64,000 nucleotides of DNA from Demequina sp. NBRC 110055 (lineage in GTDB: Bacteria; Actinomycetota; Actinomycetes; Actinomycetales; Demequinaceae), in the NCBI RefSeq assembly GCF_002090135.1, contig NZ_BBRL01000009.1, forward strand, positions 62,001 through 126,000, in the 5' to 3' direction. The notes beneath the pieces are model-generated. The model saw only the letters and a program-made list of their open reading frames with translations. It did not search any database and was not told the origin of the DNA. Below, piece by piece: positions 1 to 64,000 of the stretch. The translations under genes were made by a program, and so were the position numbers. How positions within the stretch are numbered: the first letter of the stretch is position 1; each line of letters opens with the position of its first letter.

Positions 1-54
1 CTGAAACTACTCCTACCAGCGCTCTTTCGCATCAGAAAGACCGCAACACGGTGG

Positions 55-867
55 CTATTCGGTTTGCGAAGTGTTCGCTTTCAGCACCCTTGTGCCGTCA
101 CGCTCGTACTTAAAGATCGTGAACAGCGCGGCGACCGCGAGGATCATCCCTATCGGGCCGAGCACGCCACCGATTGACGGCCCCACGGCATCGGCGCTGT
201 CGGTGGCATCGGACAGCAGCGAGCCCGCGTCCCAAAGCGCGTGAATCATCATGCCCAGCACGATCGTCCCCGTCACACGGCGCGAGACGTAGAAGATCGA
301 TCCGAACAGGAATGCCATGACGATTTGAAGCCCGGTCTGGGCGACACTCTGGCCAAAGAAGGCGTTGATCGCGTGCAGGAACCCGAACATCAGGCAGGTA
401 AAGAACCATACGAAGATCTCGCCGCCGCGGCCACGTGCGCCCACCACGAGCACACCGCGGCACACCAACTCCTCGGCGAAGCCGACCAGTGCGACACCCG
501 CGATGATGGCCACGATCTGGTTGGTCGCGATCGCCCCGAAGTCCGAGCCGAGCACCGTGGCTAGCCCACCCAGTCCGAAGAGCACTGGCGCTAACAGCAT
601 CCACCGAGGAGCGTTGCGCCGGCCTTCACTGATCGCCGGGCGCCACCAGCCCAGCGCGGTGGTGGCAATGATGAGGAACACAGAGCCGACCGCCACAGGA
701 ACGACGATGCCGTCGACGGCCTGCTCGGTGGAGTCCTGGACGCTTCCATAGTCGACGTCGTTGACCGTCCACATCACGAACATGATGGCGGCGTACCCGA
801 GGAAGACGGCGAGGGCGATCCCGACCGTGGGCTTGACGCGAACGTCGCTTGGAGGCGGTGTGGTCAT
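55..867 (-). CDS. CPBP family intramembrane metalloprotease
   Basis: Predicted membrane protease of the CPBP (CAAX protease and bacteriocin-processing) family, 270 aa. The three signature motifs are visible: EELVCR with the glutamate pair at residues 132-133 and Arg137, FGFLH with His165, and HALWD with His209 and Asp213. About seven hydrophobic segments surround them. Family members cleave substrates inside the membrane; in bacteria some give bacteriocin self-immunity, but the substrate here is unknown. The ATG is preceded by a GAGGGAG ribosome binding site. It reads in the same direction as the AhpD-like gene upstream, about 75 bp away. Confidence 0.88.
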   Translation of the reverse strand: MTTPPPSDVRVKPTVGIALAVFLGYAAIMFVMWTVNDVDYGSVQDSTEQAVDGIVVPVAVGSVFLIIATTALGWWRPAISEGRRNAPRWMLLAPVLFGLGGLATVLGSDFGAIATNQIVAIIAGVALVGFAEELVCRGVLVVGARGRGGEIFVWFFTCLMFGFLHAINAFFGQSVAQTGLQIVMAFLFGSIFYVSRRVTGTIVLGMMIHALWDAGSLLSDATDSADAVGPSIGGVLGPIGMILAVAALFTIFKYERDGTRVLKANTSQTE

Positions 868-942
868 GGCGCTCCCTCGAGTCTCGCGAGCACTGTGCCC
901 GCGTACCTCACGCTAACGCTCGTGCGGGCAGACCGCCGGGTA

Positions 943-1359
943 TCACTCGACGCCGCGCATGACCCTGTTCCACGCGTGGGTCAGCGCGACGGTCTCGATG
1001 ATCGCCCCCAGTTGCACCCGGGTGAAGTAGGGCGCGGCGGCCTCACGGGCGCTCGCCTCGAGGCTGCGCGGGGCGTCCGTGAGGACCTCGGCGAGGCGCA
1101 GCGCCGCCGCATCCCCCTCGCTCACAAGCCCGTCACGCATGGCGTGGACCGGGCGCGCGAGCGCGGAGATGACCTCGGGGCGTACGCCGAGGGCGGTGAG
1201 CGCCTCCGAGTGCAGGCGGATGGAGAACGCGCATCCGTTGAGGTGGCTGACGCGCAGGCGGAGCATGTCGCGCAGGCGCGGCTTCAGCTCCGTGCCTACC
1301 TGTGCGTCGAAGTCCTCGAGCGCCTTCATGAACTCGGGACGAATCCTCGCCTCACTCAC
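943..1359 (-). CDS. carboxymuconolactone decarboxylase / AhpD-like protein lacking the second active-site Cys
   Basis: All-helical AhpD-like protein of about 138 aa. AhpD-fold proteins usually carry a CxxC redox pair followed by His. Here the motif reads NGCAFSIRLH, so the first Cys and the His are kept but the second Cys is Ser, which argues against a normal disulfide peroxidase cycle. I chose the GTG at 1357-1359 because residues upstream of it look non-homologous; no strong ribosome binding site is visible, and a longer ATG-started form (to 1431) is possible. It diverges from valS. Confidence 0.75.
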   Translation of the reverse strand: MSEARIRPEFMKALEDFDAQVGTELKPRLRDMLRLRVSHLNGCAFSIRLHSEALTALGVRPEVISALARPVHAMRDGLVSEGDAAALRLAEVLTDAPRSLEASAREAAAPYFTRVQLGAIIETVALTHAWNRVMRGVE

Positions 1360-1531
1360 CCCAGCGACGGTAGCAAGCGAATGTGTCCGGTATCTTTCGC
1401 CGCGCGGCGAGCCCATGCTCGCGGACGGCACCGATCAGCGTGAGACGGGGGCCCGCGAGCGCGAGCCCCCACTACCTCAGTCAACCCCACGGATTGGGGT
1501 GGGACGCGTCTGTTCTGGAAGAATGGCCAGC

Positions 1532-4345
1532 ATGACTGCGCGTATCCCGGAGAAGGCCACCGTCGACGGACTCGAGGACCGCTGGAACGCGTCCTGGGAA
1601 ACCGACGGAACCTACCGTTTCGACGAGTCGGCCGAGCGCGCGCAGGTGTACTCGATCGACACCCCGCCGCCCACCGTCTCCGGCTCCCTGCACGTGGGCC
1701 ACGTGTTCTCCTACACGCACACCGACGTCGTCGCACGCTTCCAGCGCATGAGCGGGCGTGAGGTCTTCTACCCCATGGGCTGGGACGACAACGGACTGCC
1801 CACCGAGCGCCGCGTGCAGAACTACTTCGGCGTACGCTGCGACCCCACGCTTCCCTACGAGCCCGGGTTTGTGCCCCCGTTCGAGGGCGGCGAGGGCAAG
1901 TCTGTTAAAGCCGCCGACCAGCAGCCGATCTCGCGTCGCAACTTCATCGAACTGTGTGAGCGCCTCACCGAGGAGGACGAGCAGCAGTTCGAGCACCTGT
2001 GGCGCCGCCTGGGCCTGTCCGTCGACTGGTCGCGCACCTACCAGACCATCTCGCCGTCCTCGCAGGCCGTCGCCCAGCAGGCATTCCTGCGCTCGCTCAA
2101 GCGAGGCGAGGCGTACCAGGCGGAGGCCCCCACGCTGTGGGACGTGACCTTCCGCACCGCTGTCGCGCAGGCCGAGCTCGAGGACCGCGAGCGTCCCGGC
2201 GCCTATCACCGCCTGGCCTTCGAGCCCGCCGGTGACATGGAGGAGGCCACCGGTTCCTTCGAGTCCGTGTGGATCGAGACCACCCGTCCCGAACTGCTCG
2301 CCGCTTGTGTGGCGCTCGTGGCGCACCCCGACGATTCTCGATATCAAGGGCTGTTCGGCAAGCACGTGCGCACGCCCCTGTTCGGCGTCGAGGTGCCCGT
2401 GGTGCCCCACCGCCTCGCGCAGCCCGACAAGGGCTCCGGCATCGCGATGATCTGTACCTTCGGCGACGTCACCGACGTGATCTGGTGGCGCGAGCTGAAC
2501 CTGCCGATGCGCTCGATCCTGGGCCGCGACGGCCGCGTGCTCCCCGAAGCGCCCGCGGGTCTCGAGTCCGAGGCCGCGCAGGCCGCCTACGCCGAGATCG
2601 CCGGCATGACCGTCTTCTCCGCCCAGAAGCGCATCGTGGAGATGCTGCGCGAGGCGGACCTCATGGACGGCGACCCCAAGCCCATCCAGCACCCCGTGAA
2701 GTTCTTCGAAAAGGGCGACAAGCCGCTCGAGATCGTCACGTCGCGCCAGTGGTACATCGCCAACGGCGGCCGCGACGCTCAGCTGCGCACCGCGCTGCTC
2801 GGCCGCGGCGAGGAGCTCTCGTTTGTCCCCTCGCACATGGGCAAGCGCTACGAGAACTGGGTCAATGGCCTCACCGGCGACTGGCTGATCTCGCGTCAGC
2901 GCTTCTTCGGCGTGCCGATCCCCGTGTGGTACCCGCTGGATGCCGAGGGCGAGATCGTCTGGGACTCCCCCATCCTCCCGTCCGAGGACTCGCTGCCCGT
3001 GGACCCGTCGGCCGATGTGGCGCCGGGGTTCACCGAGGACCAGCGTGACGTGCCCGGCGGCTTCACCGGCGAGAAGGACATCATGGACACGTGGGCGACG
3101 TCCTCGCTCACGCCCCAGATCGTGTGCGGCTGGCGCGATAACCCGGCGCTGTTCGCGAAGACGTTCCCCATGGACCTGCGCCCCCAGGGCCAGGACATCA
3201 TCCGCACCTGGCTGTTCTCCACCGTGGTGCGCTCGCACCTCGAGCACGGCGCGCTGCCGTGGAAGCACGCCGCGATCTCCGGCTGGATCCTCGACCCCGA
3301 CCGCAAGAAGATGTCGAAGTCGAAGGGCAACGTGGTCACGCCCCTGGGCCTGCTCGAGCAGCACGGCTCCGACGCGGTGCGCTACTGGGCGGCCTCCGCT
3401 CGCCTGGGCACGGACGCGGCCTTCGACGAGGGCCAGATGAAGATCGGCCGGCGCCTCGCCAACAAGGTGCTGAACGCCTCGAAGTTCGCGCTGGGTGCCA
3501 CCGGCATCGCCACGGCCGCCAACTCCTCGCTTGAGGAAGGCATCGCCGCGACCGCCCACGTCACGGGCGGCGTCATCAGCGGTGGCGTGGCCGGCGGTGC
3601 GGCGGGCGACGCCCACCCCGCGGCGATGGACGCGGATGGCTCGCTCGTCACCGAGCCCCTCGACCGTGCGCTCCTGGCCGCCCTGGCGGACGTCGTGGAC
3701 ACCGCCACGACGGCGTTTGGCTCGTACGACCACACCCGCGCCCTCGAGCAGGCCGAGACCCTGTTCTGGACCTTCTGCGACGACTACGTGGAGCTCGTGA
3801 AGACTCGCGCCTACGACGGCGCCGCGCCCGGCGAGGACATCGACCCGCTCGCGCCGTGCTCGCCGGGCGCCGCGTCCGCGCGTGCGACGCTGGTCATCGC
3901 GCTCGACACGTTCCTGCGCCTGTTCGCGCCGTTCCTGCCGTTCGCAACGGAGGAGGTGTGGTCGTGGTTCCGTCCCGGCACTGTGCACCGCGCCGCATGG
4001 CCCTCTGCCGAGCCCCTGCGCCTGGCCGCCGGCGACGCCTCGCCCTCGCTCGTGGGCGCCGCCGGCGAGGCCCTCGCGACGCTGCGCAAGCTCAAGTCCG
4101 AGGCGAAGGTCTCGCAGCGCACCGAGTTGGTCTCGGTCGACCTGCTGGTGCCCGAGTCGAAGGTGGCCGCGGTCCACTCGGCCCGCGCCGACCTGATGGC
4201 GGCCGGACGCGTGCAGTCGCTGCAGATCGTCGACGCGGTCGCGGCGCTGGATGCGTCGGTCGACGGCGGCGACTCGGATGGTTCCTCGGAGGAGATCGCC
4301 GACCCGACCGTGATGCGCACCGAGAACGCGGTCCTGGCTCAGTAG
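1532..4345 (+). CDS. valS: valine--tRNA ligase (archaeal/alternative type)
   Basis: Class Ia aminoacyl-tRNA synthetase that charges tRNA-Val in the cytoplasm, 937 aa. HIGH motif HVGH lies at about residues 54-57 and KMSKS at about 593-597, with the editing domain between them and the anticodon-binding domain after. The N-terminal reading GWDDNGLPTERR and the DPTLPY segment resemble the alternative ValS lineage found in many actinobacteria, archaea and Rickettsia rather than E. coli ValS (recalled family knowledge). The chosen ATG has GGAAG about nine bases upstream; an ATG at 1523 lies too close to it. folC, often downstream in relatives, is absent here. Confidence 0.96.
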   Translation: MTARIPEKATVDGLEDRWNASWETDGTYRFDESAERAQVYSIDTPPPTVSGSLHVGHVFSYTHTDVVARFQRMSGREVFYPMGWDDNGLPTERRVQNYFGVRCDPTLPYEPGFVPPFEGGEGKSVKAADQQPISRRNFIELCERLTEEDEQQFEHLWRRLGLSVDWSRTYQTISPSSQAVAQQAFLRSLKRGEAYQAEAPTLWDVTFRTAVAQAELEDRERPGAYHRLAFEPAGDMEEATGSFESVWIETTRPELLAACVALVAHPDDSRYQGLFGKHVRTPLFGVEVPVVPHRLAQPDKGSGIAMICTFGDVTDVIWWRELNLPMRSILGRDGRVLPEAPAGLESEAAQAAYAEIAGMTVFSAQKRIVEMLREADLMDGDPKPIQHPVKFFEKGDKPLEIVTSRQWYIANGGRDAQLRTALLGRGEELSFVPSHMGKRYENWVNGLTGDWLISRQRFFGVPIPVWYPLDAEGEIVWDSPILPSEDSLPVDPSADVAPGFTEDQRDVPGGFTGEKDIMDTWATSSLTPQIVCGWRDNPALFAKTFPMDLRPQGQDIIRTWLFSTVVRSHLEHGALPWKHAAISGWILDPDRKKMSKSKGNVVTPLGLLEQHGSDAVRYWAASARLGTDAAFDEGQMKIGRRLANKVLNASKFALGATGIATAANSSLEEGIAATAHVTGGVISGGVAGGAAGDAHPAAMDADGSLVTEPLDRALLAALADVVDTATTAFGSYDHTRALEQAETLFWTFCDDYVELVKTRAYDGAAPGEDIDPLAPCSPGAASARATLVIALDTFLRLFAPFLPFATEEVWSWFRPGTVHRAAWPSAEPLRLAAGDASPSLVGAAGEALATLRKLKSEAKVSQRTELVSVDLLVPESKVAAVHSARADLMAAGRVQSLQIVDAVAALDASVDGGDSDGSSEEIADPTVMRTENAVLAQ

Positions 4346-4365
4346 CCGCGCCCCCAGCGCTCCCA

Positions 4366-4422
4366 GCGCCCCATGGGACACTCACCGTCGCGCTGAGCGA
4401 ATCCGTGTGTCCTATGGGGCGC
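4366..4422. repeat. palindromic repeat element, left copy flanking the DUF559 gene
   Basis: A hairpin with 16-bp arms (4366-4381 and 4407-4422, one G-T wobble) and a 25-nt loop lies just after valS. Its first 26 bases (4366-4391) recur as an exact inverted copy at 5483-5508 on the other side of the DUF559 gene. This is a REP/BIME-like arrangement, not a T-tailed terminator. Confidence 0.8.
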
Positions 4423-4530
4423 TCGCCGTTTCACGGCACCGTTGTCCCCAGTGCGCACGCCCACCCTGAGCTGTCCCCAAACCGACTCGACGCGTAGGCC
4501 GCAGGTACCGGCGGCGTCTACAAAAGTCGC

Positions 4531-5451
4531 ATGCGACCACTACGTGCGCTTCCAGAATCCGCGGGAACACTCGGCGAGATGCTCTCGCGACGCCCGCATG
4601 CGTTCAGCTACCGCGAGTTGACGGCGCTGTCTACCGAGGGAGCTGTGCGGGCAGCGCTCGCGCGCGGTGAGATTGTTCGCTTGCTACCCGACTGCTACGT
4701 CGCTGCAGAACACTCCGACTCCTTCGCCGCCCGCGCGGATGCCGCGCTCACCTGGGCCGGGCCTCGCGCCTACCTCGGCGGCGCAAGCGCGCTTCACCTG
4801 TGGCACGCCATCGATCTCCCTCGCTCACACATCGATGTGTGCGTTCCCCATGCTGACCGGCCACGAGGACCAGCTTGGGTGAAGGTGCGTCGACTGAGTT
4901 ATGAGGTCGAGACCCGGTCGGTAGGCCGGTTACGCGTCGCGATGCCTGCGTTCGCACTCGTGCAAGGCTACGGCGACATTCCGCGCACCGCACGCACCGA
5001 GGCGGTGTACCGCCTCATCCACGATGGAGTCTCCGTCGACGACCTTGACCTCGCACTCGGGTCCGTGCCCCGTGTCCGTGAACGACGAGAGCTCACTCGT
5101 CACATCGACGCGGCGCTTCAAGGCGCGGAGAGTTGGCTGGAGGAAGAGAGCCTCTTCACCGTGTTCAACACGCGCGAGTTCGGGCGTTTCATGCGTCAGC
5201 ACGTGATCCGGTCCGCACACGGCCGGTATCGGCTCGACATGTATGACCCCGTGACCCGGACCGCCGTTGAACTCGATGGCGCCGCGTGGCACGGGGCGCC
5301 CGACCAACGCGCCCGTGACCTGCAGCGTGATGCCGATCTCGCGGCGATGGGCATTCAAACGGTCCGGCTCACCTATCGCGACATCGTGGAGCGGCCGCAG
5401 TGGTGCCGCCAGGTTGTCCGCGAGGTGCTCACGCGGCGGTCACAGCGCTGA
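4531..5451 (+). CDS. AbiEi-like N-terminal domain with DUF559 nuclease-like domain
   Basis: A 306-aa protein. Residues about 15-100 resemble the winged-helix AbiEi antitoxin domain (SYRELTAL, then RGEIVRLLPDCYV). The C-terminal third has the DUF559 / Vsr-like PD-(D/E)xK pattern: YRLDMYDP, then TAVELDGAAWH, then QRARDLQRDADLAAMGIQTVRLTY. Such proteins are common and scattered in actinobacterial genomes; their role is not established. It stands alone between the convergent valS and clpX, with a matched pair of inverted palindromes on each side, which suggests it moved in as a unit. There is no clear ribosome binding site; an AT-rich TACAAA lies six bases before the ATG, so it may be leaderless. 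Confidence 0.82.
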   Translation: MRPLRALPESAGTLGEMLSRRPHAFSYRELTALSTEGAVRAALARGEIVRLLPDCYVAAEHSDSFAARADAALTWAGPRAYLGGASALHLWHAIDLPRSHIDVCVPHADRPRGPAWVKVRRLSYEVETRSVGRLRVAMPAFALVQGYGDIPRTARTEAVYRLIHDGVSVDDLDLALGSVPRVRERRELTRHIDAALQGAESWLEEESLFTVFNTREFGRFMRQHVIRSAHGRYRLDMYDPVTRTAVELDGAAWHGAPDQRARDLQRDADLAAMGIQTVRLTYRDIVERPQWCRQVVREVLTRRSQR

Positions 5452-5508
5452 GTGCCCCATAGCGCACACAGATCTTCCGGGAGCGACGGTGAGTGTCCCA
5501 TGGGGCGC
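5452..5508. repeat. palindromic repeat element, right copy flanking the DUF559 gene
   Basis: Starts right after the DUF559 stop codon. Bases 5483-5508 are the exact reverse complement of 4366-4391. Bases 5452-5468 can pair imperfectly with 5493-5508, so this copy is also a hairpin. The two copies face each other across about 1.1 kb. Confidence 0.78.
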
Positions 5509-5556
5509 GGCCCGGCGCAGGTGGGTGCGGGCGGCGGAGGCCGCGGTGCCGCAGTC

Positions 5557-6816
5557 CTAGGCCGCGCCCTCCTGGCGCTCCTCGCGGAAGATGTAGGACG
5601 GCAGCACTCGGGACATCACGGTGTCGCGGGTCACGACCACGCGGCCGATGTCCTCGCGGCCCGGCACGTCGAACATGGTCTCCTGGAGGACCTCCTCCAT
5701 GATGGCGCGCAGGCCACGCGCGCCGGTGCCCCGCTCGAGCGCCTGCTCGGCGATGGCCTCCACGGCCTCCCGGTCAAACTCGAGCTCCACGCCGTCGATC
5801 TCGAACATGCGCTGGTACTGCTTGACCAGCGCGTTCTTGGGCTCGGTGAGGATCGACACCATCGCGTCGACGTCGAGCGGAGCGACGGTCGCGGTCACCG
5901 GCATGCGGCCGATGAACTCGGGAATCAGGCCAAACTTGTGAAGGTCGGCGGGGGTGACCTGCGCGAAGAGGTCCGAGTTGTCGGCCTCCTTCAGCTGCGC
6001 GCCGAAGCCGATGCCCTTGCGTCCCACGCGCGACGAGATGATCTCCTCGAGTCCAGCAAACGCGCCGCCCAGGATGAACAGCACGTTGGTGGTGTCGATC
6101 TGGATGAACTCCTGGTGGGGGTGCTTGCGGCCACCCTGCGGCGGCACGGACGCCTGGGCGCCCTCGAGGATCTTCAGCAGCGCCTGCTGCACGCCCTCAC
6201 CGGAGACGTCGCGCGTGATCGAGGGGTTCTCGGCCTTGCGCGCGACCTTGTCGATCTCGTCGATGTAGATGATGCCGTGCTGGGCCTTGTCGACGTCGTA
6301 GTCGGCGGCCTGCAGCAGCTTAAGCAGGATGTTCTCGACGTCCTCGCCCACGTAGCCCGCCTCGGTCAGGGCGGTGGCGTCGGCGATGGCGAACGGCACA
6401 TTGAGCATGCGCGCGAGGGTCTGCGCGAGGTAGGTCTTGCCGGTTCCCGTGGGGCCGATGAACAGCACGTTGGACTTCGCGATGTCGACCTGGTCCTCGC
6501 CGGCCTTGCCGATGGTCTCGCCCGCACGCACGCGCTTGTAGTGGTTGTACACCGCGACCGACAGCGCACGCTTGGCGGCGTCCTGGCCGATGATGTACTG
6601 GCCCAAGAAGTCGAAGATCTCGCGGGGCTTGGGGAGGTCCGTCAGTTCGGCCTCCGCGGCCTCGGCGAACTCCTCCTCAATGATCTCGTTGCACAGCTCG
6701 ATGCATTCATCGCAAATGTAGACCCCGGGTCCTGCGATGAGCTTGCGCACCTGCTTCTGGGTCTTGCCACAGAACGAGCACTTCAGCAGGTCACCGCTGT
6801 CTGCCGGACGAGTCAT
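5557..6816 (-). CDS. clpX: ATP-dependent Clp protease ATP-binding subunit ClpX
   Basis: AAA+ unfoldase that recognises substrates and threads them into ClpP, 419 aa. N-terminal zinc-binding domain uses Cys13, Cys16, Cys35 and Cys38. Walker A GPTGTGKT is at 121-128 and Walker B IIYIDEID at 182-189; GTGARGLR near the C-terminus is sensor 2. The ATG has a GGAGG site about seven bases upstream. It lies downstream of clpP1-clpP2 on the same strand, separated by 290 bp with a hairpin, so it probably has its own promoter. Confidence 0.98.
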
Positions 6817-7060
6817 CGAGATCTCCCTCCACGAGCCCCCGGGCCAACTCCGGAAGCCGTACGCATTCAGGCTACCCACGCCCACTGACACGTGCCGGGC
6901 GACGCGCCGCCCTACGCCGTCGGCGGACAGCACCGTCAGGCGCCGGGCGGAGGGCCGATGCGACCCTCACCGGGTATTCGGTCTCGCCCGAGCAGGGGTT
7001 GGGTCCGCGTCGTCGGCGCTGGACCCGGAGCCGGGGCGAGGGCCCCGGCGCGCAGCAAGA

Positions 7061-7088
7061 CGGCCGCCTCCCCGAAGGGAGACGGCCG
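7061..7088 (-). terminator. hairpin terminator between clpP2 and clpX
   Basis: Arms 7061-7072 and 7077-7088 form a strong G+C stem with one mismatch and a CGAA tetraloop, 19 bases after the clpP2 stop codon. No long T run follows. The rest of the 6817-7106 gap shows no gene and should hold the clpX promoter. Confidence 0.65.
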
Positions 7089-7106
7089 CCCGATGACGCG
7101 TGGAAA

Positions 7107-7829
7107 CTAGCCCTGAGCCTTCTCGATAGCGCGGTCCTCGGGAGCCACGGTGTCGACGCCCTTGCGGGACGCGAGCACCTGGTCCACCAGGCCGTACTCA
7201 AGGGACTCGTTGGCCGACAGGAAGCGGTCGCGCTCGATGTCCTCGCGCACCTTCTCCGCAGTCTGGCCGGTGTGCTTGGCGAGCGTGTACTCGAGCCACT
7301 CGCGCATGCGGATCATCTCTTCGGCGTAGATCTCGATGTCCGAGGCCTGCGCACGTGCACCCTGCTCGATGCGGGGCTGGTGGATCATCACGCGGGCGTT
7401 GGGCAGCGCGAGGCGCTTGCCGGGCGAACCCGCCGCGAGCAGCACCGCCGCCGCCGAGGCCGCCTGGCCCAGGCACACGGTGGACACCTGCGGCTTGATG
7501 TACTGCATGGTGTCGTAGATCGCCGTGAGCGCGGTCTGCGAGCCGCCGGGCGAGTTGATGTACAGCGTGATGTCGCGGTCGGGGTCCTGGGACTCGAGCA
7601 CGAGTAGCTGCGCCATCACGTCATCCGCGGAGGCGTCGTCGATCTGCACGCCGAGGAAGATGATGCGGTCCTCGAACAGCTTCGCGTAGGGGTCCTGACG
7701 CTTGAAGCCGTAGGCCGTGCGCTCCTCAAACGAGGGCAGGATGTAGCGCGACGAGGGGCCGGCCGGGGCCGCTCCCCCGAAGCCTGCGGTGCGGGCTCCG
7801 GCCTGCATGGCCTGGTAGATCTCGCTCAT
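7107..7829 (-). CDS. clpP2: ATP-dependent Clp protease proteolytic subunit ClpP2
   Basis: Serine protease subunit, 240 aa, one of the two ClpP paralogues typical of actinobacteria, which form mixed tetradecamers. The catalytic triad is Ser125 (GQAASAAA), His150 (MIHQPR) and Asp201 (RDRFLSA). The 30-residue N-terminal extension before the ClpP core is longer than in ClpP1. Its ATG overlaps the clpP1 stop by four bases (ATGA), indicating translational coupling. Confidence 0.97.
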
Positions 7830-8440
7830 GCCTTGCCTCCCTGCGACGCGTCGCCGGCCTCGGCCGCGTGCGTGATGACCTTGTCGACGAAGCCGTACTC
7901 GAGGGCTTCCTCGGCGGTGAACCAGCGGTCGCGGTCCGCGTCCTTATTGATCTGCTCGGGCGTCTTGCCGGTCTGTTCCGCGGTGAGGTTCGCGAGCGTC
8001 TTCTTCATGTGCATGATGAGCTCGGCGTTGATGCGGATGTCCGTCGTGGTGCCGTAGATGCCGCCCGAGGGCTGGTGCATCATCACGCGGGCGTGGGGCG
8101 TCGCGAAACGCTTGCCCTGCGCACCCGAGGACAGCAAGAACTGTCCCATCGACGCGGCCATGCCCATCGCCACGGTCGCGACGTCGGGCTTGATGTACTG
8201 CATGGTGTCGTAGATCGCCATGCCCGCGGTGATCGAGCCACCGGGCGAGTTGATGTACAGGTAAATGTCCTTATCGGGGTCCTCGGCGGCCAGCAGCATC
8301 ATCTGCGCGCAGATGGCGTTGGCGTTGTCGTCGCGGACCTCGTCACCGAGCCAGATGATGCGCTCGCGCAGCAACCGGTTGAAGATCGAGTCGCTCAGCC
8401 CCATCCCGGGACCGTCGGCTCGTGCCGTGATGTCGTTCAC
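7826..8440 (-). CDS. clpP1: ATP-dependent Clp protease proteolytic subunit ClpP1
   Basis: ClpP subunit of 204 aa with Ser97 (MAASMG), His122 (MMHQP) and Asp171 (RDRWFTAEE). The start is GTG at 8438-8440 because AGGAGG sits four bases upstream; an ATG 45 bases further up would add residues without a ribosome binding site. It is the first gene of the clpP1-clpP2 operon, downstream of the convergently placed DUF4190 gene's own unit and separated from tig. Confidence 0.97.
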
Positions 8441-8656
8441 GTTTCCTCCTGATCGAACGTCTTGCTCGACCCTAACGCCCGCCACCCACGCGACATTGCC
8501 GTTTCACCCCTGGTTTCGCTACGGGGTGAACACGTGTCGTCACCCTGAGAGAGGGGTCGGGGATTCCCCTTGGTGAGGTTCGCCCTTATGGCCGATGCCG
8601 TGGCCGGCCCCCGTCCCTAGGCTCGGTTTCAGACGCATCAGACATAAGGGGACGTC

Positions 8657-9151
8657 ATGACCGACAACACGCAGCAACCACAGCCCGAACCGGAGCAGCA
8701 GCAGCCCCAGCAGCCGCCGCAGCAGCAGCACTACGCGGCGCCCCAATACGCCGCTCCGCAGTATGGCCAGCCGCAATACGCCCAGCCCGGCTACACGCCA
8801 GGGCCGCGTCCGGGCACCGAGAAGAACTGGATGAACATCACGTCGCTGGCCCTGTCGCTGGGCGGCCTCGTGACCGGCATCACCGTGATCCCCGGCATCA
8901 TTTTCGGCCACCTGGGCCTGAGTGCCGCCAAGCGCGGCGAGGCGGACAACCGCTCGCTGGGCCTCGCGGGACTCATCACGGGGTACGTCATCCTCGCGCT
9001 GGGCCTCCTCGTCCTCATCGCCACTCTCGTGTTCTTCGGTGCCGCGGTCGGCGGAATCGTCCAGGAGTGCACGGGCGACAACCCCGCCGAGTGGTGCACC
9101 GACAGCTCCGCCACCAACGCGTGGACGGCGGTCACCGGCATCCCCGCCTGA
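8657..9151 (+). CDS. DUF4190 domain membrane protein with Pro/Gln-rich N-terminus
   Basis: A 164-aa membrane protein of unknown function. Residues 1-55 are a low-complexity cytoplasmic stretch rich in Pro, Gln, Ala and Tyr (PQYAAPQYGQPQYAQPGY). Two hydrophobic segments follow, about 60-85 and 98-125, with the loop KRGEADNRSLGLAGLITGYV typical of DUF4190. The short C-terminal tail has two Cys residues (ECTGDNPAEWC) and is likely outside the membrane. GGGGACGTC before the ATG is a weak ribosome binding site. It is divergent from clpP1 and convergent with tig. Confidence 0.8.
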   Translation: MTDNTQQPQPEPEQQQPQQPPQQQHYAAPQYAAPQYGQPQYAQPGYTPGPRPGTEKNWMNITSLALSLGGLVTGITVIPGIIFGHLGLSAAKRGEADNRSLGLAGLITGYVILALGLLVLIATLVFFGAAVGGIVQECTGDNPAEWCTDSSATNAWTAVTGIPA

Positions 9152-9237
9152 CCGCCCTCCCGGCCCTGGCATCGGCCGTTCCTCCGTTGCCAAGGCCACC
9201 ACCGCATCGGCCGCCCGCCATCAGCGGCCGGAGCAAC

Positions 9238-9280
9238 GCGAAGGCCCCGCCTCCCTCATGGGAGACGGGGCCTTCGTCGC
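9238..9280. terminator. bidirectional hairpin terminator between DUF4190 gene and tig
   Basis: Arms around GAAGGCCCCG (9240-9249) and CGGGGCCTTC (9266-9275) enclose an inner CTCCC/GGGAG stem. It lies between two convergent stop codons (9151 and 9293), so it can serve both. Confidence 0.8.
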
Positions 9281-9292
9281 GGGTGGGGCGCC

Positions 9293-10603
9293 TTACTCGG
9301 CGGCCTCCTCCTCGGTCTTCTCGTCCTCGACCGAGCCGATCACCGGGGACAGGTCCACGGCGTTGCCCGCGGTGTCCTTCACGGTGGTGCGGCGCAGCGC
9401 GAAGGCGGTGGCCTTCGAGCGCGCGACCTCGGCGACGATCGCGGGGATCTGGCCGGCCTGCTCGACCTGCTGGATGAACGTGTTGGGGTCCATGCCGTAC
9501 TGGCGGGACTGGTTCAGCAGGTAGTCGAGGAGCTCGTTCTGCTGGACCTCGATGTCGAGGTCCTCGGCGAGCTGGTCGAGGAGGATCTGCGCGCGCAGGG
9601 CGTTGTGCGCCTCCTCGGTGACCTCGGCGCGGTGGGTGTCGTCCTCAAGGCGGTTCTCGTTCTCGAGGTGCGAGTGCACCTCGTTCTCGATGACCTTCTT
9701 GGGAAGCTCGAAGTCGGTCGCGTCCTTGAGGGCGTCGATGAGCTTCTCGCGGGCCTGGACGGCCTGGTTGTTGGTCTTGATCTTGGTGACCTGAGCCTTC
9801 AGGTCCTCCTTGAGCTCGTCGACCGTGTCGAACTCCGAGGCGAGCTGAGCGAAGTCGTCGTCCACCTCGGGAAGCTCGCGCTCCTTGACGGCGGTCACCT
9901 TGACGGTGATCTGCGCCTTCTCACCGGCGTGGTCGCCGGCGGCGAGCGGCGCCTCGAAGGTGGTCTCCTCGTCGGCGGACAGGCCGATGAGGGCGTCGTC
10001 CATGCCCTCGAGCATGTTGCCGTTGCCCACCTGGTACGAGGTGCCCTGAACGTTGTCGATCTCTTCGTCGCCCAGCTTGGCGGCCAGGTCGATCGTGGTG
10101 AAGTCGCCGTCCTTCACGGGGCGGTCAACGGTCTTGAGCGAGCCGAAACGCTCACGCAGGTTGTCCAGGCGCTCCTGAACGTCCTCATCGGTGACCTCGA
10201 TGGGGTCGACCTCGAGGGTCAGCGACTCGGCGGCGGGCAGCTCGACCTCGGGGCGGATCTCCACCTCGGCGGTGAACTCGAGACCCTCGAAACCCTCCTC
10301 CGAGCCGGGGATCTTCACGACCTCAACCTCGGGCTGGCCGAAGGGGCGGATGCCCTGCTCCTCGACGGCCTCGGAGTACCAGCCGGGCAGGCCGTCGTTG
10401 ACAGCGTGCTCGATGATGGCGCCCTTGCCCACGCGGGTTTCGAGGATGCGCGGCGGCACCTTGCCCTTGCGGAAACCGGGAATCTGGACCTCTTCGCCGA
10501 TGTGGGCGTAAGCGTGGTCCATGGAGGGCTTGAGGTCCTCCTCGGTGAGGGTAACCGTCAGCTTGACGGTCGTGGCGTCGATCTTCTCGAGGGCGCTGGT
10601 CAC
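9293..10603 (-). CDS. tig: trigger factor (ribosome-bound chaperone)
   Basis: Ribosome-associated chaperone and peptidyl-prolyl isomerase, 436 aa. The N-terminal ribosome-docking signature GFRKGK is at 43-48, the FKBP-like domain follows at about 150-250, and the long helical C-terminal arms complete the protein; the tail is acidic (DEKTEEEAAE). The GTG at 10601-10603 is chosen because AGGAG lies seven bases upstream. Located ahead of clpP1 on the same strand as in other actinobacteria, but with the DUF4190 gene inserted between them. Confidence 0.97.
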   Translation of the reverse strand: MTSALEKIDATTVKLTVTLTEEDLKPSMDHAYAHIGEEVQIPGFRKGKVPPRILETRVGKGAIIEHAVNDGLPGWYSEAVEEQGIRPFGQPEVEVVKIPGSEEGFEGLEFTAEVEIRPEVELPAAESLTLEVDPIEVTDEDVQERLDNLRERFGSLKTVDRPVKDGDFTTIDLAAKLGDEEIDNVQGTSYQVGNGNMLEGMDDALIGLSADEETTFEAPLAAGDHAGEKAQITVKVTAVKERELPEVDDDFAQLASEFDTVDELKEDLKAQVTKIKTNNQAVQAREKLIDALKDATDFELPKKVIENEVHSHLENENRLEDDTHRAEVTEEAHNALRAQILLDQLAEDLDIEVQQNELLDYLLNQSRQYGMDPNTFIQQVEQAGQIPAIVAEVARSKATAFALRRTTVKDTAGNAVDLSPVIGSVEDEKTEEEAAE

Positions 10604-10737
10604 TGATGTGCTCCTGAATTGAGGTTTTGGCCTGCGGCCGTCATGCGGGATTCCCGCACAGATAGGCAACCCCACGAGTGTAGTGCGGTATGGGGCGTGT
10701 GCCCAATCGGTTTCGCTGATGGCCGATGCGTGAGCCT

Positions 10738-10769
10738 GCGGGGCCTCGTCTCGCTCGCCGAGACCCCGC
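10738..10769 (-). terminator. hairpin terminator after the surface-protein gene
   Basis: GCGGGGCCTCG (10738-10748) pairs with CGAGACCCCGC (10759-10769) with one mismatch, 12 bases past the stop codon of the minus-strand surface-protein gene. Confidence 0.6.
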
Positions 10770-10780
10770 GCGCGACCGCC

Positions 10781-12406
10781 CTACTGCCGGAGCCGGGAGG
10801 TGACGAGTCCCGCGCCGATTCCCATGAGCGCGACCGCGAGGCTCGCCCACCCGACCGTGTCGGCACCCGGGCCCGTCTGCGCCAGTTGCTCAGCCCCTGA
10901 CACGTCACCCGTGCCGGTCTGTGCCGGCTCGTCGACCCCTGACACGTCACCGGTGCCCGTCTGTGCCGGCTCGTCGACCCCTGACACGTCACCGGTGCCC
11001 GTCTGTGCCGGCTCGTCGACCCCGGACACGCCGCCGGGTCCCGCGGCCTGAACCTCGATGACGACGGCGGCGGTGCTCCCCGACTCCGCGTGTGTCGCCG
11101 TGACGGTGTGCGGCGAGGCGTGAGGGAAGGTCACGGTGAGCCCATCAACGACGTCCGACGCGACATCGGAGCTCAGCACCACGTCGCCCGGGTCAAGCGC
11201 TACGACGTTGCCGAAGGCGTCGGTAGCGCGGGGAGCGAAGGTGAGCGATGCACCTTGGTCAACGGTGGTCGCCTCGGCGTCCAGTTCGAGAGCGGCCACC
11301 GCCCCGGGCGCGACGGACACGGTGACATCGAGCGTGCTCGAGCCCACATCATTGGACGCCTCAAGGGTGAACGCCGCTTCGCCTGCCGTGGTCGGCGTGC
11401 CGGAGATCGCCCCCGTGGCCGGGTCGAGGACGAGCCCATCGGGGAGCATGCCCGCGCCAATCGAGACGTCCGCCGCCGGGTCGCCCGGCTCGAAGTCGGG
11501 CGTGTACGCGAAAGCCTGACCCGCAGTCGCCACGGCCGTGGCCGGCCCGCTGAGTGAGGGCGCGGCGATGACCGCAATGGTGACCGGCTGGGCCTCGGAC
11601 ACGCCGCCGGGCCCCGTCACGACGACATCGACAGTGGCGTCGACGGCGTCGGACGTCGGCGTGCCCGTGATGGTGCCGGTCGCGCTATCGAGCTCGAGGC
11701 CACGCGGAAGAGTGCCGCCCGCCAGCGAGAAGTCGGTCGCGGGACCGCGATCGGGATCGGGCGAGAGCGTCGCCTCATACGGCTGGCCGACCACCGCATC
11801 GGGAAGCTCGTCGAGCGCCAACCGCGGCGGCTCAAGAATGTCGAGGTCAAGCGTCGCACCGTAGTAACACAACGGGTCGGAGCCGGACGTGTCAGAAAGC
11901 GTGAGCAGCCAGGTACCGGCCGCCTGCTCGCCGTCGAAGGCCGCGAGCGGCTCGGCGGGTCGGAACGTGCCGCTGACCGGGATCCCGGAATCTGTCGAGC
12001 CGACAGCAGCGCTCGCCTCATCGTCGAGCGTCACCTGAACGCGCTCGCCCGGCACATCGACATCGCCGTAACTCGGCGCGCCGCGGTCATCGTCGATGAG
12101 CACCACCGACGTGCCCGCTGGCGACTCCAGCACGGCCTTGATTTCTTGGAAATAAGGCTCGCCATCGTCCGGAGGCAGGCAGGGGTCGTCGGTCTTCTGG
12201 AAGTCGAGCGTGATCGAAGCATGTGTCACCACCCCTGCCGTCGCGACTCCAAACGAGCGCGTCGTGGACCCGTCGTCGATCTCGAGGGGAGCGTTATCGG
12301 GGACGTCGTCGACGCCGAGCGAGGCGGCGCTCGCCGCAGGCGCGAGCGCGACCATTGCAGCGGTCGCGGCAGCGATGGCGGTCAAGGGACTCAGGGTGCG
12401 GCTCAT
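10781..12406 (-). CDS. sortase-anchored surface protein with P-domain-like and putative Ig domains
   Basis: Secreted, wall-anchored protein of 541 aa. Residues 1-28 are a signal peptide ending in ASAAS. About 35-185 resembles the proprotein-convertase P domain (ESPAGTSVVLID, GTWLLTLSDTSG). Two He_PIG-type Ig repeats follow (GLELDSATGTITGTPT and GLVLDPATGAISGTPT), then an invasin-like domain (DAFGNVVALDPG). The C-terminus is LAQTGPG, a hydrophobic segment and RLRQ, matching LAxTG class E sortase signals. Just before it are three 14-residue repeats containing PAQTGTG that resemble the sorting motif. The ATG at 12404-12406 gives the best signal peptide. Function is probably adhesion or cell-envelope related; no protease active site is visible. 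Confidence 0.85.
   Translation of the reverse strand: MSRTLSPLTAIAAATAAMVALAPAASAASLGVDDVPDNAPLEIDDGSTTRSFGVATAGVVTHASITLDFQKTDDPCLPPDDGEPYFQEIKAVLESPAGTSVVLIDDDRGAPSYGDVDVPGERVQVTLDDEASAAVGSTDSGIPVSGTFRPAEPLAAFDGEQAAGTWLLTLSDTSGSDPLCYYGATLDLDILEPPRLALDELPDAVVGQPYEATLSPDPDRGPATDFSLAGGTLPRGLELDSATGTITGTPTSDAVDATVDVVVTGPGGVSEAQPVTIAVIAAPSLSGPATAVATAGQAFAYTPDFEPGDPAADVSIGAGMLPDGLVLDPATGAISGTPTTAGEAAFTLEASNDVGSSTLDVTVSVAPGAVAALELDAEATTVDQGASLTFAPRATDAFGNVVALDPGDVVLSSDVASDVVDGLTVTFPHASPHTVTATHAESGSTAAVVIEVQAAGPGGVSGVDEPAQTGTGDVSGVDEPAQTGTGDVSGVDEPAQTGTGDVSGAEQLAQTGPGADTVGWASLAVALMGIGAGLVTSRLRQ
10896..11021 (-). repeat. three 42-bp tandem repeats inside the surface-protein gene
   Basis: Units 10896-10937, 10938-10979 and 10980-11021 are nearly identical; the next 42 bases start with a degenerate copy. 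Each codes for a 14-residue unit of the type DVSGVDEPAQTGTG placed directly before the sortase signal. Confidence 0.9.
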
Positions 12407-12608
12407 GAAGGTCACGACCCTCGACTGTAGGAGCGTCGTGACCGCGAGGCGAGGACGCGCACGCAATGCTCAGGCCCACCTCAGAACTTCCTCAGGACTC
12501 GCCTCCGGCCCCCTGTCCCCGGGAGCGCGCAAGGGTGCGGGCGCGAGCCGCGCGCACGCGTGGGCCGTTGGTCGCGCGCGGCGCGCGGCCGTCGCCCCTA
12601 CACTGCTG

Positions 12609-12620
12609 GTGAACGTTCAC
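12609..12620. promoter_or_regulatory. LacI/GalR-type operator upstream of the sugar kinase
   Basis: Perfect 12-bp palindrome GTGAACGTTCAC with a central CG, the usual form of LacI-family operators, 66 bp before the kinase start codon. No lacI-like gene is in the window. Confidence 0.5.
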
Positions 12621-12685
12621 ATCGTGGCGACCGCATGGGCGCGGGCGCACACCACCAGCAATGACGACAAGGGAGTTGAGCACCG

Positions 12686-14287
12686 GTGACGGAGCAGACC
12701 AATGACGCCGCCGCGGCCATCGCCGCAGGACACACCTCGCTCGGTATCGAGCTCGGATCGACCAACATCAAGGCCTGCCTCATCGGCCCCGATCACGAGG
12801 TGCTCGCCACCGGCTCGCACGCGTGGGAGAACCAGTTTGTCGACCGCCTGTGGACCTACTCCGAGGAGGCCGTCTGGGCGGGCCTGCAGGGCGCTGTCGC
12901 GGCGCTGATCGCGGACGTCCGCGAGCGCCTCGGCGTCGCGCTCGACTCGGTGGGGGCGCTGGGCTTCTCCGCGATGATGCACGGCTACCTCGCATTCAAT
13001 GAGGCCGGCGAGCTACTGGTGCCGTTCCGCACCTGGCGCAACACCAACACCGGCGCCGCCGCCGCCCGCCTGACGGAGGAGCTCGGGTTCAACTTCCCGC
13101 TGCGCTGGTCCGCCTCGCACCTCTACCAGGCCATCCTTGACGATGAGCCGCACGTGAAGGACCTTTCCTTCGTCACGACCCTGGCCGGCTACGTGCACTG
13201 GAAGCTCACGGGCGAGAAGGTGCTCGGCGTCGGCGACGCCTCGGGCATGTTCCCCATCGACCCCGCGACGCACGACTACGACGCGGCCATGCTGGCCCGC
13301 TTCCAGGGCCTGGTGGACGCCCGCCACCCCGGGATCGACGTCGCGGGACTGTTGCCGCGCGTGCTGGTCGCCGGCCAGGAGGCGGGCCGCCTCACCGCCG
13401 AGGGCGCGGCGCTGCTCGACCCCACCGGTACGCTCCAGCCCGGCGCTCCCCTGGCCCCCGCCGAGGGTGACGCCGGCACCGGCATGGTCGCCACGAACGC
13501 CGTCGCGCCGCGCACGGGCAACATCTCCGCCGGCACGTCCATCTTCGCGATGGTGGTGCTCGAGAAGCCACTCGAGTCCGTCCACGAGGAGCTCGACATC
13601 GTCACCACGCCCGCCGGTGACCTGGTGGCGATGGTGCACTGCAACAACGGTGCCTCCGAACTCGGCACCTGGGCCGGGGTCTTCGGCGAGTTCGCCAAGG
13701 CGCTGGGCCACGACGGGGACTCGAACGCCGTCTTCGGCGCGCTGTTTGCCGCCGCGCTCGAGGGCGAGGCCGACGGTGGCGGCCTGCTGGCCTACAACTA
13801 CCTTTCGGGCGAGCCCATCACTGGGCTCGAGGAGGGGCGCCCGCTCGTCGTCCGCACCCCCGGCAGCCGCCTGACGCTGGCCAACTTCGTCCGCACGCAG
13901 CTTTACGCGGCCTTCGGCACGCTGAGCCTGGGCATGAGGGTGCTCCACGGCGAGGGCGTGAAGCTCGACTCGATGTTCGCGCACGGCGGCATGTTCCGCA
14001 CCGCCGGCGTGGCGCAGGGCCTGCTGGCTGCGGCGATCGACGCTCCGGTCACCGTGGGCGACACCGCCTCCGAGGGCGGTGCCTGGGGCATCGCGGTGCT
14101 CGCCGAGCACGTGCGTGCGGGCGCAGGCCAGAGCCTCGACGCCTACCTCGCCGCGAAGGTCTTCGCCGACGCCGACCTCACCGTCGCCGAACCGAACCCC
14201 GCCGACGTGGCGGGCTACGAGGCGTGGCTCGAGACCTACGAGGCCGGACTCGCCATCGAGCGCGCCGCCACCGGGGCGATCCACTAG
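12686..14287 (+). CDS. FGGY-family carbohydrate kinase (ribulokinase/xylulokinase-like)
   Basis: Cytoplasmic sugar kinase of 533 aa. The phosphate-1 motif GIELGSTNIK (about 20-29) has Glu where xylulokinases usually have Asp; I recall the same variant in a subfamily found beside araA and araD in Bacteroides, where it acts on ribulose. Other matches are GFSAMMHGYLAF, FRTWRNT and the ATP-domain segment FAHGGMFRTAGVAQGLLAAA. The substrate cannot be fixed, because no isomerase, epimerase or sugar transporter is adjacent. The start is GTG with GGGAG ten bases upstream. A LacI-type palindrome in the promoter suggests sugar-responsive control, and a strong hairpin follows the gene. Confidence 0.82.
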   Translation: MTEQTNDAAAAIAAGHTSLGIELGSTNIKACLIGPDHEVLATGSHAWENQFVDRLWTYSEEAVWAGLQGAVAALIADVRERLGVALDSVGALGFSAMMHGYLAFNEAGELLVPFRTWRNTNTGAAAARLTEELGFNFPLRWSASHLYQAILDDEPHVKDLSFVTTLAGYVHWKLTGEKVLGVGDASGMFPIDPATHDYDAAMLARFQGLVDARHPGIDVAGLLPRVLVAGQEAGRLTAEGAALLDPTGTLQPGAPLAPAEGDAGTGMVATNAVAPRTGNISAGTSIFAMVVLEKPLESVHEELDIVTTPAGDLVAMVHCNNGASELGTWAGVFGEFAKALGHDGDSNAVFGALFAAALEGEADGGGLLAYNYLSGEPITGLEEGRPLVVRTPGSRLTLANFVRTQLYAAFGTLSLGMRVLHGEGVKLDSMFAHGGMFRTAGVAQGLLAAAIDAPVTVGDTASEGGAWGIAVLAEHVRAGAGQSLDAYLAAKVFADADLTVAEPNPADVAGYEAWLETYEAGLAIERAATGAIH

Positions 14288-14303
14288 CACTTAGAGTCCC
14301 CGG

Positions 14304-14339
14304 CGAGGCCGCCGCATCCCCCGGGGTGCGGCGGCCTCG
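14304..14339 (+). terminator. hairpin terminator after the FGGY kinase
   Basis: A 13-bp perfect stem, 14304-14316 with 14327-14339, and a 10-base loop, 17 bases after the kinase stop codon. No T run follows. Confidence 0.75.
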
Positions 14340-14399
14340 TGGCGTCCGGCCATGACAGCTCGCCCACGCACGGCGTTCGCCATTTACATTCACAAGTTA

Positions 14400-14405
14400 T
14401 ATAGT
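14400..14405 (+). promoter_or_regulatory. -10 element of a probable leaderless marR promoter
   Basis: TATAGT ends seven bases before the marR ATG, in a short A+T-rich patch, and there is no ribosome binding site. That spacing places the transcript start at or next to the ATG. Confidence 0.5.
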
Positions 14406-14411
14406 CGGCTT

Positions 14412-14837
14412 ATGGATAATCGCCGACAACTCATCGTCGACCTGGTCTCCCAGACGCAGCGCCTCACGCGACTGGCCGCGCAGGCGACAGGAAACGCGAC
14501 CCCGGCATCGGCCTGGCGCCTTCTCGCCATCCTCGAGACGGAAGGTCCCCAGCGAGTGGGCGCCCTCGCCTCGGCCGTGCGCGTGAGCCAGCCAGCGCTC
14601 ACCCAGCTCGCCACCCACCTCGTCGAGCAGGGCCTCGTCGCGAAGGGCTCCGATCCGACCGACGCCCGCGCGGCCGTCCTCACCCTCACCGACGAGGGTG
14701 TGACCGCGATCGCCGACTGGCGCGCCGAAATCGGCGGTGCCCTCAGCCCCTACTTCGCGTCCCTCACTGACGAGGACTGGTCGCACCTCGCGGCCACCGT
14801 GTCCCTGCTGTCCTCGCTCGATAAGGAACTCTCGTGA
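14412..14837 (+). CDS. MarR family transcriptional regulator
   Basis: Winged-helix regulator of 141 aa, predicted dimeric. The recognition region VGALASAVRVSQPALTQLATHLVEQGLVAKGSDPTDARAA (about 45-85) has the MarR wing with DPTDAR. Its stop codon overlaps the MFS start by four bases (GTGA), so it likely controls that transporter and responds to its substrate. The ATG at 14412 is chosen because it aligns with the N-terminal helix and follows a -10 element by seven bases; there is an in-frame ATG at 14352 upstream of the promoter. Confidence 0.85.
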   Translation: MDNRRQLIVDLVSQTQRLTRLAAQATGNATPASAWRLLAILETEGPQRVGALASAVRVSQPALTQLATHLVEQGLVAKGSDPTDARAAVLTLTDEGVTAIADWRAEIGGALSPYFASLTDEDWSHLAATVSLLSSLDKELS

Positions 14838-16048
14838 ACTCGTCCCTGCTGCGCCAACCCAAGGCCGTGTGGGCCGTCGCCTTCGCGTCCGTCGTGGCCT
14901 TCATGGGCATCGGCCTGGTCGACCCCATCCTCCCGGCCATCTCCGACAGCCTCGAGGCGTCGCCCACCGAGGCGGAGATGCTCTTCACGTCGTATTTGGT
15001 CGTCACCGGCATCGCAATGTTCTTCACCAGCTGGGTGTCGGGGCGCATCGGTGCGCGCCGCACGCTGCTCTTGGGCCTCGCCCTCGTCGTGGTCTTCGCC
15101 GCACTCGCGGGGGCAGCCGGCAATGTCGACCAGATCATCGGCCTCAGGGCCGGGTGGGGGCTGGGCAATGCCCTCTTCATCTCGACGGCGCTGGCGACCA
15201 TCATCGGCGCCGCCGCAGGCGGCGCCGAGAGCGCGATCATCCTGTACGAGGCCGCGCTGGGGCTCGGCATCGCCATCGGCCCGCTGCTCGGCGGACTGCT
15301 CGGGTCGGTCAGCTGGCGCGGGCCGTTCTTCGGCACCGCGGCCCTCATGGCCGTCGCGTTCATCACCATCGCGGTGCTGCTGCGCGCCGACCCCACGCCG
15401 CGCGTGCGGGTGCCGCTGAGCGCGCCCTTTAAGGCCCTCGCGCGCCCGCAGATCCTGCTGCTCGCCGTCACGGCGCTGCTGTACAACATCGGCTTCTTCA
15501 CCCTGCTCGCCTACACCCCGTTCCCGCTGGGGTTCTCGGCGATGGGACTGGGGTGGACCTTCTTCGGGTGGGGCATCGCGCTCGCCGTGACGAGCGTGTG
15601 GGTGGCGCCCGCGCTCACCCGCCGCTTCCCGCGCACCGCGGTGCTACCGGCGGTGCTGACGCTGCTCGCGCTCGACCTCGCGGCCTGCGCGTTCGCGGTC
15701 ACCTCCCCCGCCGCGCTCGTCGTCGGAGTCGTCGCGGGCGGCGCGCTGCTCGGGGTGCTCAACACCGTGTTCACCGAATCGGTCATGGAGGCGACCGACC
15801 TGCCGCGCTCGGTGGCCTCGTCGTCCTACTCGGGCGTGCGGTTCCTGGGAGGTGCCGCCGCCCCGCCACTCGCGACCGTCCTGGCCGAGCACTTCACCGC
15901 GTGGACGCCCTATGTGGTCGCCGCCATCTCGGTGGCGCTGGGCGCCACGCTCGTGTGGAGCGGCCGCGGGCTCCTCGCCCGCGCGTCCACTGCACACGAA
16001 GACGCGGCCGAGGAGGCCCAGGCCATCACAGCCGGCGAGGTCGCCTAA
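14834..16048 (+). CDS. MFS transporter (drug-exporter type)
   Basis: Inner-membrane transporter of 404 aa with about twelve hydrophobic segments. MFS motif A is seen after helix 2 as SGRIGARRTLLLG, and the DPILPAI stretch in helix 1 is typical of drug:proton antiporters. A charged tail (AHEDAAEEAQ) ends the protein. GTG start, four-base overlap with marR: a regulator-exporter pair. The substrate is unknown. Confidence 0.87.
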   Translation: MNSSLLRQPKAVWAVAFASVVAFMGIGLVDPILPAISDSLEASPTEAEMLFTSYLVVTGIAMFFTSWVSGRIGARRTLLLGLALVVVFAALAGAAGNVDQIIGLRAGWGLGNALFISTALATIIGAAAGGAESAIILYEAALGLGIAIGPLLGGLLGSVSWRGPFFGTAALMAVAFITIAVLLRADPTPRVRVPLSAPFKALARPQILLLAVTALLYNIGFFTLLAYTPFPLGFSAMGLGWTFFGWGIALAVTSVWVAPALTRRFPRTAVLPAVLTLLALDLAACAFAVTSPAALVVGVVAGGALLGVLNTVFTESVMEATDLPRSVASSSYSGVRFLGGAAAPPLATVLAEHFTAWTPYVVAAISVALGATLVWSGRGLLARASTAHEDAAEEAQAITAGEVA

Positions 16049-16151
16049 GTCCGGCCCACGACGCCGGGCCCGACCTGGACCTGGCCCGGCTCGCCGCGCT
16101 GAGAGGCGGCCGTTCCGTCACTCACGCCACCCGCGGTGGCATGCTGAAACG

Positions 16152-16748
16152 ATGACCGACCCGCGCATCGTCCCCGCGAACACCGCACCGTGGCAAGACC
16201 TCAGGACCGTGTGGGACGACGAGCGCGACTCCCGTCAGTGCTCGTGCCAGTACTTCACCATGGACCGCGCCACATGGAAATCGACGACGCCCACGGAGCG
16301 CGCCGAGCGCATGCGCGAGCGGACGTGCCCCGGCACCCCCGGCTCCGCCACTACGGGCCTCATCGCCTATATCGACGATGCCCCCGCGGGCTGGGTGGCC
16401 GTGGAGCCGCGAACCGCCTACGTCCGCCTCCGGACGGCCCGAACCCCATGGCTGGGCCGCGCCGAGGACAAGGATGACCCGTCGGTGTGGGCCATCACCT
16501 GCTTCACCGTGAGGACGGACTTCCGGGGCCGCGGACTTACCGCCGCGCTCGCGACGGCCGCCGTCGAGTTCGCCCGCGAGCATGGCGCGGCAGCGGTCGA
16601 GGGCTACCCGTACGTCACCCAGCCCGGAGAAACGCTGACCTGGGGAGAGTTGTATGTCGGGCCGGTGTCGGCATTCGAGGCGGCAGGCATGACGGAGGTC
16701 AGTTCCCCGAGCACCAGGCGACGCGTCATGCGCCTGGAGTTCGCCTGA
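16152..16748 (+). CDS. GNAT family N-acetyltransferase
   Basis: Predicted acetyltransferase of 198 aa. The acetyl-CoA loop is seen in FTVRTDFRGRGLTAALATAAVEFAREHG (about 118-145), where RGRGLT fits the RxxGxG/A pattern. The N-terminal half is rich in Cys and Arg around RQCSCQYF, as in GNAT proteins of unknown substrate common in actinobacteria. The gene overlaps the 3' end of the opposing tetR gene by 23 bases. It does not belong clearly to the MFS operon, being 103 bp downstream. Confidence 0.8.
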   Translation: MTDPRIVPANTAPWQDLRTVWDDERDSRQCSCQYFTMDRATWKSTTPTERAERMRERTCPGTPGSATTGLIAYIDDAPAGWVAVEPRTAYVRLRTARTPWLGRAEDKDDPSVWAITCFTVRTDFRGRGLTAALATAAVEFAREHGAAAVEGYPYVTQPGETLTWGELYVGPVSAFEAAGMTEVSSPSTRRRVMRLEFA

Positions 16749-17331
16749 GCCGCGCGAGGAAGTGCTCCGCCTGGCGCTCCTGACGCCGGCGCAGATCGTC
16801 GCTGGGGCCTTCCATGAGGGCCTGGACCGAGGCACCGTCCACGAGTGTCACCCAGTCGTCGACGACGTCGGAATCGCGCAGGCCGTCGCGCAGCTCTCCG
16901 TCCTCGCGCGCCTCGGCCAGCACGCCATAGAGCAGGCGTCGCAGTTCCACGTGGGACTCCCGCCGCGCCTCAGCCAGGCGCGGATTCGTCACCGCGTGGG
17001 CACAGAAAGACACGTCGACATGTGCCTCGAGCAGGCGCTCCTCGTCCAGGGGTAGTGACTCGAACAGCGCGTGGCGCAGCGCCGCCACGCCTCGCTTGCC
17101 GCGCCCGGTGGCGAGGATCCTGTCGCGAGCGCGCCCAAAGCCCAGTTCGTGGGCCGAGATCAGCATCTCGTCCTTGTTTGCGAAGTAATGATTGAGCGCG
17201 CCGAGGGAAAGCCCCGCCTCGCGGGCAATCTCCCTGGTCGAGGCATGCTCGAGTCCCACCCGGCCGATGACGCGCCAGAGCGCCTCATGCACCACCGCGC
17301 GGCGTGCAGCGTGATCGACGATCCGTGGCAT
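16726..17331 (-). CDS. TetR family transcriptional regulator
   Basis: Predicted repressor of 201 aa. The N-terminal HTH is clear: ALWRVIGRVGLEHASTREIAREAGLSLGALNHYFANKDEML (about 17-57). The C-terminal ligand domain is Arg-rich with the BetI-like VTLVDGASVQALMEGP. The ATG at 17329-17331 has GGAGG six bases upstream. It is divergent from the MFS-amine oxidase-SRPBCC operon, with an inverted repeat between them, so it probably represses both directions. Confidence 0.88.
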   Translation of the reverse strand: MPRIVDHAARRAVVHEALWRVIGRVGLEHASTREIAREAGLSLGALNHYFANKDEMLISAHELGFGRARDRILATGRGKRGVAALRHALFESLPLDEERLLEAHVDVSFCAHAVTNPRLAEARRESHVELRRLLYGVLAEAREDGELRDGLRDSDVVDDWVTLVDGASVQALMEGPSDDLRRRQERQAEHFLARLRRTPGA

Positions 17332-17410
17332 CTGCCCTCCCTGAGGCCAGGATGGTATCCGAACCGGCCGCAATGACGCGGGCGGTCAGGAACGAGAGTC
17401 CGCAGGAAAC

Positions 17411-17461
17411 CCAGGTTTTACATGGCCGCAACCTATTTAGATCAGTTGATCCATAACCTGG
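17411..17461. promoter_or_regulatory. operator region between tetR and the MFS operon
   Basis: CCAGGTT (17411-17417) and AACCTGG (17455-17461) form an inverted repeat. Inside it is a tighter one, GATCA-GT-TGATC (17440-17451). The position 30-80 bases from both start codons fits TetR binding over divergent promoters. Confidence 0.55.
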
Positions 17462-17493
17462 CGAATACCCCCGGAACCTCATGAGAGGTACGC

Positions 17494-18672
17494 ATGACCG
17501 TCCCCGTCTTGTCGCCGACCCGCGCCGCCGTGTCAGCAGGGTTCTTCGCCCAGGGCCTCCTCATGGCCGTCATCCTCACGAGCCTTCCCGGCATCGAGGG
17601 CCGCACCGGTATCGGGGAGACCGAGGTGTCCCTCGTCATCCTCACCACCGTGGTCTTCGCGGGCGCCGGCTCGGTGCTCGCGGGCTCGCTCGCCACCCGG
17701 TGGGGCTCGGGCGCCCTGCTCGCGCCCGCCTTCGCGATCCAGGCCGTTGCGGTGGCCCTCGCGATGCTCGACGTCCCGTACGCACTGCTCTTTCCCGTCT
17801 TCGCGCTGTTTGGACTGGGAGTGGGCCTCGCCGATGCGGGCAACAACATGCAGGCGCTCACGCTCCAGCGCGCCGCGGGCCGCTCGCTCATCTCCTCGCT
17901 CTACGCGGTGCAGACCGTCGCGGCGATCATGGGAGCGCTACTGGTCTCTGCGGTCGCGGGCCTCGACGCCCCGTTCGAGGCGGCATACGGCGTGGCCGCT
18001 TTCGCGGGCCTCGCAATCGCGGCCGCGGTCCGAGGGAGGCTCGCGGCCGACCCCGAGCGCGGCACCGCCACGGACGCGGCGCACCCGCCCCTGCCGTGGA
18101 CCGGCATCCTCGTCTTCGGCGTGGTGGTCGCCGTCGCCTACATCGGCGACTCCGTCGTCGGCACCTGGAGCTCGGTGTTCCTCGACCAGGAGCTCGCCGC
18201 CGCGGCCGTCGTGGTACCGCTCGGATATGCCGCCTACCAGGCCTGCTCCCTCGTCAGCCGTATTGTCGGAGACAGGCTCGTGGGCCGCATGGGCCGCGCC
18301 CCCGTGCTCACCGGCGCGATCGTCACAGCGACCGCCTCGCTGTTCGTCGCTGCGGCGGCGCCCGCGCCGTGGATCGCGGTCGCAGCCTTTGGTGCGTCCG
18401 GGCTGGGGATCGGCCTCATGGCGCCCCTGTCCTTCTCCGCTGCGGGAGACCTCGCGCCCGACCACCAGGACGAGGTGGTCAGCCGCTTGAACCTCTTCAA
18501 CTACCTGGGCGTCGTCATCGGCTCGGGCGCGACCGGCGTGGTCGCCGATGCCGTGGGCCTGCGCGCCGCCATCGTCATGCCCGCCGTCCTCGTGGCGGCC
18601 GCCTTGCTCACCGTCCGCTCGTACCGCCGCGACCGCGCGGCACCCACCGTCCCAGGAGGACACCATGCCTGA
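17494..18672 (+). CDS. MFS transporter, first gene of the amine-oxidase operon
   Basis: Membrane transporter of 392 aa, about twelve hydrophobic segments, low in charged residues, of the FucP/YbjJ-like MFS type. The motif after helix 2 is reduced to LATRWGSG. GAGAGG lies six bases before the ATG. It overlaps the following flavin oxidase by eight bases, so uptake or export of the oxidase's substrate or product is the likely role. The substrate is not known. Confidence 0.82.
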   Translation: MTVPVLSPTRAAVSAGFFAQGLLMAVILTSLPGIEGRTGIGETEVSLVILTTVVFAGAGSVLAGSLATRWGSGALLAPAFAIQAVAVALAMLDVPYALLFPVFALFGLGVGLADAGNNMQALTLQRAAGRSLISSLYAVQTVAAIMGALLVSAVAGLDAPFEAAYGVAAFAGLAIAAAVRGRLAADPERGTATDAAHPPLPWTGILVFGVVVAVAYIGDSVVGTWSSVFLDQELAAAAVVVPLGYAAYQACSLVSRIVGDRLVGRMGRAPVLTGAIVTATASLFVAAAAPAPWIAVAAFGASGLGIGLMAPLSFSAAGDLAPDHQDEVVSRLNLFNYLGVVIGSGATGVVADAVGLRAAIVMPAVLVAAALLTVRSYRRDRAAPTVPGGHHA

Positions 18673-20077
18673 CACCGTCACCACCGACGTCTGCGTCATC
18701 GGCGCCGGGCTCTCCGGCCTGACCGCAGCCCGCGAGCTCATCGCCGCCGGGCTCGACGTGACCCTGCTCGAGGCCACCAATCGGGTGGGCGGGCGCACCA
18801 GGAATCACACCGTCGCGGGGCTCAACGTCGACCTGGGCGGCACGTTCATCGGCCCCGGGCAGGACCACGTCGCGGCGCTCGCCGCCGAACTCGGCGTCAC
18901 GTCCTTCGCCACCTATGACGCGGGCGCCCAGGCGATGGTGCTGGGCGCCCGCCGGCGCGAGTACGCCGGCTCGCTGTTCCCCATCGGCCCCGTGCGCCTT
19001 GCCCACCTGGGCGCGGTGATGGCGACTATCGACCGACTGTCCGCCACCGTTCCCAGCCACGCGCCGTGGACCGCGCCGCGCGCGCAGGAATGGGACGCAC
19101 TCAGCCTCGAGGACTGGTTGCGCTCGCGCGGCGGCGGCGACCTCCTGGTGACGCTCTTCGCGTTCGTCACCCGCACGTCGTGGGGCTGCGAGCCACGCGA
19201 GATCTCCTTCCTCCACGTGCTGCACTACGCGCGCCAGGCCGGCGGACTCTGGCCGCTTCTGGGCACCACCGACGGCCTCCAAGAGCGCCACTTCCATGAC
19301 GGCGCGGCCACGCTCAGCGAACGGATGGCCGATGCCATGGGCACCCGGGTAAGGCTGTCATCACCCGTGCACGCGGTCGCCTGGGGCGACGACGGCGTCA
19401 CCGTCACCGCCGAGGGCGTGACCGTGCGGGCCTCCCGAGTGATCGTGGCGATCCCCCCGGCCTCGCGCGCACGCATGGCCTTCTCCCCCGCGCTGCCCGA
19501 TCCGTGGGCGTCGCTGGGCGAATCGTGGCCGCAGGGAACACTGTCGAAGGCTTATGCGGTCTACGAGCGCCCGTTCTGGCGCGACGCGAGCGGGCGCGGG
19601 CTCAGGCGGCCCATGAGCGGGCAGGCGCAGTCGTCCTCGGGACCCGTGTGCGCGACTTTCGACGCGAGCCCCGAGGGCGACGGCCCCGGCGTGCTGTTGG
19701 GCTTCATCGGCGGCGACGACGCACGGACGTGGGACGCGCTCCCCGCGGCGGAGCGCCGCGCCCGCGCCATCGGATCCTTCGCCGAGATCTTCGGGCCGGA
19801 CGCCCTTGAGCCGGTCGACTACGCCGAGCAGCGCTGGGCCCGCGAGGACTGGATCCTCGGCGGCCCGACGGCGGTGCCCGCACCCGGCGCGTGGACCACC
19901 GTGGGTGCGGCCGTCGCCACGCCGGTGGGCCCGCTGCACTGGGCCGGCACCGAGACGGCCCAGACCATGACCGGGTTCATGGACGGCGCGATTCGTGCCG
20001 GTGAACGCGCCGCCCGCGAGGTGCGCCGCGCCCTCGCGACGCACACCCTCCCCCACCCCGAGCCGGTGCCGGCGTAG
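18665..20077 (+). CDS. flavin monoamine oxidase family protein
   Basis: FAD-dependent amine oxidase of 470 aa. The dinucleotide fold GAGLSGL is at about 13-19, followed by EATNRVGGRTRN (36-47), the usual GG-doublet motif. C-terminal FAD contact is PLHWAGTETAQTMTGFMDGAIRAGERAA. Such enzymes oxidise primary amines to aldehydes with release of ammonia and peroxide; I see no covalent-flavin Cys. The ATG has AGGAGGA directly upstream within the MFS gene's end. Together with the MFS transporter and SRPBCC protein it forms a TetR-controlled amine-use or detoxification cluster. Confidence 0.9.
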   Translation: MPDTVTTDVCVIGAGLSGLTAARELIAAGLDVTLLEATNRVGGRTRNHTVAGLNVDLGGTFIGPGQDHVAALAAELGVTSFATYDAGAQAMVLGARRREYAGSLFPIGPVRLAHLGAVMATIDRLSATVPSHAPWTAPRAQEWDALSLEDWLRSRGGGDLLVTLFAFVTRTSWGCEPREISFLHVLHYARQAGGLWPLLGTTDGLQERHFHDGAATLSERMADAMGTRVRLSSPVHAVAWGDDGVTVTAEGVTVRASRVIVAIPPASRARMAFSPALPDPWASLGESWPQGTLSKAYAVYERPFWRDASGRGLRRPMSGQAQSSSGPVCATFDASPEGDGPGVLLGFIGGDDARTWDALPAAERRARAIGSFAEIFGPDALEPVDYAEQRWAREDWILGGPTAVPAPGAWTTVGAAVATPVGPLHWAGTETAQTMTGFMDGAIRAGERAAREVRRALATHTLPHPEPVPA

Positions 20078-20127
20078 GCCGGGACGGCCACCCCGCCACG
20101 GCATCGGCCGCACGAAAGGACTCCCCC

Positions 20128-20553
20128 ATGGCACTGAGCCGCTCTCACACCGTCGTCACGACCGCCTCCCCCGAGGCGGTCTGGAAGCGCTGGACCACGC
20201 CCGCCGATTGGGTAAGCGACGACCCCGGCGTGGAGGCGTGCGACTTCGCGACCCCGCCCACCGTGGGCGCGCGCGGCACGCTCGTCTCCGGCGGCAAGCA
20301 GACCATCCACTTCCTCGAGCTCAAGGAGCGCGAGGAGATGCTCTTCGAGATCCTGCTGCCGCTGGGCTCGCTTCAGTTCCCGCACCACATGGCGCCGTCG
20401 TCCCAAGGGCTGCGGGTGCGCCATGGGGTACGCGCGACGGGGCCGCTGGGCTGGCTGTACTGGATGGTCGCCGGGCGCAAGGTCGCCGCGGGGCTACCGG
20501 AGGTGATGGGGCTCGTCGTGGGGAACGCGCTGGCGGAGTCGGTCGAGGCCTAA
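20128..20553 (+). CDS. SRPBCC family protein
   Basis: START/Bet v 1-like hydrophobic-ligand protein of 141 aa: SRSHTVVTTASPEAVWKRWTTPADW at the start is the usual SRPBCC opening, and GLRVRHGVRATGPLGWLYWMVAGRKVAAGLPEV is the C-terminal helix region. AAAGGA lies nine bases before the ATG. It is the last gene of the MFS-amine oxidase operon, and its stop overlaps the opposing usp stop by four bases. No enzymatic role can be assigned. Confidence 0.82.
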   Translation: MALSRSHTVVTTASPEAVWKRWTTPADWVSDDPGVEACDFATPPTVGARGTLVSGGKQTIHFLELKEREEMLFEILLPLGSLQFPHHMAPSSQGLRVRHGVRATGPLGWLYWMVAGRKVAAGLPEVMGLVVGNALAESVEA

Positions 20554-21065
20554 TTCGCCTGCGCACCCTGCTCCCACGGGAGCTCCTCATCGTCACCGAC
20601 CGGCGCCTGGGGAACGACGAGGACCGGACGGTGCTGACGGTGCGATAACTGCGCCGCGACCGAGCCCGAGAAGAACTCGTGGAGCGTGCCGCGGATGCCT
20701 GGGTCGCGAGTGCCCACGACGATCATCTGCGCGTCAATCTCATCCGCAATGAGAGACAGCTGCTGGGACGCGAGGCCCGCGTCTGCCCGCGTGCTGAACG
20801 CGACCCCGGCCTCGTCGAAGATCGCCTTGATGTGGCTTTCAAGGTCGGGATCGAAGCGCTCGACCAGGGTGTCGGTCAACTCGGCGCTCATCGACACGGA
20901 AACCACGGAGCCGTCGAGTTGGCGCTCGATCGCGAGGCGGGCCGAGTCGACGCTCGCGCACACCACGTGGGCGCCAAGGAGCTTCGCGAAGCGTGCGGCG
21001 GTGCTGATGACGGTGTCGGACTGGCCGGGCACCACCCCGACCAAAATATGCGGTGTGGCAGTCAT
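20550..21065 (-). CDS. universal stress protein (UspA family)
   Basis: Single-domain Usp protein of 171 aa. The ATP-binding signature is visible as VVGTRDPGIRGTLHEFFSGSVAAQLSHRQHRPVLVVP (about 115-150), so it is probably of the ATP-binding class. The ATG at 21063-21065 is chosen over the GTG just before it because AAGGAGG is five bases upstream. Monocistronic, convergent with the SRPBCC gene. Confidence 0.9.
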   Translation of the reverse strand: MTATPHILVGVVPGQSDTVISTAARFAKLLGAHVVCASVDSARLAIERQLDGSVVSVSMSAELTDTLVERFDPDLESHIKAIFDEAGVAFSTRADAGLASQQLSLIADEIDAQMIVVGTRDPGIRGTLHEFFSGSVAAQLSHRQHRPVLVVPQAPVGDDEELPWEQGAQAN

Positions 21066-21182
21066 CACGGCCTCCTTCGATGCCGCGCGAGACGCTCCCG
21101 CGCGTCACTTCCAGTGTCCTCCCACGAGCACCCGGACGCACGTCGGGGAGGGCGCCGCGCGGCACCCTCCCCTGACGAGGCC

Positions 21183-21617
21183 TTAGGCGGCGACGGCGGC
21201 GTGCGCTTCGTCGCGCTTGAGCGCCTTGCCGAGCGCGACGAACAGCAGGATGAGCGCCGCGGTCATCGTCATGTGCCCCAGGCCGGCAAAGCCCGCGATC
21301 ATCGCCCCGGACTCGCGGCCCAGGACGGTGAGCATGCCGTGCCACGTCATCATCACCGCGGTCACGACCAGCGCGACGTTGTACAGCCAGAAGAACCACG
21401 TGAAGGCCCGGCTCGCGCTCAGCCCGAAGAGCTTCTCGAGGGCCAGCACGATCAGCAACGCGAGCGTGCCGAGCGCGAGGAAGTGCGTGTGCACTCCCGA
21501 CAACATGGTCGTCTCGCCCACGGGAAAGTCGTTCAGCTTGGTGAACTCGCGGTAGAAGAGCCCGGAGGCGAGTCCGGCGATCGTGTAGGCGAACGCGGCA
21601 ACGTAGAGGCGGCGCAT
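21183..21617 (-). CDS. DUF2871 family four-helix membrane protein
   Basis: Small integral membrane protein of 144 aa with four hydrophobic segments. Conserved polar residues in or near helices are seen: FYREFTKLNDF, SGVHTHFLALG and MTWHGMLTVLG, with several His residues that could bind heme or metal (inference). AAAGGACAC precedes the ATG. A 21-bp operator like that of the DHA2 exporter downstream lies 70 bases upstream, so the two are probably co-regulated although separately transcribed. Confidence 0.8.
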   Translation of the reverse strand: MRRLYVAAFAYTIAGLASGLFYREFTKLNDFPVGETTMLSGVHTHFLALGTLALLIVLALEKLFGLSASRAFTWFFWLYNVALVVTAVMMTWHGMLTVLGRESGAMIAGFAGLGHMTMTAALILLFVALGKALKRDEAHAAVAA

Positions 21618-21686
21618 GGGTGTCCTTTCGACAGGGCGTGGCTCGGGGGTGTCGCGGGCGGCGGGCGCCGTCGCACACCGACCATG

Positions 21687-21707
21687 TTATCAACACCTTG
21701 TCGATAA
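21687..21707. promoter_or_regulatory. operator, copy 1 (upstream of the DUF2871 gene)
   Basis: Inverted repeat TTATCAACA, three-base spacer, TGTCGATAA. The same sequence with one changed base and the same spacer occurs at 23381-23401, before the DHA2 exporter. Confidence 0.7.
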
Positions 21708-21727
21708 AATGACCGTTCGCGCGAGGC

Positions 21728-23371
21728 CTACGCCTCCCCGTCGCGCGTTCCGGCCCCCTCGGACTCGCCCTCAGCCCCGTCCTCGTCGTCGCGCCGCGAG
21801 GATGCCGGGGCAGGCGCCGGCAGCGCGAGCGTCGCGGCAAGGCCCAGGAGGATCACACCGGCGGCGACGCCCGTGGTGATACGCGAGGCGGTGATCATCG
21901 CCTCGGCGGCCGCGTCGCCCTCCGCCTCGGTCGCCGGATCCGCCTGCAGGGCGGGGATCGCCACTCCGGCCGAACCCCTTACCTGCTCGACGACAGGTGC
22001 GCGCACGTCGGAGGGCAGACCGGCATCGGTCAGCTGGGCGTCGGTGGCGCGCCCGAGCGACACCATGAGAAGCGTGCCCAGGATCGCCACGCCGAGCGCG
22101 GATCCCACCTGCCGGAAGGTGCTCTGCAGACCCGAGGCCTGGCCCGACTGTGCGACCGGCACGTCGACGAGGATCACGTTGGTCAGCTGCGCCGTCGCCA
22201 TGCCCACGCCCGCGCCGTAGAGGAACAGCCACGCGGCGATGGCGGCGCCCGGGAGGTCGGACGACAGGGTCACGGCCAGACCGCCGACCGCGATCGCCTC
22301 CGCCGCGAGGCCCATGCGCACCACGGCGCGCGCACCCAGCCTGGCCGTCAGCTGGGGGGTCGCGCCGGAGACGAGGAAGGTACCCACGGCGAGGAAGAGG
22401 ATCAGCCACCCGGTACCCAGTGCGGTGTAGCCCATAGCGTTTTGCAGCAGCAGCGGCAGCGTGAACAGCAGGCCGAATTCACCCAGCGCCACCACGAGCG
22501 CCGCGATCGAGCCGTACCGGAATGAGCGCAGTCGCAACAAGGTCAGGTCCACGAGGACGGCGCGGCCGGCGCGGCGACCGGCAAGCTGGTCGCGGACGAA
22601 CCATGCCATCACGAGCAGGCCTCCGGCGAGCGCGAGCGGCACGGGCGAGATCGCGCCCGAGTCCTGGAGCCACCAGCCATACTGACCGCCCTCGATCAGG
22701 GCGAAGACGATCGCACCCATACCGAGCGCCGACAGGGCCGCGCCGCGCAGGTCGAGCCCGCCACGGGCGTCGGCCTCGCGCGTCTCCGGCACCGCCCACA
22801 AGGCGAGCGCGATGACCACCAGGCCCACGGGCACGTTGAGCCAGAAGGCCCACCGCCAGGTCACGTCGGTGGCGAGCCACCCGCCCACGAGCGGGCCGAC
22901 CGCCGCCATGCCTCCAATGGTCGAGCCCCAGACCGCAAAGGCAATCGCGCGCTCGCGCCCCACGAACACGGCGTTCACCGTGGACAGGGTCGCGGGCATG
23001 ATGAGCGCCGCGCCAATGCCCTGCACCAGGCGCGCCGCGATCAGCGCCTCGCCCGTGTCGACGGAGCCCGCGACCACACTCGCGGCCACGAAGATGGCCA
23101 TGCCGATGAGCAGCATGCGGCGCCTGCCCCACAGGTCGCCCGCACGCCCGGACGTGAGCAGGAGCGCGGCAAACATGAGCGAGTAGACCGCATTCATCCA
23201 CTCCGCCTGGGTGGCGGTCAGGCCGATGTCCTGGATCACCACCGGCAGCGCGACATTCACGATGGTCGCGTCCATGATGATGAGGGAGACGCCCAACGCG
23301 ACGGCGGCGAGCGCCCACCAGCGGTGCGGGGTCGTCACGGGCGTGGACTGCGGGGCAGCGTCAGGGGCCAT
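21728..23371 (-). CDS. DHA2 (14-TM, EmrB/QacA) family MFS exporter
   Basis: Proton-driven drug exporter of 547 aa. Helix 1 ends in the family signature DATIVNVALP, motif A follows as GRAGDLWGRRRMLLIG, and about fourteen hydrophobic segments can be counted. A long extracytoplasmic loop near the C-terminus (DAQLTDAGLPSDVRAPVVEQVRGSAG) and an acidic tail are typical of the group. A 21-bp palindromic operator ends just ten bases before the start codon's upstream edge, and no regulator gene is adjacent. Substrate unknown; probably toxic hydrophobic compounds. Confidence 0.9.
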   Translation of the reverse strand: MAPDAAPQSTPVTTPHRWWALAAVALGVSLIIMDATIVNVALPVVIQDIGLTATQAEWMNAVYSLMFAALLLTSGRAGDLWGRRRMLLIGMAIFVAASVVAGSVDTGEALIAARLVQGIGAALIMPATLSTVNAVFVGRERAIAFAVWGSTIGGMAAVGPLVGGWLATDVTWRWAFWLNVPVGLVVIALALWAVPETREADARGGLDLRGAALSALGMGAIVFALIEGGQYGWWLQDSGAISPVPLALAGGLLVMAWFVRDQLAGRRAGRAVLVDLTLLRLRSFRYGSIAALVVALGEFGLLFTLPLLLQNAMGYTALGTGWLILFLAVGTFLVSGATPQLTARLGARAVVRMGLAAEAIAVGGLAVTLSSDLPGAAIAAWLFLYGAGVGMATAQLTNVILVDVPVAQSGQASGLQSTFRQVGSALGVAILGTLLMVSLGRATDAQLTDAGLPSDVRAPVVEQVRGSAGVAIPALQADPATEAEGDAAAEAMITASRITTGVAAGVILLGLAATLALPAPAPASSRRDDEDGAEGESEGAGTRDGEA

Positions 23372-23380
23372 GCCGTCATC

Positions 23381-23401
23381 TTATCCACATCATGTCGATA
23401 A
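23381..23401. promoter_or_regulatory. operator, copy 2 (upstream of the DHA2 exporter)
   Basis: Inverted repeat TTATCCACA, three-base spacer, TGTCGATAA, with a further half-site (ATGTCGAT) at 23402-23409. It lies nine bases upstream of the exporter's start codon, where a bound repressor would block transcription. Confidence 0.7.
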
Positions 23402-23470
23402 ATGTCGATGAGTGGGGGGGTCGACGCCCCGCGCCCTGTCACGGAGTGGGAGATGGCGCGCCAGGTGCGC

Positions 23471-23947
23471 CTAGGTCTCGCGCAGGAGCGCCTGCGTCTG
23501 TGCTTCGACGCCCGCACCGTGAATCCCCTGCCAGTTCCTCCCGCCCCTCGCGAATGTCGCGCGGACAGCATCGGGGACTCGCGTCTCCTCGAAGGGGACC
23601 GCGTGCCACCGGCAGTCGCGCACATGCACCAGGTCCACGGCAACCGCGGCCGGGGTCGGGTCGTAACGCCACGGCCCCGTGAGCTCCCCCACCCAGAAGA
23701 GCCCGTCTCCGTCGCGAGTCCACACCCTGGCACCGCCGGGCGCGTCCGCGAAGCGCTGCACGCGTCGCGCGAGCCGCTCGTCATAGCGGTGGCGCACTAG
23801 GACGACGGCGTCTTCAACGGTGCCGGGCGCCGGCTCCACGACCCCTCCCACGCCACACAAGGCCTCAGCGAGTGCCCACTCAACGGCGGCGGCGGGGTCG
23901 ATGTCGTCGCGACGCGATCGCATCGGGGCTCGAAACACGGGCTGCAT
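23471..23947 (-). CDS. conserved hypothetical protein
   Basis: A soluble 158-aa protein I do not recognise with certainty. It has a helical N-terminal part (DIDPAAAVEWALAEALCGVGG) and a central beta-rich part (ARVWTRDGDGLFWVGELTGPWRYD, VDLVHVRDCRWHAVPFEETRVP) ending in FARGGRNWQ. The Trp-rich beta strands faintly recall PUA/EVE-like domains that bind modified bases, but that is weak. The ATG at 23945-23947 has AGGAGG seven bases upstream. It is the last chromosomal gene before the prophage. Confidence 0.65.
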   Translation of the reverse strand: MQPVFRAPMRSRRDDIDPAAAVEWALAEALCGVGGVVEPAPGTVEDAVVLVRHRYDERLARRVQRFADAPGGARVWTRDGDGLFWVGELTGPWRYDPTPAAVAVDLVHVRDCRWHAVPFEETRVPDAVRATFARGGRNWQGIHGAGVEAQTQALLRET

Positions 23948-23984
23948 CACGCGACCTCCTCGAGCCGTCATGCGACGGCCGGAA

Positions 23985-24028
23985 AGTCGGGGTGACAGGA
24001 TTTGAACCTGCGACCCTCTGCTCCCAAA
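23985..24028. repeat. prophage attL (displaced 3' end of tRNA-Pro)
   Basis: Forty-four bases identical to 42204-42247. This is the original 3' end of the tRNA gene, from the anticodon loop to the discriminator base, cut off by integration; it is not a functional tRNA. Confidence 0.93.
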
Positions 24029-24125
24029 TCAGGCTGCGTGCCCCGACCGGTGAGCTAGGAACGGCCATTTACGTTGGACTTCGTAGAAAGTGCCCAGTCC
24101 TTGCATGCCCCACAGTAGGCGATTC

Positions 24126-24155
24126 GGGGCACGTTTGGGGCACGGCTGGGGCACG
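24126..24155. promoter_or_regulatory. candidate integrase arm sites, left end
   Basis: Three direct copies of GGGGCACG at 24126, 24137 and 24148, an 11-bp period. The same octamer with the same period occurs near the right end at 42114 and 42125. Confidence 0.6.
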
Positions 24156-24161
24156 CGCCCT

Positions 24162-24935
24162 CTACTGCGGGTTGAGGTAGGACCGTTCTTCGGGCGGCAC
24201 GTAGTCCGGGTGGCCGGGCGTTCTTTCCGCTCCTTGGAAGGCGACTACAAGATCGTTGTACTCGGCGATGTCGGCGGAATGCAAGACGGGCACCTGGCCG
24301 AAGAGCCAGTCGTAAACGTGCTTAACCTCTTCGCGGTATTCCTTCACGATCTGTGCGATAGGGATCTTCTCTGCACTGGACTCCAGGAATCGGCGTGCAC
24401 TCGCGGGCAGATCCTTGTATTCGAGCATCTGATCGCGGCTGAGGTGGATCGACGCGTCCAACGTCTCGGGCGACACAACGACACCGCGAAAACTGATCTC
24501 AGTTCGCCAAGGCGGAATCTTGTCATGTAGAGCGTGGTTCCGGAGCCTCTGGAGCAATGGCCCACGCCCCGCGTTCGAGATAGCCCGAACCTTCGCCAAG
24601 TACTCTGCGTGGACTTCGGATCCCTCGTAGCGGGTCATCAGTTTTCGAGTGTGGTCAACCAATGTTGTGACGCTCGAAAGGTAGTTGAACAGGTACCTCA
24701 CGAAGTGGAGCCTAAAGGCGTCCTTCGTGGGGTTCGGATTCTTGACGTTGTTGACCCACTCCAGGGCGATCTCAACACTTGTCTCGAAGGCGTGGATAAG
24801 GTCAAGAAGATCCTGTTGATTCGCTTCGAGGATCTGAGCCACTAGGTCAAGACTCTTCCACTCCCGTTCGACCTTCACCCAGGGATGGTTGATCACATTC
24901 TCGTAGCGCAGTCTCCAGTCGTCGTCCCCACTCAT
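24162..24935 (-). CDS. HEPN-motif protein, prophage cargo
   Basis: A 257-aa, mostly helical protein with no close family I can name. Near residue 140 it has LQRLRNHALHDKIPPW, whose RNHALH fits the R-N-x3-H catalytic motif of HEPN ribonucleases; the context resembles the Cthe_2314-like HEPN group (from memory). HEPN RNases are common in anti-phage and toxin systems. It lies directly inside attL, transcribed away from the membrane-protein cluster, the place where prophages keep accessory genes. Base composition is visibly less G+C-rich than the host's. AAGGTGG before the ATG at 24933-24935 sets the start. No antitoxin nucleotidyltransferase (MNT) partner is adjacent. Confidence 0.7.
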   Translation of the reverse strand: MSGDDDWRLRYENVINHPWVKVEREWKSLDLVAQILEANQQDLLDLIHAFETSVEIALEWVNNVKNPNPTKDAFRLHFVRYLFNYLSSVTTLVDHTRKLMTRYEGSEVHAEYLAKVRAISNAGRGPLLQRLRNHALHDKIPPWRTEISFRGVVVSPETLDASIHLSRDQMLEYKDLPASARRFLESSAEKIPIAQIVKEYREEVKHVYDWLFGQVPVLHSADIAEYNDLVVAFQGAERTPGHPDYVPPEERSYLNPQ

Positions 24936-25029
24936 AGTGCCCACCTTAGGCAGTGGCACCGTTGAGCCACTTATGCGCGCGGGGCGCGAGCGCTAGCATC
25001 GGGGCACGAAGAGCCTGAGGGGGTGCGGC

Positions 25030-25329
25030 GTGACACAGGATCGCGACATGGCTAGTTGGAACCTAGACGGTCTGACTCTGCCCGGCCCACGGCCTGACAC
25101 GCCCGCGAACAACCCAAAGCCGCGCCGGAAACGGCGGGGACTCATTGCTTTGGCTGTAGTGGTCATCTTCATCGCGACCTTGGTCGCCTGGGGCCTCACT
25201 GCCGAGAAGTCAGCATGCGATGAGACCCGCTCGGCCTACTCGCGGTGGAAGGTCACGGACTCGGAAGCCGACTATGCGACCTATCGCGCGTGGATGGCGA
25301 AGTGCGCTGCGGACGGATACGAAGACTAG
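25030..25329 (+). CDS. small single-pass membrane protein, prophage cargo
   Basis: A 99-aa protein with a Pro-rich, basic N-terminal region (KPRRKRRG at 31-38), one membrane segment (about 39-57, LIALAVVVIFIATLVAWGL) and a C-terminal domain of about 40 residues with Cys residues near both ends (SACDETRSAYSRW, WMAKCAADGYED). The positive-inside rule puts the C-terminal part outside. GTG start with GAGGGGG seven bases upstream. First of three plus-strand genes next to the HEPN gene. Could be superinfection exclusion; no homology seen. Confidence 0.6.
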   Translation: MTQDRDMASWNLDGLTLPGPRPDTPANNPKPRRKRRGLIALAVVVIFIATLVAWGLTAEKSACDETRSAYSRWKVTDSEADYATYRAWMAKCAADGYED

Positions 25330-25381
25330 AACCAGAGCGTCCAGAATCTAGTGAAAATCTAGTCGCTGAGGGGTGACGATC

Positions 25382-25993
25382 ATGAGTTGGTGGCAGACGA
25401 TGCCTGATGGCCTCTGGGCCTTGTTCGGCGTGGGGGTCACAGTGACCGCCACGGGAATGATCGAGCGCTCGCGTCGTAAATCGGAGCGAGAGCAACGCGC
25501 CATCGAAGAGAAGGCTCTAGCAGACTCACGCGCTCGGGATCTCGCGAAGCGTCGGGCAGAGCTCCTTCGTGAGGCAACTATTGACTACCTGAAGCGGTTT
25601 TCTGACCTTCACTCATTCAGCGCCAAGCTGCAAGCATCCGCCCATACGGATGAGGGCGAAACGCCTGAAACGGTGGCACTCGCCCTCGAACTCTACGACG
25701 CATACAAAGCTCTGTCTGAGTCAGGAGCCGGGTTGCGAATGGCAGCCACTCCAGAGATAAATAAGGCCGTGACCAAGCATCTCGACGACATCGGGACGCG
25801 CACTGAAGCAATTCTCGGCAGGTCTCGCTCAGACGTAACCCCGAAGATTGTGCGCGACGGCATGGACGAACTCTCATTGAAGTGCTCGGCTCAGATTCAA
25901 GCGTTTGAGGAAGGTGCTGAACTGCCCAAGGTAGGCACTCCCGAGCCGGTATCACCCTCCCATGATGGCGATGCCGTGACTGGCAGGGAGTGA
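25382..25993 (+). CDS. membrane-anchored coiled-coil protein, prophage cargo
   Basis: About 203 aa. One N-terminal hydrophobic segment (ALFGVGVTVTATGMIE) is followed by a long charged helix (RSRRKSEREQRAIEEKALADSRARDLAKRRAELL) that should form a coiled coil, then a helical domain. It shares this layout with the cargo protein of the second integrated element (44522-44968). GAGGGG precedes the ATG at 25382; a GTG at 25373 is possible. It is coupled to the next gene by a four-base overlap. Confidence 0.6.
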   Translation: MSWWQTMPDGLWALFGVGVTVTATGMIERSRRKSEREQRAIEEKALADSRARDLAKRRAELLREATIDYLKRFSDLHSFSAKLQASAHTDEGETPETVALALELYDAYKALSESGAGLRMAATPEINKAVTKHLDDIGTRTEAILGRSRSDVTPKIVRDGMDELSLKCSAQIQAFEEGAELPKVGTPEPVSPSHDGDAVTGRE

Positions 25994-26580
25994 CGGCCAT
26001 GGAATGGGGCTCAGTTGGTGAGTGGGTCGGCGGTGTGGGGTCAGCGCTCGCGGCGGGCTCAGCGGTGTGGCTTGCAGCTACCCGGTCATCTCGTGACCAA
26101 CGCGACCAAGCGATGCGCGTGATAGTCGTGGTACGTCGCGAACGAAAGCCTCAGTTGCTCGAACGCGATCTGGAGGACTGGCAACGCGACTTCATCCGCG
26201 CGACCAAAGAAAGCTACCCGGCTTACGTCGCAAACGTGACGAACGGGTCCGACGCGTCATTGACTGACGTGGAGCTTCCAGCCGCCCCGGGGTGGATCGA
26301 CACCGTTACGCCAGAAGACGAAGTTGTGATGTACCGCCCCACGTCTCACCGGTGGGACAGCATTGGACCGAATACTCAGAAGAGTGAAGTCATCCTTGAC
26401 TACCCGCTCGACTACGTCGAGTTCTCGGACCGCCATGGGACTCGCTGGCGACGCGGCAAGGGCGATCTGCTTTTAAAGGTCACCTCAAGACGTGAGCTCT
26501 TCGAACAAGGCGCAATGCCAAAGTCCACCGCATGGCTCTACCGAAGCTGGTTGAAGCTCCGGGGCCAACCACTCGACTAG
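25990..26580 (+). CDS. membrane-anchored protein, prophage cargo
   Basis: A 196-aa protein with an N-terminal hydrophobic helix (GEWVGGVGSALAAGSAVWLAA), a basic stretch, and a C-terminal globular domain rich in beta strands and Trp (SYPAYVANVTNGSDASLTDVELPAAPGW, VEFSDRHGTRWRRGKG). GTG start in a GTGA overlap with the preceding gene, so the two are made together and may interact in the membrane. Function unknown; candidate exclusion or sensor partner. Its stop overlaps that of the opposing holin-like gene. Confidence 0.6.
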   Translation: MTAMEWGSVGEWVGGVGSALAAGSAVWLAATRSSRDQRDQAMRVIVVVRRERKPQLLERDLEDWQRDFIRATKESYPAYVANVTNGSDASLTDVELPAAPGWIDTVTPEDEVVMYRPTSHRWDSIGPNTQKSEVILDYPLDYVEFSDRHGTRWRRGKGDLLLKVTSRRELFEQGAMPKSTAWLYRSWLKLRGQPLD

Positions 26581-26846
26581 TTCCCGGCGATGGCGAGGCC
26601 AACAGTGACAACTAGAGATAGTCCGGCGACGATGACCGCTACCACGGTCCAGGTCCGGGACTTCGAGCCTTCCAACGCGTCAAGGCGGGTGTCTACATGC
26701 GCGTTGCGCTGTTGCCACTCCCCTCGCCCAACCAGGCTCTGTTGCGTGACGCGGACCTCATCGCGGAGGTCGTGGAGGTCCTTCTTGATGTCTTCCAGGC
26801 GTGCGACCACGACCCCCAGCGTTACGGATTCTTGCGGTTCCATCAC
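26577..26846 (-). CDS. XhlA-like small membrane protein, possible holin component
   Basis: 89 aa: an N-terminal amphipathic coiled coil (VVVARLEDIKKDLHDLRDEVRVTQQ, then RNAHVDTRLDALEG) and one C-terminal membrane segment (WTVVAVIVAGLSLVVTVGLAIAGN). This is the layout of the hemolysin XhlA family, often found after tail genes in the lysis module. It closes the late operon. I see no endolysin next to it, which is unusual. Confidence 0.62.
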   Translation of the reverse strand: MMEPQESVTLGVVVARLEDIKKDLHDLRDEVRVTQQSLVGRGEWQQRNAHVDTRLDALEGSKSRTWTVVAVIVAGLSLVVTVGLAIAGN

Positions 26847-26847
26847 G

Positions 26848-27324
26848 TCACTGCGTTCTCGCGGTCGCGACCCAGTGGACGAACTGGGCGGTCTTGGATG
26901 AGGCGCACTTGGCGCGGAGAGTGAAGCCCGTGGCGTCGTAGGAGCCGAGTGACCACAGGATCGGATCCGAGCCGCTATACGACGTGCTGTTGAAGAACGT
27001 GATGGACGGCGTGGCAGCGAAGGGGATCGCGAATGTGACGGTCAGGACGTCAGCCCATGCAGACGTGGACGCGGGGATGGTTGTGGTGGAGGCCGCGCCC
27101 GCTTGCATCATTGCGCCCGTGGCGTAGGTGTGGCGCTTCCACGATGAGCCGTCGTGGCGGTAGGTGATCCCGTTGTCTAGGCGGGTAGCCATCATCCCGG
27201 CGACGGGCGTGGGGATGGCGTCGAGTTCCGACTGATTGGCGACGCGGATAAGGGACTGACGCATCAGGTAGGTGTTCACGTCTGAGGCGGTCAGTACCTC
27301 AGCCCCGAAGTCTTTGTAAGGCAT
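26848..27324 (-). CDS. minor tail / receptor-binding protein with H-lectin-like C-terminus
   Basis: 158 aa. The opening PYKDFGAEVLTASDVNTYLM is common at the start of actinophage tail-fibre proteins, where it docks to the baseplate. The second half (DVLTVTFAIPFAATPSITFF, GFTLRAKCASS, FVHWVATA) resembles the H-type lectin fold used for sugar binding. It is one codon away from the preceding tail gene. Likely role: host recognition. Confidence 0.75.
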   Translation of the reverse strand: MPYKDFGAEVLTASDVNTYLMRQSLIRVANQSELDAIPTPVAGMMATRLDNGITYRHDGSSWKRHTYATGAMMQAGAASTTTIPASTSAWADVLTVTFAIPFAATPSITFFNSTSYSGSDPILWSLGSYDATGFTLRAKCASSKTAQFVHWVATARTQ

Positions 27325-27326
27325 CT

Positions 27327-29540
27327 CTAGTTTCTCGCTTCCTGCAAAGTGATGGTGATGAACCAGTCATCGGGTCTGATGTCGTGATCAATCCCGACGA
27401 TGGTCGAAGTCTGCGTAAGGCCCCGATGGGTGACGGAAACCTTTGTATGGATATCGAGTTGAGGGGCAATGTCCGGGCACTCCATCGCGTCGAATGTGAC
27501 CTTGGAGACAGTGGGCTCGGGACGGCTGTAGCGGGCCAGCAGACGCTCAGCGAGCCATGCGGCCTGGTCCTCGATGCCTTCGCCTAGTGAGTCGTAAGGC
27601 GTTCCGGTCTCGATCGCCGTCTCTAGTTCCTCTGCGCGCTCGCCCCAGGTAGCGGCAGCGGCGTGGTCGATGAACGCACCAAGCGTGGTGTCGTCTGCTT
27701 CGTACTTGCCGACAGCGCGAACAGAGAGGTTGCGGGTGTAGAGGCTGACCGTCGTCCCGCCTGGAACACCGTTCGTGGGTCGGAAGTCGAAGGACCGCGA
27801 AAGGAGGTTGCCTGTGGGTCCGTTGGTGACCGTGTACCAACGTCCCGGCCAAGCCACGAACCCGTAGTTCCCACCCTCGGGATGCCACCAATACACCGAC
27901 GTGGGGTGGCTCACGCGAAGGTCTACGGAGACCTCCCACTTACTCGCGGTCATCGGATAGACGTTTGTGTCCCAGATCTGCCACGTCGTCCACGTGCTGA
28001 GCGGCAGCGTTGCGGGTGCAGCGGTGGCAGGTACGGGGATGTCCGTACCGTTGTCCTTGCGGCCGTGATTGGCGAACCGAATGGTGTTGGTGGCCTCGGC
28101 GGTGTCGTAACTGACATCGGCCTCGGTGTAACAGACGTGGAGCGGGTCACCCTCGTCATGAACGTCACTGAAGTGCGCCACGGGGTCGCCTCCACCTTCG
28201 GAGATGCGCACGGTGCCCTCACGGTCTAGATACCAACCCACGTCCGCCGAGTTCGCGGCAATGTCCAGGTGAGAAGCAAGGTCCGAGTCGTGGACGACAG
28301 GTGCGGCCCACAGCGCACGAGGACGTACATCGATGAGCGTTGAGTCAATCTGATATCTGCGACCAGCCGGGGCTTGAACCGTGAGCGTCACGGTGTCCTT
28401 CATCGGCCGGAAGATCACAGACCGGTTTACCCAAAACGTGCCATTAGAGGCTTGCCACTCCGTGAGCGGGGCGTCAATGCTCGCCGTAGCGTCAAGCGGA
28501 CTGCCGGTCTCTACGGCCATCCCAACCCGCAGGTAATAGACGCGGCCCGCCTCAACCGGAATCACGCGAGAGCAAGCGGCACCCGACACGTTGTCGTTTA
28601 GAATCTCTGGGTAGCCCGGGTCGATGTACCAACTACCGGTCCACTCCCCTATCTGCTCAGCGCCGTCAAGGTTCTCCACGTTGTCCCAGTCGTCCTCTTC
28701 GATTTGGTCCGGGGCGACGTACGGCACGGGGCACGACTTCAGCAGACGGTCAAAGCGAGCCTGCCAACGCTCGGGGCCATCAGCACCATTGCGGGGCGTG
28801 GAAGCAATGCGCGCCACACCGTCGAACGCGGTCATGCTGATGTAAGAACGGTCGTCCTGCTTGTCATAGTTGACGCGAAACTTGTCGATGGAGCCGGTGA
28901 ACAGGGGCGAGCCGAGCTCGACGGCGGACACGTTTCTGATCTCAAGAGAGACGGGCTGATCCCCGTCGCCCTCGTAAGGGAAATCTCCTCGGTTGAAGTA
29001 GAGGTTGGGCCTGTTCCAGCCTCCGGCCACCAGGCCAGTAACCGTGGTCCAGGTGTTGGCGGGGATCCGCTGATAGTCCTCCAGCGCGTAACCGTTCGAC
29101 GCCCATCGGACATCCGTGGCGCGGCTGACGCGAACCTCCAAGGTGATGCGCTTGGGAATGTCAGTGTCGGGCACGTCCCATATCGCGGTCGCGCTGTACG
29201 TGAACGGATTCGCGGGCGCGATGAACGTTGCAATGGATGTCGGCACCTCGACTTCAGCCAAGAGGCGCACGGGCACGCCGGGGCGAAGGTCAGGATCGTC
29301 TACCGGATTCACGCCGTCCACAAACGAGGCATTCAAGCTCCCGACATCGATCTTCGTTCCGAGGCCCTGGCGGGATCCGCCGCGCGTGACCGTCATGCCT
29401 GTGGAGTCACACTCGATGCCCTGCCACTCGGTGCCGTATCGAGAGGTCAGCACCATTGACTCTGAGCCGTCAAGGGTCGAGCGGTCGAGCACAAACACGT
29501 CATCTAATGGCTGGAGCGCTTCTAGGCGTACGTGACTCAT
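27327..29540 (-). CDS. minor tail protein
   Basis: A 737-aa beta-rich tail-tip protein. The N-terminus (VRLEALQPLDDVFVLDRSTLDG) and the C-terminal segment (VTHRGLTQTSTIVGIDHDIRPDDWFITITLQEA) match the long minor tail proteins that sit after the tape measure in siphoviruses of actinobacteria. Two internal stretches of jelly-roll type (PKRITLEVRVSRATDVRW and a similar one near residue 540) may be carbohydrate-binding. The ATG overlaps the tape-measure stop by four bases. Confidence 0.82.
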   Translation of the reverse strand: MSHVRLEALQPLDDVFVLDRSTLDGSESMVLTSRYGTEWQGIECDSTGMTVTRGGSRQGLGTKIDVGSLNASFVDGVNPVDDPDLRPGVPVRLLAEVEVPTSIATFIAPANPFTYSATAIWDVPDTDIPKRITLEVRVSRATDVRWASNGYALEDYQRIPANTWTTVTGLVAGGWNRPNLYFNRGDFPYEGDGDQPVSLEIRNVSAVELGSPLFTGSIDKFRVNYDKQDDRSYISMTAFDGVARIASTPRNGADGPERWQARFDRLLKSCPVPYVAPDQIEEDDWDNVENLDGAEQIGEWTGSWYIDPGYPEILNDNVSGAACSRVIPVEAGRVYYLRVGMAVETGSPLDATASIDAPLTEWQASNGTFWVNRSVIFRPMKDTVTLTVQAPAGRRYQIDSTLIDVRPRALWAAPVVHDSDLASHLDIAANSADVGWYLDREGTVRISEGGGDPVAHFSDVHDEGDPLHVCYTEADVSYDTAEATNTIRFANHGRKDNGTDIPVPATAAPATLPLSTWTTWQIWDTNVYPMTASKWEVSVDLRVSHPTSVYWWHPEGGNYGFVAWPGRWYTVTNGPTGNLLSRSFDFRPTNGVPGGTTVSLYTRNLSVRAVGKYEADDTTLGAFIDHAAAATWGERAEELETAIETGTPYDSLGEGIEDQAAWLAERLLARYSRPEPTVSKVTFDAMECPDIAPQLDIHTKVSVTHRGLTQTSTIVGIDHDIRPDDWFITITLQEARN

Positions 29541-31564
29541 GCGGCCCGCCGCCCGTTGGCGCGCTCATACGCGTCGATGGTGCGCTTGACTTCGCGTCCG
29601 ATCTGGACGGGATCGCCTACGCCCGTATGCACGTGGATCTCGTAGAAAGTCCCGCCCCGGGGCTCGCGGTTGATGAGCGATTCCAGCTTGCTCAGCGGGA
29701 GGATCGCCTCAGACTCGCGGCCCTCACCGATCATCGCCAGAGTGGCGCTCGTCGCGATTCCACCGTTCGCCAGCATCGGGATACGGGGCAGGGACCAGCC
29801 ACGGCCACCGATACCCGGCACCCACGAAGGGATCGAGAAGGAGACCCGACCCACGGTGCGGTTCCAGTAGCCCGCAATCGCGTTGAACGCGCTGCGGAAC
29901 GGCGAAGTCAGGCGGTAGTACAGGGAGCCCAGACCGGCCACGAGGCGACCGGGAAGCGACTTGAAGTAGGAGACGATTCCGTCCCAGTTGCGGGTCAGAA
30001 GGGACACGGGGTTGTAGGACCACACGCGGATGACGAAGTTCTTGACGTTGGTCAGCCATCGCTTCACGGTGTTGTAGCCGTTACTGAACGCCTTCGTGAT
30101 CCGGTTCCAGTTGTTGACGATGAGGCCCAGCGGGGAGAAGCCCCAAACCGTCTTGATGAATGACAACACGTTGCCCATCCACCGCTTCACCGTGTTCCAC
30201 CCGGACTGAAAGGCCTTCCCGATGGCGTCCCAGCCGCGCTTGATGGCAGGCCATGCGGTGTTGGTCCACCAGTCGGTCACCGACTTGATCGCCTTCTTGA
30301 TGCCTTCCCACGCCTTGGCGATGATCTTGCGACCGGTCTCCGTCTGAGTGAAGAAATAGACCAGTCCGGCGACCAATGCGGCGATAGCGAGGATCACCAG
30401 GCCAATGGGGTTTGCAGACAGCACGGCGTTGAACACCGCTTGCACAGCGGCGGCGGTCGTCGTCACGGCCTTCCAGATCGCCATCACCTTGACGTATGCC
30501 TGGATACCCAGGACAACGGTGCCAATAACGATGGCGATAGCGGCCAGCCAATCGCGGTTGGCGATGATCCACTTACCGAAATCGACCAGCGCGGGGATGA
30601 GCGTCCCGGTCAGCCACTCGGCCATCTGCTGAAGAACGGGAAGGATGTTCTGCTGGAACTTGCTGTAGAGCTCCTGGAGCACCGGCAGCAGGTCGGAGCG
30701 GAACCAGTCGGTCAGTTCGGAGACCTTCTGGGAGACCCACGCGATGCCGTCGTCAGCCAACTTCTCGAAAAGCGGCAAGCCGTACTCGGCAACCCACGCG
30801 GTGACCTTCTCGGCAAGGGGCAGGAACTTGGAGCCGATGCGCGCGGAGATGTCGGTGAACCGTGCGGCGATGATCCTTTGGGAGTTGGCGAAACCGTCGC
30901 TCGTGTTGGCGAAGTCACCCTGAGTCTTTGCTGTCTGCTCCATGAGGGAGCCGTAGCGGGCTTGGACCTTCTGAGCCTCGGTCATCTCACTGGTGCCGTC
31001 AGAGATGCCGTTGGCGAGGGCGTAGGCCTCGACGGCGGCGGCGCTGAGGTCGATGCCGTACTTCTTGAGGGGCTCGGTCTCACCGGCTAGACCGGACTGG
31101 AACGTTGAGGCAGCCTCAGCCACGTCGATGTTCATCACCGATGCGAAGTCAGCGGATCGCTTCGTAATGTCGTCAATGACGCTCACCACGTCGCCACCGG
31201 GTCCGGCGATCTTGCTGGCGAAACTCGAGAACTGCACGGCAAGACCGTTGAACTCAGAGTTGGCGAGACCGACTGAGGTAGCGGCCTGCTCCCCCAACTT
31301 CTTGATGCCAGCGGCGGACTTGCCGAACGTCACATTCACGGCGTTGGTGGACTCGGCCAGGTCAGAGGCAGCGTCTACCGCCTTCTTGACGCCTACAGCG
31401 GCCACGGCACCGACAGCGGCACCGGCGATGGTCATGGCCTTGCCTAGGCGCTTGGCACCGTCAGCTAGGCGCTTGAATCCGGTCTCCTTGGAGAGCCCGC
31501 GCATGGCCGAAGAGAACTTGCGGGTGTCCGCAAGAACTGAGACCTGGATGGTCTGATTGGCCAT
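29537..31564 (-). CDS. tail tape measure protein
   Basis: A 675-aa protein that sets tail length and enters the host with the DNA. The N-terminal part (MANQTIQVSVLADTRKFSSAMRGLSKE) and the coiled-coil region with AMTIAGAAVGAVAAVGVKKAVDAASDLAES are typical. Hydrophobic segments lie near residue 330-400 (WLAAIAIVIGTVVLGIQAYV; LVILAIAALVAGLVYFFT), followed by Trp-rich repeats of the NTAWPAIKRGWDAIGKAFQSG kind. At this length the tail should be short for a siphovirus (about 100 nm by the usual rule). Confidence 0.93.
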   Translation of the reverse strand: MANQTIQVSVLADTRKFSSAMRGLSKETGFKRLADGAKRLGKAMTIAGAAVGAVAAVGVKKAVDAASDLAESTNAVNVTFGKSAAGIKKLGEQAATSVGLANSEFNGLAVQFSSFASKIAGPGGDVVSVIDDITKRSADFASVMNIDVAEAASTFQSGLAGETEPLKKYGIDLSAAAVEAYALANGISDGTSEMTEAQKVQARYGSLMEQTAKTQGDFANTSDGFANSQRIIAARFTDISARIGSKFLPLAEKVTAWVAEYGLPLFEKLADDGIAWVSQKVSELTDWFRSDLLPVLQELYSKFQQNILPVLQQMAEWLTGTLIPALVDFGKWIIANRDWLAAIAIVIGTVVLGIQAYVKVMAIWKAVTTTAAAVQAVFNAVLSANPIGLVILAIAALVAGLVYFFTQTETGRKIIAKAWEGIKKAIKSVTDWWTNTAWPAIKRGWDAIGKAFQSGWNTVKRWMGNVLSFIKTVWGFSPLGLIVNNWNRITKAFSNGYNTVKRWLTNVKNFVIRVWSYNPVSLLTRNWDGIVSYFKSLPGRLVAGLGSLYYRLTSPFRSAFNAIAGYWNRTVGRVSFSIPSWVPGIGGRGWSLPRIPMLANGGIATSATLAMIGEGRESEAILPLSKLESLINREPRGGTFYEIHVHTGVGDPVQIGREVKRTIDAYERANGRRAA

Positions 31565-31579
31565 GCTCGGGGGTGTTCC

Positions 31580-31980
31580 TTACTGGTTGCGGTGGGCGTC
31601 GTTGAATGCCTTGACGAGGGCGTCGTGCTCGGCCTTGGTCAGCGCCCAGTAGTCGTGGGGGCGGAAGCCGGGGAAGGCGACGATGAACGCCGCCATGTCG
31701 GTTAGGCGCTCTCGGTCTCGAAAGGGGTGGACTCGTCGTCCTCGCCCTCTTCGTCCTCGGTGCCAATGCCGAGAAGCTCGGTGGCCTCGGTCATGGATAG
31801 GGCGAGGGCGTCACCGAACTTGAATGTCGGATCCCCGTTGCGGCGCTTCGCGATCATCGCCATTGCGGCCAGCATCTTTCCCTTGGGGGTCTCATCCTCG
31901 CCAAGCGTCGAAATGGACGCGCCGGAGAGGTCTTCAATCGTGGCAATCTCGCCCAGAGTCAGTGAATTGATGTCGATCAT
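31580..31980 (-). CDS. tail assembly chaperone, long form by -1 frameshift (gpGT-like)
   Basis: Reading continues in the -1 frame from the slippery site at 31720-31726 to a TAA at 31580-31582. The added segment is about 46 residues and contains FRPHDYWALTKAEHDALVKAF, which strongly resembles the second half (gpT part) of actinophage tail chaperones. The total is about 133 residues. The extension frame is open from the slip to just before the tape-measure start, with no ribosome binding site of its own that would explain it as a separate gene. Confidence 0.85.
31702..31980 (-). CDS. tail assembly chaperone, short form (gpG-like)
   Basis: 92 aa, helical, with a strongly acidic tail (GTEDEEGEDDESTPFE). 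It lies directly before the tape measure gene, the fixed place of gpG-type chaperones that coat the tape measure during tail assembly. It ends at a TAA shortly after a slippery heptamer; slipping back one base gives the longer form. Confidence 0.88.
   Translation of the reverse strand: MIDINSLTLGEIATIEDLSGASISTLGEDETPKGKMLAAMAMIAKRRNGDPTFKFGDALALSMTEATELLGIGTEDEEGEDDESTPFETESA
31720..31726 (-). other. programmed -1 frameshift heptamer CCCTTTC
   Basis: In the gpG frame the codons are ACC CCT TTC, so the heptamer C CCT TTC has the X XXY YYZ form; after a one-base slip both tRNAs re-pair with CCC and TTT. It sits 16 bases before the end of the short form. Confidence 0.85.
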
Positions 31981-31991
31981 GAGGTGCTTCC

Positions 31992-32393
31992 CTACTGGAG
32001 GTCGTTCTTGCGAAGTAGTTCCCCAAGCCCGTCGTTAAGGGCGTTGAGGATCTGAGGTCTGGTCTTGTTGAGCGCGTCGGAAAGGAATGGCTGCGCGGTG
32101 ATGTTGCGAGCTGGCCAGCCGTAGTGCTGGACGCCCGCGTAAGGCGCGCGAGCTCCACCGGCGCGGACGACTGCTTTCGTCTTGCCTCGACCTGCTCGAA
32201 GCGTGCTGGCGAGCGTCCCGGTCTCGGTGGGAGGTGTGGCGGCGTGGACGACGATGAGCCCGAGGCTGTGCATCAGATCGCGCATGTCCTCGGCATCCGC
32301 CCCGGCCTTGCTCATCGCGCGGAGCGTGCGCCCCAGGCCCTCGACCCGGAGACGCACGTCTCCCGACGCGATGGTGAAGTCGTCAGCCGCCAC
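31992..32393 (-). CDS. HK97 gp10-like tail completion protein
   Basis: 133 aa. Sequence features such as GLGRTLRAMSKAGADAEDMRDLMHSLGLIVVHAATPPTETGTLASTLR and the end PYAGVQHYGWPARNITAQPFLSDAL match the gp10/HK97-type tail-completion and connector family (the PY-x3-Q-HYG-W pattern). It lies between the major tail and chaperone genes. Confidence 0.75.
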   Translation of the reverse strand: MAADDFTIASGDVRLRVEGLGRTLRAMSKAGADAEDMRDLMHSLGLIVVHAATPPTETGTLASTLRAGRGKTKAVVRAGGARAPYAGVQHYGWPARNITAQPFLSDALNKTRPQILNALNDGLGELLRKNDLQ

Positions 32394-32398
32394 GGTGA

Positions 32399-32830
32399 TT
32401 ACTCGCCTCGGTCGATGACGGGGATACCGTCGATCTCCCAGGTCGTTTCGAACGTGTACCCATTGCCGTCACGTACGGCCTCGCCACCAATTTCAGGCTT
32501 GTCACCGATGGTGAGAGTTCCGGTGAAGTGGGGCTGAGACGCGCTAGGTGAGGCGTTTCCGTGAGGCGCGTAGGTGAACGCGACACCCTCAGTTCCCGAC
32601 TGGTCCCAGATGTAGGACCAGAGCGAATCAGCGTCGGTGGACTGAATAGCGGTGATGTTCAGGAAGTAAGTGCGGTCGTTGCCCTCCTCCACATCACAGA
32701 AGGTCAGAACATCGGAGTCCGTCTCTTCATTGGTGATGGTGGCGGAGGTGATATCGCACTTGTAGTCAACTGCGGGAGAGCCAACAGACAGCGTGAGAGC
32801 GGCTCCCCTAATACGGGTTGATCCAGCCAT
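32399..32830 (-). CDS. major tail tube protein
   Basis: 143 aa and beta-rich (RIRGAALTLSVGSPAVDYKCDITSATITNEE, then FTGTLTIGDKPEIGGEAVRDGNGYTFETTWEIDGIPV). Size, position just before the tail chaperones and the immunoglobulin-like strand pattern fit a siphovirus tail tube protein. A ribosome binding site GAAAGGCC precedes the ATG. Confidence 0.8.
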   Translation of the reverse strand: MAGSTRIRGAALTLSVGSPAVDYKCDITSATITNEETDSDVLTFCDVEEGNDRTYFLNITAIQSTDADSLWSYIWDQSGTEGVAFTYAPHGNASPSASQPHFTGTLTIGDKPEIGGEAVRDGNGYTFETTWEIDGIPVIDRGE

Positions 32831-32845
32831 GATTTAGGCCTTTCG

Positions 32846-33199
32846 TTAGAGAGAGATAGAGCCGGTCACGGTGAGGTTCACGGCGTAGTAATTGGCGGTG
32901 TTGAAGGTCAGAGCGAAGGGCTCGGAGACCTCGGTGACGGTGAGGGTCTGACAGGCGAGCTCAATGAGCTGGTCCAGGTCGTCAGTCACCTTTTCGTTGG
33001 TCCCAACCCGGGCGAGGACCGAGACCAAGTAGCGGGTGTGGTAACCGCAGAACGTGGCCCCGTCAGCGGTGAGATAGGGGCTACCGGGCTGCACGATGGC
33101 GCACGGTGCGACGGGTGCCTCGGGAACCCATGCCCACCCCTTGAGGCCCGCCGTGGTGAGGGCGTCAGCAATGGCTTCGCGTTCGGCTTTGAGCGTCAT
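32846..33199 (-). CDS. tail terminator-like protein
   Basis: 117 aa. MTLKAEREAIADALTTAGLKGWAWVPEAPVAPCAIVQPGSPYL and the later YLVSVLARVGTNEKVTDDLDQLIELA match the gpU-like tail terminator fold seen in many actinophages, which caps the tail and joins it to the head. It overlaps the preceding connector gene by four bases. Confidence 0.7.
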   Translation of the reverse strand: MTLKAEREAIADALTTAGLKGWAWVPEAPVAPCAIVQPGSPYLTADGATFCGYHTRYLVSVLARVGTNEKVTDDLDQLIELACQTLTVTEVSEPFALTFNTANYYAVNLTVTGSISL

Positions 33200-33498
33200 G
33201 CGAATCCACCCCCGACATACCGGTTGAGGATGGGGTAGGCAGCAACCATGGGGTCTCGGGCCACCCGGATGGGATTCGCGTTCTGGTCCGCGAATTGGGC
33301 GATGCCGTTCTTCGTGGACTTTCTGTGAAATAGCTCGGCCCCGACCTCCAGAACGGCACGGTCGAGCACCTCAAGAGGTACGTCCGTGCTACCGACGTAC
33401 ACCGACACAAGCGCGGTGGCCTGGTCGTTGCACTCAGCGATAAACGTCGAGTCGGAATCCCCGGCGTTTACGTAGTTCTGGAGGTCGGCGGCGGTCAT
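33196..33498 (-). CDS. head-tail connector protein
   Basis: 100 aa, helical: MTAADLQNYVNAGDSDSTFIAECNDQATALVSVYVG, then VLDRAVLEVGAELFHRKSTKNG. This is the pattern of gp6/gp15-like head-tail adaptors that follow the capsid gene. Only three bases separate it from the capsid stop codon. Confidence 0.75.
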   Translation of the reverse strand: MTAADLQNYVNAGDSDSTFIAECNDQATALVSVYVGSTDVPLEVLDRAVLEVGAELFHRKSTKNGIAQFADQNANPIRVARDPMVAAYPILNRYVGGGFA

Positions 33499-33501
33499 GG
33501 C

Positions 33502-35040
33502 TTAGGCCTCGGGGGCAACGACCTTGACGAGACCGGCACGCTTCTGAACGAAGCTTGCGAGGTAGCCGTAGAGCGAGAAGTCCTTGCTCAGGTTGACCAC
33601 GTTCTCGTCTTGCAGGCGGAACGGAACTCCACCGGCCTCAAGGGACTTGATGGCCGTGCGGTCGTATGCGAGCACCGTGTCAGCGGCAGCGCCGGGAAGG
33701 ACGCGGAAGGGCAGACCGGCAACGGATCCCGAAGCGGTCTGGACGGTGATCGAGCCCACCTTGTCGGCGGGGTTACCGGACACCTGAAGGATGCGGTCAG
33801 TGGCGGGGATGCCGTACAGCGAAAGGAACGTGGCCTTGTCTACAAAGACCCCGTCAAGCGAGCGTCCCTCGTCCTCGTAGTGCTCGGCAAGGTCGAGGAC
33901 CATGGCGACAATGCCGTCCTGGTCTGTCAGGTCAGCCTCTACCTCAGCAAGCGCGTCGCCACCGGTAGCGGCAAGAGCACCGTTGAGGATGGAGCGGGCG
34001 TACGCCTCGGAAGCCTGACCGTACTTCTCGGCAAGGGCCTCCCAAGAGGTATCAAGAATGCCGACGTTGGCGCGCTCGATGGTCTGACGGCTCAGGGACG
34101 TCCATCCACCAAGAGTCTTGATGGGGGCGGTCTGAGTAGTGATCGAAACCTTGCCGAACAGAAGGTCATCACCCTCAGCGGACTGAACGCCGACCTGAGT
34201 GGAGTCAGACTCCAGCTCGGCGTACTCGACGTTCATGCCGGTAGAGGGAAGGGTGCCGGTAGCGAAAGTCTCCAGCACGGGACGACGCTTCTTGATGATC
34301 TCGGTCAGGTCACCAACCCAGGCGTCCTTGAGGACGGCATCGCCCGAGACGGCACCGGTGTATGCGCGAGTAGCGATGTCCTCGCCAGCAGCAACGCGCT
34401 TCACGAGGTCACCGACGGAAGCGAACACGTCGCCTGCGGGCTCCTCGGAACGGGTGGGCAGAGAAGCAACCTTGCGGTCGAGCTCCTCGATAGAGCTGCG
34501 GATCTCGGTGAGGTCCGCGTTGAAGTTGGGGTCAGTCACTTGACTGTCCTCTCTCTCATGGGGGGTGGGGTTGTCCGCCTCGCGGACCTGCGAAACGGGG
34601 GCGTTCTTCCCATACGCACCGAAGGGCACGAGGGAAACTTCACGGACGCGCACGTGGGTGCGAGTGATGGTGAGGTGACGGGTCTCGGGGTCGGTCTCTT
34701 CGCGGTGCTCAATGGGCTTGAAGCCGACGCTGAATTCGCGGATGACCTTGTCCTTGAGCAGGGCGTAAGCCTCATCACCGCGCGGAGTCTTGGAGATGCG
34801 AGCGGTGATCTCCCAGCCCCTCTCCGTGTCCTCGGCGCGCGTAATCAGGCCGATGGGCTCGTCGTGTCGCCATAGGAGGAGGGCGTCTTCTGAGTCCTGG
34901 ACAGCGCCGCGCTCGAATCGCTCGGTGAACATGCCGCCGATGTCGGCGGGTGAGTCCCACGGAACGGCGATACCGGAGACCTCGCGGGCCTCCTCGTCAA
35001 TGGCGCGGATCTCGACAGAGCGGATCTCTAGGTCATTCAT
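33502..35040 (-). CDS. fused HK97-type prohead protease and major capsid protein
   Basis: A single 512-aa frame joins two proteins that are normally separate. Residues 1-150 are the U35-type maturation protease, with the catalytic His in LLWRHDEP (about 58) and Ser in IREFSVGFKP (about 105). Residues 170-195 are a short scaffold-like helix (NADLTEIRSSIEELDRKVASLP). From about 205 to the end is the HK97-fold capsid protein (ETFATGTLPSTGMNVEYAELES, KTLGGWTSLSRQTIERANVG, GVFVDKATFLSLYGI). No stop codon or frameshift separates them, so protease and capsid are made one to one. The gene overlaps portal by eight bases. Confidence 0.92.
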   Translation of the reverse strand: MNDLEIRSVEIRAIDEEAREVSGIAVPWDSPADIGGMFTERFERGAVQDSEDALLLWRHDEPIGLITRAEDTERGWEITARISKTPRGDEAYALLKDKVIREFSVGFKPIEHREETDPETRHLTITRTHVRVREVSLVPFGAYGKNAPVSQVREADNPTPHEREDSQVTDPNFNADLTEIRSSIEELDRKVASLPTRSEEPAGDVFASVGDLVKRVAAGEDIATRAYTGAVSGDAVLKDAWVGDLTEIIKKRRPVLETFATGTLPSTGMNVEYAELESDSTQVGVQSAEGDDLLFGKVSITTQTAPIKTLGGWTSLSRQTIERANVGILDTSWEALAEKYGQASEAYARSILNGALAATGGDALAEVEADLTDQDGIVAMVLDLAEHYEDEGRSLDGVFVDKATFLSLYGIPATDRILQVSGNPADKVGSITVQTASGSVAGLPFRVLPGAAADTVLAYDRTAIKSLEAGGVPFRLQDENVVNLSKDFSLYGYLASFVQKRAGLVKVVAPEA

Positions 35041-36112
35041 TGGTGGGCACCTCGGGGGTAGAGGGAAGTGGGGGTAGGCCCTCGATGTCGCGCACCTCGT
35101 TGACCGTCATGAACCCGGCAGTGAGTGCCGTCTGATGCGCGAGGTAGCGGGTGGACGTGTCAGGGCGAAGGAGGGCGTCGAGGTTGAATCGCGCGGTCTG
35201 CTGACCTGGCAGCACCTCAGAGATCGCCGTCTCAATGGCCCTCAAATAGGTCATGAGGGTCCAGCGGACGAACGCAAGGTCCGCCTGCTGAGTGTTCGAA
35301 TAGGTGAGGCTCGTACCCTCGACGGCGGCGAGGATCATGTGCGCGGGAATCCCGAACAACCGGGCAATCTCGGTCGTGGTGAACTGCCTGACCTGAAGGA
35401 ACTGTGCGTCCTCGGGGCTGAGCATCACGGGGCTGTAGGAGAATCCGCTTCCGAGGACGGCGATCTCGTGGGCATCGCGCTGGTGCCAGACGTCCTTGAA
35501 CTCCTTGGCCTGATCTGCGGTGATTGGCAGGTCCGAGCTCAAGACGCCGGAGGGGATGTCGCCGGAGCGGAACCACTCGGAGCCGTAGTTGCGGAGGTCG
35601 AGGGCTCCCCCGAGCTCGGCACGTGCGGCCTGGATAGGCCCGAGCCCGTACAGGACGCCAGCGCGCGGCATGAGGCGGAGGTGGCGGAACTCTGACGGCT
35701 GGAGGCGCTTGCCCTCGTAGCCCAATGTGCCGTCCTCCTGAGGAGAGCACTTCCAGGGGTCGAGGACCTCGATGTTGCGAGGGCCACGGTCATCGCGAGT
35801 GACGCGCCAGTAGGCGTTTCCGTTGAGCGCGAGGGAGGTAACCGTCTCGGCTAGGAACTCGCTAAGCGGCATCGCCATGTCAGGACGGCGCACCACTAGA
35901 GGCGTTTCGATCTGCTCACGACCGCGCCAGACATCAAGAGTGAGCTGAGATGCGGCGGTGCTCAGGATCGCGACGGCGCGGTAGACCGGGACCAGGGAGA
36001 GGGCGCTGTCCGTGGTGACATCGGACGCGGCTGAGCGCCGGAGCGGCATCACGCCTTGTGGAGTCTCTTCTGCCCGGGCCTGCGAGAAACCGAGCCATGA
36101 AAATATGTTCAT
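35033..36112 (-). CDS. phage portal protein
   Basis: HK97-type portal of 359 aa that forms the DNA entry ring of the capsid. Clear matches are ALSLVPVYRAVAILSTAASQLTLDVWR, SLALNGNAYWRVTRDDRGP and RQFTTTEIARLFGIPAHMILAAVEGTSLTYSNTQQADLAFVRWTLMTYL. It is on the short side for portals. No ribosome binding site precedes it; instead a 21-bp motif shared with the terS upstream region lies six bases before the ATG. A GTG directly before the ATG is an alternative start. Confidence 0.93.
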   Translation of the reverse strand: MNIFSWLGFSQARAEETPQGVMPLRRSAASDVTTDSALSLVPVYRAVAILSTAASQLTLDVWRGREQIETPLVVRRPDMAMPLSEFLAETVTSLALNGNAYWRVTRDDRGPRNIEVLDPWKCSPQEDGTLGYEGKRLQPSEFRHLRLMPRAGVLYGLGPIQAARAELGGALDLRNYGSEWFRSGDIPSGVLSSDLPITADQAKEFKDVWHQRDAHEIAVLGSGFSYSPVMLSPEDAQFLQVRQFTTTEIARLFGIPAHMILAAVEGTSLTYSNTQQADLAFVRWTLMTYLRAIETAISEVLPGQQTARFNLDALLRPDTSTRYLAHQTALTAGFMTVNEVRDIEGLPPLPSTPEVPTNE

Positions 36113-36118
36113 CACATA

Positions 36119-36139
36119 TATGTCGTGTTCAGCGCAGAT
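36119..36139 (-). promoter_or_regulatory. shared 21-bp motif upstream of portal
   Basis: Matches 37784-37804 at 17 of 21 positions, all differences being transitions. It lies six bases before the portal ATG and overlaps the end of the terminase gene. The core on the minus strand is GCGCTGAACACGACATA. Possible phage late promoter or translation element. Confidence 0.45.
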
Positions 36140-37540
36140 TTATACGAAGAGCTGCGGACCTATTCCCAGATCTTGTTCCGCAAAGTAGATTGCCAGCGTC
36201 GTGGCGGTCACCGTGTCGATTTCTGCGGCCTTCGTTGCGCGCGTCAATCGGTAGTTCTCGCCAACATTCTTTGTAGAGACTCGCGGGAGCTGCGCGGCCA
36301 TCAATGGATCCCCGGCATGGCGGAGCTTGCCCTGCATGGCGAGCGCGTAGGTTCGGCTGGCAGCACTGGTGAGATCCCCGAGGGTGCCGCGCCGGGCGTT
36401 CATGCCGCGCCCCTTGAGCTCTGTCATCAGCGTCCCAAGCGAGTAGCTGTCAGCGACCCACACGGCGTTCGCGTGACGGGCGGAGAGTTGAAGGCAGACT
36501 TCGCGTAGCTTCTCAAGGGTGGGCGATGCCACCGAGGCCACCACTTGAGTCTCTAGAGAGTCTCCGGACTTCCAGGCGGCGACGATGGATGCGTGAGACC
36601 ACGTAGGCGTGCGGTCCAGTGCGAACGTGACACCCGTCTTAGGCGGGGTAATCTCACCCGCAAGCGGGAGCCATGTCGTCAGCGGTAGCCAGGTCGAATC
36701 CGTCGCCGTAAATCTGTTGAGTCGGTACCGAATGGCAGATCCGGGAGACTGTGCGCGTACGTCTTGGATCACGGTCGCTACGTCAATGCGACCGCATGCG
36801 ATGGCGGGGTTAGCGGCCCGGAGGTACTCGGCAAGCCGGTCGTCATCGTCGGGGATCTCAGCAGCAGGAGCTTCCCAAATCCAGTGGCCAATCTTGTCTT
36901 CGCTGGCAAGCCGGTAGAGGTCTGTCAGTAGCTCGGAGTCGTCATCGCCGGCTGTGGTGATCCCGACTACGATGGCGTTCTTGCGCCCTCCCGTTCCGTT
37001 CTGAAGATCCGAGAACAAAGCGGGTCGTAGCAGGTGGACTTCATCCACTATGCCTACGGAGATCGGCAAACCCTGGAGAGCCGCCGACTTCGCGGCCTTG
37101 AGCTCCCAGCGGGCCCCAGACTTGTGCCGGATACCTCTCGTCTCGGTCAGCGCGGCGAACTGTCGGGCAAGTGCCGGATTGCGGTTAATGATCTGCTGCG
37201 CGCGGCGATAGACGATCCCCGCCTGCTCCGCTGACGAAGCAATGCCGATCACAAGAGCGCCCGGCTCGCGGAGCAATCCCCATAGGCCTAGCGCTGCGGC
37301 GATCTCTGATTTGCCGTTCTGCCTGCCGACAGACACGAGGGCCACTCTGTGGCGGAGGTTGCCCGTCGCCGGGTCGATCTCAAGGATCGCCCGGAGGAGG
37401 CCTACTTGCCAGGGGTCGAGGCAATAGCCGGAGGCAGCCCGCCAGGCGATGGCGAACGCCCGGGCATAGGGGTCAAACGCGCTTGGGAAGTCCGTAGAAA
37501 GTGGACGCGTCGCGCGGGTCGGGTCAGTGGCCTTCGGCAT
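36140..37540 (-). CDS. terminase large subunit
   Basis: Packaging motor ATPase and nuclease of 466 aa. Walker A is GRQNGKS (about 71-77) and Walker B is VGIVDEVH (about 165-172), followed by the coupling motif region NAIVVGITTAGDD. The nuclease half has conserved Asp in VTFALDRT and WVADSYSLG, and the C-terminal EIDTVTATTLAIYFA helix. The frame overlaps the terS frame by 17 bases. Confidence 0.94.
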   Translation of the reverse strand: MPKATDPTRATRPLSTDFPSAFDPYARAFAIAWRAASGYCLDPWQVGLLRAILEIDPATGNLRHRVALVSVGRQNGKSEIAAALGLWGLLREPGALVIGIASSAEQAGIVYRRAQQIINRNPALARQFAALTETRGIRHKSGARWELKAAKSAALQGLPISVGIVDEVHLLRPALFSDLQNGTGGRKNAIVVGITTAGDDDSELLTDLYRLASEDKIGHWIWEAPAAEIPDDDDRLAEYLRAANPAIACGRIDVATVIQDVRAQSPGSAIRYRLNRFTATDSTWLPLTTWLPLAGEITPPKTGVTFALDRTPTWSHASIVAAWKSGDSLETQVVASVASPTLEKLREVCLQLSARHANAVWVADSYSLGTLMTELKGRGMNARRGTLGDLTSAASRTYALAMQGKLRHAGDPLMAAQLPRVSTKNVGENYRLTRATKAAEIDTVTATTLAIYFAEQDLGIGPQLFV

Positions 37541-37778
37541 CGGCCAGGGCCTGGGCTAGCAGGTCATCCCCGGAGCCGTCCGCCTGAGGAGCCCGGGCTT
37601 GGAGGTTGCGGAACGTAAGCCCGAACTGGGCTACGACGGCAGTTCGGTCCTCGCCAGCGTCGAGAGCCGCCGCGAGCTTCTTGAGGGTGACCAGGGCGGG
37701 GAGATCGGCGTCCGTCAGCCACGGCGACGCGTCAATGAAGGCCCTTACCGCGCCCTTGTACGTAGAAACATTCTTCAT
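37524..37778 (-). CDS. terminase small subunit-like protein
   Basis: 84 aa, helical (RAFIDASPWLTDADLPALVTLKKLAAALDAG), directly before and overlapping the large terminase gene. Position, length and composition fit short actinophage small terminases. Only a weak GAGG is near the ATG; the shared 21-bp motif is five bases upstream. Confidence 0.7.
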   Translation of the reverse strand: MKNVSTYKGAVRAFIDASPWLTDADLPALVTLKKLAAALDAGEDRTAVVAQFGLTFRNLQARAPQADGSGDDLLAQALADAEGH

Positions 37779-37783
37779 GCCTC

Positions 37784-37804
37784 TATATCGCGTTTAGCGC
37801 GGAT
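37784..37804 (-). promoter_or_regulatory. shared 21-bp motif upstream of terS
   Basis: Partner of 36119-36139, at nearly the same distance (five bases) from its start codon. The core on the minus strand is GCGCTAAACGCGATATA. Confidence 0.45.
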
Positions 37805-37889
37805 ATTTGAGGCCCAGCGGTAAAGAAAAGCAGGTGGGGCGGGGTGCGGAGGGGTACTTTCTAAAAAGAATGGGGTGCAGCGGTGATGC

Positions 37890-38033
37890 TCAAGGCTGAC
37901 AATTGAGGCAATAGCACTTGTGAATGAAGAACGAGGCTCGACCGCATGAGAGGCAGTGTCGGCGTGTGGCGGGGTGTCGATGGCGGCACGTATTGCATGT
38001 CGTGATCGGTACGCCCGTGGGAGTCGTGCTCAC
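37890..38033 (-). CDS. small zinc-ribbon protein
   Basis: 47 aa with four Cys pairs or near pairs: TTCNTC, RHCLSCG, HKCYCLNC. The GTG start overlaps the HNH stop codon by four bases (GTGA), the coupling style used throughout this operon. Role unknown; probably DNA- or RNA-binding. Too short to be certain. Confidence 0.5.
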   Translation of the reverse strand: MSTTPTGVPITTCNTCRHRHPATRRHCLSCGRASFFIHKCYCLNCQP

Positions 38034-38299
38034 TCGAACCAGCCGGGGGCGCGATAGTCGAGGCGAATGGACTGGCGATCTGACTTGCGCCCATTGCAGG
38101 TGTTGCACAAGGTAGCGAGCTCATGGTCTTGAGCCTCGGCCTCGCCTCCATTGGCGACGGCGTGGATATGGTCAACGGTCAACACGTCGTCGGCCTCTGT
38201 TGCACCGCATGCCGTGCATTGGTAGCCATCCCTGGCCAGAACGCGCTTGCGCTGGCGTTGCCACCTGGCGGTCTTCAGATCCTTACGGTCATTGCTCAT
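38030..38299 (-). CDS. HNH endonuclease
   Basis: 89 aa. The HNH core is complete: QCTACGATEADDVLTVDHIHAVANGG, then ELATLCNTCNGRKSDRQ, with the two zinc-binding Cys pairs and the catalytic DH. In phages with this layout an HNH next to terminase helps cut DNA during packaging. It overlaps its neighbours by four bases on both sides. Confidence 0.92.
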   Translation of the reverse strand: MSNDRKDLKTARWQRQRKRVLARDGYQCTACGATEADDVLTVDHIHAVANGGEAEAQDHELATLCNTCNGRKSDRQSIRLDYRAPGWFE

Positions 38300-38700
38300 G
38301 CCGCTAGCCCGATGCGCTGGCGAATAGCGGCTATAGCGGCGCGGTCCTCGGGCTTGCGGAGGTCAATGTCCCCGTGGCGGAACCGGTAAGCGATAGCCGG
38401 GTCAATCGCGTCGAGGGCGTCGTCTACATGGTCAGGTAGCTCGGGGCCCTCGGTACGCACGTAGGGGACGGTCTCGACTGGAATTGACTTTGCTCTTCGT
38501 AGAAAGTCCAGAGCCCTCCACCGGCAGCGCTGTCGTGCGAAGTGCGCCCATGTGCCGGTGCCATCCCAGCACTTTGCGGCCTCCCAGAGGCCCCCGACAG
38601 CCGCGCTCTCCACGTCAGGGTCGGGGCTTACGGACCTAGCGACTTGTTGCGCCAGAGCGAGGTCATCGGGCGTGAGCTCCCTCACCCCTGGCAACCGCAC
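38296..38700 (-). CDS. sigma-70 region 2-like regulator
   Basis: 134 aa. Residues about 12-70 read like sigma region 2: LALAQQVARSVSPDPDVESAAVGGLWEAAKCWDGTGTWAHFARQRCRWRALDFLRR, comparable to the 'GL-x-AA-x-RFD-x3-G-F-x-TYA' helices that bind the -10 element and core polymerase. No region 4 follows; the second half is unlike sigma factors. It may direct late transcription together with the HTH protein just upstream (inference). Small overlaps with both neighbours. Confidence 0.6.
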   Translation of the reverse strand: MRLPGVRELTPDDLALAQQVARSVSPDPDVESAAVGGLWEAAKCWDGTGTWAHFARQRCRWRALDFLRRAKSIPVETVPYVRTEGPELPDHVDDALDAIDPAIAYRFRHGDIDLRKPEDRAAIAAIRQRIGLAA

Positions 38701-38918
38701 TCGTGGAGACGATGATTCCTGAGGCTAGAGGGCCCTGCCGAGAGACCCGCCTCAACGAAGATCGTGAACAGGCGCGATGTGGGCCATGCCGGATCATCAA
38801 GGGCCTTGCGAATGCGGGCTTGCGTACCTGGGGCCTGAGTGGAGATCCACCGGGCGATGATGCAGGGCCTAGGGGCCCTCGCGGTCGGACCAGAGGCGAG
38901 CATGGAATCGAGACTCAC
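38682..38918 (-). CDS. phage HTH protein
   Basis: 78 aa. The C-terminal part ARIRKALDDPAWPTSRLFTIFVEAGLSAGPSSLRNHRLHECGC fits a helix-turn-helix pattern common in actinophages (ALxDP-x-W, then SLRNHR-x3-C-x-C). GTG start in a GTGA overlap with the small membrane ORF upstream, and it overlaps the sigma-like gene by 19 bases. Could supply the promoter recognition that the sigma-like protein lacks. Confidence 0.65.
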   Translation of the reverse strand: MSLDSMLASGPTARAPRPCIIARWISTQAPGTQARIRKALDDPAWPTSRLFTIFVEAGLSAGPSSLRNHRLHECGCQG

Positions 38919-39040
38919 AGCACACCCCCGAACGCGAAGAGGATGCCTACGGCGATGGCGGCGGCATGGAGTGCGATGACCTCTGAGCGGCCTATGGGGG
39001 TGTCTATGCGGAGCCGGTAGCCCCTGGCAAGTCGTTCCAA
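38915..39040 (-). CDS. possible 41-aa membrane peptide
   Basis: TTG-started frame: a basic N-terminus (ERLARGYRLRIDT) and one hydrophobic helix (VIALHAAAIAVGILFAFGGVL). Its stop overlaps the next gene's GTG by four bases, which is the main support. AGGAAG lies 12 bases upstream, somewhat far. Confidence 0.4.
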   Translation of the reverse strand: MERLARGYRLRIDTPIGRSEVIALHAAAIAVGILFAFGGVL

Positions 39041-39061
39041 CTTCTCGAATCTTCCTGTAGA

Positions 39062-39147
39062 GATCCCGGGGCCTCGACGGCCAGGAGATGGAGACCGGAG
39101 GCCCCGGGATCGTTCTTCATGAAGGAGAAGGGCAACACTTCTCCTTC
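39062..39147 (-). promoter_or_regulatory. two consecutive hairpins and A+T-rich leader of the late operon
   Basis: The first hairpin in transcription order has perfect 10-bp arms (39138-39147 with 39121-39130) and a seven-base loop. The second has perfect 14-bp arms (39098-39111 with 39062-39075) and a 22-base loop. Upstream, 39148-39245 is the most A+T-rich stretch of the prophage, with promoter-like TAATAG and TTGCCA. The pair may be an attenuator or terminator in the leader; no convincing gene lies in 39041-39251. Confidence 0.55.
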
Positions 39148-39251
39148 ACTATTACAATCGGCCACAATTTGGCAATTTAGGCCGATGTTGGAAGATTTCT
39201 TGGAGTTTTTTCAGTTATTTAGTTGCATTCCGTAGGAACTAGCTTGCGGGA

Positions 39252-39464
39252 CTATTGGCCATCCCGCGCGGCGTCGTGCGTGAGGCGTAGGCTCACGCGG
39301 TCAGAGCCGTCGATCCGTGCTCGGTAGTCCATCCCGTGCGCCTCCTTCATGTGCGACTCGACTGCCTGGGCACGCGAGAGCCGCGCCGAGATCGCAGTCG
39401 AGGTCAATGGCGCAATGAGAAAAGAATCGAACTCATCGCAGGTCATTTGCTTTGTTGGGTTCAT
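39252..39464 (-). CDS. hypothetical prophage protein
   Basis: 70 aa, soluble, unlike anything I recognise. N-terminal half is polar (MNPTKQMTCDEFDSFLIAPLTSTAISARLSRAQAVE), then SHMKEAHGMDYRARIDGSDRVSLRL, where the His residues might bind metal. AAGGAG is seven bases before the ATG, a good site. It lies between the HTH gene and the late leader and may belong to the early side of the operon. Confidence 0.6.
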   Translation of the reverse strand: MNPTKQMTCDEFDSFLIAPLTSTAISARLSRAQAVESHMKEAHGMDYRARIDGSDRVSLRLTHDAARDGQ

Positions 39465-39515
39465 GTGTGAACTCCTTCCAATCAGGCGATTAGGGGATTT
39501 GAATCGGCATGACGG

Positions 39516-40310
39516 TCATGCCATGGCCAGCTCATCGAGGTCAGCGAGGAACGCCTCAACAGGCGGCGGCGCGCCGGGAGTGGCCTTCTGCGGCGTCGAG
39601 AAGGGCAAGGGGAGGGATTCAGCGACCCGAGGCTCGGCAGAGGCGGGAATTGCCGTCCACGCGCTTTCCTGCTCACGCTTGGCGTGGAGCTTGGCGACGA
39701 GGCGGCGATAGATGGCGATGGTCGCAGTCGAGACCCCGAGAATTGCGGCCTGCTCCCTCTTGGAGCGCCCGGCAACGGCGGCGCGGTCGAGATCCCACCA
39801 CTGCATCTTTCGGAAGGCTTGGCCCGCCTTGCGCGCCGTGTGAGAGATGCGCCGAGCGTCCTGCGGAGACCAGAACTCAAGGGCGCTGGCGGCAGCCTCG
39901 TCGCAGAGCTCCTCCAGCCGCTCTGTCGTGCGATCCGCCTTCACCATGGGGTCGTCGTAGCGGCTCGTAAACGCACCGTTAGAGGCCCCTAGGGCGACGA
40001 AGTACAGAGTCAGGGCCAAGTCATCGGCGGCGGGCTTCCGTCCCGTCTCACGGGCCTCACGAGTGATCGTCCGGAGACCCTCGGAGGTGAGCCACGAGAG
40101 GACGTGGCGTCCATAGTCCACCCCGACGCGGCGCACATCACGCCCGTGCTCCTTGGACCAGACCCACTCGCGCTTGGGTTGCGGGAAAGGCTTTGGCCCG
40201 AGGGCCTTGAAGTTGAGGTAGTTCTTCGGGCGGGTCCGCTTAGCGGTCCCCGAGTTCATCGGCGTCATGTAGTTACCATCGTCCATATCAGTGCCGAAGT
40301 CCAATGGCAA
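39516..40310 (-). CDS. HTH-containing prophage regulator
   Basis: Up to 264 aa. A helix-turn-helix is visible near residue 190: GRSKREQAAILGVSTATIAIYRRLVAKLHAKR. The rest is helical and basic at the N-terminus (AKRTRPKNYLNFKALGPKPFPQPKREW). The start is uncertain: TTG at 40310, or ATG at 40286 or 40268, none with a good ribosome binding site. A 20-bp palindrome lies 44 bp upstream of the longest form, so this could be an autoregulated switch protein, the only candidate for a lysogeny regulator in the element. Confidence 0.65.
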   Translation of the reverse strand: MPLDFGTDMDDGNYMTPMNSGTAKRTRPKNYLNFKALGPKPFPQPKREWVWSKEHGRDVRRVGVDYGRHVLSWLTSEGLRTITREARETGRKPAADDLALTLYFVALGASNGAFTSRYDDPMVKADRTTERLEELCDEAAASALEFWSPQDARRISHTARKAGQAFRKMQWWDLDRAAVAGRSKREQAAILGVSTATIAIYRRLVAKLHAKREQESAWTAIPASAEPRVAESLPLPFSTPQKATPGAPPPVEAFLADLDELAMA

Positions 40311-40353
40311 CTCGAAATTGCGAACTCACCTTGTCCGATTCACGCCTTTCGAA

Positions 40354-40373
40354 CCTAGTCTGTACAAACTAGG
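40354..40373. promoter_or_regulatory. 20-bp palindromic operator
   Basis: CCTAGTCTGTACAAACTAGG is symmetric except at one pair of positions, centred on TGTACA. It lies between the HTH regulator gene and the integrase side, in a 334-bp gap that otherwise holds only the hairpin at 40486 and part of a GGGGTA repeat. Confidence 0.55.
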
Positions 40374-40485
40374 CGTCATGCAATCGATCTACCAGGGGCG
40401 ATGATCACGCATCGCCTCATGTTTCGAAAATGTTAAATTTTGAGTAGCTCTACTAGCTATTGCCGATCTGTGGCGGTACGACAAA

Positions 40486-40534
40486 GGCCCCTCCGGGAGC
40501 ATGGATATGACGCCGACGCTCGACCGGAGGGGCC
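40486..40534. terminator. hairpin between the regulator and the integrase side
   Basis: Perfect 11-bp stem GGCCCCTCCGG / CCGGAGGGGCC (40486-40496 with 40524-40534), loop of 27 bases. It could end minus-strand transcription from the 57-aa gene and integrase side before the regulator. Confidence 0.6.
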
Positions 40535-40625
40535 CGAGAAGGATGGAAGAGCCTTCTACACCTACTATCGTCCATGTGGACAGCGATGTCCAAAGGTTCG
40601 CGGAACTAATTCATACTCCCCCACT

Positions 40626-40644
40626 GGGGTAGTTCCTATACCCC
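40626..40644. repeat. GGGGTA...TACCCC repeat, copy 1
   Basis: GGGGTA, seven bases, TACCCC, preceded by CCCCACT. A similar block (GGGGTAGTT... then TACCCCC, preceded by CCCCACA) is at 40915-40935, on the other side of the 57-aa gene. Possible paired repressor sites. Confidence 0.45.
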
Positions 40645-40818
40645 CTAGGCCTTCTTCTCCGGGGCACGCTCGATTGAGTAGACCTGAGAGGCCCTCACCG
40701 AGTAGACGGGCCGCTTCTCAACGTCAACGAAGGTGATGAAGTCGTCTTTGACTGAAAAGTCCCTCGCGACGACTTCCTTGGTCGCATTCGTGCCGAATCG
40801 AACGATCCACTTGTACAT
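40645..40818 (-). CDS. 57-aa prophage protein
   Basis: Small soluble protein opening MYKWIVRFGTNATKEVVARDF, then FITFVDVEKRPVYSVRASQVYSIE; the strand-helix-strand pattern with repeated VYS resembles small phage regulatory or anti-restriction proteins but no family is clear. GGAGG lies five bases before the ATG at 40816-40818. It lies next to integrase and between two copies of a hairpin-like repeat, where an excisionase or lysogeny-control gene would be expected. Confidence 0.6.
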   Translation of the reverse strand: MYKWIVRFGTNATKEVVARDFSVKDDFITFVDVEKRPVYSVRASQVYSIERAPEKKA

Positions 40819-40914
40819 ACTTGCCTCCTCAGCTTTGGCGGGCCGAGTTGCCCGCACCATCACGCTATCTCTGGGGTGTGACATCGGCACCTAAGAACCC
40901 TTCGAGCCCCCACA

Positions 40915-40935
40915 GGGGTAGTTGTTATATACCCC
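40915..40935. repeat. GGGGTA...TACCCC repeat, copy 2
   Basis: GGGGTA (40915-40920), nine bases, TACCCC (40930-40935). On the minus strand it contains TATAAC, a plausible -10 element for the 57-aa gene about 100 bases downstream. Confidence 0.45.
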
Positions 40936-41005
40936 CGTGGACGTAGAAGAACCCCCTCCCCGGGACCGTAGATCCAAGAAAGAGGGCTCCTCTATATCGA
41001 CTGCA

Positions 41006-42079
41006 TCACCGGATGAAGCCCGCCGACGCGAGCGCTGCGATCTCGCTGTCCCGCTGACCCGTCGCGGATTGGTACCTCATCGCCGCTTGGACCGACTTAT
41101 GGCCACCACGAGCCATGATCTCTCTGAGCGATGCTCCGGTGTGCGCGATGTGGGTTAGGGACACATGGCGGATGTCGTGGAAGTGGAAGTTCTCCAGGCC
41201 CGCCGCTTCGCACCCCTTGACCCATCCGGCGCGGAGCTCTGCGTACTTCACTCGCCCGCCACGCGGCCCAGTGAACATGGGAGCGTCCATGTCCATCGCT
41301 CGGCCCCTGAGGTGTGCGTCCAAGGCATCGCGGCCCTGCTGAAGCAATGTCACCCGCTTGGTCTCGCCATTCTTTGGAGTCGTAAGCCCCGCCTGCTTAG
41401 AGACGGCCCTAGAGACCGTCAGAACGCCCGTTTCCGGGTCAAAGTCTCCACGATTAAGGCCGAGTAACTCACCGGCCCGTAGGTGCCCGGAAAACGCGAC
41501 GATGAGCATTGTCGCCATCTGGTCCGTGCAGTATCCGTAGACCTTCTGAAAGTCCGGCACGCCCCAGACCGGGCGCGGTTCGCTTGGATCCTTGAGCGCG
41601 CCTCTGACCAGGCACGGGTTCGATGCGAGGTAGCCCCATCGGACGGCGGTGTTCATGTAGTTGTTGAGCAGGCTGTAGGCGTGGTGCTTGCTCACGGGCT
41701 TGTCCTTGCGACTCCCCCACCACTTTTCGACTTCGTACGGGGTGACGTCCTTGAGCTTCATCGTCCCGAATACGGGCAGCAGCTCCCTGTTGAGCAAAGA
41801 GCGATGCGCTGTGACGGTCGAGGCCTTGAGCGTGCGCTCCTTGTGCCCGAAAACGTCCCAGGCAAACTCACCGAAAGCGACATCCGCCTTGCGGTCATCA
41901 ATCCAGCGAGACTGCTCGATCTCTGCCTCTTTGAGGATGAGCTCCTTCTGAGCCTCTTTGACGGTGGCATACGACCCGAGGGTGCGCCGCGTGCCGTCAG
42001 GGGCCTTATAGCGGGCCTGAAAGCGCCCTGAGGGCAGCTTACGAATGCCCTCGGGAAGCGTGGTCTTTGATGTGGACAT
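41006..42079 (-). CDS. int: tyrosine-type site-specific integrase of the prophage
   Basis: A 357-aa phage integrase. An N-terminal arm-binding domain (LPSGRFQARYKAPDGTRRTLGSY) and a SAM-like core-binding domain precede the catalytic domain. Catalytic residues are Arg in SGHLRAGELLGL, His and Arg in FHDIRHVSLTH, His in GGHKSVQ and Tyr in AMRYQSAT. AGGAG lies seven bases before the ATG. It points away from the adjacent right end (attR) in tRNA-Pro and should recognise the GGGGCACG repeats near both ends. Confidence 0.95.
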   Translation of the reverse strand: MSTSKTTLPEGIRKLPSGRFQARYKAPDGTRRTLGSYATVKEAQKELILKEAEIEQSRWIDDRKADVAFGEFAWDVFGHKERTLKASTVTAHRSLLNRELLPVFGTMKLKDVTPYEVEKWWGSRKDKPVSKHHAYSLLNNYMNTAVRWGYLASNPCLVRGALKDPSEPRPVWGVPDFQKVYGYCTDQMATMLIVAFSGHLRAGELLGLNRGDFDPETGVLTVSRAVSKQAGLTTPKNGETKRVTLLQQGRDALDAHLRGRAMDMDAPMFTGPRGGRVKYAELRAGWVKGCEAAGLENFHFHDIRHVSLTHIAHTGASLREIMARGGHKSVQAAMRYQSATGQRDSEIAALASAGFIR

Positions 42080-42113
42080 GCTTGTCTCCTATGCGGTCTC
42101 CGCCGCACCCCGT

Positions 42114-42144
42114 GGGGCACGGATGGGGCACGCGTGCGTGCCCC
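42114..42144. promoter_or_regulatory. candidate integrase arm sites, right end
   Basis: Two direct GGGGCACG copies at 42114 and 42125 (11-bp period) and one inverted copy, CGTGCCCC, at 42137-42144. They lie between the integrase start and attR. Confidence 0.6.
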
Positions 42145-42203
42145 ACGGCTCCGCAAGGACTGATCCCTACTAAGCATGTCCTGGTAAATAGGCTATTTCC
42201 CAG

Positions 42204-42247
42204 AGTCGGGGTGACAGGATTTGAACCTGCGACCCTCTGCTCCCAAA
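42204..42247. repeat. prophage attR (3' half of tRNA-Pro)
   Basis: Forty-four bases identical to attL. Here they complete the host tRNA gene, so integration keeps the tRNA functional. Confidence 0.93.
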
Positions 42248-42279
42248 GCAGATGCGCTACCAAGCTGCGCTACACCCCG
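42206..42279 (-). tRNA. tRNA-Pro(TGG)
   Basis: 74 nt. Acceptor stem CGGGGTG / CACCCCG with discriminator A; anticodon arm TCTGC-TTTGGGA-GCAGA gives anticodon TGG; T-arm loop TTCAAAT. CCA is not encoded. Its 3' half serves as the prophage attachment site. Confidence 0.95.
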
Positions 42280-42330
42280 TTGCCCGTGCGGGCCTGCCTA
42301 CTCTAGTACGCGCGGCGCTACGCTCGCCTC

Positions 42331-42714
42331 ATGCTGACGTTCGCGCTCATCCTCGCGGCCCTCGCCGCCGCGCTCCACGTCTACATCTTCTGGATGGAGG
42401 CGTTCGCGTGGGAGACGCCGCGAGTACGCGCCACGTTCCGCACCTCAGAGTCAGAGGCGGCCACCACCAAGGTCATGGCCTACAACCAGGGCTTCTACAA
42501 CCTGTTTCTGGCCGTCGTGACGATCGTGGGCGTGGTCATGCTGGCCGCGGACGGAGCGTCGGCGGGCTGGCTCCTGGTCGTCGCGGGTGCAGGATCGATG
42601 CTCGCCGCGGCGATCGTGTTGGTCGCGAAGGACCGGTCGTATGCGCGGGCCGCGGCGACGCAGGGAACACTGCCACTGCTGGCGCTCGCCACCCTGGCGA
42701 TCGCGCTCACGTAA
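42331..42714 (+). CDS. DUF1304 family membrane protein
   Basis: 127 aa with four hydrophobic segments. The first carries the DUF1304 signature HVYIFWMEAFAWETPRVRATF, followed by AYNQGFYNLFLA. Function unknown. The ATG has no obvious ribosome binding site (CTCGCCTC), so it may be leaderless. This 516-bp stretch is the only host DNA left between the two integrated elements. Confidence 0.85.
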   Translation: MLTFALILAALAAALHVYIFWMEAFAWETPRVRATFRTSESEAATTKVMAYNQGFYNLFLAVVTIVGVVMLAADGASAGWLLVVAGAGSMLAAAIVLVAKDRSYARAAATQGTLPLLALATLAIALT

Positions 42715-42795
42715 GCCGAACGCGCCCACTCACCGCGCGGGTTACCGCGAAGCCCCAGGACTCGGCTACTCTAGGTGCGCCGGTTCGCCGGTAGT

Positions 42796-42866
42796 GCGGG
42801 TGTAGCTCAATGGTAGAGCCTCAGTCTTCCAAACTGATTACGCGGGTTCGATTCCCGTCACCCGCT
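42796..42866 (+). tRNA. tRNA-Gly(TCC)
   Basis: 71 nt. Acceptor stem GCGGGTG / CACCCGC with discriminator T; anticodon arm TCAGT-CTTCCAA-ACTGA gives anticodon TCC. The CCA end is encoded at 42867-42869. The second element is inserted at its 3' half. Confidence 0.95.
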
Positions 42867-42868
42867 CC
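42826..42868. repeat. attL of the tRNA-Gly element
   Basis: Anticodon loop to the second C of CCA in the intact tRNA-Gly; identical to 45427-45469. Confidence 0.9.
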
Positions 42869-42921
42869 ATACATACCGCCTGGTAGACGCCCAGATTCAC
42901 CCTCTGAGCGCACCGCCTGAG

Positions 42922-42957
42922 CGGGCCATATTCGGGCCATCGTGGAACAACGTGGAA
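42922..42957. promoter_or_regulatory. candidate arm sites, left end of the small element
   Basis: CGGGCCAT twice (42922, 42933; 11-bp period) followed by CGTGGAA twice (42941, 42951; 10-bp period). The CGTGGAACAACGTGGAA block recurs at 45288-45304 near the right end. Confidence 0.55.
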
Positions 42958-42970
42958 GTAGGCCCCTGCG

Positions 42971-43198
42971 ATGGCCCCGAACTCAACCCCCGACCCCACC
43001 CCTCGCGACACGCGCGAGGCCCTCGAAACCGACGCGACACGCCGAGAGCGCGACACAGCCGGACACGCGCTCTATCTCGCCCTGCACCCGACCCGCTCGC
43101 CCGCCTGGCCCACCTGGGACCGCCTGACCGAGAGTGAGCGCGAGGACCACCGCTGCGCCGCCTGGGCAGCCGTGACCGCCGTGAGGGCCGACGCATGA
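42971..43198 (+). CDS. 75-aa protein coupled to integrase, possible excisionase
   Basis: A charged, helical 75-aa protein (DTREALETDATRRERDTAGHALYLAL, then WDRLTESEREDHRCAAWAAVTAV). Its stop overlaps the integrase ATG by four bases. Size and place are those of a recombination directionality factor, but no HTH is evident and no ribosome binding site is clear. Confidence 0.5.
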   Translation: MAPNSTPDPTPRDTREALETDATRRERDTAGHALYLALHPTRSPAWPTWDRLTESEREDHRCAAWAAVTAVRADA

Positions 43199-44514
43199 GC
43201 CCCCGACGCAAGCCCCAGGCCCGGCGCGACTTTGGTGCCATCGAGTCCCTGCCCTCGGGTAGGTGGCGGGCGCGCTATACCGGTCCCGATAAGCGCCAGC
43301 GCACCGCGCCGGTGACGTTCGCAACCAAGGGCGAGGCTGACCGATGGCTGACCACGGTGCGAGCCGACATGCTGCGCGGCCTATGGACCCCGCCCGAGGC
43401 CGCGAACATCACGCTAGGCGAGTACGTCGCCTCATGGCTGACCGGTCGAGCCCCGCAGCTGCGACCACGCACCCGTGACCTCTACGCCCGCACCGCCGAG
43501 CGTTGGCTACTCGCCCCCGTGGGCGAGGGCCGCTCAGTCGTCCACCTGTCCCCCGTGCCGCTGCGCGCCATCACCCCGCCCCTGGTGCGTGAATGGCATG
43601 CCGCCGTGCGCGAGGCCGCCCACGCCTCGGCAGCGGCCCGCAAGGCCCGCACCGACCGCACCCATCCCGCTCGAGCATGGGCACGCGAGCAAGGCATGAG
43701 CGTGGCCCCGACCGGACGCCTGTCCCCGACCGTGCTGGCCGCCTGGCAGGCCGCAGGCTCGCCTGAGACCGTCACCCTCGCCCCGGCCAGCGATGACGCC
43801 GGATCGACCGCCACCGCGCAGGCCTACCGGCTCTTGCATGCCGTCATGGCCCAAGCAGTCGGAGACGGGCTCTTGACCACCTCACCGGTGCGAATCCCCA
43901 AGGCCGGGCACGTCGATCACGCCGAACGCATGCCCCTGGCCCCTGGTGAGGTGAACGCGCTGGCCGATGCCGTGGCACCGCACTACCGCGCCGCGATCCT
44001 GCTAGCCGCCCTCGGGGGCCTGCGCCCCGGCGAGACGTTCGCCCTGACCCGCGCCGACCTCAACACCCACGACAGCACCGTGACCGTTCGCCGCACCCTG
44101 ACCGAGATACCCGGCCAACCCGTCACGTTCGGACCACCCAAGACCGCAGCGGGGCGGCGCACCGTCGTCCTACCCCAAGTCGTCACCGATGCCCTGATCA
44201 TTCACCTGACGACCTACACGCGCGCCGCACCCGACGCGCTCGTGTTCACCACCACCACCGGCGGCCCCGTGACCGCGCCCGCGCGCACCCGAGCCCTCCG
44301 CACCGCCCGCCAGCACCTCGGCAGGCCGGACCTGACCTGGCACCACCTACGCCACACCGGCGCAACCCTGGCCGCCCAAGCAGGCGGCACCACCGCCGAA
44401 CTCATGCACCGCATCGGCCACACCTCGACCCGAGCCGCAGCCATCTACCAACACGCCACCCCCGCACGAGACCGCGAACTCGCCCAACGCCTCAACACCC
44501 TCGCCACGGGCTGA
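43195..44514 (+). CDS. int: tyrosine-type site-specific integrase of the small element
   Basis: A 439-aa integrase. AP2-like arm-binding start (FGAIESLPSGRWRARYTGPDKRQRTAPVTFATKGEADRWL), core-binding domain, then the catalytic domain: Arg in GGLRPGETFAL, HxxR in WHHLRHTGATL, His in IGHTS and Tyr in AIYQHAT. It has an insert-rich middle section (about 130-200) compared with the prophage integrase and is not closely similar to it. ATG start in an ATGA overlap. Confidence 0.94.
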   Translation: MSPRRKPQARRDFGAIESLPSGRWRARYTGPDKRQRTAPVTFATKGEADRWLTTVRADMLRGLWTPPEAANITLGEYVASWLTGRAPQLRPRTRDLYARTAERWLLAPVGEGRSVVHLSPVPLRAITPPLVREWHAAVREAAHASAAARKARTDRTHPARAWAREQGMSVAPTGRLSPTVLAAWQAAGSPETVTLAPASDDAGSTATAQAYRLLHAVMAQAVGDGLLTTSPVRIPKAGHVDHAERMPLAPGEVNALADAVAPHYRAAILLAALGGLRPGETFALTRADLNTHDSTVTVRRTLTEIPGQPVTFGPPKTAAGRRTVVLPQVVTDALIIHLTTYTRAAPDALVFTTTTGGPVTAPARTRALRTARQHLGRPDLTWHHLRHTGATLAAQAGGTTAELMHRIGHTSTRAAAIYQHATPARDRELAQRLNTLATG

Positions 44515-44521
44515 GTTCCAA

Positions 44522-44968
44522 CTACTGAAGGTCCACGCGCGCCGCCCGTTCGAACTCGACCCGCAAGTCATAAAGGTCCCGGCTCGTGCTCACGCCTGAC
44601 GAGAACTTGACCATGCCCACCCGCAGTTGACGAGCAGCCTCGCGCACCTTCGGGCCACCAACCAACTCGATGGCGTCCGTCGCTCCCATGACTGCGAGGA
44701 TTGCGTCGCTGACCTCGCGAGGCCTCTCCACCTCGCCGCCACTTATATCTAGGCCCTCTTCGTGGCCCGCCCTGTAGACCGCCGATTCGAACACACTGAG
44801 TGTGGTCAGGACCGCCTGGTAAGCGTCACGCCGGTCGATGTACAGACGATCAGCCGCCCTAGCACTTGCGTCCTGACGCCCACGCACCAGAGAAACCAAC
44901 GCCTGTAGCAAAACGCCCGCGAGTGCCGCGCCAGCAGCCACTAACGCGATTTGCAGGTCACCGCTCAC
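44522..44968 (-). CDS. membrane-anchored cargo protein
   Basis: 148 aa. One N-terminal membrane helix (LQIALVAAGAALAGVLLQALVSLV) is followed by a basic stretch (RGRQDASARAADRLYIDRRDAYQAVLTTL) and a helical cytoplasmic domain. This layout is like that of the prophage cargo proteins at 25382-26580. GTG start overlapping the preceding stop by four bases. Its end lies eight bases from the convergent integrase stop. Candidate defence or exclusion component; no catalytic motif seen. Confidence 0.6.
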   Translation of the reverse strand: MSGDLQIALVAAGAALAGVLLQALVSLVRGRQDASARAADRLYIDRRDAYQAVLTTLSVFESAVYRAGHEEGLDISGGEVERPREVSDAILAVMGATDAIELVGGPKVREAARQLRVGMVKFSSGVSTSRDLYDLRVEFERAARVDLQ

Positions 44969-45207
44969 CCTTCCGCGCCCGTCTCCTCTGCGTACTCGAT
45001 AGCCGCTGCGAGGTCCCTGGCGAACGCGCGCGCCGACTCCAGACCATGAAGCTGCACCAACTCGCCACCGTGGCAGCCGTAGAACAGTTGGTCCACCTCG
45101 ATGCCCTCGGGGCCGATGGTCTCGACTCGCGCAGTCCACCAGCGGCCAAAGTGCTTGTCATGCGTTGTTAGTGCCGCAACCGCGTTCGCGGCCTCTCGCT
45201 CGGCCAT
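44965..45207 (-). CDS. 80-aa soluble cargo protein
   Basis: Small protein with a beta-rich middle (HFGRWWTARVETIGPEGIEVDQLFYGCHGGELVQLHGL) and a C-terminal helix (ARAFARDLAAAIEYAEETG). The stop overlaps the GTG of the membrane protein gene, so the two are co-translated and may form a pair. No family recognised. Confidence 0.55.
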   Translation of the reverse strand: MAEREAANAVAALTTHDKHFGRWWTARVETIGPEGIEVDQLFYGCHGGELVQLHGLESARAFARDLAAAIEYAEETGAEG

Positions 45208-45426
45208 CGTGGCCCCCTCACCGGCGCACGGTGCGCCTGGCGCTCACCATAGCCGCCGCTCGCATTCTGGGCAGCATTTCCGCGTTTCGTGGAACAACGT
45301 GGAATAGCGGGGGCCGTTTTATGCGGTCTCACGCGGCCTCACGCTGAAACGACTGTTAGCATTACCCCAGGTAACTAGTGGATGGCCCCTGGTAACCAAG
45401 GTGACGAAATAGCCCCATATTGATGC
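45208..45426. other. non-coding right end of the small element
   Basis: No gene seen. It holds the arm-like repeat CGTGGAACAACGTGGAA (45288-45304), a short tandem (GCGGTCTCAC then GCGGCCTCAC, 45319-45338), and GGTAAC repeats near 45370-45395. It should also contain the promoter of the two cargo genes. Confidence 0.6.
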
Positions 45427-45469
45427 CTTCCAAACTGATTACGCGGGTTCGATTCCCGTCACCCGCTCC
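45427..45469. repeat. attR of the tRNA-Gly element
   Basis: Displaced original 3' end of the tRNA-Gly gene, identical to 42826-42868; not a functional tRNA. Confidence 0.9.
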
Positions 45470-45474
45470 GCGCG

Positions 45475-45512
45475 CGAAAGCCCGGGTCTCCTCCAGGGGA
45501 CCCGGGCTTTCG
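45475..45512 (+). terminator. terminator formerly of tRNA-Gly
   Basis: Perfect 14-bp stem (45475-45488 with 45499-45512) and a 10-base loop, directly after the displaced tRNA end. Confidence 0.8.
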
Positions 45513-45632
45513 ACGTTCTCGGCCTGCAGAGGCACGCGGGGAGCCCTCTGGTGCCCGGTTTCGCGCGGAAGCGTGCACGAGACGACTCCTGGGGCGCGCG
45601 GCGACGATATCGGCGCCGGCAGCGCAGCCGAA

Positions 45633-46580
45633 CTACACCGACGCGGCCGTCAGCGCCTCCACCTCGTCGTCAGCCAGCGTCAGGGACAGCGCCCCGACCA
45701 GCGGCTCGAGCTGCGAGACGTTGCGAGCCGACGCGATCGGCGCCACGACCGTCGGCTGCACCGCTAGCCACGCGAGCGCGACGGACGCGACGGGGACGCC
45801 GTGTCCCGACGCCACCTCGTCGAGCACCGCCAGGACCCGGCGCCCACGGTCATCGAGGTAGGCCGACGCGGCGCCCGCACGCGGGCTCTCCACCGAAGCA
45901 CCGTCACGGTACTTGCCCGTCAGGAACCCCTTCGCGAGCGCCCAGTACGGCAGCGCACCGAGCCCGTGACGCTGAGCCGCGGCCCGAAGCTCGGACTCGT
46001 AGCCGCGCTCCACCAGGTTGTAGTGGGGCTGCAGCGCGACGGGACGGTGCAGGCCTTCGGCAGCCACCGCCTCCATCCACTCGTCGATGCGCGCGGCGGA
46101 GAAGTTCGAGATGCCGATCTCGCGCACCAGGCCGTCGTCCACCAGCTCGGAGAAGGCCGCGGCGGTCTCCGCGATCGGCTCGTCGTGGTCGAAGTGGGCG
46201 TAGTACAGGTCGATGTGGTCGGTTCCCAGCCGCTTGAGGGAAGCCTCCGCCGCGGTCCGAATCGTCGACGCCGACAGCCCGCGGAAGTCCTGGTGCTCGC
46301 TGACCTTGGTGGCGATGAGCACGTCGTCGCGGCGCCCGGTCGCGGCGAGCCACTGCCCGATCATCTCCTCGGATTCCCCGCCGCGGTGCCCGGGCGCCCA
46401 CGCCGAGTAGACGTCGGCCGTATCGATGAGCCGCCCGCCGGCATCGGCGAAACCGCTGAGCACTGCAAACGAATCATCGCGGTCGGCGGTCCAACCGAAC
46501 ACGTTGCCGCCAAGCGCGAGCGGCGCGCCGGCGAGGTCGAGACTTCCGAGGGTGGGGGCGGTGTGAGTATTCACGGTCAT
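45633..46580 (-). CDS. aldo/keto reductase
   Basis: NADPH-dependent oxidoreductase of 315 aa from the ATG at 46578-46580. The catalytic tetrad is visible as Asp and Tyr in LIDTADVYSAW, Lys in VLIATKVS and His in DLYYAHFDHD. Cofactor contacts are GISNFSAARIDEW and VAPIASARNVSQL. The physiological substrate is unknown. There is no clear ribosome binding site; an in-frame upstream start at 46634 would add an unlikely N-terminus. Confidence 0.88.
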   Translation of the reverse strand: MTVNTHTAPTLGSLDLAGAPLALGGNVFGWTADRDDSFAVLSGFADAGGRLIDTADVYSAWAPGHRGGESEEMIGQWLAATGRRDDVLIATKVSEHQDFRGLSASTIRTAAEASLKRLGTDHIDLYYAHFDHDEPIAETAAAFSELVDDGLVREIGISNFSAARIDEWMEAVAAEGLHRPVALQPHYNLVERGYESELRAAAQRHGLGALPYWALAKGFLTGKYRDGASVESPRAGAASAYLDDRGRRVLAVLDEVASGHGVPVASVALAWLAVQPTVVAPIASARNVSQLEPLVGALSLTLADDEVEALTAASV

Positions 46581-46650
46581 GTCATCGACAACGGCCGATG
46601 CCACGGCCGGCATTCCGTGAACCGTCAACCACACCCGTGGTCGGGATCCG

Positions 46651-47070
46651 TCACATGAACAGTGCGAGAATCATCCCCGACAGCGCCAAGGCCACGGTGT
46701 CGTGCAAGGTGTCGAGCAACGTCACGCCCGGGTGGCGCGCCGCGAAGCCGTTATGCAACGCATGGGCGCCGCCCCTGAACACCACGCCGATGACCGCGCC
46801 AAACGTGAGCCCTGCGGCCCAGCCGTCGACGCCCAAACCCACCATGAGCATGGCCAGCACGATGATGCCCAGCACGTTGGCGAGGAACGTGCCGCCAAAC
46901 GCCACGCCCATGTTGGCGTTCTCGACATCCGAGTCCTCGATCTTGCCCAGCCTCTTCCACACCGGAAACACGCCGGCGGGCGAGTAGTAGAACCACCCGA
47001 ACGCGAACGTCACGACGAACGCCACGAGCACGCCCCACCACGGAATGCCGTCGAACGAGAACCACTCCAT
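46651..47070 (-). CDS. DUF1761 family membrane protein
   Basis: 139 aa with four hydrophobic segments; VLVAFVVTFAFGWFYYSPAGVFPVWKRLGK and the end ALHNGFAARHPGVTLLDTLHDTVALALSGMILAL are typical of DUF1761. Function unknown. It starts on the SRPBCC stop codon (TGATG, or GTGA from a GTG at 47073), so the two are co-translated. Confidence 0.85.
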   Translation of the reverse strand: MEWFSFDGIPWWGVLVAFVVTFAFGWFYYSPAGVFPVWKRLGKIEDSDVENANMGVAFGGTFLANVLGIIVLAMLMVGLGVDGWAAGLTFGAVIGVVFRGGAHALHNGFAARHPGVTLLDTLHDTVALALSGMILALFM

Positions 47071-47537
47071 CACGAGCCCACTTTCTCTGCAGCGACGGCG
47101 ATGTCGTCGAGGTCCTCGACGAGCGCCTTCCGCGTGGCCTTCATGGCAGCCTTGCCGAATAGCGCCATCATGACACGCTGCCCCATGCCGGGGTCCTCCG
47201 TCTCGGCACCAAACGTGACGACGAGCTCCGTACCCATCTCGGTCGGGGTGAGGCGGAACACCGTCGTATACAGCGCTCCCCCGGCCCGCGACTGAACGGT
47301 GTAGGAGCGCGGCTCGTCGATGTCGCTGACCCACATCGTCTCGGCCTCGTCCCGGCCGAACATGCGGCGCGTCTCCTTCCACCGCGTGCCCACCGAGAAA
47401 CCGTCGCCCTCCAGGCGCTCCACGGCGACGATGTTGCGCATGACCTCGGGTGCGGAATCGAGGTCGGTGACGACGCTCCAGACCCCCTCCGGCGTGGCAT
47501 TGATGTCCTTCGTGACCTCGACCCACTCGTCGCTCAC
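47070..47537 (-). CDS. SRPBCC family protein
   Basis: 155 aa. The opening VEVTKDINATPEGVWSVVTDLDSAPEVM is the polyketide-cyclase/START signature, and the C-terminal helix GQRVMMALFGKAAMKATRKALVEDLDDIA closes the hydrophobic cavity. GTG start with GGGAGG six bases upstream. Translationally coupled to the DUF1761 gene, a pair whose joint role is unknown. Confidence 0.86.
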   Translation of the reverse strand: MSDEWVEVTKDINATPEGVWSVVTDLDSAPEVMRNIVAVERLEGDGFSVGTRWKETRRMFGRDEAETMWVSDIDEPRSYTVQSRAGGALYTTVFRLTPTEMGTELVVTFGAETEDPGMGQRVMMALFGKAAMKATRKALVEDLDDIAVAAEKVGS

Positions 47538-47655
47538 GCGTACCTCCCTCGTGCGGCGACGCCGCTGTCGCCTGAGCCCACGATATCGCGCTGTCTTGCC
47601 GCAACCGCCGCATCGGCGCTAGCCTGGCCGCACACGCCCTCGGAGGAGACTCACC

Positions 47656-47763
47656 ATGAGCAACGGCAGCCGCGTCGCCACGACGCAGGTCACTGCCGCC
47701 CCGATGTGCCCCCAGCCCTCGAGCATGTGCTGCCGCATGTGCTGCGAGGGCTGCTGTCTGTAG
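47656..47763 (+). CDS. polycysteine leader peptide upstream of cysK
   Basis: A 35-aa open frame with seven Cys codons at positions 18, 25, 26, 29, 30, 33 and 34, six of them in the last eleven codons ([10 protein letters not shown]). GGAGGA is eight bases before the ATG. Polycysteine leader peptides of this kind are known in mycobacteria as cysteine-responsive attenuators of sulfur genes (established knowledge). Being 151 bp before cysK-cysE, it should stall when Cys-tRNA is scarce. Unlike the mycobacterial examples it has a ribosome binding site rather than being leaderless. Confidence 0.75.
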
Positions 47764-47809
47764 AGCGTTGGCTCTCGGCCCCTGGGCCCACCCGCACGCC
47801 GCCAGCGCT
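47764..47809 (+). promoter_or_regulatory. stem-loop directly after the leader peptide
   Basis: AGCGTTGGC (47764-47772) pairs with GCCAGCGCT (47801-47809) through one G-U, with an inner GGCC/GGCC hairpin. The stem begins one base after the leader stop codon, so a stalled ribosome would change its folding. Confidence 0.5.
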
Positions 47810-47914
47810 CGCCCTGAACCGGAATCGAGTCTCGACTCGCCGCGTTCCCCCTCCGTGCCGCCCACCAGGGCAAACGACTACTCCCAGCAAGCCACCATCA
47901 CAAGGAAGAGAGAC

Positions 47915-48850
47915 ATGGCCAAGATCTACGAGGACGCCACGGCGCTCATCGGCAACACCCCGCTCGTGAAGATCAACTCGCTCACCGAGGGCGTCGACGC
48001 CACGGTGCTCGGCAAGCTTGAGTTCTACAACCCCGCCAATTCGGTCAAGGACCGCCTGGGTGTCGCCATCGTCGACGCCGCGGAGGCCTCGGGCGAGCTC
48101 AAGGCCGGCGGCACCATCGTCGAGGCCACCTCGGGCAACACCGGCATCGCTCTCGCGATGGTGGGTGCCGCGCGCGGCTACAACGTGGTCCTCGCGATGC
48201 CGGAGACCATGTCGAAGGAGCGCCGCGCGCTGCTGCGTGCGTTCGGCGCGGAGCTGGTCCTCACCCCCGGCCCCGAGGGCATGAAGGGCGCCGTCGAGGC
48301 CGCGAACAAGATCGCCGAGGAGCGCCCCGGCTCAGTCCTGGCCCGCCAGTTCGCCAACGAGGCCAACCCCGAGATCCACCGCAAGACCACCGCGGAGGAG
48401 ATCTGGGCCGACACCGACGGCGAGGTCGACATCGTCGTCGCCGGCATCGGCACTGGCGGCACCATCACCGGTGTGGGCGAGGTCCTCAAGGCCAAGAAGC
48501 CCGAGGTGCAGATCATCGCGGTCGAGCCCAAGGAGTCGCCCATCCTCAACGGCGGCCAGCCCGGCCCGCACAAGATCCAGGGCATCGGCGCCAACTTCGT
48601 GCCCGAGGTCCTCAACACCGAGATCTACGACGAGGTCATCGACGTCGACTCGGAGACCGCTATCGCCACCGCCCGTGCGGCTGCCCGCAAGGAGGGCCTG
48701 CTCGTCGGCATCTCGTCCGGCGCCGCCCTCCACGCCGCCATCGAGGTCGCGAAGCGTCCCGAGAACGCCGGCAAGACCATCGTGACGATCATCCCGTCGT
48801 TCGGTGAGCGCTACCTCTCGTCGGTGCTGTACGCCGACCTCATGGACTAA
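47915..48850 (+). CDS. cysK: cysteine synthase A (O-acetylserine sulfhydrylase)
   Basis: PLP enzyme of 311 aa that makes L-cysteine from O-acetylserine and sulfide. The PLP Lys45 is in NPANSVKDR, the phosphate loop is GTGGT in [15 protein letters not shown], and [10 protein letters not shown] binds the substrate carboxylate. AAGGAAGAG precedes the ATG. The C-terminal region ends in [10 protein letters not shown]. It is followed after 16 bases by cysE, and the two enzymes likely form the cysteine synthase complex. Control by the polycysteine leader is inferred. Confidence 0.97.
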
Positions 48851-48866
48851 GGAGTCCCCCGTCCCC

Positions 48867-49520
48867 ATGACTGACCGCATCGGCCCCCTTCGACTCGCAC
48901 TCGAGGACGTCAAGACGGCGCTGGTCCGCGACCCCGCGGCCCGTTCCGCCCTCGTCATCGCGCTGTCGTATCAGGGCGTCCACGCGGTGTGGCACCACCG
49001 CATCGCACACTGGCTGTGGACTCATGGCCTGAGGACGTACGGCCGGTTGTGGTCTCAGTACGCCAGGCGTCGCACCGGGATCGAGATTCACCCCGGTGCG
49101 ACGCTGGGACGCCGCCTGTTCATCGATCACGGCATGGGCGTCGTCATCGGCGAGACGGCCGTGGTCGGCAACGACGTGTTGCTCTTCCACGGCGTCACGC
49201 TCGGCGGCACCACCATGAGCCCCGGCAAGCGTCACCCCACGGTCGGCGACCGCGTGGTCGTGGGCGCGGGCGCGAAGGTGCTTGGTCCGGTGCACATCGG
49301 CTGTGATGCCCGCATCGGCGCCAACGCGGTGGTGGTGAAGGACGTGCCGGACGGCGCCACCGCCGTGGGCATCCCCGCGAAGATTCGCGAGCACCCGAGC
49401 GAGCGTGAGGCGGGCACCGCCGCATCATCCATCGACGCCGGCGATTCGCACATTCACCCCGATCCGGACGCGGCTCCCGGCTACGTCGAGCAGCGCGAAC
49501 CGGCGATGTATTACATCTGA
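48867..49520 (+). CDS. cysE: serine O-acetyltransferase
   Basis: 217-aa left-handed beta-helix enzyme that makes O-acetylserine from serine and acetyl-CoA. The N-terminal helical part ([16 protein letters not shown]) and hexapeptide core ([44 protein letters not shown]) carry the catalytic His in IDHGMG. It is shorter than E. coli CysE and ends in YYI; CysK binds the C-terminal Ile of CysE, so the terminal Ile fits complex formation. Second gene of the operon, AAGGAG overlapping the cysK stop. Confidence 0.96.
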
Positions 49521-49646
49521 CGACACGCGGGCGTCGAGTTCGTCACGAACCAGGGTAAATGGGCTGGCACACGGCCACTGTGCCCGCTACTGTGGCGAAT
49601 GGAGCCACCGCTCCAGCACGTATGGCGCGATCCCTCAGCCGCGCCA

Positions 49647-49691
49647 ACGACGACGGGCCCCTCACCGATCAGGTGAGGGGCCCGTTGTCGT
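49647..49691. terminator. bidirectional terminator between cysE and dps
   Basis: A nearly perfect 20-bp stem built on GGGCCCCTCACC and GGTGAGGGGCCC with a loop of about five bases, between the convergent stops of cysE and dps. Confidence 0.85.
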
Positions 49692-49703
49692 ACGAGTGAT
49701 GCG

Positions 49704-50183
49704 CTAGGACGCGAAGGCGCGCAGCATCCAGGCCGTCTCCTCGTGGAAGTCCAGCCGCGCGTTGTACAGGTCAGCGGTGGCGCCGTCGCCCGCCTCGTCG
49801 GCGGCCTCGGACAGCGGCCGGATCGCGGCCGCCACCGCCTCATGGTCGCGCTGGAGGTTCTTGACCATCGTCATCGCGTCATCCGTGGGCTCATGGTCCT
49901 TCAACGTGGTGAGCTCGAGCATCTCGCCCATCGACCCGGGAGCCTTCTCCCCGAGTGCTCGCATCCGCTCGGCGAGGTCGTCAGACGCTGCGAAGAGCGC
50001 CTGATACTGCTCCTCAAGCATGAGGTGCAGGGACCTGAAGTGGGGTCCGGTCACGTTCCAGTGGTAGCCGTGAGTCTTGAGATACAGCGTGAAGGTGTCT
50101 GCCAGCGTCTGTGCCAGACCCGCGTTGATCGCCTTGAGATCCTTTTCCTCAATACCGATCGCCGGCGTGTGCTCCGTAGCCAT
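49704..50183 (-). CDS. dps: Dps family ferritin-like DNA-protection protein
   Basis: 159-aa four-helix protein that oxidises and stores iron in a dodecamer and protects DNA in stress. The ferroxidase-site motif is THGYHWNVTGPHFRSLHLMLEEQY (about 37-60), with the second-helix Asp/Glu in LFAASDDLAERMRALG. It lacks a long basic tail, so direct DNA binding is doubtful. AGGAG lies upstream of the ATG. Confidence 0.93.
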   Translation of the reverse strand: MATEHTPAIGIEEKDLKAINAGLAQTLADTFTLYLKTHGYHWNVTGPHFRSLHLMLEEQYQALFAASDDLAERMRALGEKAPGSMGEMLELTTLKDHEPTDDAMTMVKNLQRDHEAVAAAIRPLSEAADEAGDGATADLYNARLDFHEETAWMLRAFAS

Positions 50184-50298
50184 GGTGAGGTCTCCTCTCG
50201 TGAGCCGGTGCTATCACCGCACATAACCATGGAGCCACATCCACCATTCCCTCGCCCAGCGACGGGAATGGTCGATGCACGGGTACGGTTTTGTGGAT

Positions 50299-50808
50299 AT
50301 GAGCACCTTTGGCATCGAGCCCGTCGCGTTCGACGGATCCGAGACCTGTCCGGCCCCCGTCGCCTCTCACCTTCCCGACGACGACGCGCTCGTCGCGGCG
50401 CTGTCTCAGGCGCGCACGGTCGCGGTGGTGGGTGCCTCGCCCAACGACCACCGCACCTCGTATGCCATTGCGGTGTGGCTGATGGAGCACACGCCGTACG
50501 AGGTGTTCCTCGTCAACCCCGTCGCGGTGGGCGAGGAGATTCGCGGCCACGCGTTCTACGCGGACCTCGCGGACCTCCCCGTCAAGCCCGACATCGTCGA
50601 CGTGTTCCGGCGCGCCGAGCACGTCGGACCGGTCGCCCAGGCCGCCGTCGAGGCCGAGGCTGACCTGCTGTGGCTCCAACTCGGGATCGTCAACGACGCG
50701 GCCGCCGCCGTCGCCGCAGAGGCGGGCCTCACCGTGGTGCAAAACCACTGCCTGAAGGTCGAGTACGAGCGCCTGCGCACCCCCATCGAGGAGGCCATGG
50801 CGGGCTGA
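50299..50808 (+). CDS. CoA-binding (YccU-like) protein
   Basis: 169-aa Rossmann-fold protein: ARTVAVVGASPNDHRTSYAIAVWLMEHTPYEVFLVNP, then DLPVKPDIVDVFRRAEHVGPVAQAAVEAEADLLWLQLGIVNDAAAAVAAEAGLTVVQNHCLKVEYERL. The last Cys in QNHCLK is conserved in the family. Function unclear beyond CoA binding. No ribosome binding site is seen before the ATG at 50299, with TACGGT ten bases upstream, so it may be nearly leaderless. Confidence 0.88.
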   Translation: MSTFGIEPVAFDGSETCPAPVASHLPDDDALVAALSQARTVAVVGASPNDHRTSYAIAVWLMEHTPYEVFLVNPVAVGEEIRGHAFYADLADLPVKPDIVDVFRRAEHVGPVAQAAVEAEADLLWLQLGIVNDAAAAVAAEAGLTVVQNHCLKVEYERLRTPIEEAMAG

Positions 50809-50856
50809 CACGCCGCCGGTCTCGCCGCGCTCGGGACGTGGTGCGAGAATCCCGGT

Positions 50857-52116
50857 ATGACCCTCGCCGACGGCTACCGCCTCATCTCCACCGACGCTTC
50901 CCGCGCACGCGACGTGCTTCACGTGACCTCGTTCGCGTTCGCGTTCACGGTGCCCCAGAAGGACGCCGACTTCATCACCCGGGTTTACCCTTTCGGCGCC
51001 GGGCGAGCCGTCGAGGTGGCCGATGCCTCACGGGGCACCATCGGCACCCTCGCCGCGGCGCACACGTCGTTCCGCTTCCGCCTCGCCGTGCCGGGCGGGC
51101 ACTCGCTCGCCACGTCGGGGCTGTCCTGGGTGTCGGTGCATCCCGGCCACCGTCGCCGCGGCCTACTGACGGCGATGATCGCGGATCACTTTGCGAACTC
51201 CCGCGCCCGCGGCGAGGCGATCAGCGCCCTGTACGCGTCTGAGACACAGATCTACCAGCGCTTCGGCTACGGGCTCGCCGCGCGCACCGCCATGATCGAA
51301 CTCTCGCGCGGCGCGAAACTGCGCGACAGTGCCGGCGCGGATGAGCTCATCGTCGAGATCGACTCGGCCTCCTACGAGCGCCACGCCTCGGTGCTCCAGG
51401 AGGTGCAATCCGCGATGACCCGGCCCGGAAGCATCGTGGACTTCGAGGAGGTCACGGTCGCGGAGGCGTTCCTCGATATCGAGGCCGATCGCGACGGCGC
51501 AGACGAGCTGCGCATCGTGATCGTGCGCGACGGCGACAGCCCGCTCGCGTGGGCGCTGCTCAATCGCAAGGCGAACTGGGACCTCCACTCCCCCGACGGC
51601 AAGGTGCAGGTGCGCGCGTGGGGCTCGGCCGCGCCGCATGCCACGGCGCGCCTGATGCGCGTGCTCGTCGACTTCGACCTCATGTCCAAGACCGCCCTCT
51701 CCCGCATCGCACTCGACGACGAGACGCTTCACCTCCTGGTCGATCCCCGCGGCGCCCGCGCGTCAATCGAGGACAACCTGTGGGTGCGCATCCTGGATGT
51801 GGCCAGCGCACTCGAGGGCCGCGGCTACGCCGCCGACTGCGACGTCACGGTCGCGATCCAGGACACCCAGTTGCCCGACAACGCCGGGACCTGGCGCATC
51901 AGCGTCACGGGCGGCGAGGCGACGGTGACCCGTACCGACGACGACGCGGACCTCGCGATGAGCATTCAAGAACTCGGCGCGGCCTACCTGGGCGGCACCT
52001 CGATCGCCACTCTCACACGCGCTGGCCTGGTGAGGGAGCACCGCGACGGCGCGGCCAGCGAGCTCTCGCGTGCCATGCTGTCCGACCTCGCCCCCGCCTG
52101 CAATATCGGGTTCTGA
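50857..52116 (+). CDS. Eis-like GNAT N-acetyltransferase, paralogue 1
   Basis: 419-aa protein of the Eis family: N-terminal GNAT domain (LSWVSVHPGHRRRGLLTAMIADHFANSRARGEAISALYASETQIYQRFGYGLAARTAMIEL), a second GNAT-like domain, and a C-terminal sterol-carrier-like domain (NAGTWRISVTGGEATVTRTDDDADLAMSIQELGAAYLGGTSIATL). Eis of Mycobacterium tuberculosis acetylates aminoglycosides and proteins; specificity here is unknown. The C-terminal Phe that acts as general base in Eis proteins is present (CNIGF). Followed by a clear paralogue. Confidence 0.9.
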   Translation: MTLADGYRLISTDASRARDVLHVTSFAFAFTVPQKDADFITRVYPFGAGRAVEVADASRGTIGTLAAAHTSFRFRLAVPGGHSLATSGLSWVSVHPGHRRRGLLTAMIADHFANSRARGEAISALYASETQIYQRFGYGLAARTAMIELSRGAKLRDSAGADELIVEIDSASYERHASVLQEVQSAMTRPGSIVDFEEVTVAEAFLDIEADRDGADELRIVIVRDGDSPLAWALLNRKANWDLHSPDGKVQVRAWGSAAPHATARLMRVLVDFDLMSKTALSRIALDDETLHLLVDPRGARASIEDNLWVRILDVASALEGRGYAADCDVTVAIQDTQLPDNAGTWRISVTGGEATVTRTDDDADLAMSIQELGAAYLGGTSIATLTRAGLVREHRDGAASELSRAMLSDLAPACNIGF

Positions 52117-52209
52117 CGACGTCACCCCGCCACGGCATCGGCCGCATTCCCCGAAGAGAAGAACACCTCACGATTTCTTTACTGAACCAAAACCTGAAAA
52201 GGTAGAAGC

Positions 52210-53481
52210 ATGAAGAAGGCAGAGGGTTACCAGTCCATCTCCGTCCCCGAGGACCGACTCGACGAGTTCTTCCAGGTCGTGCAGTGGGCCTTCGTGGGCG
52301 AATGGCTCATCGAGGACCGCCAGGACTACGTCGATGCGTTGCCCACCGAGCGCGCCCGCGCGCTGCAGGTGACGGACGACCGTCGCGGCGAGCTGGGCGA
52401 GATCGCGGCCGTGCACGCGAGCTTTGGCACCGAGATGGTCACGCCAGGTGGCCGGCGCGTCCCCACTGCGGGTCTGTCGTGGCTCGGCGTTCACCCCGCC
52501 CACCGCCGCCGCGGCCTCATGACCGCGATGATGCACGACCACTTCGCGCGGTGCATTGAGCGCGGCGAGGCCGTGAGCGCGCTATATGCGATGGAGGCCG
52601 AGATCTACTCGCGCTTCGGCTACGGCATGGCGTCGCAGACCGTCAAGGCGTCCATCCCGCGCGGCTCCAAGATGTGGCCCGTCGAGGGCGCCGACGACCT
52701 CACGGTGCGCCTCGAGCGCGCCGACTTCGACAAGCACGACGAGCTGGTGTCGGACCTTCAGGCGAAGCTGACCCGGCCCGCGACGATCATCAACCCGGTC
52801 GGCTCGGGCCGCAACGCCCGCTTCACCGACCCGGTGGGCAACCGTCACGGCTACGAGAAGTGGCGCATCTGCATCGTCGAGGACCGCGGCGAGCCGGTCG
52901 CGTACGCGTTCTTCCGCCGCAAGCCCGACTCAGAGCTGGGCATCCACGACGGCGTGTGCCAGGTGCGCGAGCATGGCTCGCTGAACGCCGCGGCCTCGCA
53001 GCGCCTGTGGGCCACGCTGACCGACTTCGACCTCGTCGGCACCACCAACACCGAGAACCTCGCGACCGATGACCCGCTGCTGTACCAGCTGAAGGACTCG
53101 CGCGGCATCCGTTCCAAGGTCATCGACAACCTGTGGGTGCGCCTGCTGGACGTCGAGACCGCGCTCGAGTCGCGCGAGTACTTCCACGACTGCTCGGTGA
53201 CGTTCGCGCTCACCGACAAGCACGTGCCGGACAACGCGGGCGTGTGGCGCATCGTGGTCTCGGGCGCGGACGCGACCGTCACGAAGCTCTCAGATAACCC
53301 GCACGGTGAGGCGGACCTGTCGATGGATGCCCGCCACCTGTCGACGATCTACCTGGGCGGCACCTCCGTCGAGGCGCTCGCCGCCGCGGGCCAGATCCAC
53401 GAGCACACGCCCGGCCAGGCGCGCGAGCTCGCGGTGGCCATGATGTCGCCCGTGGCGCCGCTCACCAACTGGGACTTCTAG
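52210..53481 (+). CDS. Eis-like GNAT N-acetyltransferase, paralogue 2
   Basis: 423-aa paralogue of the preceding gene with the same three domains, for example LSWLGVHPAHRRRGLMTAMMHDHFARCIERGEAVSALYAMEAEIYSRFGYGMASQTVKASI and AGVWRIVVSGADATVTK, ending in NWDF with the C-terminal carboxylate Phe. AGGTAGAAGC precedes the ATG. The two copies are clearly related but far from identical, so the duplication is old. The 93-bp gap carries the dispersed GCATCGGCC motif. Confidence 0.9.
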   Translation: MKKAEGYQSISVPEDRLDEFFQVVQWAFVGEWLIEDRQDYVDALPTERARALQVTDDRRGELGEIAAVHASFGTEMVTPGGRRVPTAGLSWLGVHPAHRRRGLMTAMMHDHFARCIERGEAVSALYAMEAEIYSRFGYGMASQTVKASIPRGSKMWPVEGADDLTVRLERADFDKHDELVSDLQAKLTRPATIINPVGSGRNARFTDPVGNRHGYEKWRICIVEDRGEPVAYAFFRRKPDSELGIHDGVCQVREHGSLNAAASQRLWATLTDFDLVGTTNTENLATDDPLLYQLKDSRGIRSKVIDNLWVRLLDVETALESREYFHDCSVTFALTDKHVPDNAGVWRIVVSGADATVTKLSDNPHGEADLSMDARHLSTIYLGGTSVEALAAAGQIHEHTPGQARELAVAMMSPVAPLTNWDF

Positions 53482-53508
53482 GCGCCAACCCGCTCGCGTG
53501 CGTACTGG

Positions 53509-53555
53509 CGGGACATGAGGGTCGCAGACCCGCGTTTTTCGACCCTCATGTCCCG
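53509..53555. repeat. palindromic repeat element related to the DUF559-flanking palindromes
   Basis: Perfect 16-bp arms (53509-53524 with 53540-53555) and a 15-base loop containing TTTTT, between convergent genes. Its right arm, CGAC, five bases, TGTCCC, R, TGGGG, is similar to CGAC, six bases, TGTCCC, A, TGGGG at 5485-5505. It may also act as a terminator. Confidence 0.65.
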
Positions 53556-53581
53556 TGGGGACTCGAACCCGGGCGCTAGGA

Positions 53582-54031
53582 CTAGCGCTGCGTCTCGTAC
53601 GCCATCATCTCGTCGATGCGGCGCTGGTGACGGGCGTCCTCGCTGAAGGGCTCGTGGACGAAGGCGTCGGCGATCGCGGTGGCCTCGTCGAGCGAGTGCA
53701 TGCGCGCGCCGATGGAGCCGATCTGGGCGTCGTTGTGCTGGCGCGCCAGGCGCGCGGTCTCCTCGGACCAGATCAGGGCGGCGCGGATGCCGGGCACGCG
53801 GTTCGCCGCGAGCTGCTCGCCGTTGCCGGAGCCACCGATGACGATGCCGAGGTCGGAACCCGAGGCCGCCACGGCCTCTCCCGCCGCGATGCAGAACGAC
53901 GGGTAGTCGTCGAGGGCGTCGTACTCGTGGGCGCCGTGATCGACGACCTCGTAGCCCCCGTCGGCGAAGTGCTTCTTGAGGTGTTCCTTGAGCTCGTATC
54001 CGGCGTGGTCCGCGGCGATGTGGATGCGCAT
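53582..54031 (-). CDS. rpiB: ribose-5-phosphate isomerase B
   Basis: 149-aa RpiB/LacAB family enzyme of the pentose phosphate pathway. MRIHIAADHAGYELKEHL opens the Rossmann-like fold; GGSGNGEQLAANRVPGIRAAL holds the anion-binding loop, with Glu in place of the E. coli active-site Cys, as in the M. tuberculosis enzyme (established). His in DHGAHEYDA and Arg in GARMHSL and HQRRIDEM bind the phosphate. The ATG has no clear ribosome binding site. Confidence 0.95.
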   Translation of the reverse strand: MRIHIAADHAGYELKEHLKKHFADGGYEVVDHGAHEYDALDDYPSFCIAAGEAVAASGSDLGIVIGGSGNGEQLAANRVPGIRAALIWSEETARLARQHNDAQIGSIGARMHSLDEATAIADAFVHEPFSEDARHQRRIDEMMAYETQR

Positions 54032-54109
54032 GCGCCCATCATGCCGTACGGGCCACGCCGAGAGCGAAACGGCGCCGCGCTCGCGTGCGCACGCCCCTAG
54101 GGTGAGTCC

Positions 54110-56047
54110 ATGGCACTGCATTCCGGCATCGACACGTCCGAGTTCTCGCCCACCATCCGTCCCGGCGACGACTTCTTCCGCTACGTCTCCGGGCCCTGGG
54201 AGGACGCCCACGTCATCCCCGACGACCGCTCGGCCGACGGCAGCTTCTACACCCTGCGCGACGAGGCGGAAAAGCACACGCGCGAGATCATCGAGGCGGC
54301 CGACAAGGACTCCCTCATCGGCGCCCTGTACGCGTCCTTCATGGACGTCGGCCGCCTGAGCGCGCTGGGAACCCAGCCGCTGACCGCCGACCTCAACGAG
54401 CTTTCCGCCGCGCAGGACCACGACGCCCTGGCCGCCGCCATCGGCCGCCTGCAGCGCACCGGTGTCACGGGCCTCGTGGGCTACTACGTCTTCGCCGACA
54501 AGATCGACCCCGACCGCAACGTGGTCTACATGAGCCAGTCCGGCATCGGCCTACCCGACGAGGCCTACTACCGCGAGGACTCCTACGCCGAGGTGCGCGA
54601 CAAGTACACGGCGCACATCGACCGCATGGCGGCGCTGACCGGTCGCGACTTCACCGGCGCCGACGTGCTCGCGCTCGAGACCGCGATCGCCAAGCACCAC
54701 TGGGACGTGGTGAAGTCGCGCGAGGCCGAGCTCACGCACAACCCCACGACGCTCAGCGAGCTGACGGCCACGGCCCCGGCGTTCCCGTGGCGCGCGTGGA
54801 CTGACGCGATCGAGATGCCCGCCGCCGCGCACGACCTGCTGGTCGTCGGCGAGCCCAGCTACATCGAGGCCATCGCCCAACTGTGGGAGGCCACCGACCT
54901 CGACACGTGGAAGCGCTACTTCGCATGGCGCATCGTCAATTCGCGCGCCGCCTACCTCACCGAGGAGATCTCGAAGGCGAACTTCGAGTTCTACGGCACG
55001 GTGTTGTCCGGCGCCCTCACCCAGCGCGAGCGCTGGAAGCGTGGCGTGGGCTTCGTCGAGGCCGTCGCCGGCGAGGTCGTGGGCCAGGAGTACGTCAAGG
55101 AGCACTTCCCGCCGTCGCACAAGCAGGACATGGACGCGCTGGTCGCGAACCTCATCGAGGCATACCGGGTGTCGATCCAGTCCCTCGAGTGGATGACCCC
55201 GGCGACCAAGGAGCGCGCGCTCGACAAGCTCGCGCAGTTCACGCCGAAGATCGGCTACCCCGACAAGTGGCGCGACTACTCGGGCCTCGCCGCCGACCCC
55301 ACCGACCTGGTGGGCAATGTGCGCGCCTCCTCGGCCTTCGAGGAGGATTGGGAGTGGTCGAAGATCGGCCAGCCCGTGGACCGCACCGAGTGGCTGATGA
55401 CCCCGCAGACGGTCAACGCGTACTACCTGCCGATGGCCAACGAGATCGTCTTCCCCGCCGCGATCCTGCAGCCGCCGTTCTTCCACCCCGAGGCGGACGA
55501 CGCGATCAACTACGGCGGCATCGGCTCGGTCATCGGCCACGAGATCGGCCACGGCTTCGACGACCAGGGCTCCAAGTACAACGGCCGCGGCGCGCTCGAG
55601 GACTGGTGGACCGAGGAGGACCGCAGCGCGTTCATGGAGCGTGCCAACGCCCTCATCGAGCAGTACAACGGCTACTCGCCGCGCCAGCTCGAGGGCTCGC
55701 ACCACGTCAACGGCGCGCTGACCGTGGGCGAGAACATCGGCGACCTCGCGGGAGTCGAGATCTCTCTCAAGGCCTACGAGATTGCGCTGGGCCACCCCAT
55801 CGACGAGGCGCCCGAGGTCGACGGCCTCACCGCCAAGCAGCGCTTCTTCATCGGCTACGCGCTGACCGAGCGCATGGTGGTCCGTTCCGAGGCCCTCGTC
55901 ACCCGCATCGCGATGGACCCGCACTCCCCCAGCGAGTTCCGCGTCAACGGCATCGTGCGCAACATGAATGCCTGGTACGACGCGTTCGGCGTGAGCGAGG
56001 ACCACGAGCTCTACCTGGCCCCCGAGGAGCGGGTATCCATCTGGTAG
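54110..56047 (+). CDS. M13 family zinc metallopeptidase (PepO/neprilysin-like)
   Basis: 645-aa zinc endopeptidase. The metal site is HEIGH in VIGHEIGHGFDDQGS (about 477-481), with the third ligand Glu in ENIGDLAGVEISLKAY about 60 residues on. NAYYLPMANEIVFPAAILQPPFF is the substrate-binding strand, and the protein ends in SIW, matching the usual Cys-x-x-Trp end of the family. No signal peptide is present, so it should be cytoplasmic, acting on peptides. Confidence 0.95.
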   Translation: MALHSGIDTSEFSPTIRPGDDFFRYVSGPWEDAHVIPDDRSADGSFYTLRDEAEKHTREIIEAADKDSLIGALYASFMDVGRLSALGTQPLTADLNELSAAQDHDALAAAIGRLQRTGVTGLVGYYVFADKIDPDRNVVYMSQSGIGLPDEAYYREDSYAEVRDKYTAHIDRMAALTGRDFTGADVLALETAIAKHHWDVVKSREAELTHNPTTLSELTATAPAFPWRAWTDAIEMPAAAHDLLVVGEPSYIEAIAQLWEATDLDTWKRYFAWRIVNSRAAYLTEEISKANFEFYGTVLSGALTQRERWKRGVGFVEAVAGEVVGQEYVKEHFPPSHKQDMDALVANLIEAYRVSIQSLEWMTPATKERALDKLAQFTPKIGYPDKWRDYSGLAADPTDLVGNVRASSAFEEDWEWSKIGQPVDRTEWLMTPQTVNAYYLPMANEIVFPAAILQPPFFHPEADDAINYGGIGSVIGHEIGHGFDDQGSKYNGRGALEDWWTEEDRSAFMERANALIEQYNGYSPRQLEGSHHVNGALTVGENIGDLAGVEISLKAYEIALGHPIDEAPEVDGLTAKQRFFIGYALTERMVVRSEALVTRIAMDPHSPSEFRVNGIVRNMNAWYDAFGVSEDHELYLAPEERVSIW

Positions 56048-56112
56048 CCCACGGGTTTACAGTGGTGTGAGGCCCCGTGGTGGGGCTGTCACCGTGAGAC
56101 GGGAGGCCGCAT

Positions 56113-56217
56113 ATGGCTGAGAAGACGAACATCGACCTGATCGACGTGACCGCGGATGACGCGGCCGCCGAGAAGACCGGCGGCTGCTGCGGCGGAAGCT
56201 GCGGCTGCGGCAACTAG
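56113..56217 (+). CDS. 34-aa Cys-rich small protein
   Basis: Small protein with an acidic helical start (MAEKTNIDLIDVTADDAAAEK) and a C-terminal CCGGSCGCG that could bind metal or a cluster. GGGAGG is six bases before the ATG, and a terminator follows directly, so this is a real short gene and not a leader. I recall similar short CCGG-type peptides in other actinobacteria, but no function is known to me. Confidence 0.65.
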   Translation: MAEKTNIDLIDVTADDAAAEKTGGCCGGSCGCGN

Positions 56218-56240
56218 TCGACCCGCAACCTTTCGAGACC

Positions 56241-56283
56241 CGAAGGGCGGGGCCTGATCCAGTGGATCGGGTCCCGCCCTTCG
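56241..56283 (+). terminator. terminator after the Cys-rich small gene
   Basis: CGAAGGGCGGG (56241-56251) pairs with CCCGCCCTTCG (56273-56283), followed by GCGTTTCTT. It also stands at the end of the opposing marR gene. Confidence 0.85.
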
Positions 56284-56318
56284 GCGTTTCTTGACGGCGG
56301 CCGATGCGGTGGCGGGGT

Positions 56319-56771
56319 TTACATCCCGAGCGTCAGCAGGTCGGGGGCGCCGGGCTCCTCCGCGGCGGCCGCGTAGAGCTCCATCCCCCGGCGCACCGCC
56401 TCCCGCTCGTCGGGCGAGAGACGCTCGAGCGTCGCGGCGACGCTGTCGCGACGCCTGGCCATGGCATCGGCCACCAACGCCTCGCCCGCGGGCGCGAGGG
56501 CGATGACGACCTCGCGACGGTTGTCGGGCGCGGACTCCCGGGTGACGAAATCTCCGGCCACCAGCCGCTCGACGGTGCGCGTGAGCGTCGAGGGGTGGAC
56601 GCCCAGCGTGACCGCGAGCGCCCCCATGCGCTGTGGTCCCGCGGCGGCGAGCACCACGAGAGCGCGGTACTGGGGCAACGTCACATGCTCGAGGGCTCCT
56701 TGGAGGGAGCGTGCCACGTGCCCGAGGAGGGCCCGCGAGGCGGTCATCGTCGCGTCGGCCGAGGAATCCAT
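56319..56771 (-). CDS. MarR family transcriptional regulator
   Basis: 150-aa winged-helix regulator: RMGALAVTLGVHPSTLTRTVERLVAGDFVTRESAPDNRREVVIALAPAGEALV (about 48-100) with the wing DNRRE. It diverges from the ClC transporter gene, and a perfect 15-bp palindrome lies between them 32 bases upstream of its ATG. It likely represses both itself and the transporter. The start at 56771 aligns with the family; no strong ribosome binding site. Confidence 0.88.
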   Translation of the reverse strand: MDSSADATMTASRALLGHVARSLQGALEHVTLPQYRALVVLAAAGPQRMGALAVTLGVHPSTLTRTVERLVAGDFVTRESAPDNRREVVIALAPAGEALVADAMARRRDSVAATLERLSPDEREAVRRGMELYAAAAEEPGAPDLLTLGM

Positions 56772-56802
56772 GCGCTCATCGTAGGCGTGAGTGAGTGCTA
56801 GG

Positions 56803-56817
56803 GTGCAACAGTTGCAC
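56803..56817. promoter_or_regulatory. MarR operator between marR and the ClC gene
   Basis: GTGCAAC-A-GTTGCAC, a perfect inverted repeat of two seven-base arms around one base, 22 bases before the ClC start codon. Confidence 0.7.
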
Positions 56818-56839
56818 GCCAGCAAGTATTGGAAGCCGA

Positions 56840-58597
56840 GTGACTCCTCCCCGCCCCCTCGTCCAATGGCGCCCCACCCTCCGGGTCGCGGGCTCCGATC
56901 GCGCCACCCTGCTCGGTCTCGCCGTCGTCGCGGGCGTCCTATCCGGGCTCGGCGCCGTGGCGTTCCGTTGGCTCGTCGAGCACGCCACGCTCGCCTTCTC
57001 CGGCCAGCCCGACTACGCCGCGACCACCGACCACCCGTCACATCCGTGGGTGCCCGGACTCGGAGGATGGTTCGTCATCCTGGCGCCCGTCATCGGCGGC
57101 CTGATCTACGGCCCGCTGGTGCACCGATTCGCCCGCGAGGCGCGCGGCCACGGCGTCCCTGAGGTGATGTACGCGATCCAGCGCAAGGGCGGGCGGATCG
57201 CCGGTAAGGTCGCCTTCGTCAAGGCGGTGGCCTCCGCGGTGACCATCGGCTCGGGCGGCTCGGTGGGCCGCGAGGGCCCCATCGTGCAGATCGGCTCTGC
57301 GCTCGCATCGACGCTCGGTCGCATGGTCCGTGTCCCCGGGGCACAGCTGCCCCTGCTCGTGGCGTGCGGCGCCGCCGGCGGTATCGCGGCGACGTTCAAC
57401 GCGCCGCTGGCCGGAGTCTTCTTCGCGCTTGAGCTCCTGCTCGGATCGTTCGCGGTGGGCTCGTTCGCCGCGGTCGTCATCGCCTCCGTGACCGCGTCCG
57501 TCATCGCACGCGGCATCCTCGGGAACGAGGCATTCCTCGTCCTGCCCGAGTTTTCCGTGGGCCACGTCAGCGAATACGCCCTCTTCGCCGCCCTCGGGCT
57601 TGCCGCCGGCGCGCTCGGCGTGGGCTTCTCGAAGGTCCTGTACTGGTTCGAGGACGCGGCCGACCGCGTCTGGCGCGGGCCAGAATGGCTCCGGCCCGCC
57701 GCGGGCGGCCTGCTCCTGGGCGTATTGGTCTTCGTGCTGCCACAGATGTATGGCGTGGGCTACCCCGTGCTCGAGGGCGCCGTCATGGGCGACTATGTCG
57801 TCCCGTTCCTCCTCCTTCTCTTGGTCGCCAAGGTGGTCGCCACCTCCCTCACCATCGCCATCGGCGGCTCGGGAGGCGTGTTCGCGCCGTCGCTGTTCCT
57901 GGGCGCGATGCTCGGCGCCGCCGTCGGGCAGGCGGCCGATGCCGTGGTTCCCGGGCTCGACCTTTCCCCCGGTGCGTACGCGATCGTGGGCATGGCCGCC
58001 GTGTTCGCGGGATCCTCTCGCGCGCCGATCACCGCGGTGCTGATCCTCTTCGAGCTCACGGGCGAATACTCGGTCATTCTCCCGCTGATGCTCGCCGTGG
58101 TGATCGCGACCGCGACGTCCTCGCTGCTGAGCCGCGAGACCATCTACACGGCGAAACTGCGCCGGCGCGGCATCGACCTCACACGCCACGCCGCGCGCAC
58201 CGCCAGGCTCGCCCATGTGCAGGTCCGCGAGTTGATGGCGGCGACCCCTCCCACGCTCGGGACTGGGACGCTGGCCACGGTCGCCGCACACCGCATCCTC
58301 GCGGCGGGCCGCTCGAGCCTTCCCGTGGTCTCGGACGACGGCCTGTACGTGGGCATTGTCACGGCCGACGCCGCCGCCCGGGCCCTCGCGGATGACGACG
58401 ACGCCGAGAGCCTCGTCGTCGCGGACGTATCGCAGTGGCGCGACCACATCGGTCCCGAGGATGCCCTCGATGGCGTGCTCGACACCATGCTCGGGGGCGA
58501 CACCGATGACGGCCTTCCCGTGCTCGACGAGGCCGGCCGCGTCGTCGGGTGGCTGGGCCACGACGTGGTCCTCAAGGCAGTGACACAGACCGCCTGA
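56840..58597 (+). CDS. ClC family chloride channel/transporter with CBS domains
   Basis: 585-aa ClC protein. The selectivity-filter signatures are GSGGSVGREGPIVQIG (about 140-155) and GSGGVFAPSLFLGAMLG (about 340), and the gating Glu in GREGP is present. About 430-450 begins a pair of CBS domains (VRELMAATPPTLG; LVVADVSQW) that probably bind adenine nucleotides. The GTG start at 56840 has GGAAG four bases upstream; a longer form from 56795 would overlap the operator. Divergent MarR control of a ClC protein is unusual; acid or halide stress is a possible signal. Confidence 0.93.
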   Translation: MTPPRPLVQWRPTLRVAGSDRATLLGLAVVAGVLSGLGAVAFRWLVEHATLAFSGQPDYAATTDHPSHPWVPGLGGWFVILAPVIGGLIYGPLVHRFAREARGHGVPEVMYAIQRKGGRIAGKVAFVKAVASAVTIGSGGSVGREGPIVQIGSALASTLGRMVRVPGAQLPLLVACGAAGGIAATFNAPLAGVFFALELLLGSFAVGSFAAVVIASVTASVIARGILGNEAFLVLPEFSVGHVSEYALFAALGLAAGALGVGFSKVLYWFEDAADRVWRGPEWLRPAAGGLLLGVLVFVLPQMYGVGYPVLEGAVMGDYVVPFLLLLLVAKVVATSLTIAIGGSGGVFAPSLFLGAMLGAAVGQAADAVVPGLDLSPGAYAIVGMAAVFAGSSRAPITAVLILFELTGEYSVILPLMLAVVIATATSSLLSRETIYTAKLRRRGIDLTRHAARTARLAHVQVRELMAATPPTLGTGTLATVAAHRILAAGRSSLPVVSDDGLYVGIVTADAAARALADDDDAESLVVADVSQWRDHIGPEDALDGVLDTMLGGDTDDGLPVLDEAGRVVGWLGHDVVLKAVTQTA

Positions 58598-58609
58598 GCC
58601 CGCGTGCGG

Positions 58610-58657
58610 GCGCGGTTGCGAGCGCGGTTGCGAGCGCGGTTGCGAGCGCGGTTGCGA
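58610..58657. repeat. 12-bp tandem repeat, four copies
   Basis: GCGCGGTTGCGA repeated exactly four times plus a partial fifth, in the 68-bp gap between the convergent clc and ABC-transporter stops. Likely variable in copy number between strains. Confidence 0.95.
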
Positions 58658-58665
58658 GCGCGGCG

Positions 58666-60582
58666 TCAGTCCCGGCGCTGCTCGGCAGCCAGGCGCGCGT
58701 AGAGGCCCCCCGCGGCGATGAGGGCGCTGTGGCTGCCCGACTCGACAATGCGGCCGCCGTCGACCACGTGAATCACATCCGCGTCGGCAATCGTCGATAG
58801 GCGGTGTGCGACCACAAGCGTGGTGCGCCCCTCGGCCGCGCGCTCGAGCGCCGCCTGGACCACGCGCTCTGACACGGTATCCAGCGCGCTCGTGGCCTCG
58901 TCGAGCAGCAGCACTGGCGGGTCCTTCAGCAGCACGCGCGCGATCGCGATGCGCTGCTTCTCTCCACCCGAGAGCCGGTAGCCGCGCTCCCCCACGATCG
59001 TGTCGTAGCCGTCCTCGAAGGTCATGATCTGGTCATGAATGTTCGCCGCGCGGCACGCCTGCTCGAGGTCTGCATCGGTGGCCTCTGGGCGTGCATACCG
59101 GAGGTTCTCGGCGATGGAGGCGTGGAAGAGGTAGGTCTCCTGGCTCACCACGCCAATGCGGTCCACGATTGACTCGTGCGTGAGCTCGCGCACATCTGCG
59201 CCCGCAAATTCGACCGCTCCTGACGATGCCTCATGGAGCCTGGCTGCGAGGTACACGATCGTGGTCTTACCCGCGCCCGAGGGACCGACGAACGCGACGG
59301 TCTGACCGGGCTGCGCCACGAAGCTCACGCCGTCGAGCGTCGCGGCGCGGTCCGCTCCGGCATCCGGATAGCGGAACATCACGTCGCGGAACTCGACTCG
59401 TCCCACGGGGCCGGGGGCGGACGCCACGTCGCGCGCATCGGGTGCATCGGGTGCATCGACGATGGCAGGAGTGAGGTCCAGGTATTCGAAGATGCGTGCG
59501 AACAGCGCCCTGGAGGTCTGGATCTCCAGGGCCACGCGCATGAGCGCCATGAGCGGGAACAGCAGCCGCCCCTGGATCGCCGTGAAAGCGACGATGGTGC
59601 CGGCGGTGATGGTGGGGTCGATGCCTTGGTCGTTGGACCTCGCGATCAGCAGGCCCGACACCAGGTAGATGACGGCCGGCACCGAGCTCATGATCACCGT
59701 GACGAGGCCGAAGAACCACTGCCCCGACATCGACAGGCGGACCTGGAGGTCGATCTGGTTGGCGTTCTCGGCGCCGTAGCGCTCGGATTCGAGGCGCTGG
59801 CGGTTGTACACCTTAGACAGCAGGATGCCGCTGACGGACAGCGTCTCCTGCGTGATGGCGGTCATCTCCGACAACGACTCCTGGGTGCGTGACGCGAGTC
59901 GCGCCCGCACCTGGCCCACACGCCGCTGGATGGCGACCAGCGCCGGCATCAGGACGACCGCGACGAGCGTCAGCCGCCAGTCGAGCAGGATCATGGCGAC
60001 GAGCGACGCGAGCACCGTGACCGTGTTGCCGATGACGGACGACACGAAGGTGGTCAGCACGCCCGAGACGCCGCCCACGTCGTTCTGTAGACGCGACTGG
60101 ATCACGCCGGTCTTCGTCCGCGTGAAGAACGCGAGGTCCATTGACTGGAGCTTGTCGAACAGCCGGGTGCGCAGGTCGCCGGTGACGTGGTTGCCGACGC
60201 TCGCCGTGACATAGGTCTGCCACACCCCCAGCGCGGCGGTCGCGATGAAGATCACGATGACGAGCGCAACGAGTTCCGCAAGCAGGTCGAGGCGCGGTCC
60301 CGTTCCGTCGGCCGGAAAAAGCGCGCTGTCGAAGATGCGCTCGATGATGAGCGGCGGGACGACGCCAGCGGAGGCCGTCACGATCACCAATGCCGCGGTA
60401 AGCGCGAGCGATGCGCGGTACGGCGTGAACAGAGCAAGGACGCGGCTCCACAGGTCGGGGATCTGGGGAGCCTCGGCGTTGGCGGCGCGCTGCGCGGCCT
60501 CGTCGCGGCCCGACACGCCCCGGCCCGGCCCGTGGCCACCGAGCGCGCTGCGGCGCGAACCAGGCGGGGCAGACATGCTCAT
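58666..60582 (-). CDS. ABC exporter, fused membrane and ATPase domains
   Basis: About 638 aa. A type IV exporter with six membrane helices (about 45-320) and a C-terminal ATPase: Walker A GPSGAGKTT, signature LSGGEKQR, Walker B PVLLLDEATSALD, His switch VVAHRLSTI. It acts as a dimer (MsbA/LmrA type). An N-terminal cytoplasmic tail of about 40 residues precedes the helices. The start codon is uncertain (60582 or 60576). Substrate unknown. Confidence 0.93.
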   Translation of the reverse strand: MSMSAPPGSRRSALGGHGPGRGVSGRDEAAQRAANAEAPQIPDLWSRVLALFTPYRASLALTAALVIVTASAGVVPPLIIERIFDSALFPADGTGPRLDLLAELVALVIVIFIATAALGVWQTYVTASVGNHVTGDLRTRLFDKLQSMDLAFFTRTKTGVIQSRLQNDVGGVSGVLTTFVSSVIGNTVTVLASLVAMILLDWRLTLVAVVLMPALVAIQRRVGQVRARLASRTQESLSEMTAITQETLSVSGILLSKVYNRQRLESERYGAENANQIDLQVRLSMSGQWFFGLVTVIMSSVPAVIYLVSGLLIARSNDQGIDPTITAGTIVAFTAIQGRLLFPLMALMRVALEIQTSRALFARIFEYLDLTPAIVDAPDAPDARDVASAPGPVGRVEFRDVMFRYPDAGADRAATLDGVSFVAQPGQTVAFVGPSGAGKTTIVYLAARLHEASSGAVEFAGADVRELTHESIVDRIGVVSQETYLFHASIAENLRYARPEATDADLEQACRAANIHDQIMTFEDGYDTIVGERGYRLSGGEKQRIAIARVLLKDPPVLLLDEATSALDTVSERVVQAALERAAEGRTTLVVAHRLSTIADADVIHVVDGGRIVESGSHSALIAAGGLYARLAAEQRRD

Positions 60583-60652
60583 GCCGGTAAGCCTATGGCG
60601 GGCCGATGCCACCCCTCACCGCCCGGATGCCCGCGCCTGGGACAATGCACCT

Positions 60653-61120
60653 ATGTCTGCCGCCCCGCATGTTGTCTTCTTCGAGCCTCGCATCCCCAAC
60701 AACACGGGCAACGCGATCCGCCTGTCCGCCTGTACAGGGGCACCGCTGCATCTCGTCGAACCGCTCGGCTTCGACCTGTCGGAGCCCAAGCTCAAGCGCG
60801 CCGGACTGGACTATCACGACCTCGCCTCCATGACCGTTCACGCGGACTTCGACGCGATGCTCGCGACCATGCCGGACTCGCGCGTCTTCGCGTTCACCGC
60901 GCACGCCGAGACCCTCTACTCCGACATCGAGTACCGGCCGGACGACGTGTTGGTGTTCGGACCCGAGCCCACGGGGCTTCCCGAGGAGGTCATGGCTCAC
61001 GAGCGCGTGACTGACCGGGTGCGCATTCCGATGCTGCCGGGGCGCCGGTCACTCAATCTCGCCAACTGCGCGGCGCTCGTAACGTACGAGGCGTGGCGCC
61101 AAGGCGGCTTTGCCGCCTAA
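60653..61120 (+). CDS. trmL: tRNA (cytidine(34)-2'-O)-methyltransferase
   Basis: 155-aa SPOUT methyltransferase that methylates the wobble ribose of tRNA-Leu. Motif 1 VFFEPRIPNNTGNAIRLSACTGAPLHLVEPLGF, motif 2 DVLVFGPEPTGLPEEV and motif 3 RIPMLPGRRSLNLANCAALVTYEAWRQ, forming the knot, are all present. No ribosome binding site; GACAAT ends six bases before the ATG, so it is a leaderless candidate. Confidence 0.95.
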   Translation: MSAAPHVVFFEPRIPNNTGNAIRLSACTGAPLHLVEPLGFDLSEPKLKRAGLDYHDLASMTVHADFDAMLATMPDSRVFAFTAHAETLYSDIEYRPDDVLVFGPEPTGLPEEVMAHERVTDRVRIPMLPGRRSLNLANCAALVTYEAWRQGGFAA

Positions 61121-61233
61121 GCCGTCTCGCACGAAGGCCGGGCGTCGTACACAGGCCCACCACGGCATCGGCCGCATCCACCGTCCCTGGCAGGAAGGCG
61201 CCACCCTCGTCACCGATCCTTAACGTCTTAACT

Positions 61234-61737
61234 ATGCGAGACGAGAGACCCCCTTCCCTCAGCGAGCACGCTCCCCTCGTAAACACCGTGCGGATTCTGG
61301 AGGCGCGGCAGCGGGATGTGGCGGCTAATGTCGCGCCCGATCCCCTCTTCTTCATGACGCTGCAGCAGGCGTTCCTCTTTCAGCATGTGGCGCGCGCGCC
61401 CAGTGGCGTGCCGATGGTGGTGCTAGCGAACCGCGCGCTCACCAGCGCCGCCGCCGTGACCCAGATGGTGCGGCGCATGGCGCTGCGCGGCTTCGTCAAT
61501 GTCGAGCCCCACCCGCACGACGGCAGGTGCCGGTTGGTGACGCCCACCGCCAAGGGCTACCGCGAGTACGAGCACGTGTTCTCGACGGCCGTTCAGGAGG
61601 ACCAGCGGTGGAGCGGATACGTGGCGACGCACCTGCGCCAAGGCCGCGTCATGTCCATCGAGGGATACGCGCGGGCGGGGCTCGAGCTGTGGAGGCTCGA
61701 ACCAGAAGTCACCGGCCGGCGCTACGGCACCGGGTGA
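61234..61737 (+). CDS. MarR-like winged-helix protein
   Basis: 167 aa. ALTSAAAVTQMVRRMALRGFVNVEPHPHDGRCRLVTPTAKGYREYEHVF (about 70-118) is the recognition helix and wing of a MarR-type regulator, with DGR in the wing. The gene is likely leaderless (TAACGT ends seven bases before the ATG). Its 3' end overlaps the opposing MFS gene by 16 bases; whether it regulates that exporter is unknown. Confidence 0.75.
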   Translation: MRDERPPSLSEHAPLVNTVRILEARQRDVAANVAPDPLFFMTLQQAFLFQHVARAPSGVPMVVLANRALTSAAAVTQMVRRMALRGFVNVEPHPHDGRCRLVTPTAKGYREYEHVFSTAVQEDQRWSGYVATHLRQGRVMSIEGYARAGLELWRLEPEVTGRRYGTG

Positions 61738-63092
61738 CGATCGTCGTACTGGCGGAACGTCTCTCCCGTGCGGGCGCGACGGACACGGGTGAGGACGGCG
61801 ATGAGGCCGATGATCGCGAGCCCTCCGAGGAGCGGCGGACACCACAGGCCCACGGCGGTGGCGAGGATGCCCGCATACATGTCTCCCACGCGCGGGCCCC
61901 CGGTGACGACAACCACGAAGATGCCTTGGAGGCGCCCGCGCATCTCGTCGGGCGAGGCCTGGATGATCATGGTCTGACGGAAGATGGCGCTCACCTCATC
62001 GGAGGCACCTAGTCCCGCCATGGCGACGGCCAGCAGGATCATCGCGGGCCAGAAGATTCCCTCCCAGCCCGGTGCGGCCGTGTGGTCCACGCCCTCCATC
62101 ACCAGCACCACGACGCCGAACATCACCGCGAAGGCGCCGAAGGTGGTGATGGCGCGCGCGATTGCCACGCCATGGCGATGCACGTGCGCGACGGGTCCCG
62201 AGAAGAGTGACACCAGGATGGTTCCCACCGCCCCGGCGGCGGTCAACGCCCCCACCGTGAGCGAACCTCCACCCACCACCGTCGCACCGAGCGCGGGGAA
62301 CAGCACATAGGGGCGACCGAAGGTCATCGCCACGACGTCAACGATGAAACTCATCCTGATGTTGGGGCTACGTCGCAGGAACCCTGCCCCCTCGCGGAGC
62401 ATGCCCCACCCCGCCTCCACCTGACGCCCCAGGCGCGGCAGCGCAGGCAAGGTCCACACGCCCAGGAAGCCCGCCGTGAACAGGATCGCGTCGATCGCGA
62501 ACGTCCATGCGAGACCGACCGACGAGGCCATCACGCCCGCAAGCGCCGGCCCGAGCGTTAGCGTCGCGCCAAACGCGATGCCGTTGAGCGCGGTGGCACG
62601 CGACACCAGGTGTGGCGCGAGGATGCGCCCCACGACCGAGCCGCGGGTCGCGCTCGAGATGGTGGACGCGACCGCGTTGAGGGTCGTCACCACATAGAAC
62701 GGCCACACGGGTGCGTGGCCACCGTCGGCATGACGCGCGACGTCCCAGGCCGCGAGCGCAACAAGAGCGAGCGTCGAGGACCATGCCACGAGCGACGAGG
62801 CAATGAGTAGCCGGCGGCGGTCAAAGACGTCGGCGAGGACACCTCCCCACAACCCGGCCACGATCATGGGCAGCAGGGCGATGCCGCCCACGAGCCCCAC
62901 GGCGAACGTGGACGAGGTGATCTCGTAGATCTGCAGGCCGACCGCGACGACCGTCATCTGAGCGCCGATACCCGCGACGGCGCCGCCAATCCACAGCCGC
63001 GCGAACGCGGGCGACTCCTTCAACGGCGCGAGATCGACCAGGCGCCGCCGACGCGCTGGCGGTGCGGCCGTGCCCGGCTCCTCGTGACTCAC
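61722..63092 (-). CDS. MFS transporter, EntS/DHA3 type
   Basis: 456 aa, about twelve hydrophobic segments. FARLWIGGAVAGIGAQMTVVAVGLQIYEITSSTFAVGLVGGIALLPMIVAGLWGGVLADVFDRRRLLIASS is characteristic of the enterobactin-exporter-like DHA3 family, with motif A as GVLADVFDRRRLL. GMRGRLQGIFVVV near residue 385 is also typical. Export of a siderophore or drug is possible; no biosynthesis genes are near. Confidence 0.88.
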   Translation of the reverse strand: MSHEEPGTAAPPARRRRLVDLAPLKESPAFARLWIGGAVAGIGAQMTVVAVGLQIYEITSSTFAVGLVGGIALLPMIVAGLWGGVLADVFDRRRLLIASSLVAWSSTLALVALAAWDVARHADGGHAPVWPFYVVTTLNAVASTISSATRGSVVGRILAPHLVSRATALNGIAFGATLTLGPALAGVMASSVGLAWTFAIDAILFTAGFLGVWTLPALPRLGRQVEAGWGMLREGAGFLRRSPNIRMSFIVDVVAMTFGRPYVLFPALGATVVGGGSLTVGALTAAGAVGTILVSLFSGPVAHVHRHGVAIARAITTFGAFAVMFGVVVLVMEGVDHTAAPGWEGIFWPAMILLAVAMAGLGASDEVSAIFRQTMIIQASPDEMRGRLQGIFVVVVTGGPRVGDMYAGILATAVGLWCPPLLGGLAIIGLIAVLTRVRRARTGETFRQYDDRHPVP

Positions 63093-63219
63093 CGCGGCAG
63101 TCTACGGGCGAGCACGTGACAGCGCGGCCGCGAGGTTCTAGCCTCGAGTCACCGGGCGAGGGGGACCCGGCGTAGGCGGGCCGCGGCCGACCCGCCTGCG
63201 GAGTTGAGGGGAGGTCGGC

Positions 63220-63867
63220 GTGCACCATGTTTCTCATCACGCGCGGGCCCGTCACGGCGCGTGGGCCAGCGGCGTCGTCATGGCACTGATGCTGTCCGGC
63301 TGCCTCTCCGGGCCGGGCACCTTCGAGCCACCCGCCCTTCCCACCGCAGGCGCGTCCGAGACGGCGCTACCAAGGTCGGAACCCACCCCCGGCACGACGC
63401 AAGGCGGGGCGGGGGTGGCAGCCATCGCGGCATCGGCCTGCGGCCTCCTCGACGGCGCCACCCTCGCAAGCGCGACGGGGCACGCGATGGAGCCCGCCGC
63501 CACCGCGGACGACCCCGACGCGCACACCGATGCGCTGCCCACATGCAGGTGGGTGTCTGCCGACGCTCGCGACGACGCGACCCAGACTGCCGAGGTGACC
63601 GTCATGGTCGACCCCACGATCACCGACATCGGAGCGTTCGTCGAGCAGGCCACGGCCGATGCCGACGCCGACGGCCTACCCCATACCCATCTGGCCGTCG
63701 AGGGCGCGGACGTCGCCTTTGGCGGCGACGGCGATGGCTTCGCGGCGGTGGTGGTGGTCTTTGCAGGCGTGGTTCACCAGGTGATTTACTCCGCGCCGGA
63801 CGACGACGATCGTCTGCAGGTCGCCGAGCGACTCGCCGAGGAGATGGCGCAGCGCTCGCACCGATAG
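63220..63867 (+). CDS. lipoprotein with DUF3558-like domain
   Basis: 215 aa. A signal peptide ends in the lipobox LMLSGC with Cys28 as the lipid-anchored residue. A low-complexity linker follows, then a domain with ACGLLDGATLASATGHAME and LPTCRWVSADARDD, the Cys pair pattern of DUF3558 lipoproteins of actinobacteria. The beta-rich end (VVVVFAGVVHQVIYSAP) completes it. GTG start with GGGAGG about five bases upstream. Surface-exposed; function unknown. Confidence 0.8.
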   Translation: MHHVSHHARARHGAWASGVVMALMLSGCLSGPGTFEPPALPTAGASETALPRSEPTPGTTQGGAGVAAIAASACGLLDGATLASATGHAMEPAATADDPDAHTDALPTCRWVSADARDDATQTAEVTVMVDPTITDIGAFVEQATADADADGLPHTHLAVEGADVAFGGDGDGFAAVVVVFAGVVHQVIYSAPDDDDRLQVAERLAEEMAQRSHR

Positions 63868-63950
63868 GAGCGTCGGTCCCTCGGGCTCGTTCGCTCTTGG
63901 CCAAGCCGTCCAATGCGTGCCGTTTGCGCCACGCGTGACAGAATCGCCTC

Positions 63951-64000
63951 ATGCCTGGTACTAACCTCACCCGCGCGGAGGCCGAAGCCCGCGCCGCCAT
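63951..64000 (+). CDS. pepN: aminopeptidase N, first 16 codons
   Basis: The frame starts at the last ATG and reads MPGTNLTRAEAEARAA before the window ends. N-L-T-R-A-E-A-x-x-R-A is the usual beginning of actinobacterial PepN (M1 family zinc aminopeptidase). CAGAAT ends six bases before the ATG and no ribosome binding site exists, which suggests a leaderless transcript. Confidence 0.75.
   Translation, partial: MPGTNLTRAEAEARAA

Follow-up and report, generated by a model that had tools for sequence, protein, structure and literature searches.

A conserved cysteine-codon leader with a stop-codon-anchored hairpin ahead of cysK-cysE in Demequina and related actinobacteria

The cysK-cysE genes of Demequina sp. 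NBRC 110055 are preceded, within the 64,000-nucleotide stretch of DNA analysed here (the window), by a short open reading frame (ORF) rich in cysteine codons, whose stop codon is partly taken up into a conserved RNA hairpin, P1. Judged from sequence and conservation, this is a conserved cysteine leader of a known kind, and its novelty lies in the stop-anchored hairpin and in the range over which the element occurs. The leader very probably would act as a cysteine sensor, and we moderately favour a ribosome-mediated cysteine attenuator of cysK-cysE in which P1 is the repressive hairpin. The features of the locus are as follows.

47596..47601, forward strand: −35-like box TTGCCG (sequence; relatives compared by eye)
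47620..47625, forward strand: −10-like box TAGCCT at a spacer of 18 nt (sequence and comparison with relatives)
47642..47648, forward strand: ribosome-binding site GGAGGAG of the leader ORF (sequence)
47656..47763, forward strand: cysteine leader ORF of 35 codons with 7 Cys and a TAG stop (sequence and conservation)
47763..47772, forward strand: 5′ arm of P1, GAGCGTTGGC, its first base being the G of TAG (alignment and covariation)
47801..47810, forward strand: 3′ arm of P1, GCCAGCGCTC (alignment and covariation)
47811..47814, forward strand: C-rich tail after P1, GCCCT in the window (alignment)
47826..47839, forward strand: P2, a small hairpin CGAGT-ctcg-ACTCG (signal in Demequinaceae only)
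47840..47901, forward strand: C-rich, G-poor spacer before cysK (base composition)
47902..47908, forward strand: ribosome-binding site AAGGAAG of cysK (sequence)
47915..48850, forward strand: cysK, cysteine synthase A (TIGR01139)
48867..49520, forward strand: cysE, serine O-acetyltransferase (TIGR01172)

Both genes were assigned by NCBIfam equivalog models, with 450.9 bits for the cysK product against TIGR01139 (cut-off 350.95) and 234.9 bits for the cysE product against TIGR01172 (cut-off 210.65). The original prediction had described a 35-aa frame with seven Cys codons, six of them in the last 11, at 151 bp from cysK, and both the frame and the distance, counted from the leader stop to the cysK ATG at 47915, were confirmed on the sequence; the stem that it had placed one base after the ORF was corrected to one that takes in the third base of the TAG stop. 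The last Cys codon of the window leader is TGT and lies two codons ahead of TAG. Among 822 window ORFs of 8-80 codons in six frames, the cysteine leader was the only one with at least five Cys in its last 12 codons, and with Cys making up 0.66 percent of codons in 40 long window ORFs, at least seven Cys among 35 codons would be met with a probability of 3e-9. No NCBIfam or Pfam match was returned for the leader peptide, and Rfam covariance models applied to 47400-48100 gave three unrelated matches only, all far below the gathering score. The promoter-like boxes came from comparing relatives; they were not reported by a consensus scan of 47400-48000, which gave no promoter and no terminator-like site.

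Searches of 36 same-genus genomes found a close cysK in 35 of them, and each of the 36 Demequina cysK loci from whole genomes (35 relatives plus the window) carried the leader: a short ORF in which Cys codons cluster and which ends in TAG, with P1 starting from the G of that stop. A TAG stop was not required in this genus search, and all 36 leaders ended in TAG nonetheless. The peptides varied in length and sequence, with 3 to 7 Cys in the last 12 codons, and a TGT two codons before TAG was the last Cys codon in all 36, to be compared with TGT making up 27 of the 109 Cys codons in the 40 long window ORFs. The leaders started with ATGAGC in 35 of the 36 loci, the remaining one (L035) having ATGACC. 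A TTGCN/TANNNT promoter-like pair stood at the usual distance in 34 of the 36, the exceptions being L035 and L005, where the box sits further upstream than usual; the −10-like box began 28-39 nt before the leader ATG in 35 of 36 loci, mostly at 35-36 nt. The leader ribosome-binding site was seen in 35 of 36 loci and was missing in L035, so that the earlier statement that the ORF has such a site and is not leaderless is right for the cysK leader. The remaining genome, G013, an assembly of ~150 contigs with a distant cysK match only, was the sole same-genus genome searched with neither a close cysK nor the cysK leader element.

Beyond the genus, the best 80 of 560 named cysK relatives were kept, and a strict element was defined by TAG, at least 2 Cys in the last six codons and a P1 score of at least 18. 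It was present in 34 of these 80 best named loci, compared with 2 of 800 base-shuffled upstream regions, and the 34 comprise eight Demequina-type records as well as Cellulomonas, Actinotalea, Oerskovia enterophila, Isoptericola, Georgenia, Antribacter and others. The Cys codons, on whose conservation in relatives the original prediction had staked itself, were thus conserved in 36/36 genus loci and in 34/80 loci at the strict level, and a cysteine-codon leader ahead of cysK-cysE is well supported by conservation. Among the 46 of 80 loci failing the strict test, nothing similar was found upstream of cysK in Arthrobacter, Agromyces and Intrasporangiaceae; Cellulosimicrobium (4 loci) and Oerskovia flava showed a Cys-rich ORF with a different stop or hairpin, and Promicromonospora thailandica (L070) and one Cellulomonas bin (L125) showed P1 with a single Cys near the stop. 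In the Cellulosimicrobium loci (L060, L061, L076 and L077) the Cys leader ends in TGA; GACGAC..GTCGTC can be seen by eye from within the TGA of L060, and the Cellulosimicrobium helices score like shuffles (39-65 of 100 as good).

At an E cut-off of 0.1, a covariance model covering P1 and the Cys tail and derived from 60 of 74 rows matched 23 of 24 Demequina genomes; among 12 others it matched four, two of these matches not being at cysK. At E up to 0.01, it matched 81 of 396 genomes of the order with one match each, 34 of them Demequina, and cysK lay directly downstream in 18 of the 20 inspected among the 47 non-genus matches. At the class level, four of 394 genomes were matched at the same threshold, the window's own included, and two of the four had no cysK nearby. 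Matches without cysK in the stretch (L165 and L185 of G072, L176 of G287, L184 of G497), weak matches on contigs other than those of cysK (G042, G043) and extra weak matches at E of 0.006-0.084 (G003, G016, G017, G044, G047) were taken as chance.

Comparison of sequences shows P1 to be a base-paired element whose arms covary. Its ten pairs were formed in 92.9 percent of the cells of 60 aligned rows (58 distinct), a favourable figure because rows with an odd P1 stayed outside the alignment, 7 of the 14 rows left out of the 74 having an odd or missing P1. Double-change cells numbered 20 against a shuffled mean of 4.7 and were matched by none of 500 shuffles, which ignore relatedness; five pairs were changed on both sides, as many being reached by 18 of 500 shuffles. 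When the partner was slid by 1 to 3 columns as a control, 27-42 percent of cells were paired and 2-14 double-change cells remained. In several non-genus relatives P1 was no better than shuffles (e.g. L079, with 23 of 100 shuffles as good). P2 was of narrower distribution, having many different paired sequences in Demequinaceae (z of the mean 7.6, 43 elements) and no signal outside this family (z 0.4, 49 elements).

For the sequence around P1 and the Cys codons, 92 distinct elements were collected by a pattern that requires Cys at −2 and TAG and does not require TGT (codons are numbered back from the stop). GCCCC follows P1 directly in 56 of the 92, and no U-tract after P1 was found in Demequina. 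In the low-GC relative L173 (G121), P1 reads GAGCATTGAT..GTCAATGCTC and is followed by TTTTTCTTG, an end that by eye looks like a terminator, unlike those of the high-GC relatives. The two other lowest-GC elements have GTTTC (L179) and CATAC (L175) at this place, so that a U-tract was seen in one of three. A search for further relatives of low GC yielded three genomes from two genera only. GC content as the cause of the GCCCC tail was set aside: the correlation between cysK GC3 and T in the tail was weak (rho −0.18, p 0.09), and the lower-GC Demequina L012 and L053 retain GCCCC, so that erosion of a U-tract does not suffice to explain this tail. Between P1 and cysK, the spacer has C 0.41 and G 0.22 in Demequina-type elements and C 0.48 and G 0.27 in the others, compared with a balanced composition upstream of other window genes (C 0.354, G 0.336); C-rich, G-poor RNA would suit Rho.

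The Cys codons are conserved in frame. In codons −13 to −2, TGY triplets occurred 239 times in frame versus 56 and 7 in the other two frames in Demequinaceae (43 elements), and 154 times versus 30 and 12 in the other elements (49). The Cys at −2 was TGT in 92 of 92 elements and that at −3 in none of 48; at −4 it was TGT in none of 34 Demequinaceae versus 20 of 29 others, and at −5 in 14 of 25 outside Demequinaceae. Cys codon frequencies in Demequinaceae were 0.79 at −4 and 0.49 at −6. Folding was then computed with an assumed ribosome footprint held unpaired, which reaches 15 nt upstream and 11 nt downstream of the first A-site base. Over the 92 elements, P1 formed at 0.86 in free RNA, at 0.00 with the A site at the stop, 0.01 at −1, 0.22 at −2, 0.70 at −3 and 0.86-0.91 at −4 to −12; a slightly different RNA stretch in 44 loci gave 0.83 free, 0.00 at the stop and 0.08 at −2. 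In these computations, P1 is thus blocked by a ribosome standing on the stop or on codon −2, and the invariant TGT marks the upstream limit of the positions at which a stall mostly blocks P1.

These observations can be joined into an attenuation model. The transcript would begin near 47632, ~24 nt 5′ of the leader ORF. With ample Cys-tRNA, the ribosome would translate the Cys codons, terminate at UAG and depart, whereupon P1, based on the stop codon itself, would fold and restrain expression, with intrinsic-like or Rho-assisted termination or pausing of transcription as the most likely means. Under cysteine shortage, the ribosome would wait at the last Cys codons and cover the 5′ arm of P1, so that RNA polymerase is proposed to continue into cysK-cysE. 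We infer the leader output and the sign of control in this way, and consider P1 a probable switch. That it represses at the level of transcription is a call a shade below even, favoured by the U-tract of L173 and the C-rich, G-poor spacer with odds near even. Besides the choice of elements and rows, the retained GCCCC tails and the weak P1 of several relatives noted above, some points tell against the model: no terminator-like site lies in 47400-48000 and Demequina has no U-tract after P1; TGT is not confined to −2, occurring also at −4 and −5 outside Demequinaceae; and stalls at −4 or further upstream, where Cys codons are common, leave P1 free, so that strong starvation would require the ribosome to reach −2. 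Recoding of the UAG with the hairpin as its signal was also considered and was dropped on inspection of the sequence by eye.

The same genome has, outside the window, a second Cys leader ORF, MSQQQIVRASMMCRCCCAMCLPA, before a sulfite reductase gene (sir; G000 contig C4, ~174.2-174.4 kb, L200:733-804). A sir leader with an ending like CCxCCAMCLSA and at least 3 Cys in the last 14 codons was found in 29 of 30 Demequina sir loci, the thirtieth (L229) having two Cys, and G013, which has no close cysK, carries it as well (L242). Among eight sir loci from other genera of the order, a Cys ORF was present in one (L234). Inspection by eye showed no ribosome-binding site for the sir leader, whose ATG had a loose −10-like box (YANNNT) 5-7 nt before it in 21 of the 25 loci inspected among the 30; the leader may therefore be leaderless. 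A helix A just past the sir leader stop formed at 0.68 in free RNA, 0.96 with the ribosome at Cys −4 and 0.04 with the stop in the A site, and an overlapping helix B at 0.08, 0.20 and 0.37, respectively (30 loci), by which A and B are only partly exclusive. RNAalifold gave no compensatory support on the sir leader and did not choose helix A.

Against the model with a repressive P1, the opposite sign has to be weighed. The trp and his transcription attenuators place control codons in a leader peptide whose stop codon lies at a hairpin, and the overlap of P1 with the stop resembles the trp leader geometry. P1 would then be permissive: a stall at upstream Cys codons would leave it folded and expression on, and a ribosome at the stop would cover it and leave the exposed C-rich RNA to Rho or to an unseen terminator. 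Cys codons are frequent from −3 upstream, positions at which a stalled ribosome lets P1 form for the most part, the spacer is C-rich, and the sir leader of the same genus has such a geometry in its helix A (0.96 at Cys −4 versus 0.04 at the stop). We regard this sign as unlikely, given that a stall blocks P1 precisely at the best-conserved Cys codon, −2, that the 3′ arm of P1 has no conserved downstream partner (mean z −0.41; 4 percent of 92 elements above z 2), that the U-tract of L173 fits a terminator and not an antiterminator, and that P1 would be expected to refold after the ribosome departs. Nor did the P1 arms show any conserved pairing with upstream RNA (mean z −0.19, 92 elements), so a mutually exclusive antiterminator helix of the trp type was seen on neither side. 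Control of translation, in which leader RNA would hide the cysK ribosome-binding site until a stalled ribosome uncovers it, has less in its favour still and seems improbable. Cysteine leaders of M. smegmatis are said, in the accessible passages of two citing papers, to act on translation (PMC13236596, PMC9031893), one of which equates translation attenuation with a hidden Shine-Dalgarno site, and a stall does open the cysK site in a few loci (unpaired from 0.44 to 0.62 in L013, 0.35 to 0.55 in L024, 0.53 to 0.69 in L030 and 0.41 to 0.64 in L101); however, on average over 44 loci the site is equally open at 0.52 in free RNA, 0.55 at Cys −2 and 0.55 at the stop, it has no conserved pairing with the Cys tail or P1 (mean z −0.35, 92 elements), and the distance from the leader helix to the cysK ATG ranges from 43 to 187 nt (74 rows).

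The two remaining explanations fare worse. That the peptide itself is functional, e.g. as a metal- or thiol-binding small protein, would agree with its own promoter-like boxes, its ribosome-binding site and its many Cys residues, but it matches no NCBIfam or Pfam model, its sequence diverges with shifting Cys positions down to members with only two Cys (−4 and −2), and the invariant codon and the stop are located at the hairpin and not in a recognisable protein motif; we hold it very improbable. A by-product of RNA folding, with TGC runs in an unused frame, could be suspected for the window itself, whose Cys stretch at ~47714-47752 folds into a stable hairpin. That sequence is common to L004 and L007 and absent from the rest of the genus, and the in-frame bias of 239 to 56 to 7, the presence of the leader in all 36 genus loci, among which its Cys codons change place, and the mere 2 of 800 shuffled regions passing the strict test make chance scarcely credible. 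The repressive-P1 attenuator remains the reading we prefer.

Cysteine leaders have been predicted before. In 2005 they were proposed for Mycobacterium, Propionibacterium acnes (cys operon) and Bifidobacterium longum (cbs), and the accessible part of that paper gives no conserved hairpin able to be a terminator and names Rho as a weak guess (Seliverstov et al., PMC1262725). The present element shares with those actinobacterial leaders its position ahead of cys genes and a run of Cys codons close to the stop, with the Cys codons conserved, and differs from them, as they appear in that part, in its stop-anchored, covarying hairpin conserved over several families. The occurrence outside mycobacteria, as put forward in the earlier claim, is not new in itself, being preceded by the 2005 prediction. 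The mycobacterial Cys leaders were tested in later work, and a hidden ribosome-binding site is said to have been demonstrated as their mechanism. These polycysteine leaderless short-ORF attenuators of mycobacteria are reportedly the subject of Canestrari et al. 2020 (Mol Microbiol 114:93). Shared with them are a short Cys ORF before cysteine or sulfur genes, several loci per genome and ribosome speed on Cys codons as the sensor. In contrast to them, the cysK leader has a ribosome-binding site (35/36 loci) and a 5′ untranslated stretch in place of a leaderless start, its stop lies within a conserved hairpin, and folding averaged over loci did not indicate that the cysK ribosome-binding site is generally hidden; of the proposed variant of the mycobacterial mechanism, the Cys-codon leader is thus upheld by conservation and the hidden site lacks general folding support. 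The Demequina sir leader, with its −10-like box near the ATG and no visible ribosome-binding site, may be nearer to the mycobacterial form.

Compared with the trp and his attenuators, the control codons in a leader peptide beside a hairpin are shared, whereas neither a U-tract terminator nor competing helices were found in Demequina; the U-tract after the hairpin is absent in the window and present in one relative (L173). Ribosome-mediated attenuation by Cys codons has likewise been proposed for uORFC-8-2 before cysS in Rhodobacterales, which, in the accessible part of its description, differs in having two tandem Cys codons inside the first stem, a terminal U-run and another gene and phylum (PMC8632094). 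A literature search, with most subscription journals beyond its reach, returned nothing on a cysK leader element in Demequina or Cellulomonas.

If the leader acts as suggested, ribosome-sensed cysteine control would extend beyond mycobacteria and the two other predictions of 2005 to Demequina, Cellulomonas, Actinotalea, Isoptericola, Georgenia and relatives, and the conserved RNA element can be used for searches. Should the sir leader be leaderless, one genus would hold leaderless and ribosome-binding-site-led leaders for one amino acid, and how leader geometry sets the sign of control would become testable. We tentatively propose, as a possibility somewhat short of even, a distinct design with a stop-codon-anchored hairpin and an invariant UGU at the last stall site able to block it, and with two Demequina cysteine leaders of opposite geometry (ribosome-binding-site-led at cysK-cysE, where a stall would block the helix, and leaderless at sir, where a stall would free it) forming a ribosome-only set of cysteine-responsive operons.

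Two neighbouring features were also noted. The divergent gene at 47070-47537 on the reverse strand matched an Rv0910-family toxin model weakly (33.6 bits, cut-off 100), and its product we take to be more likely a general START-like protein. A strong inverted repeat followed by TTGTCGT, seen by eye at 49654-49684 after cysE, is probably the operon terminator.
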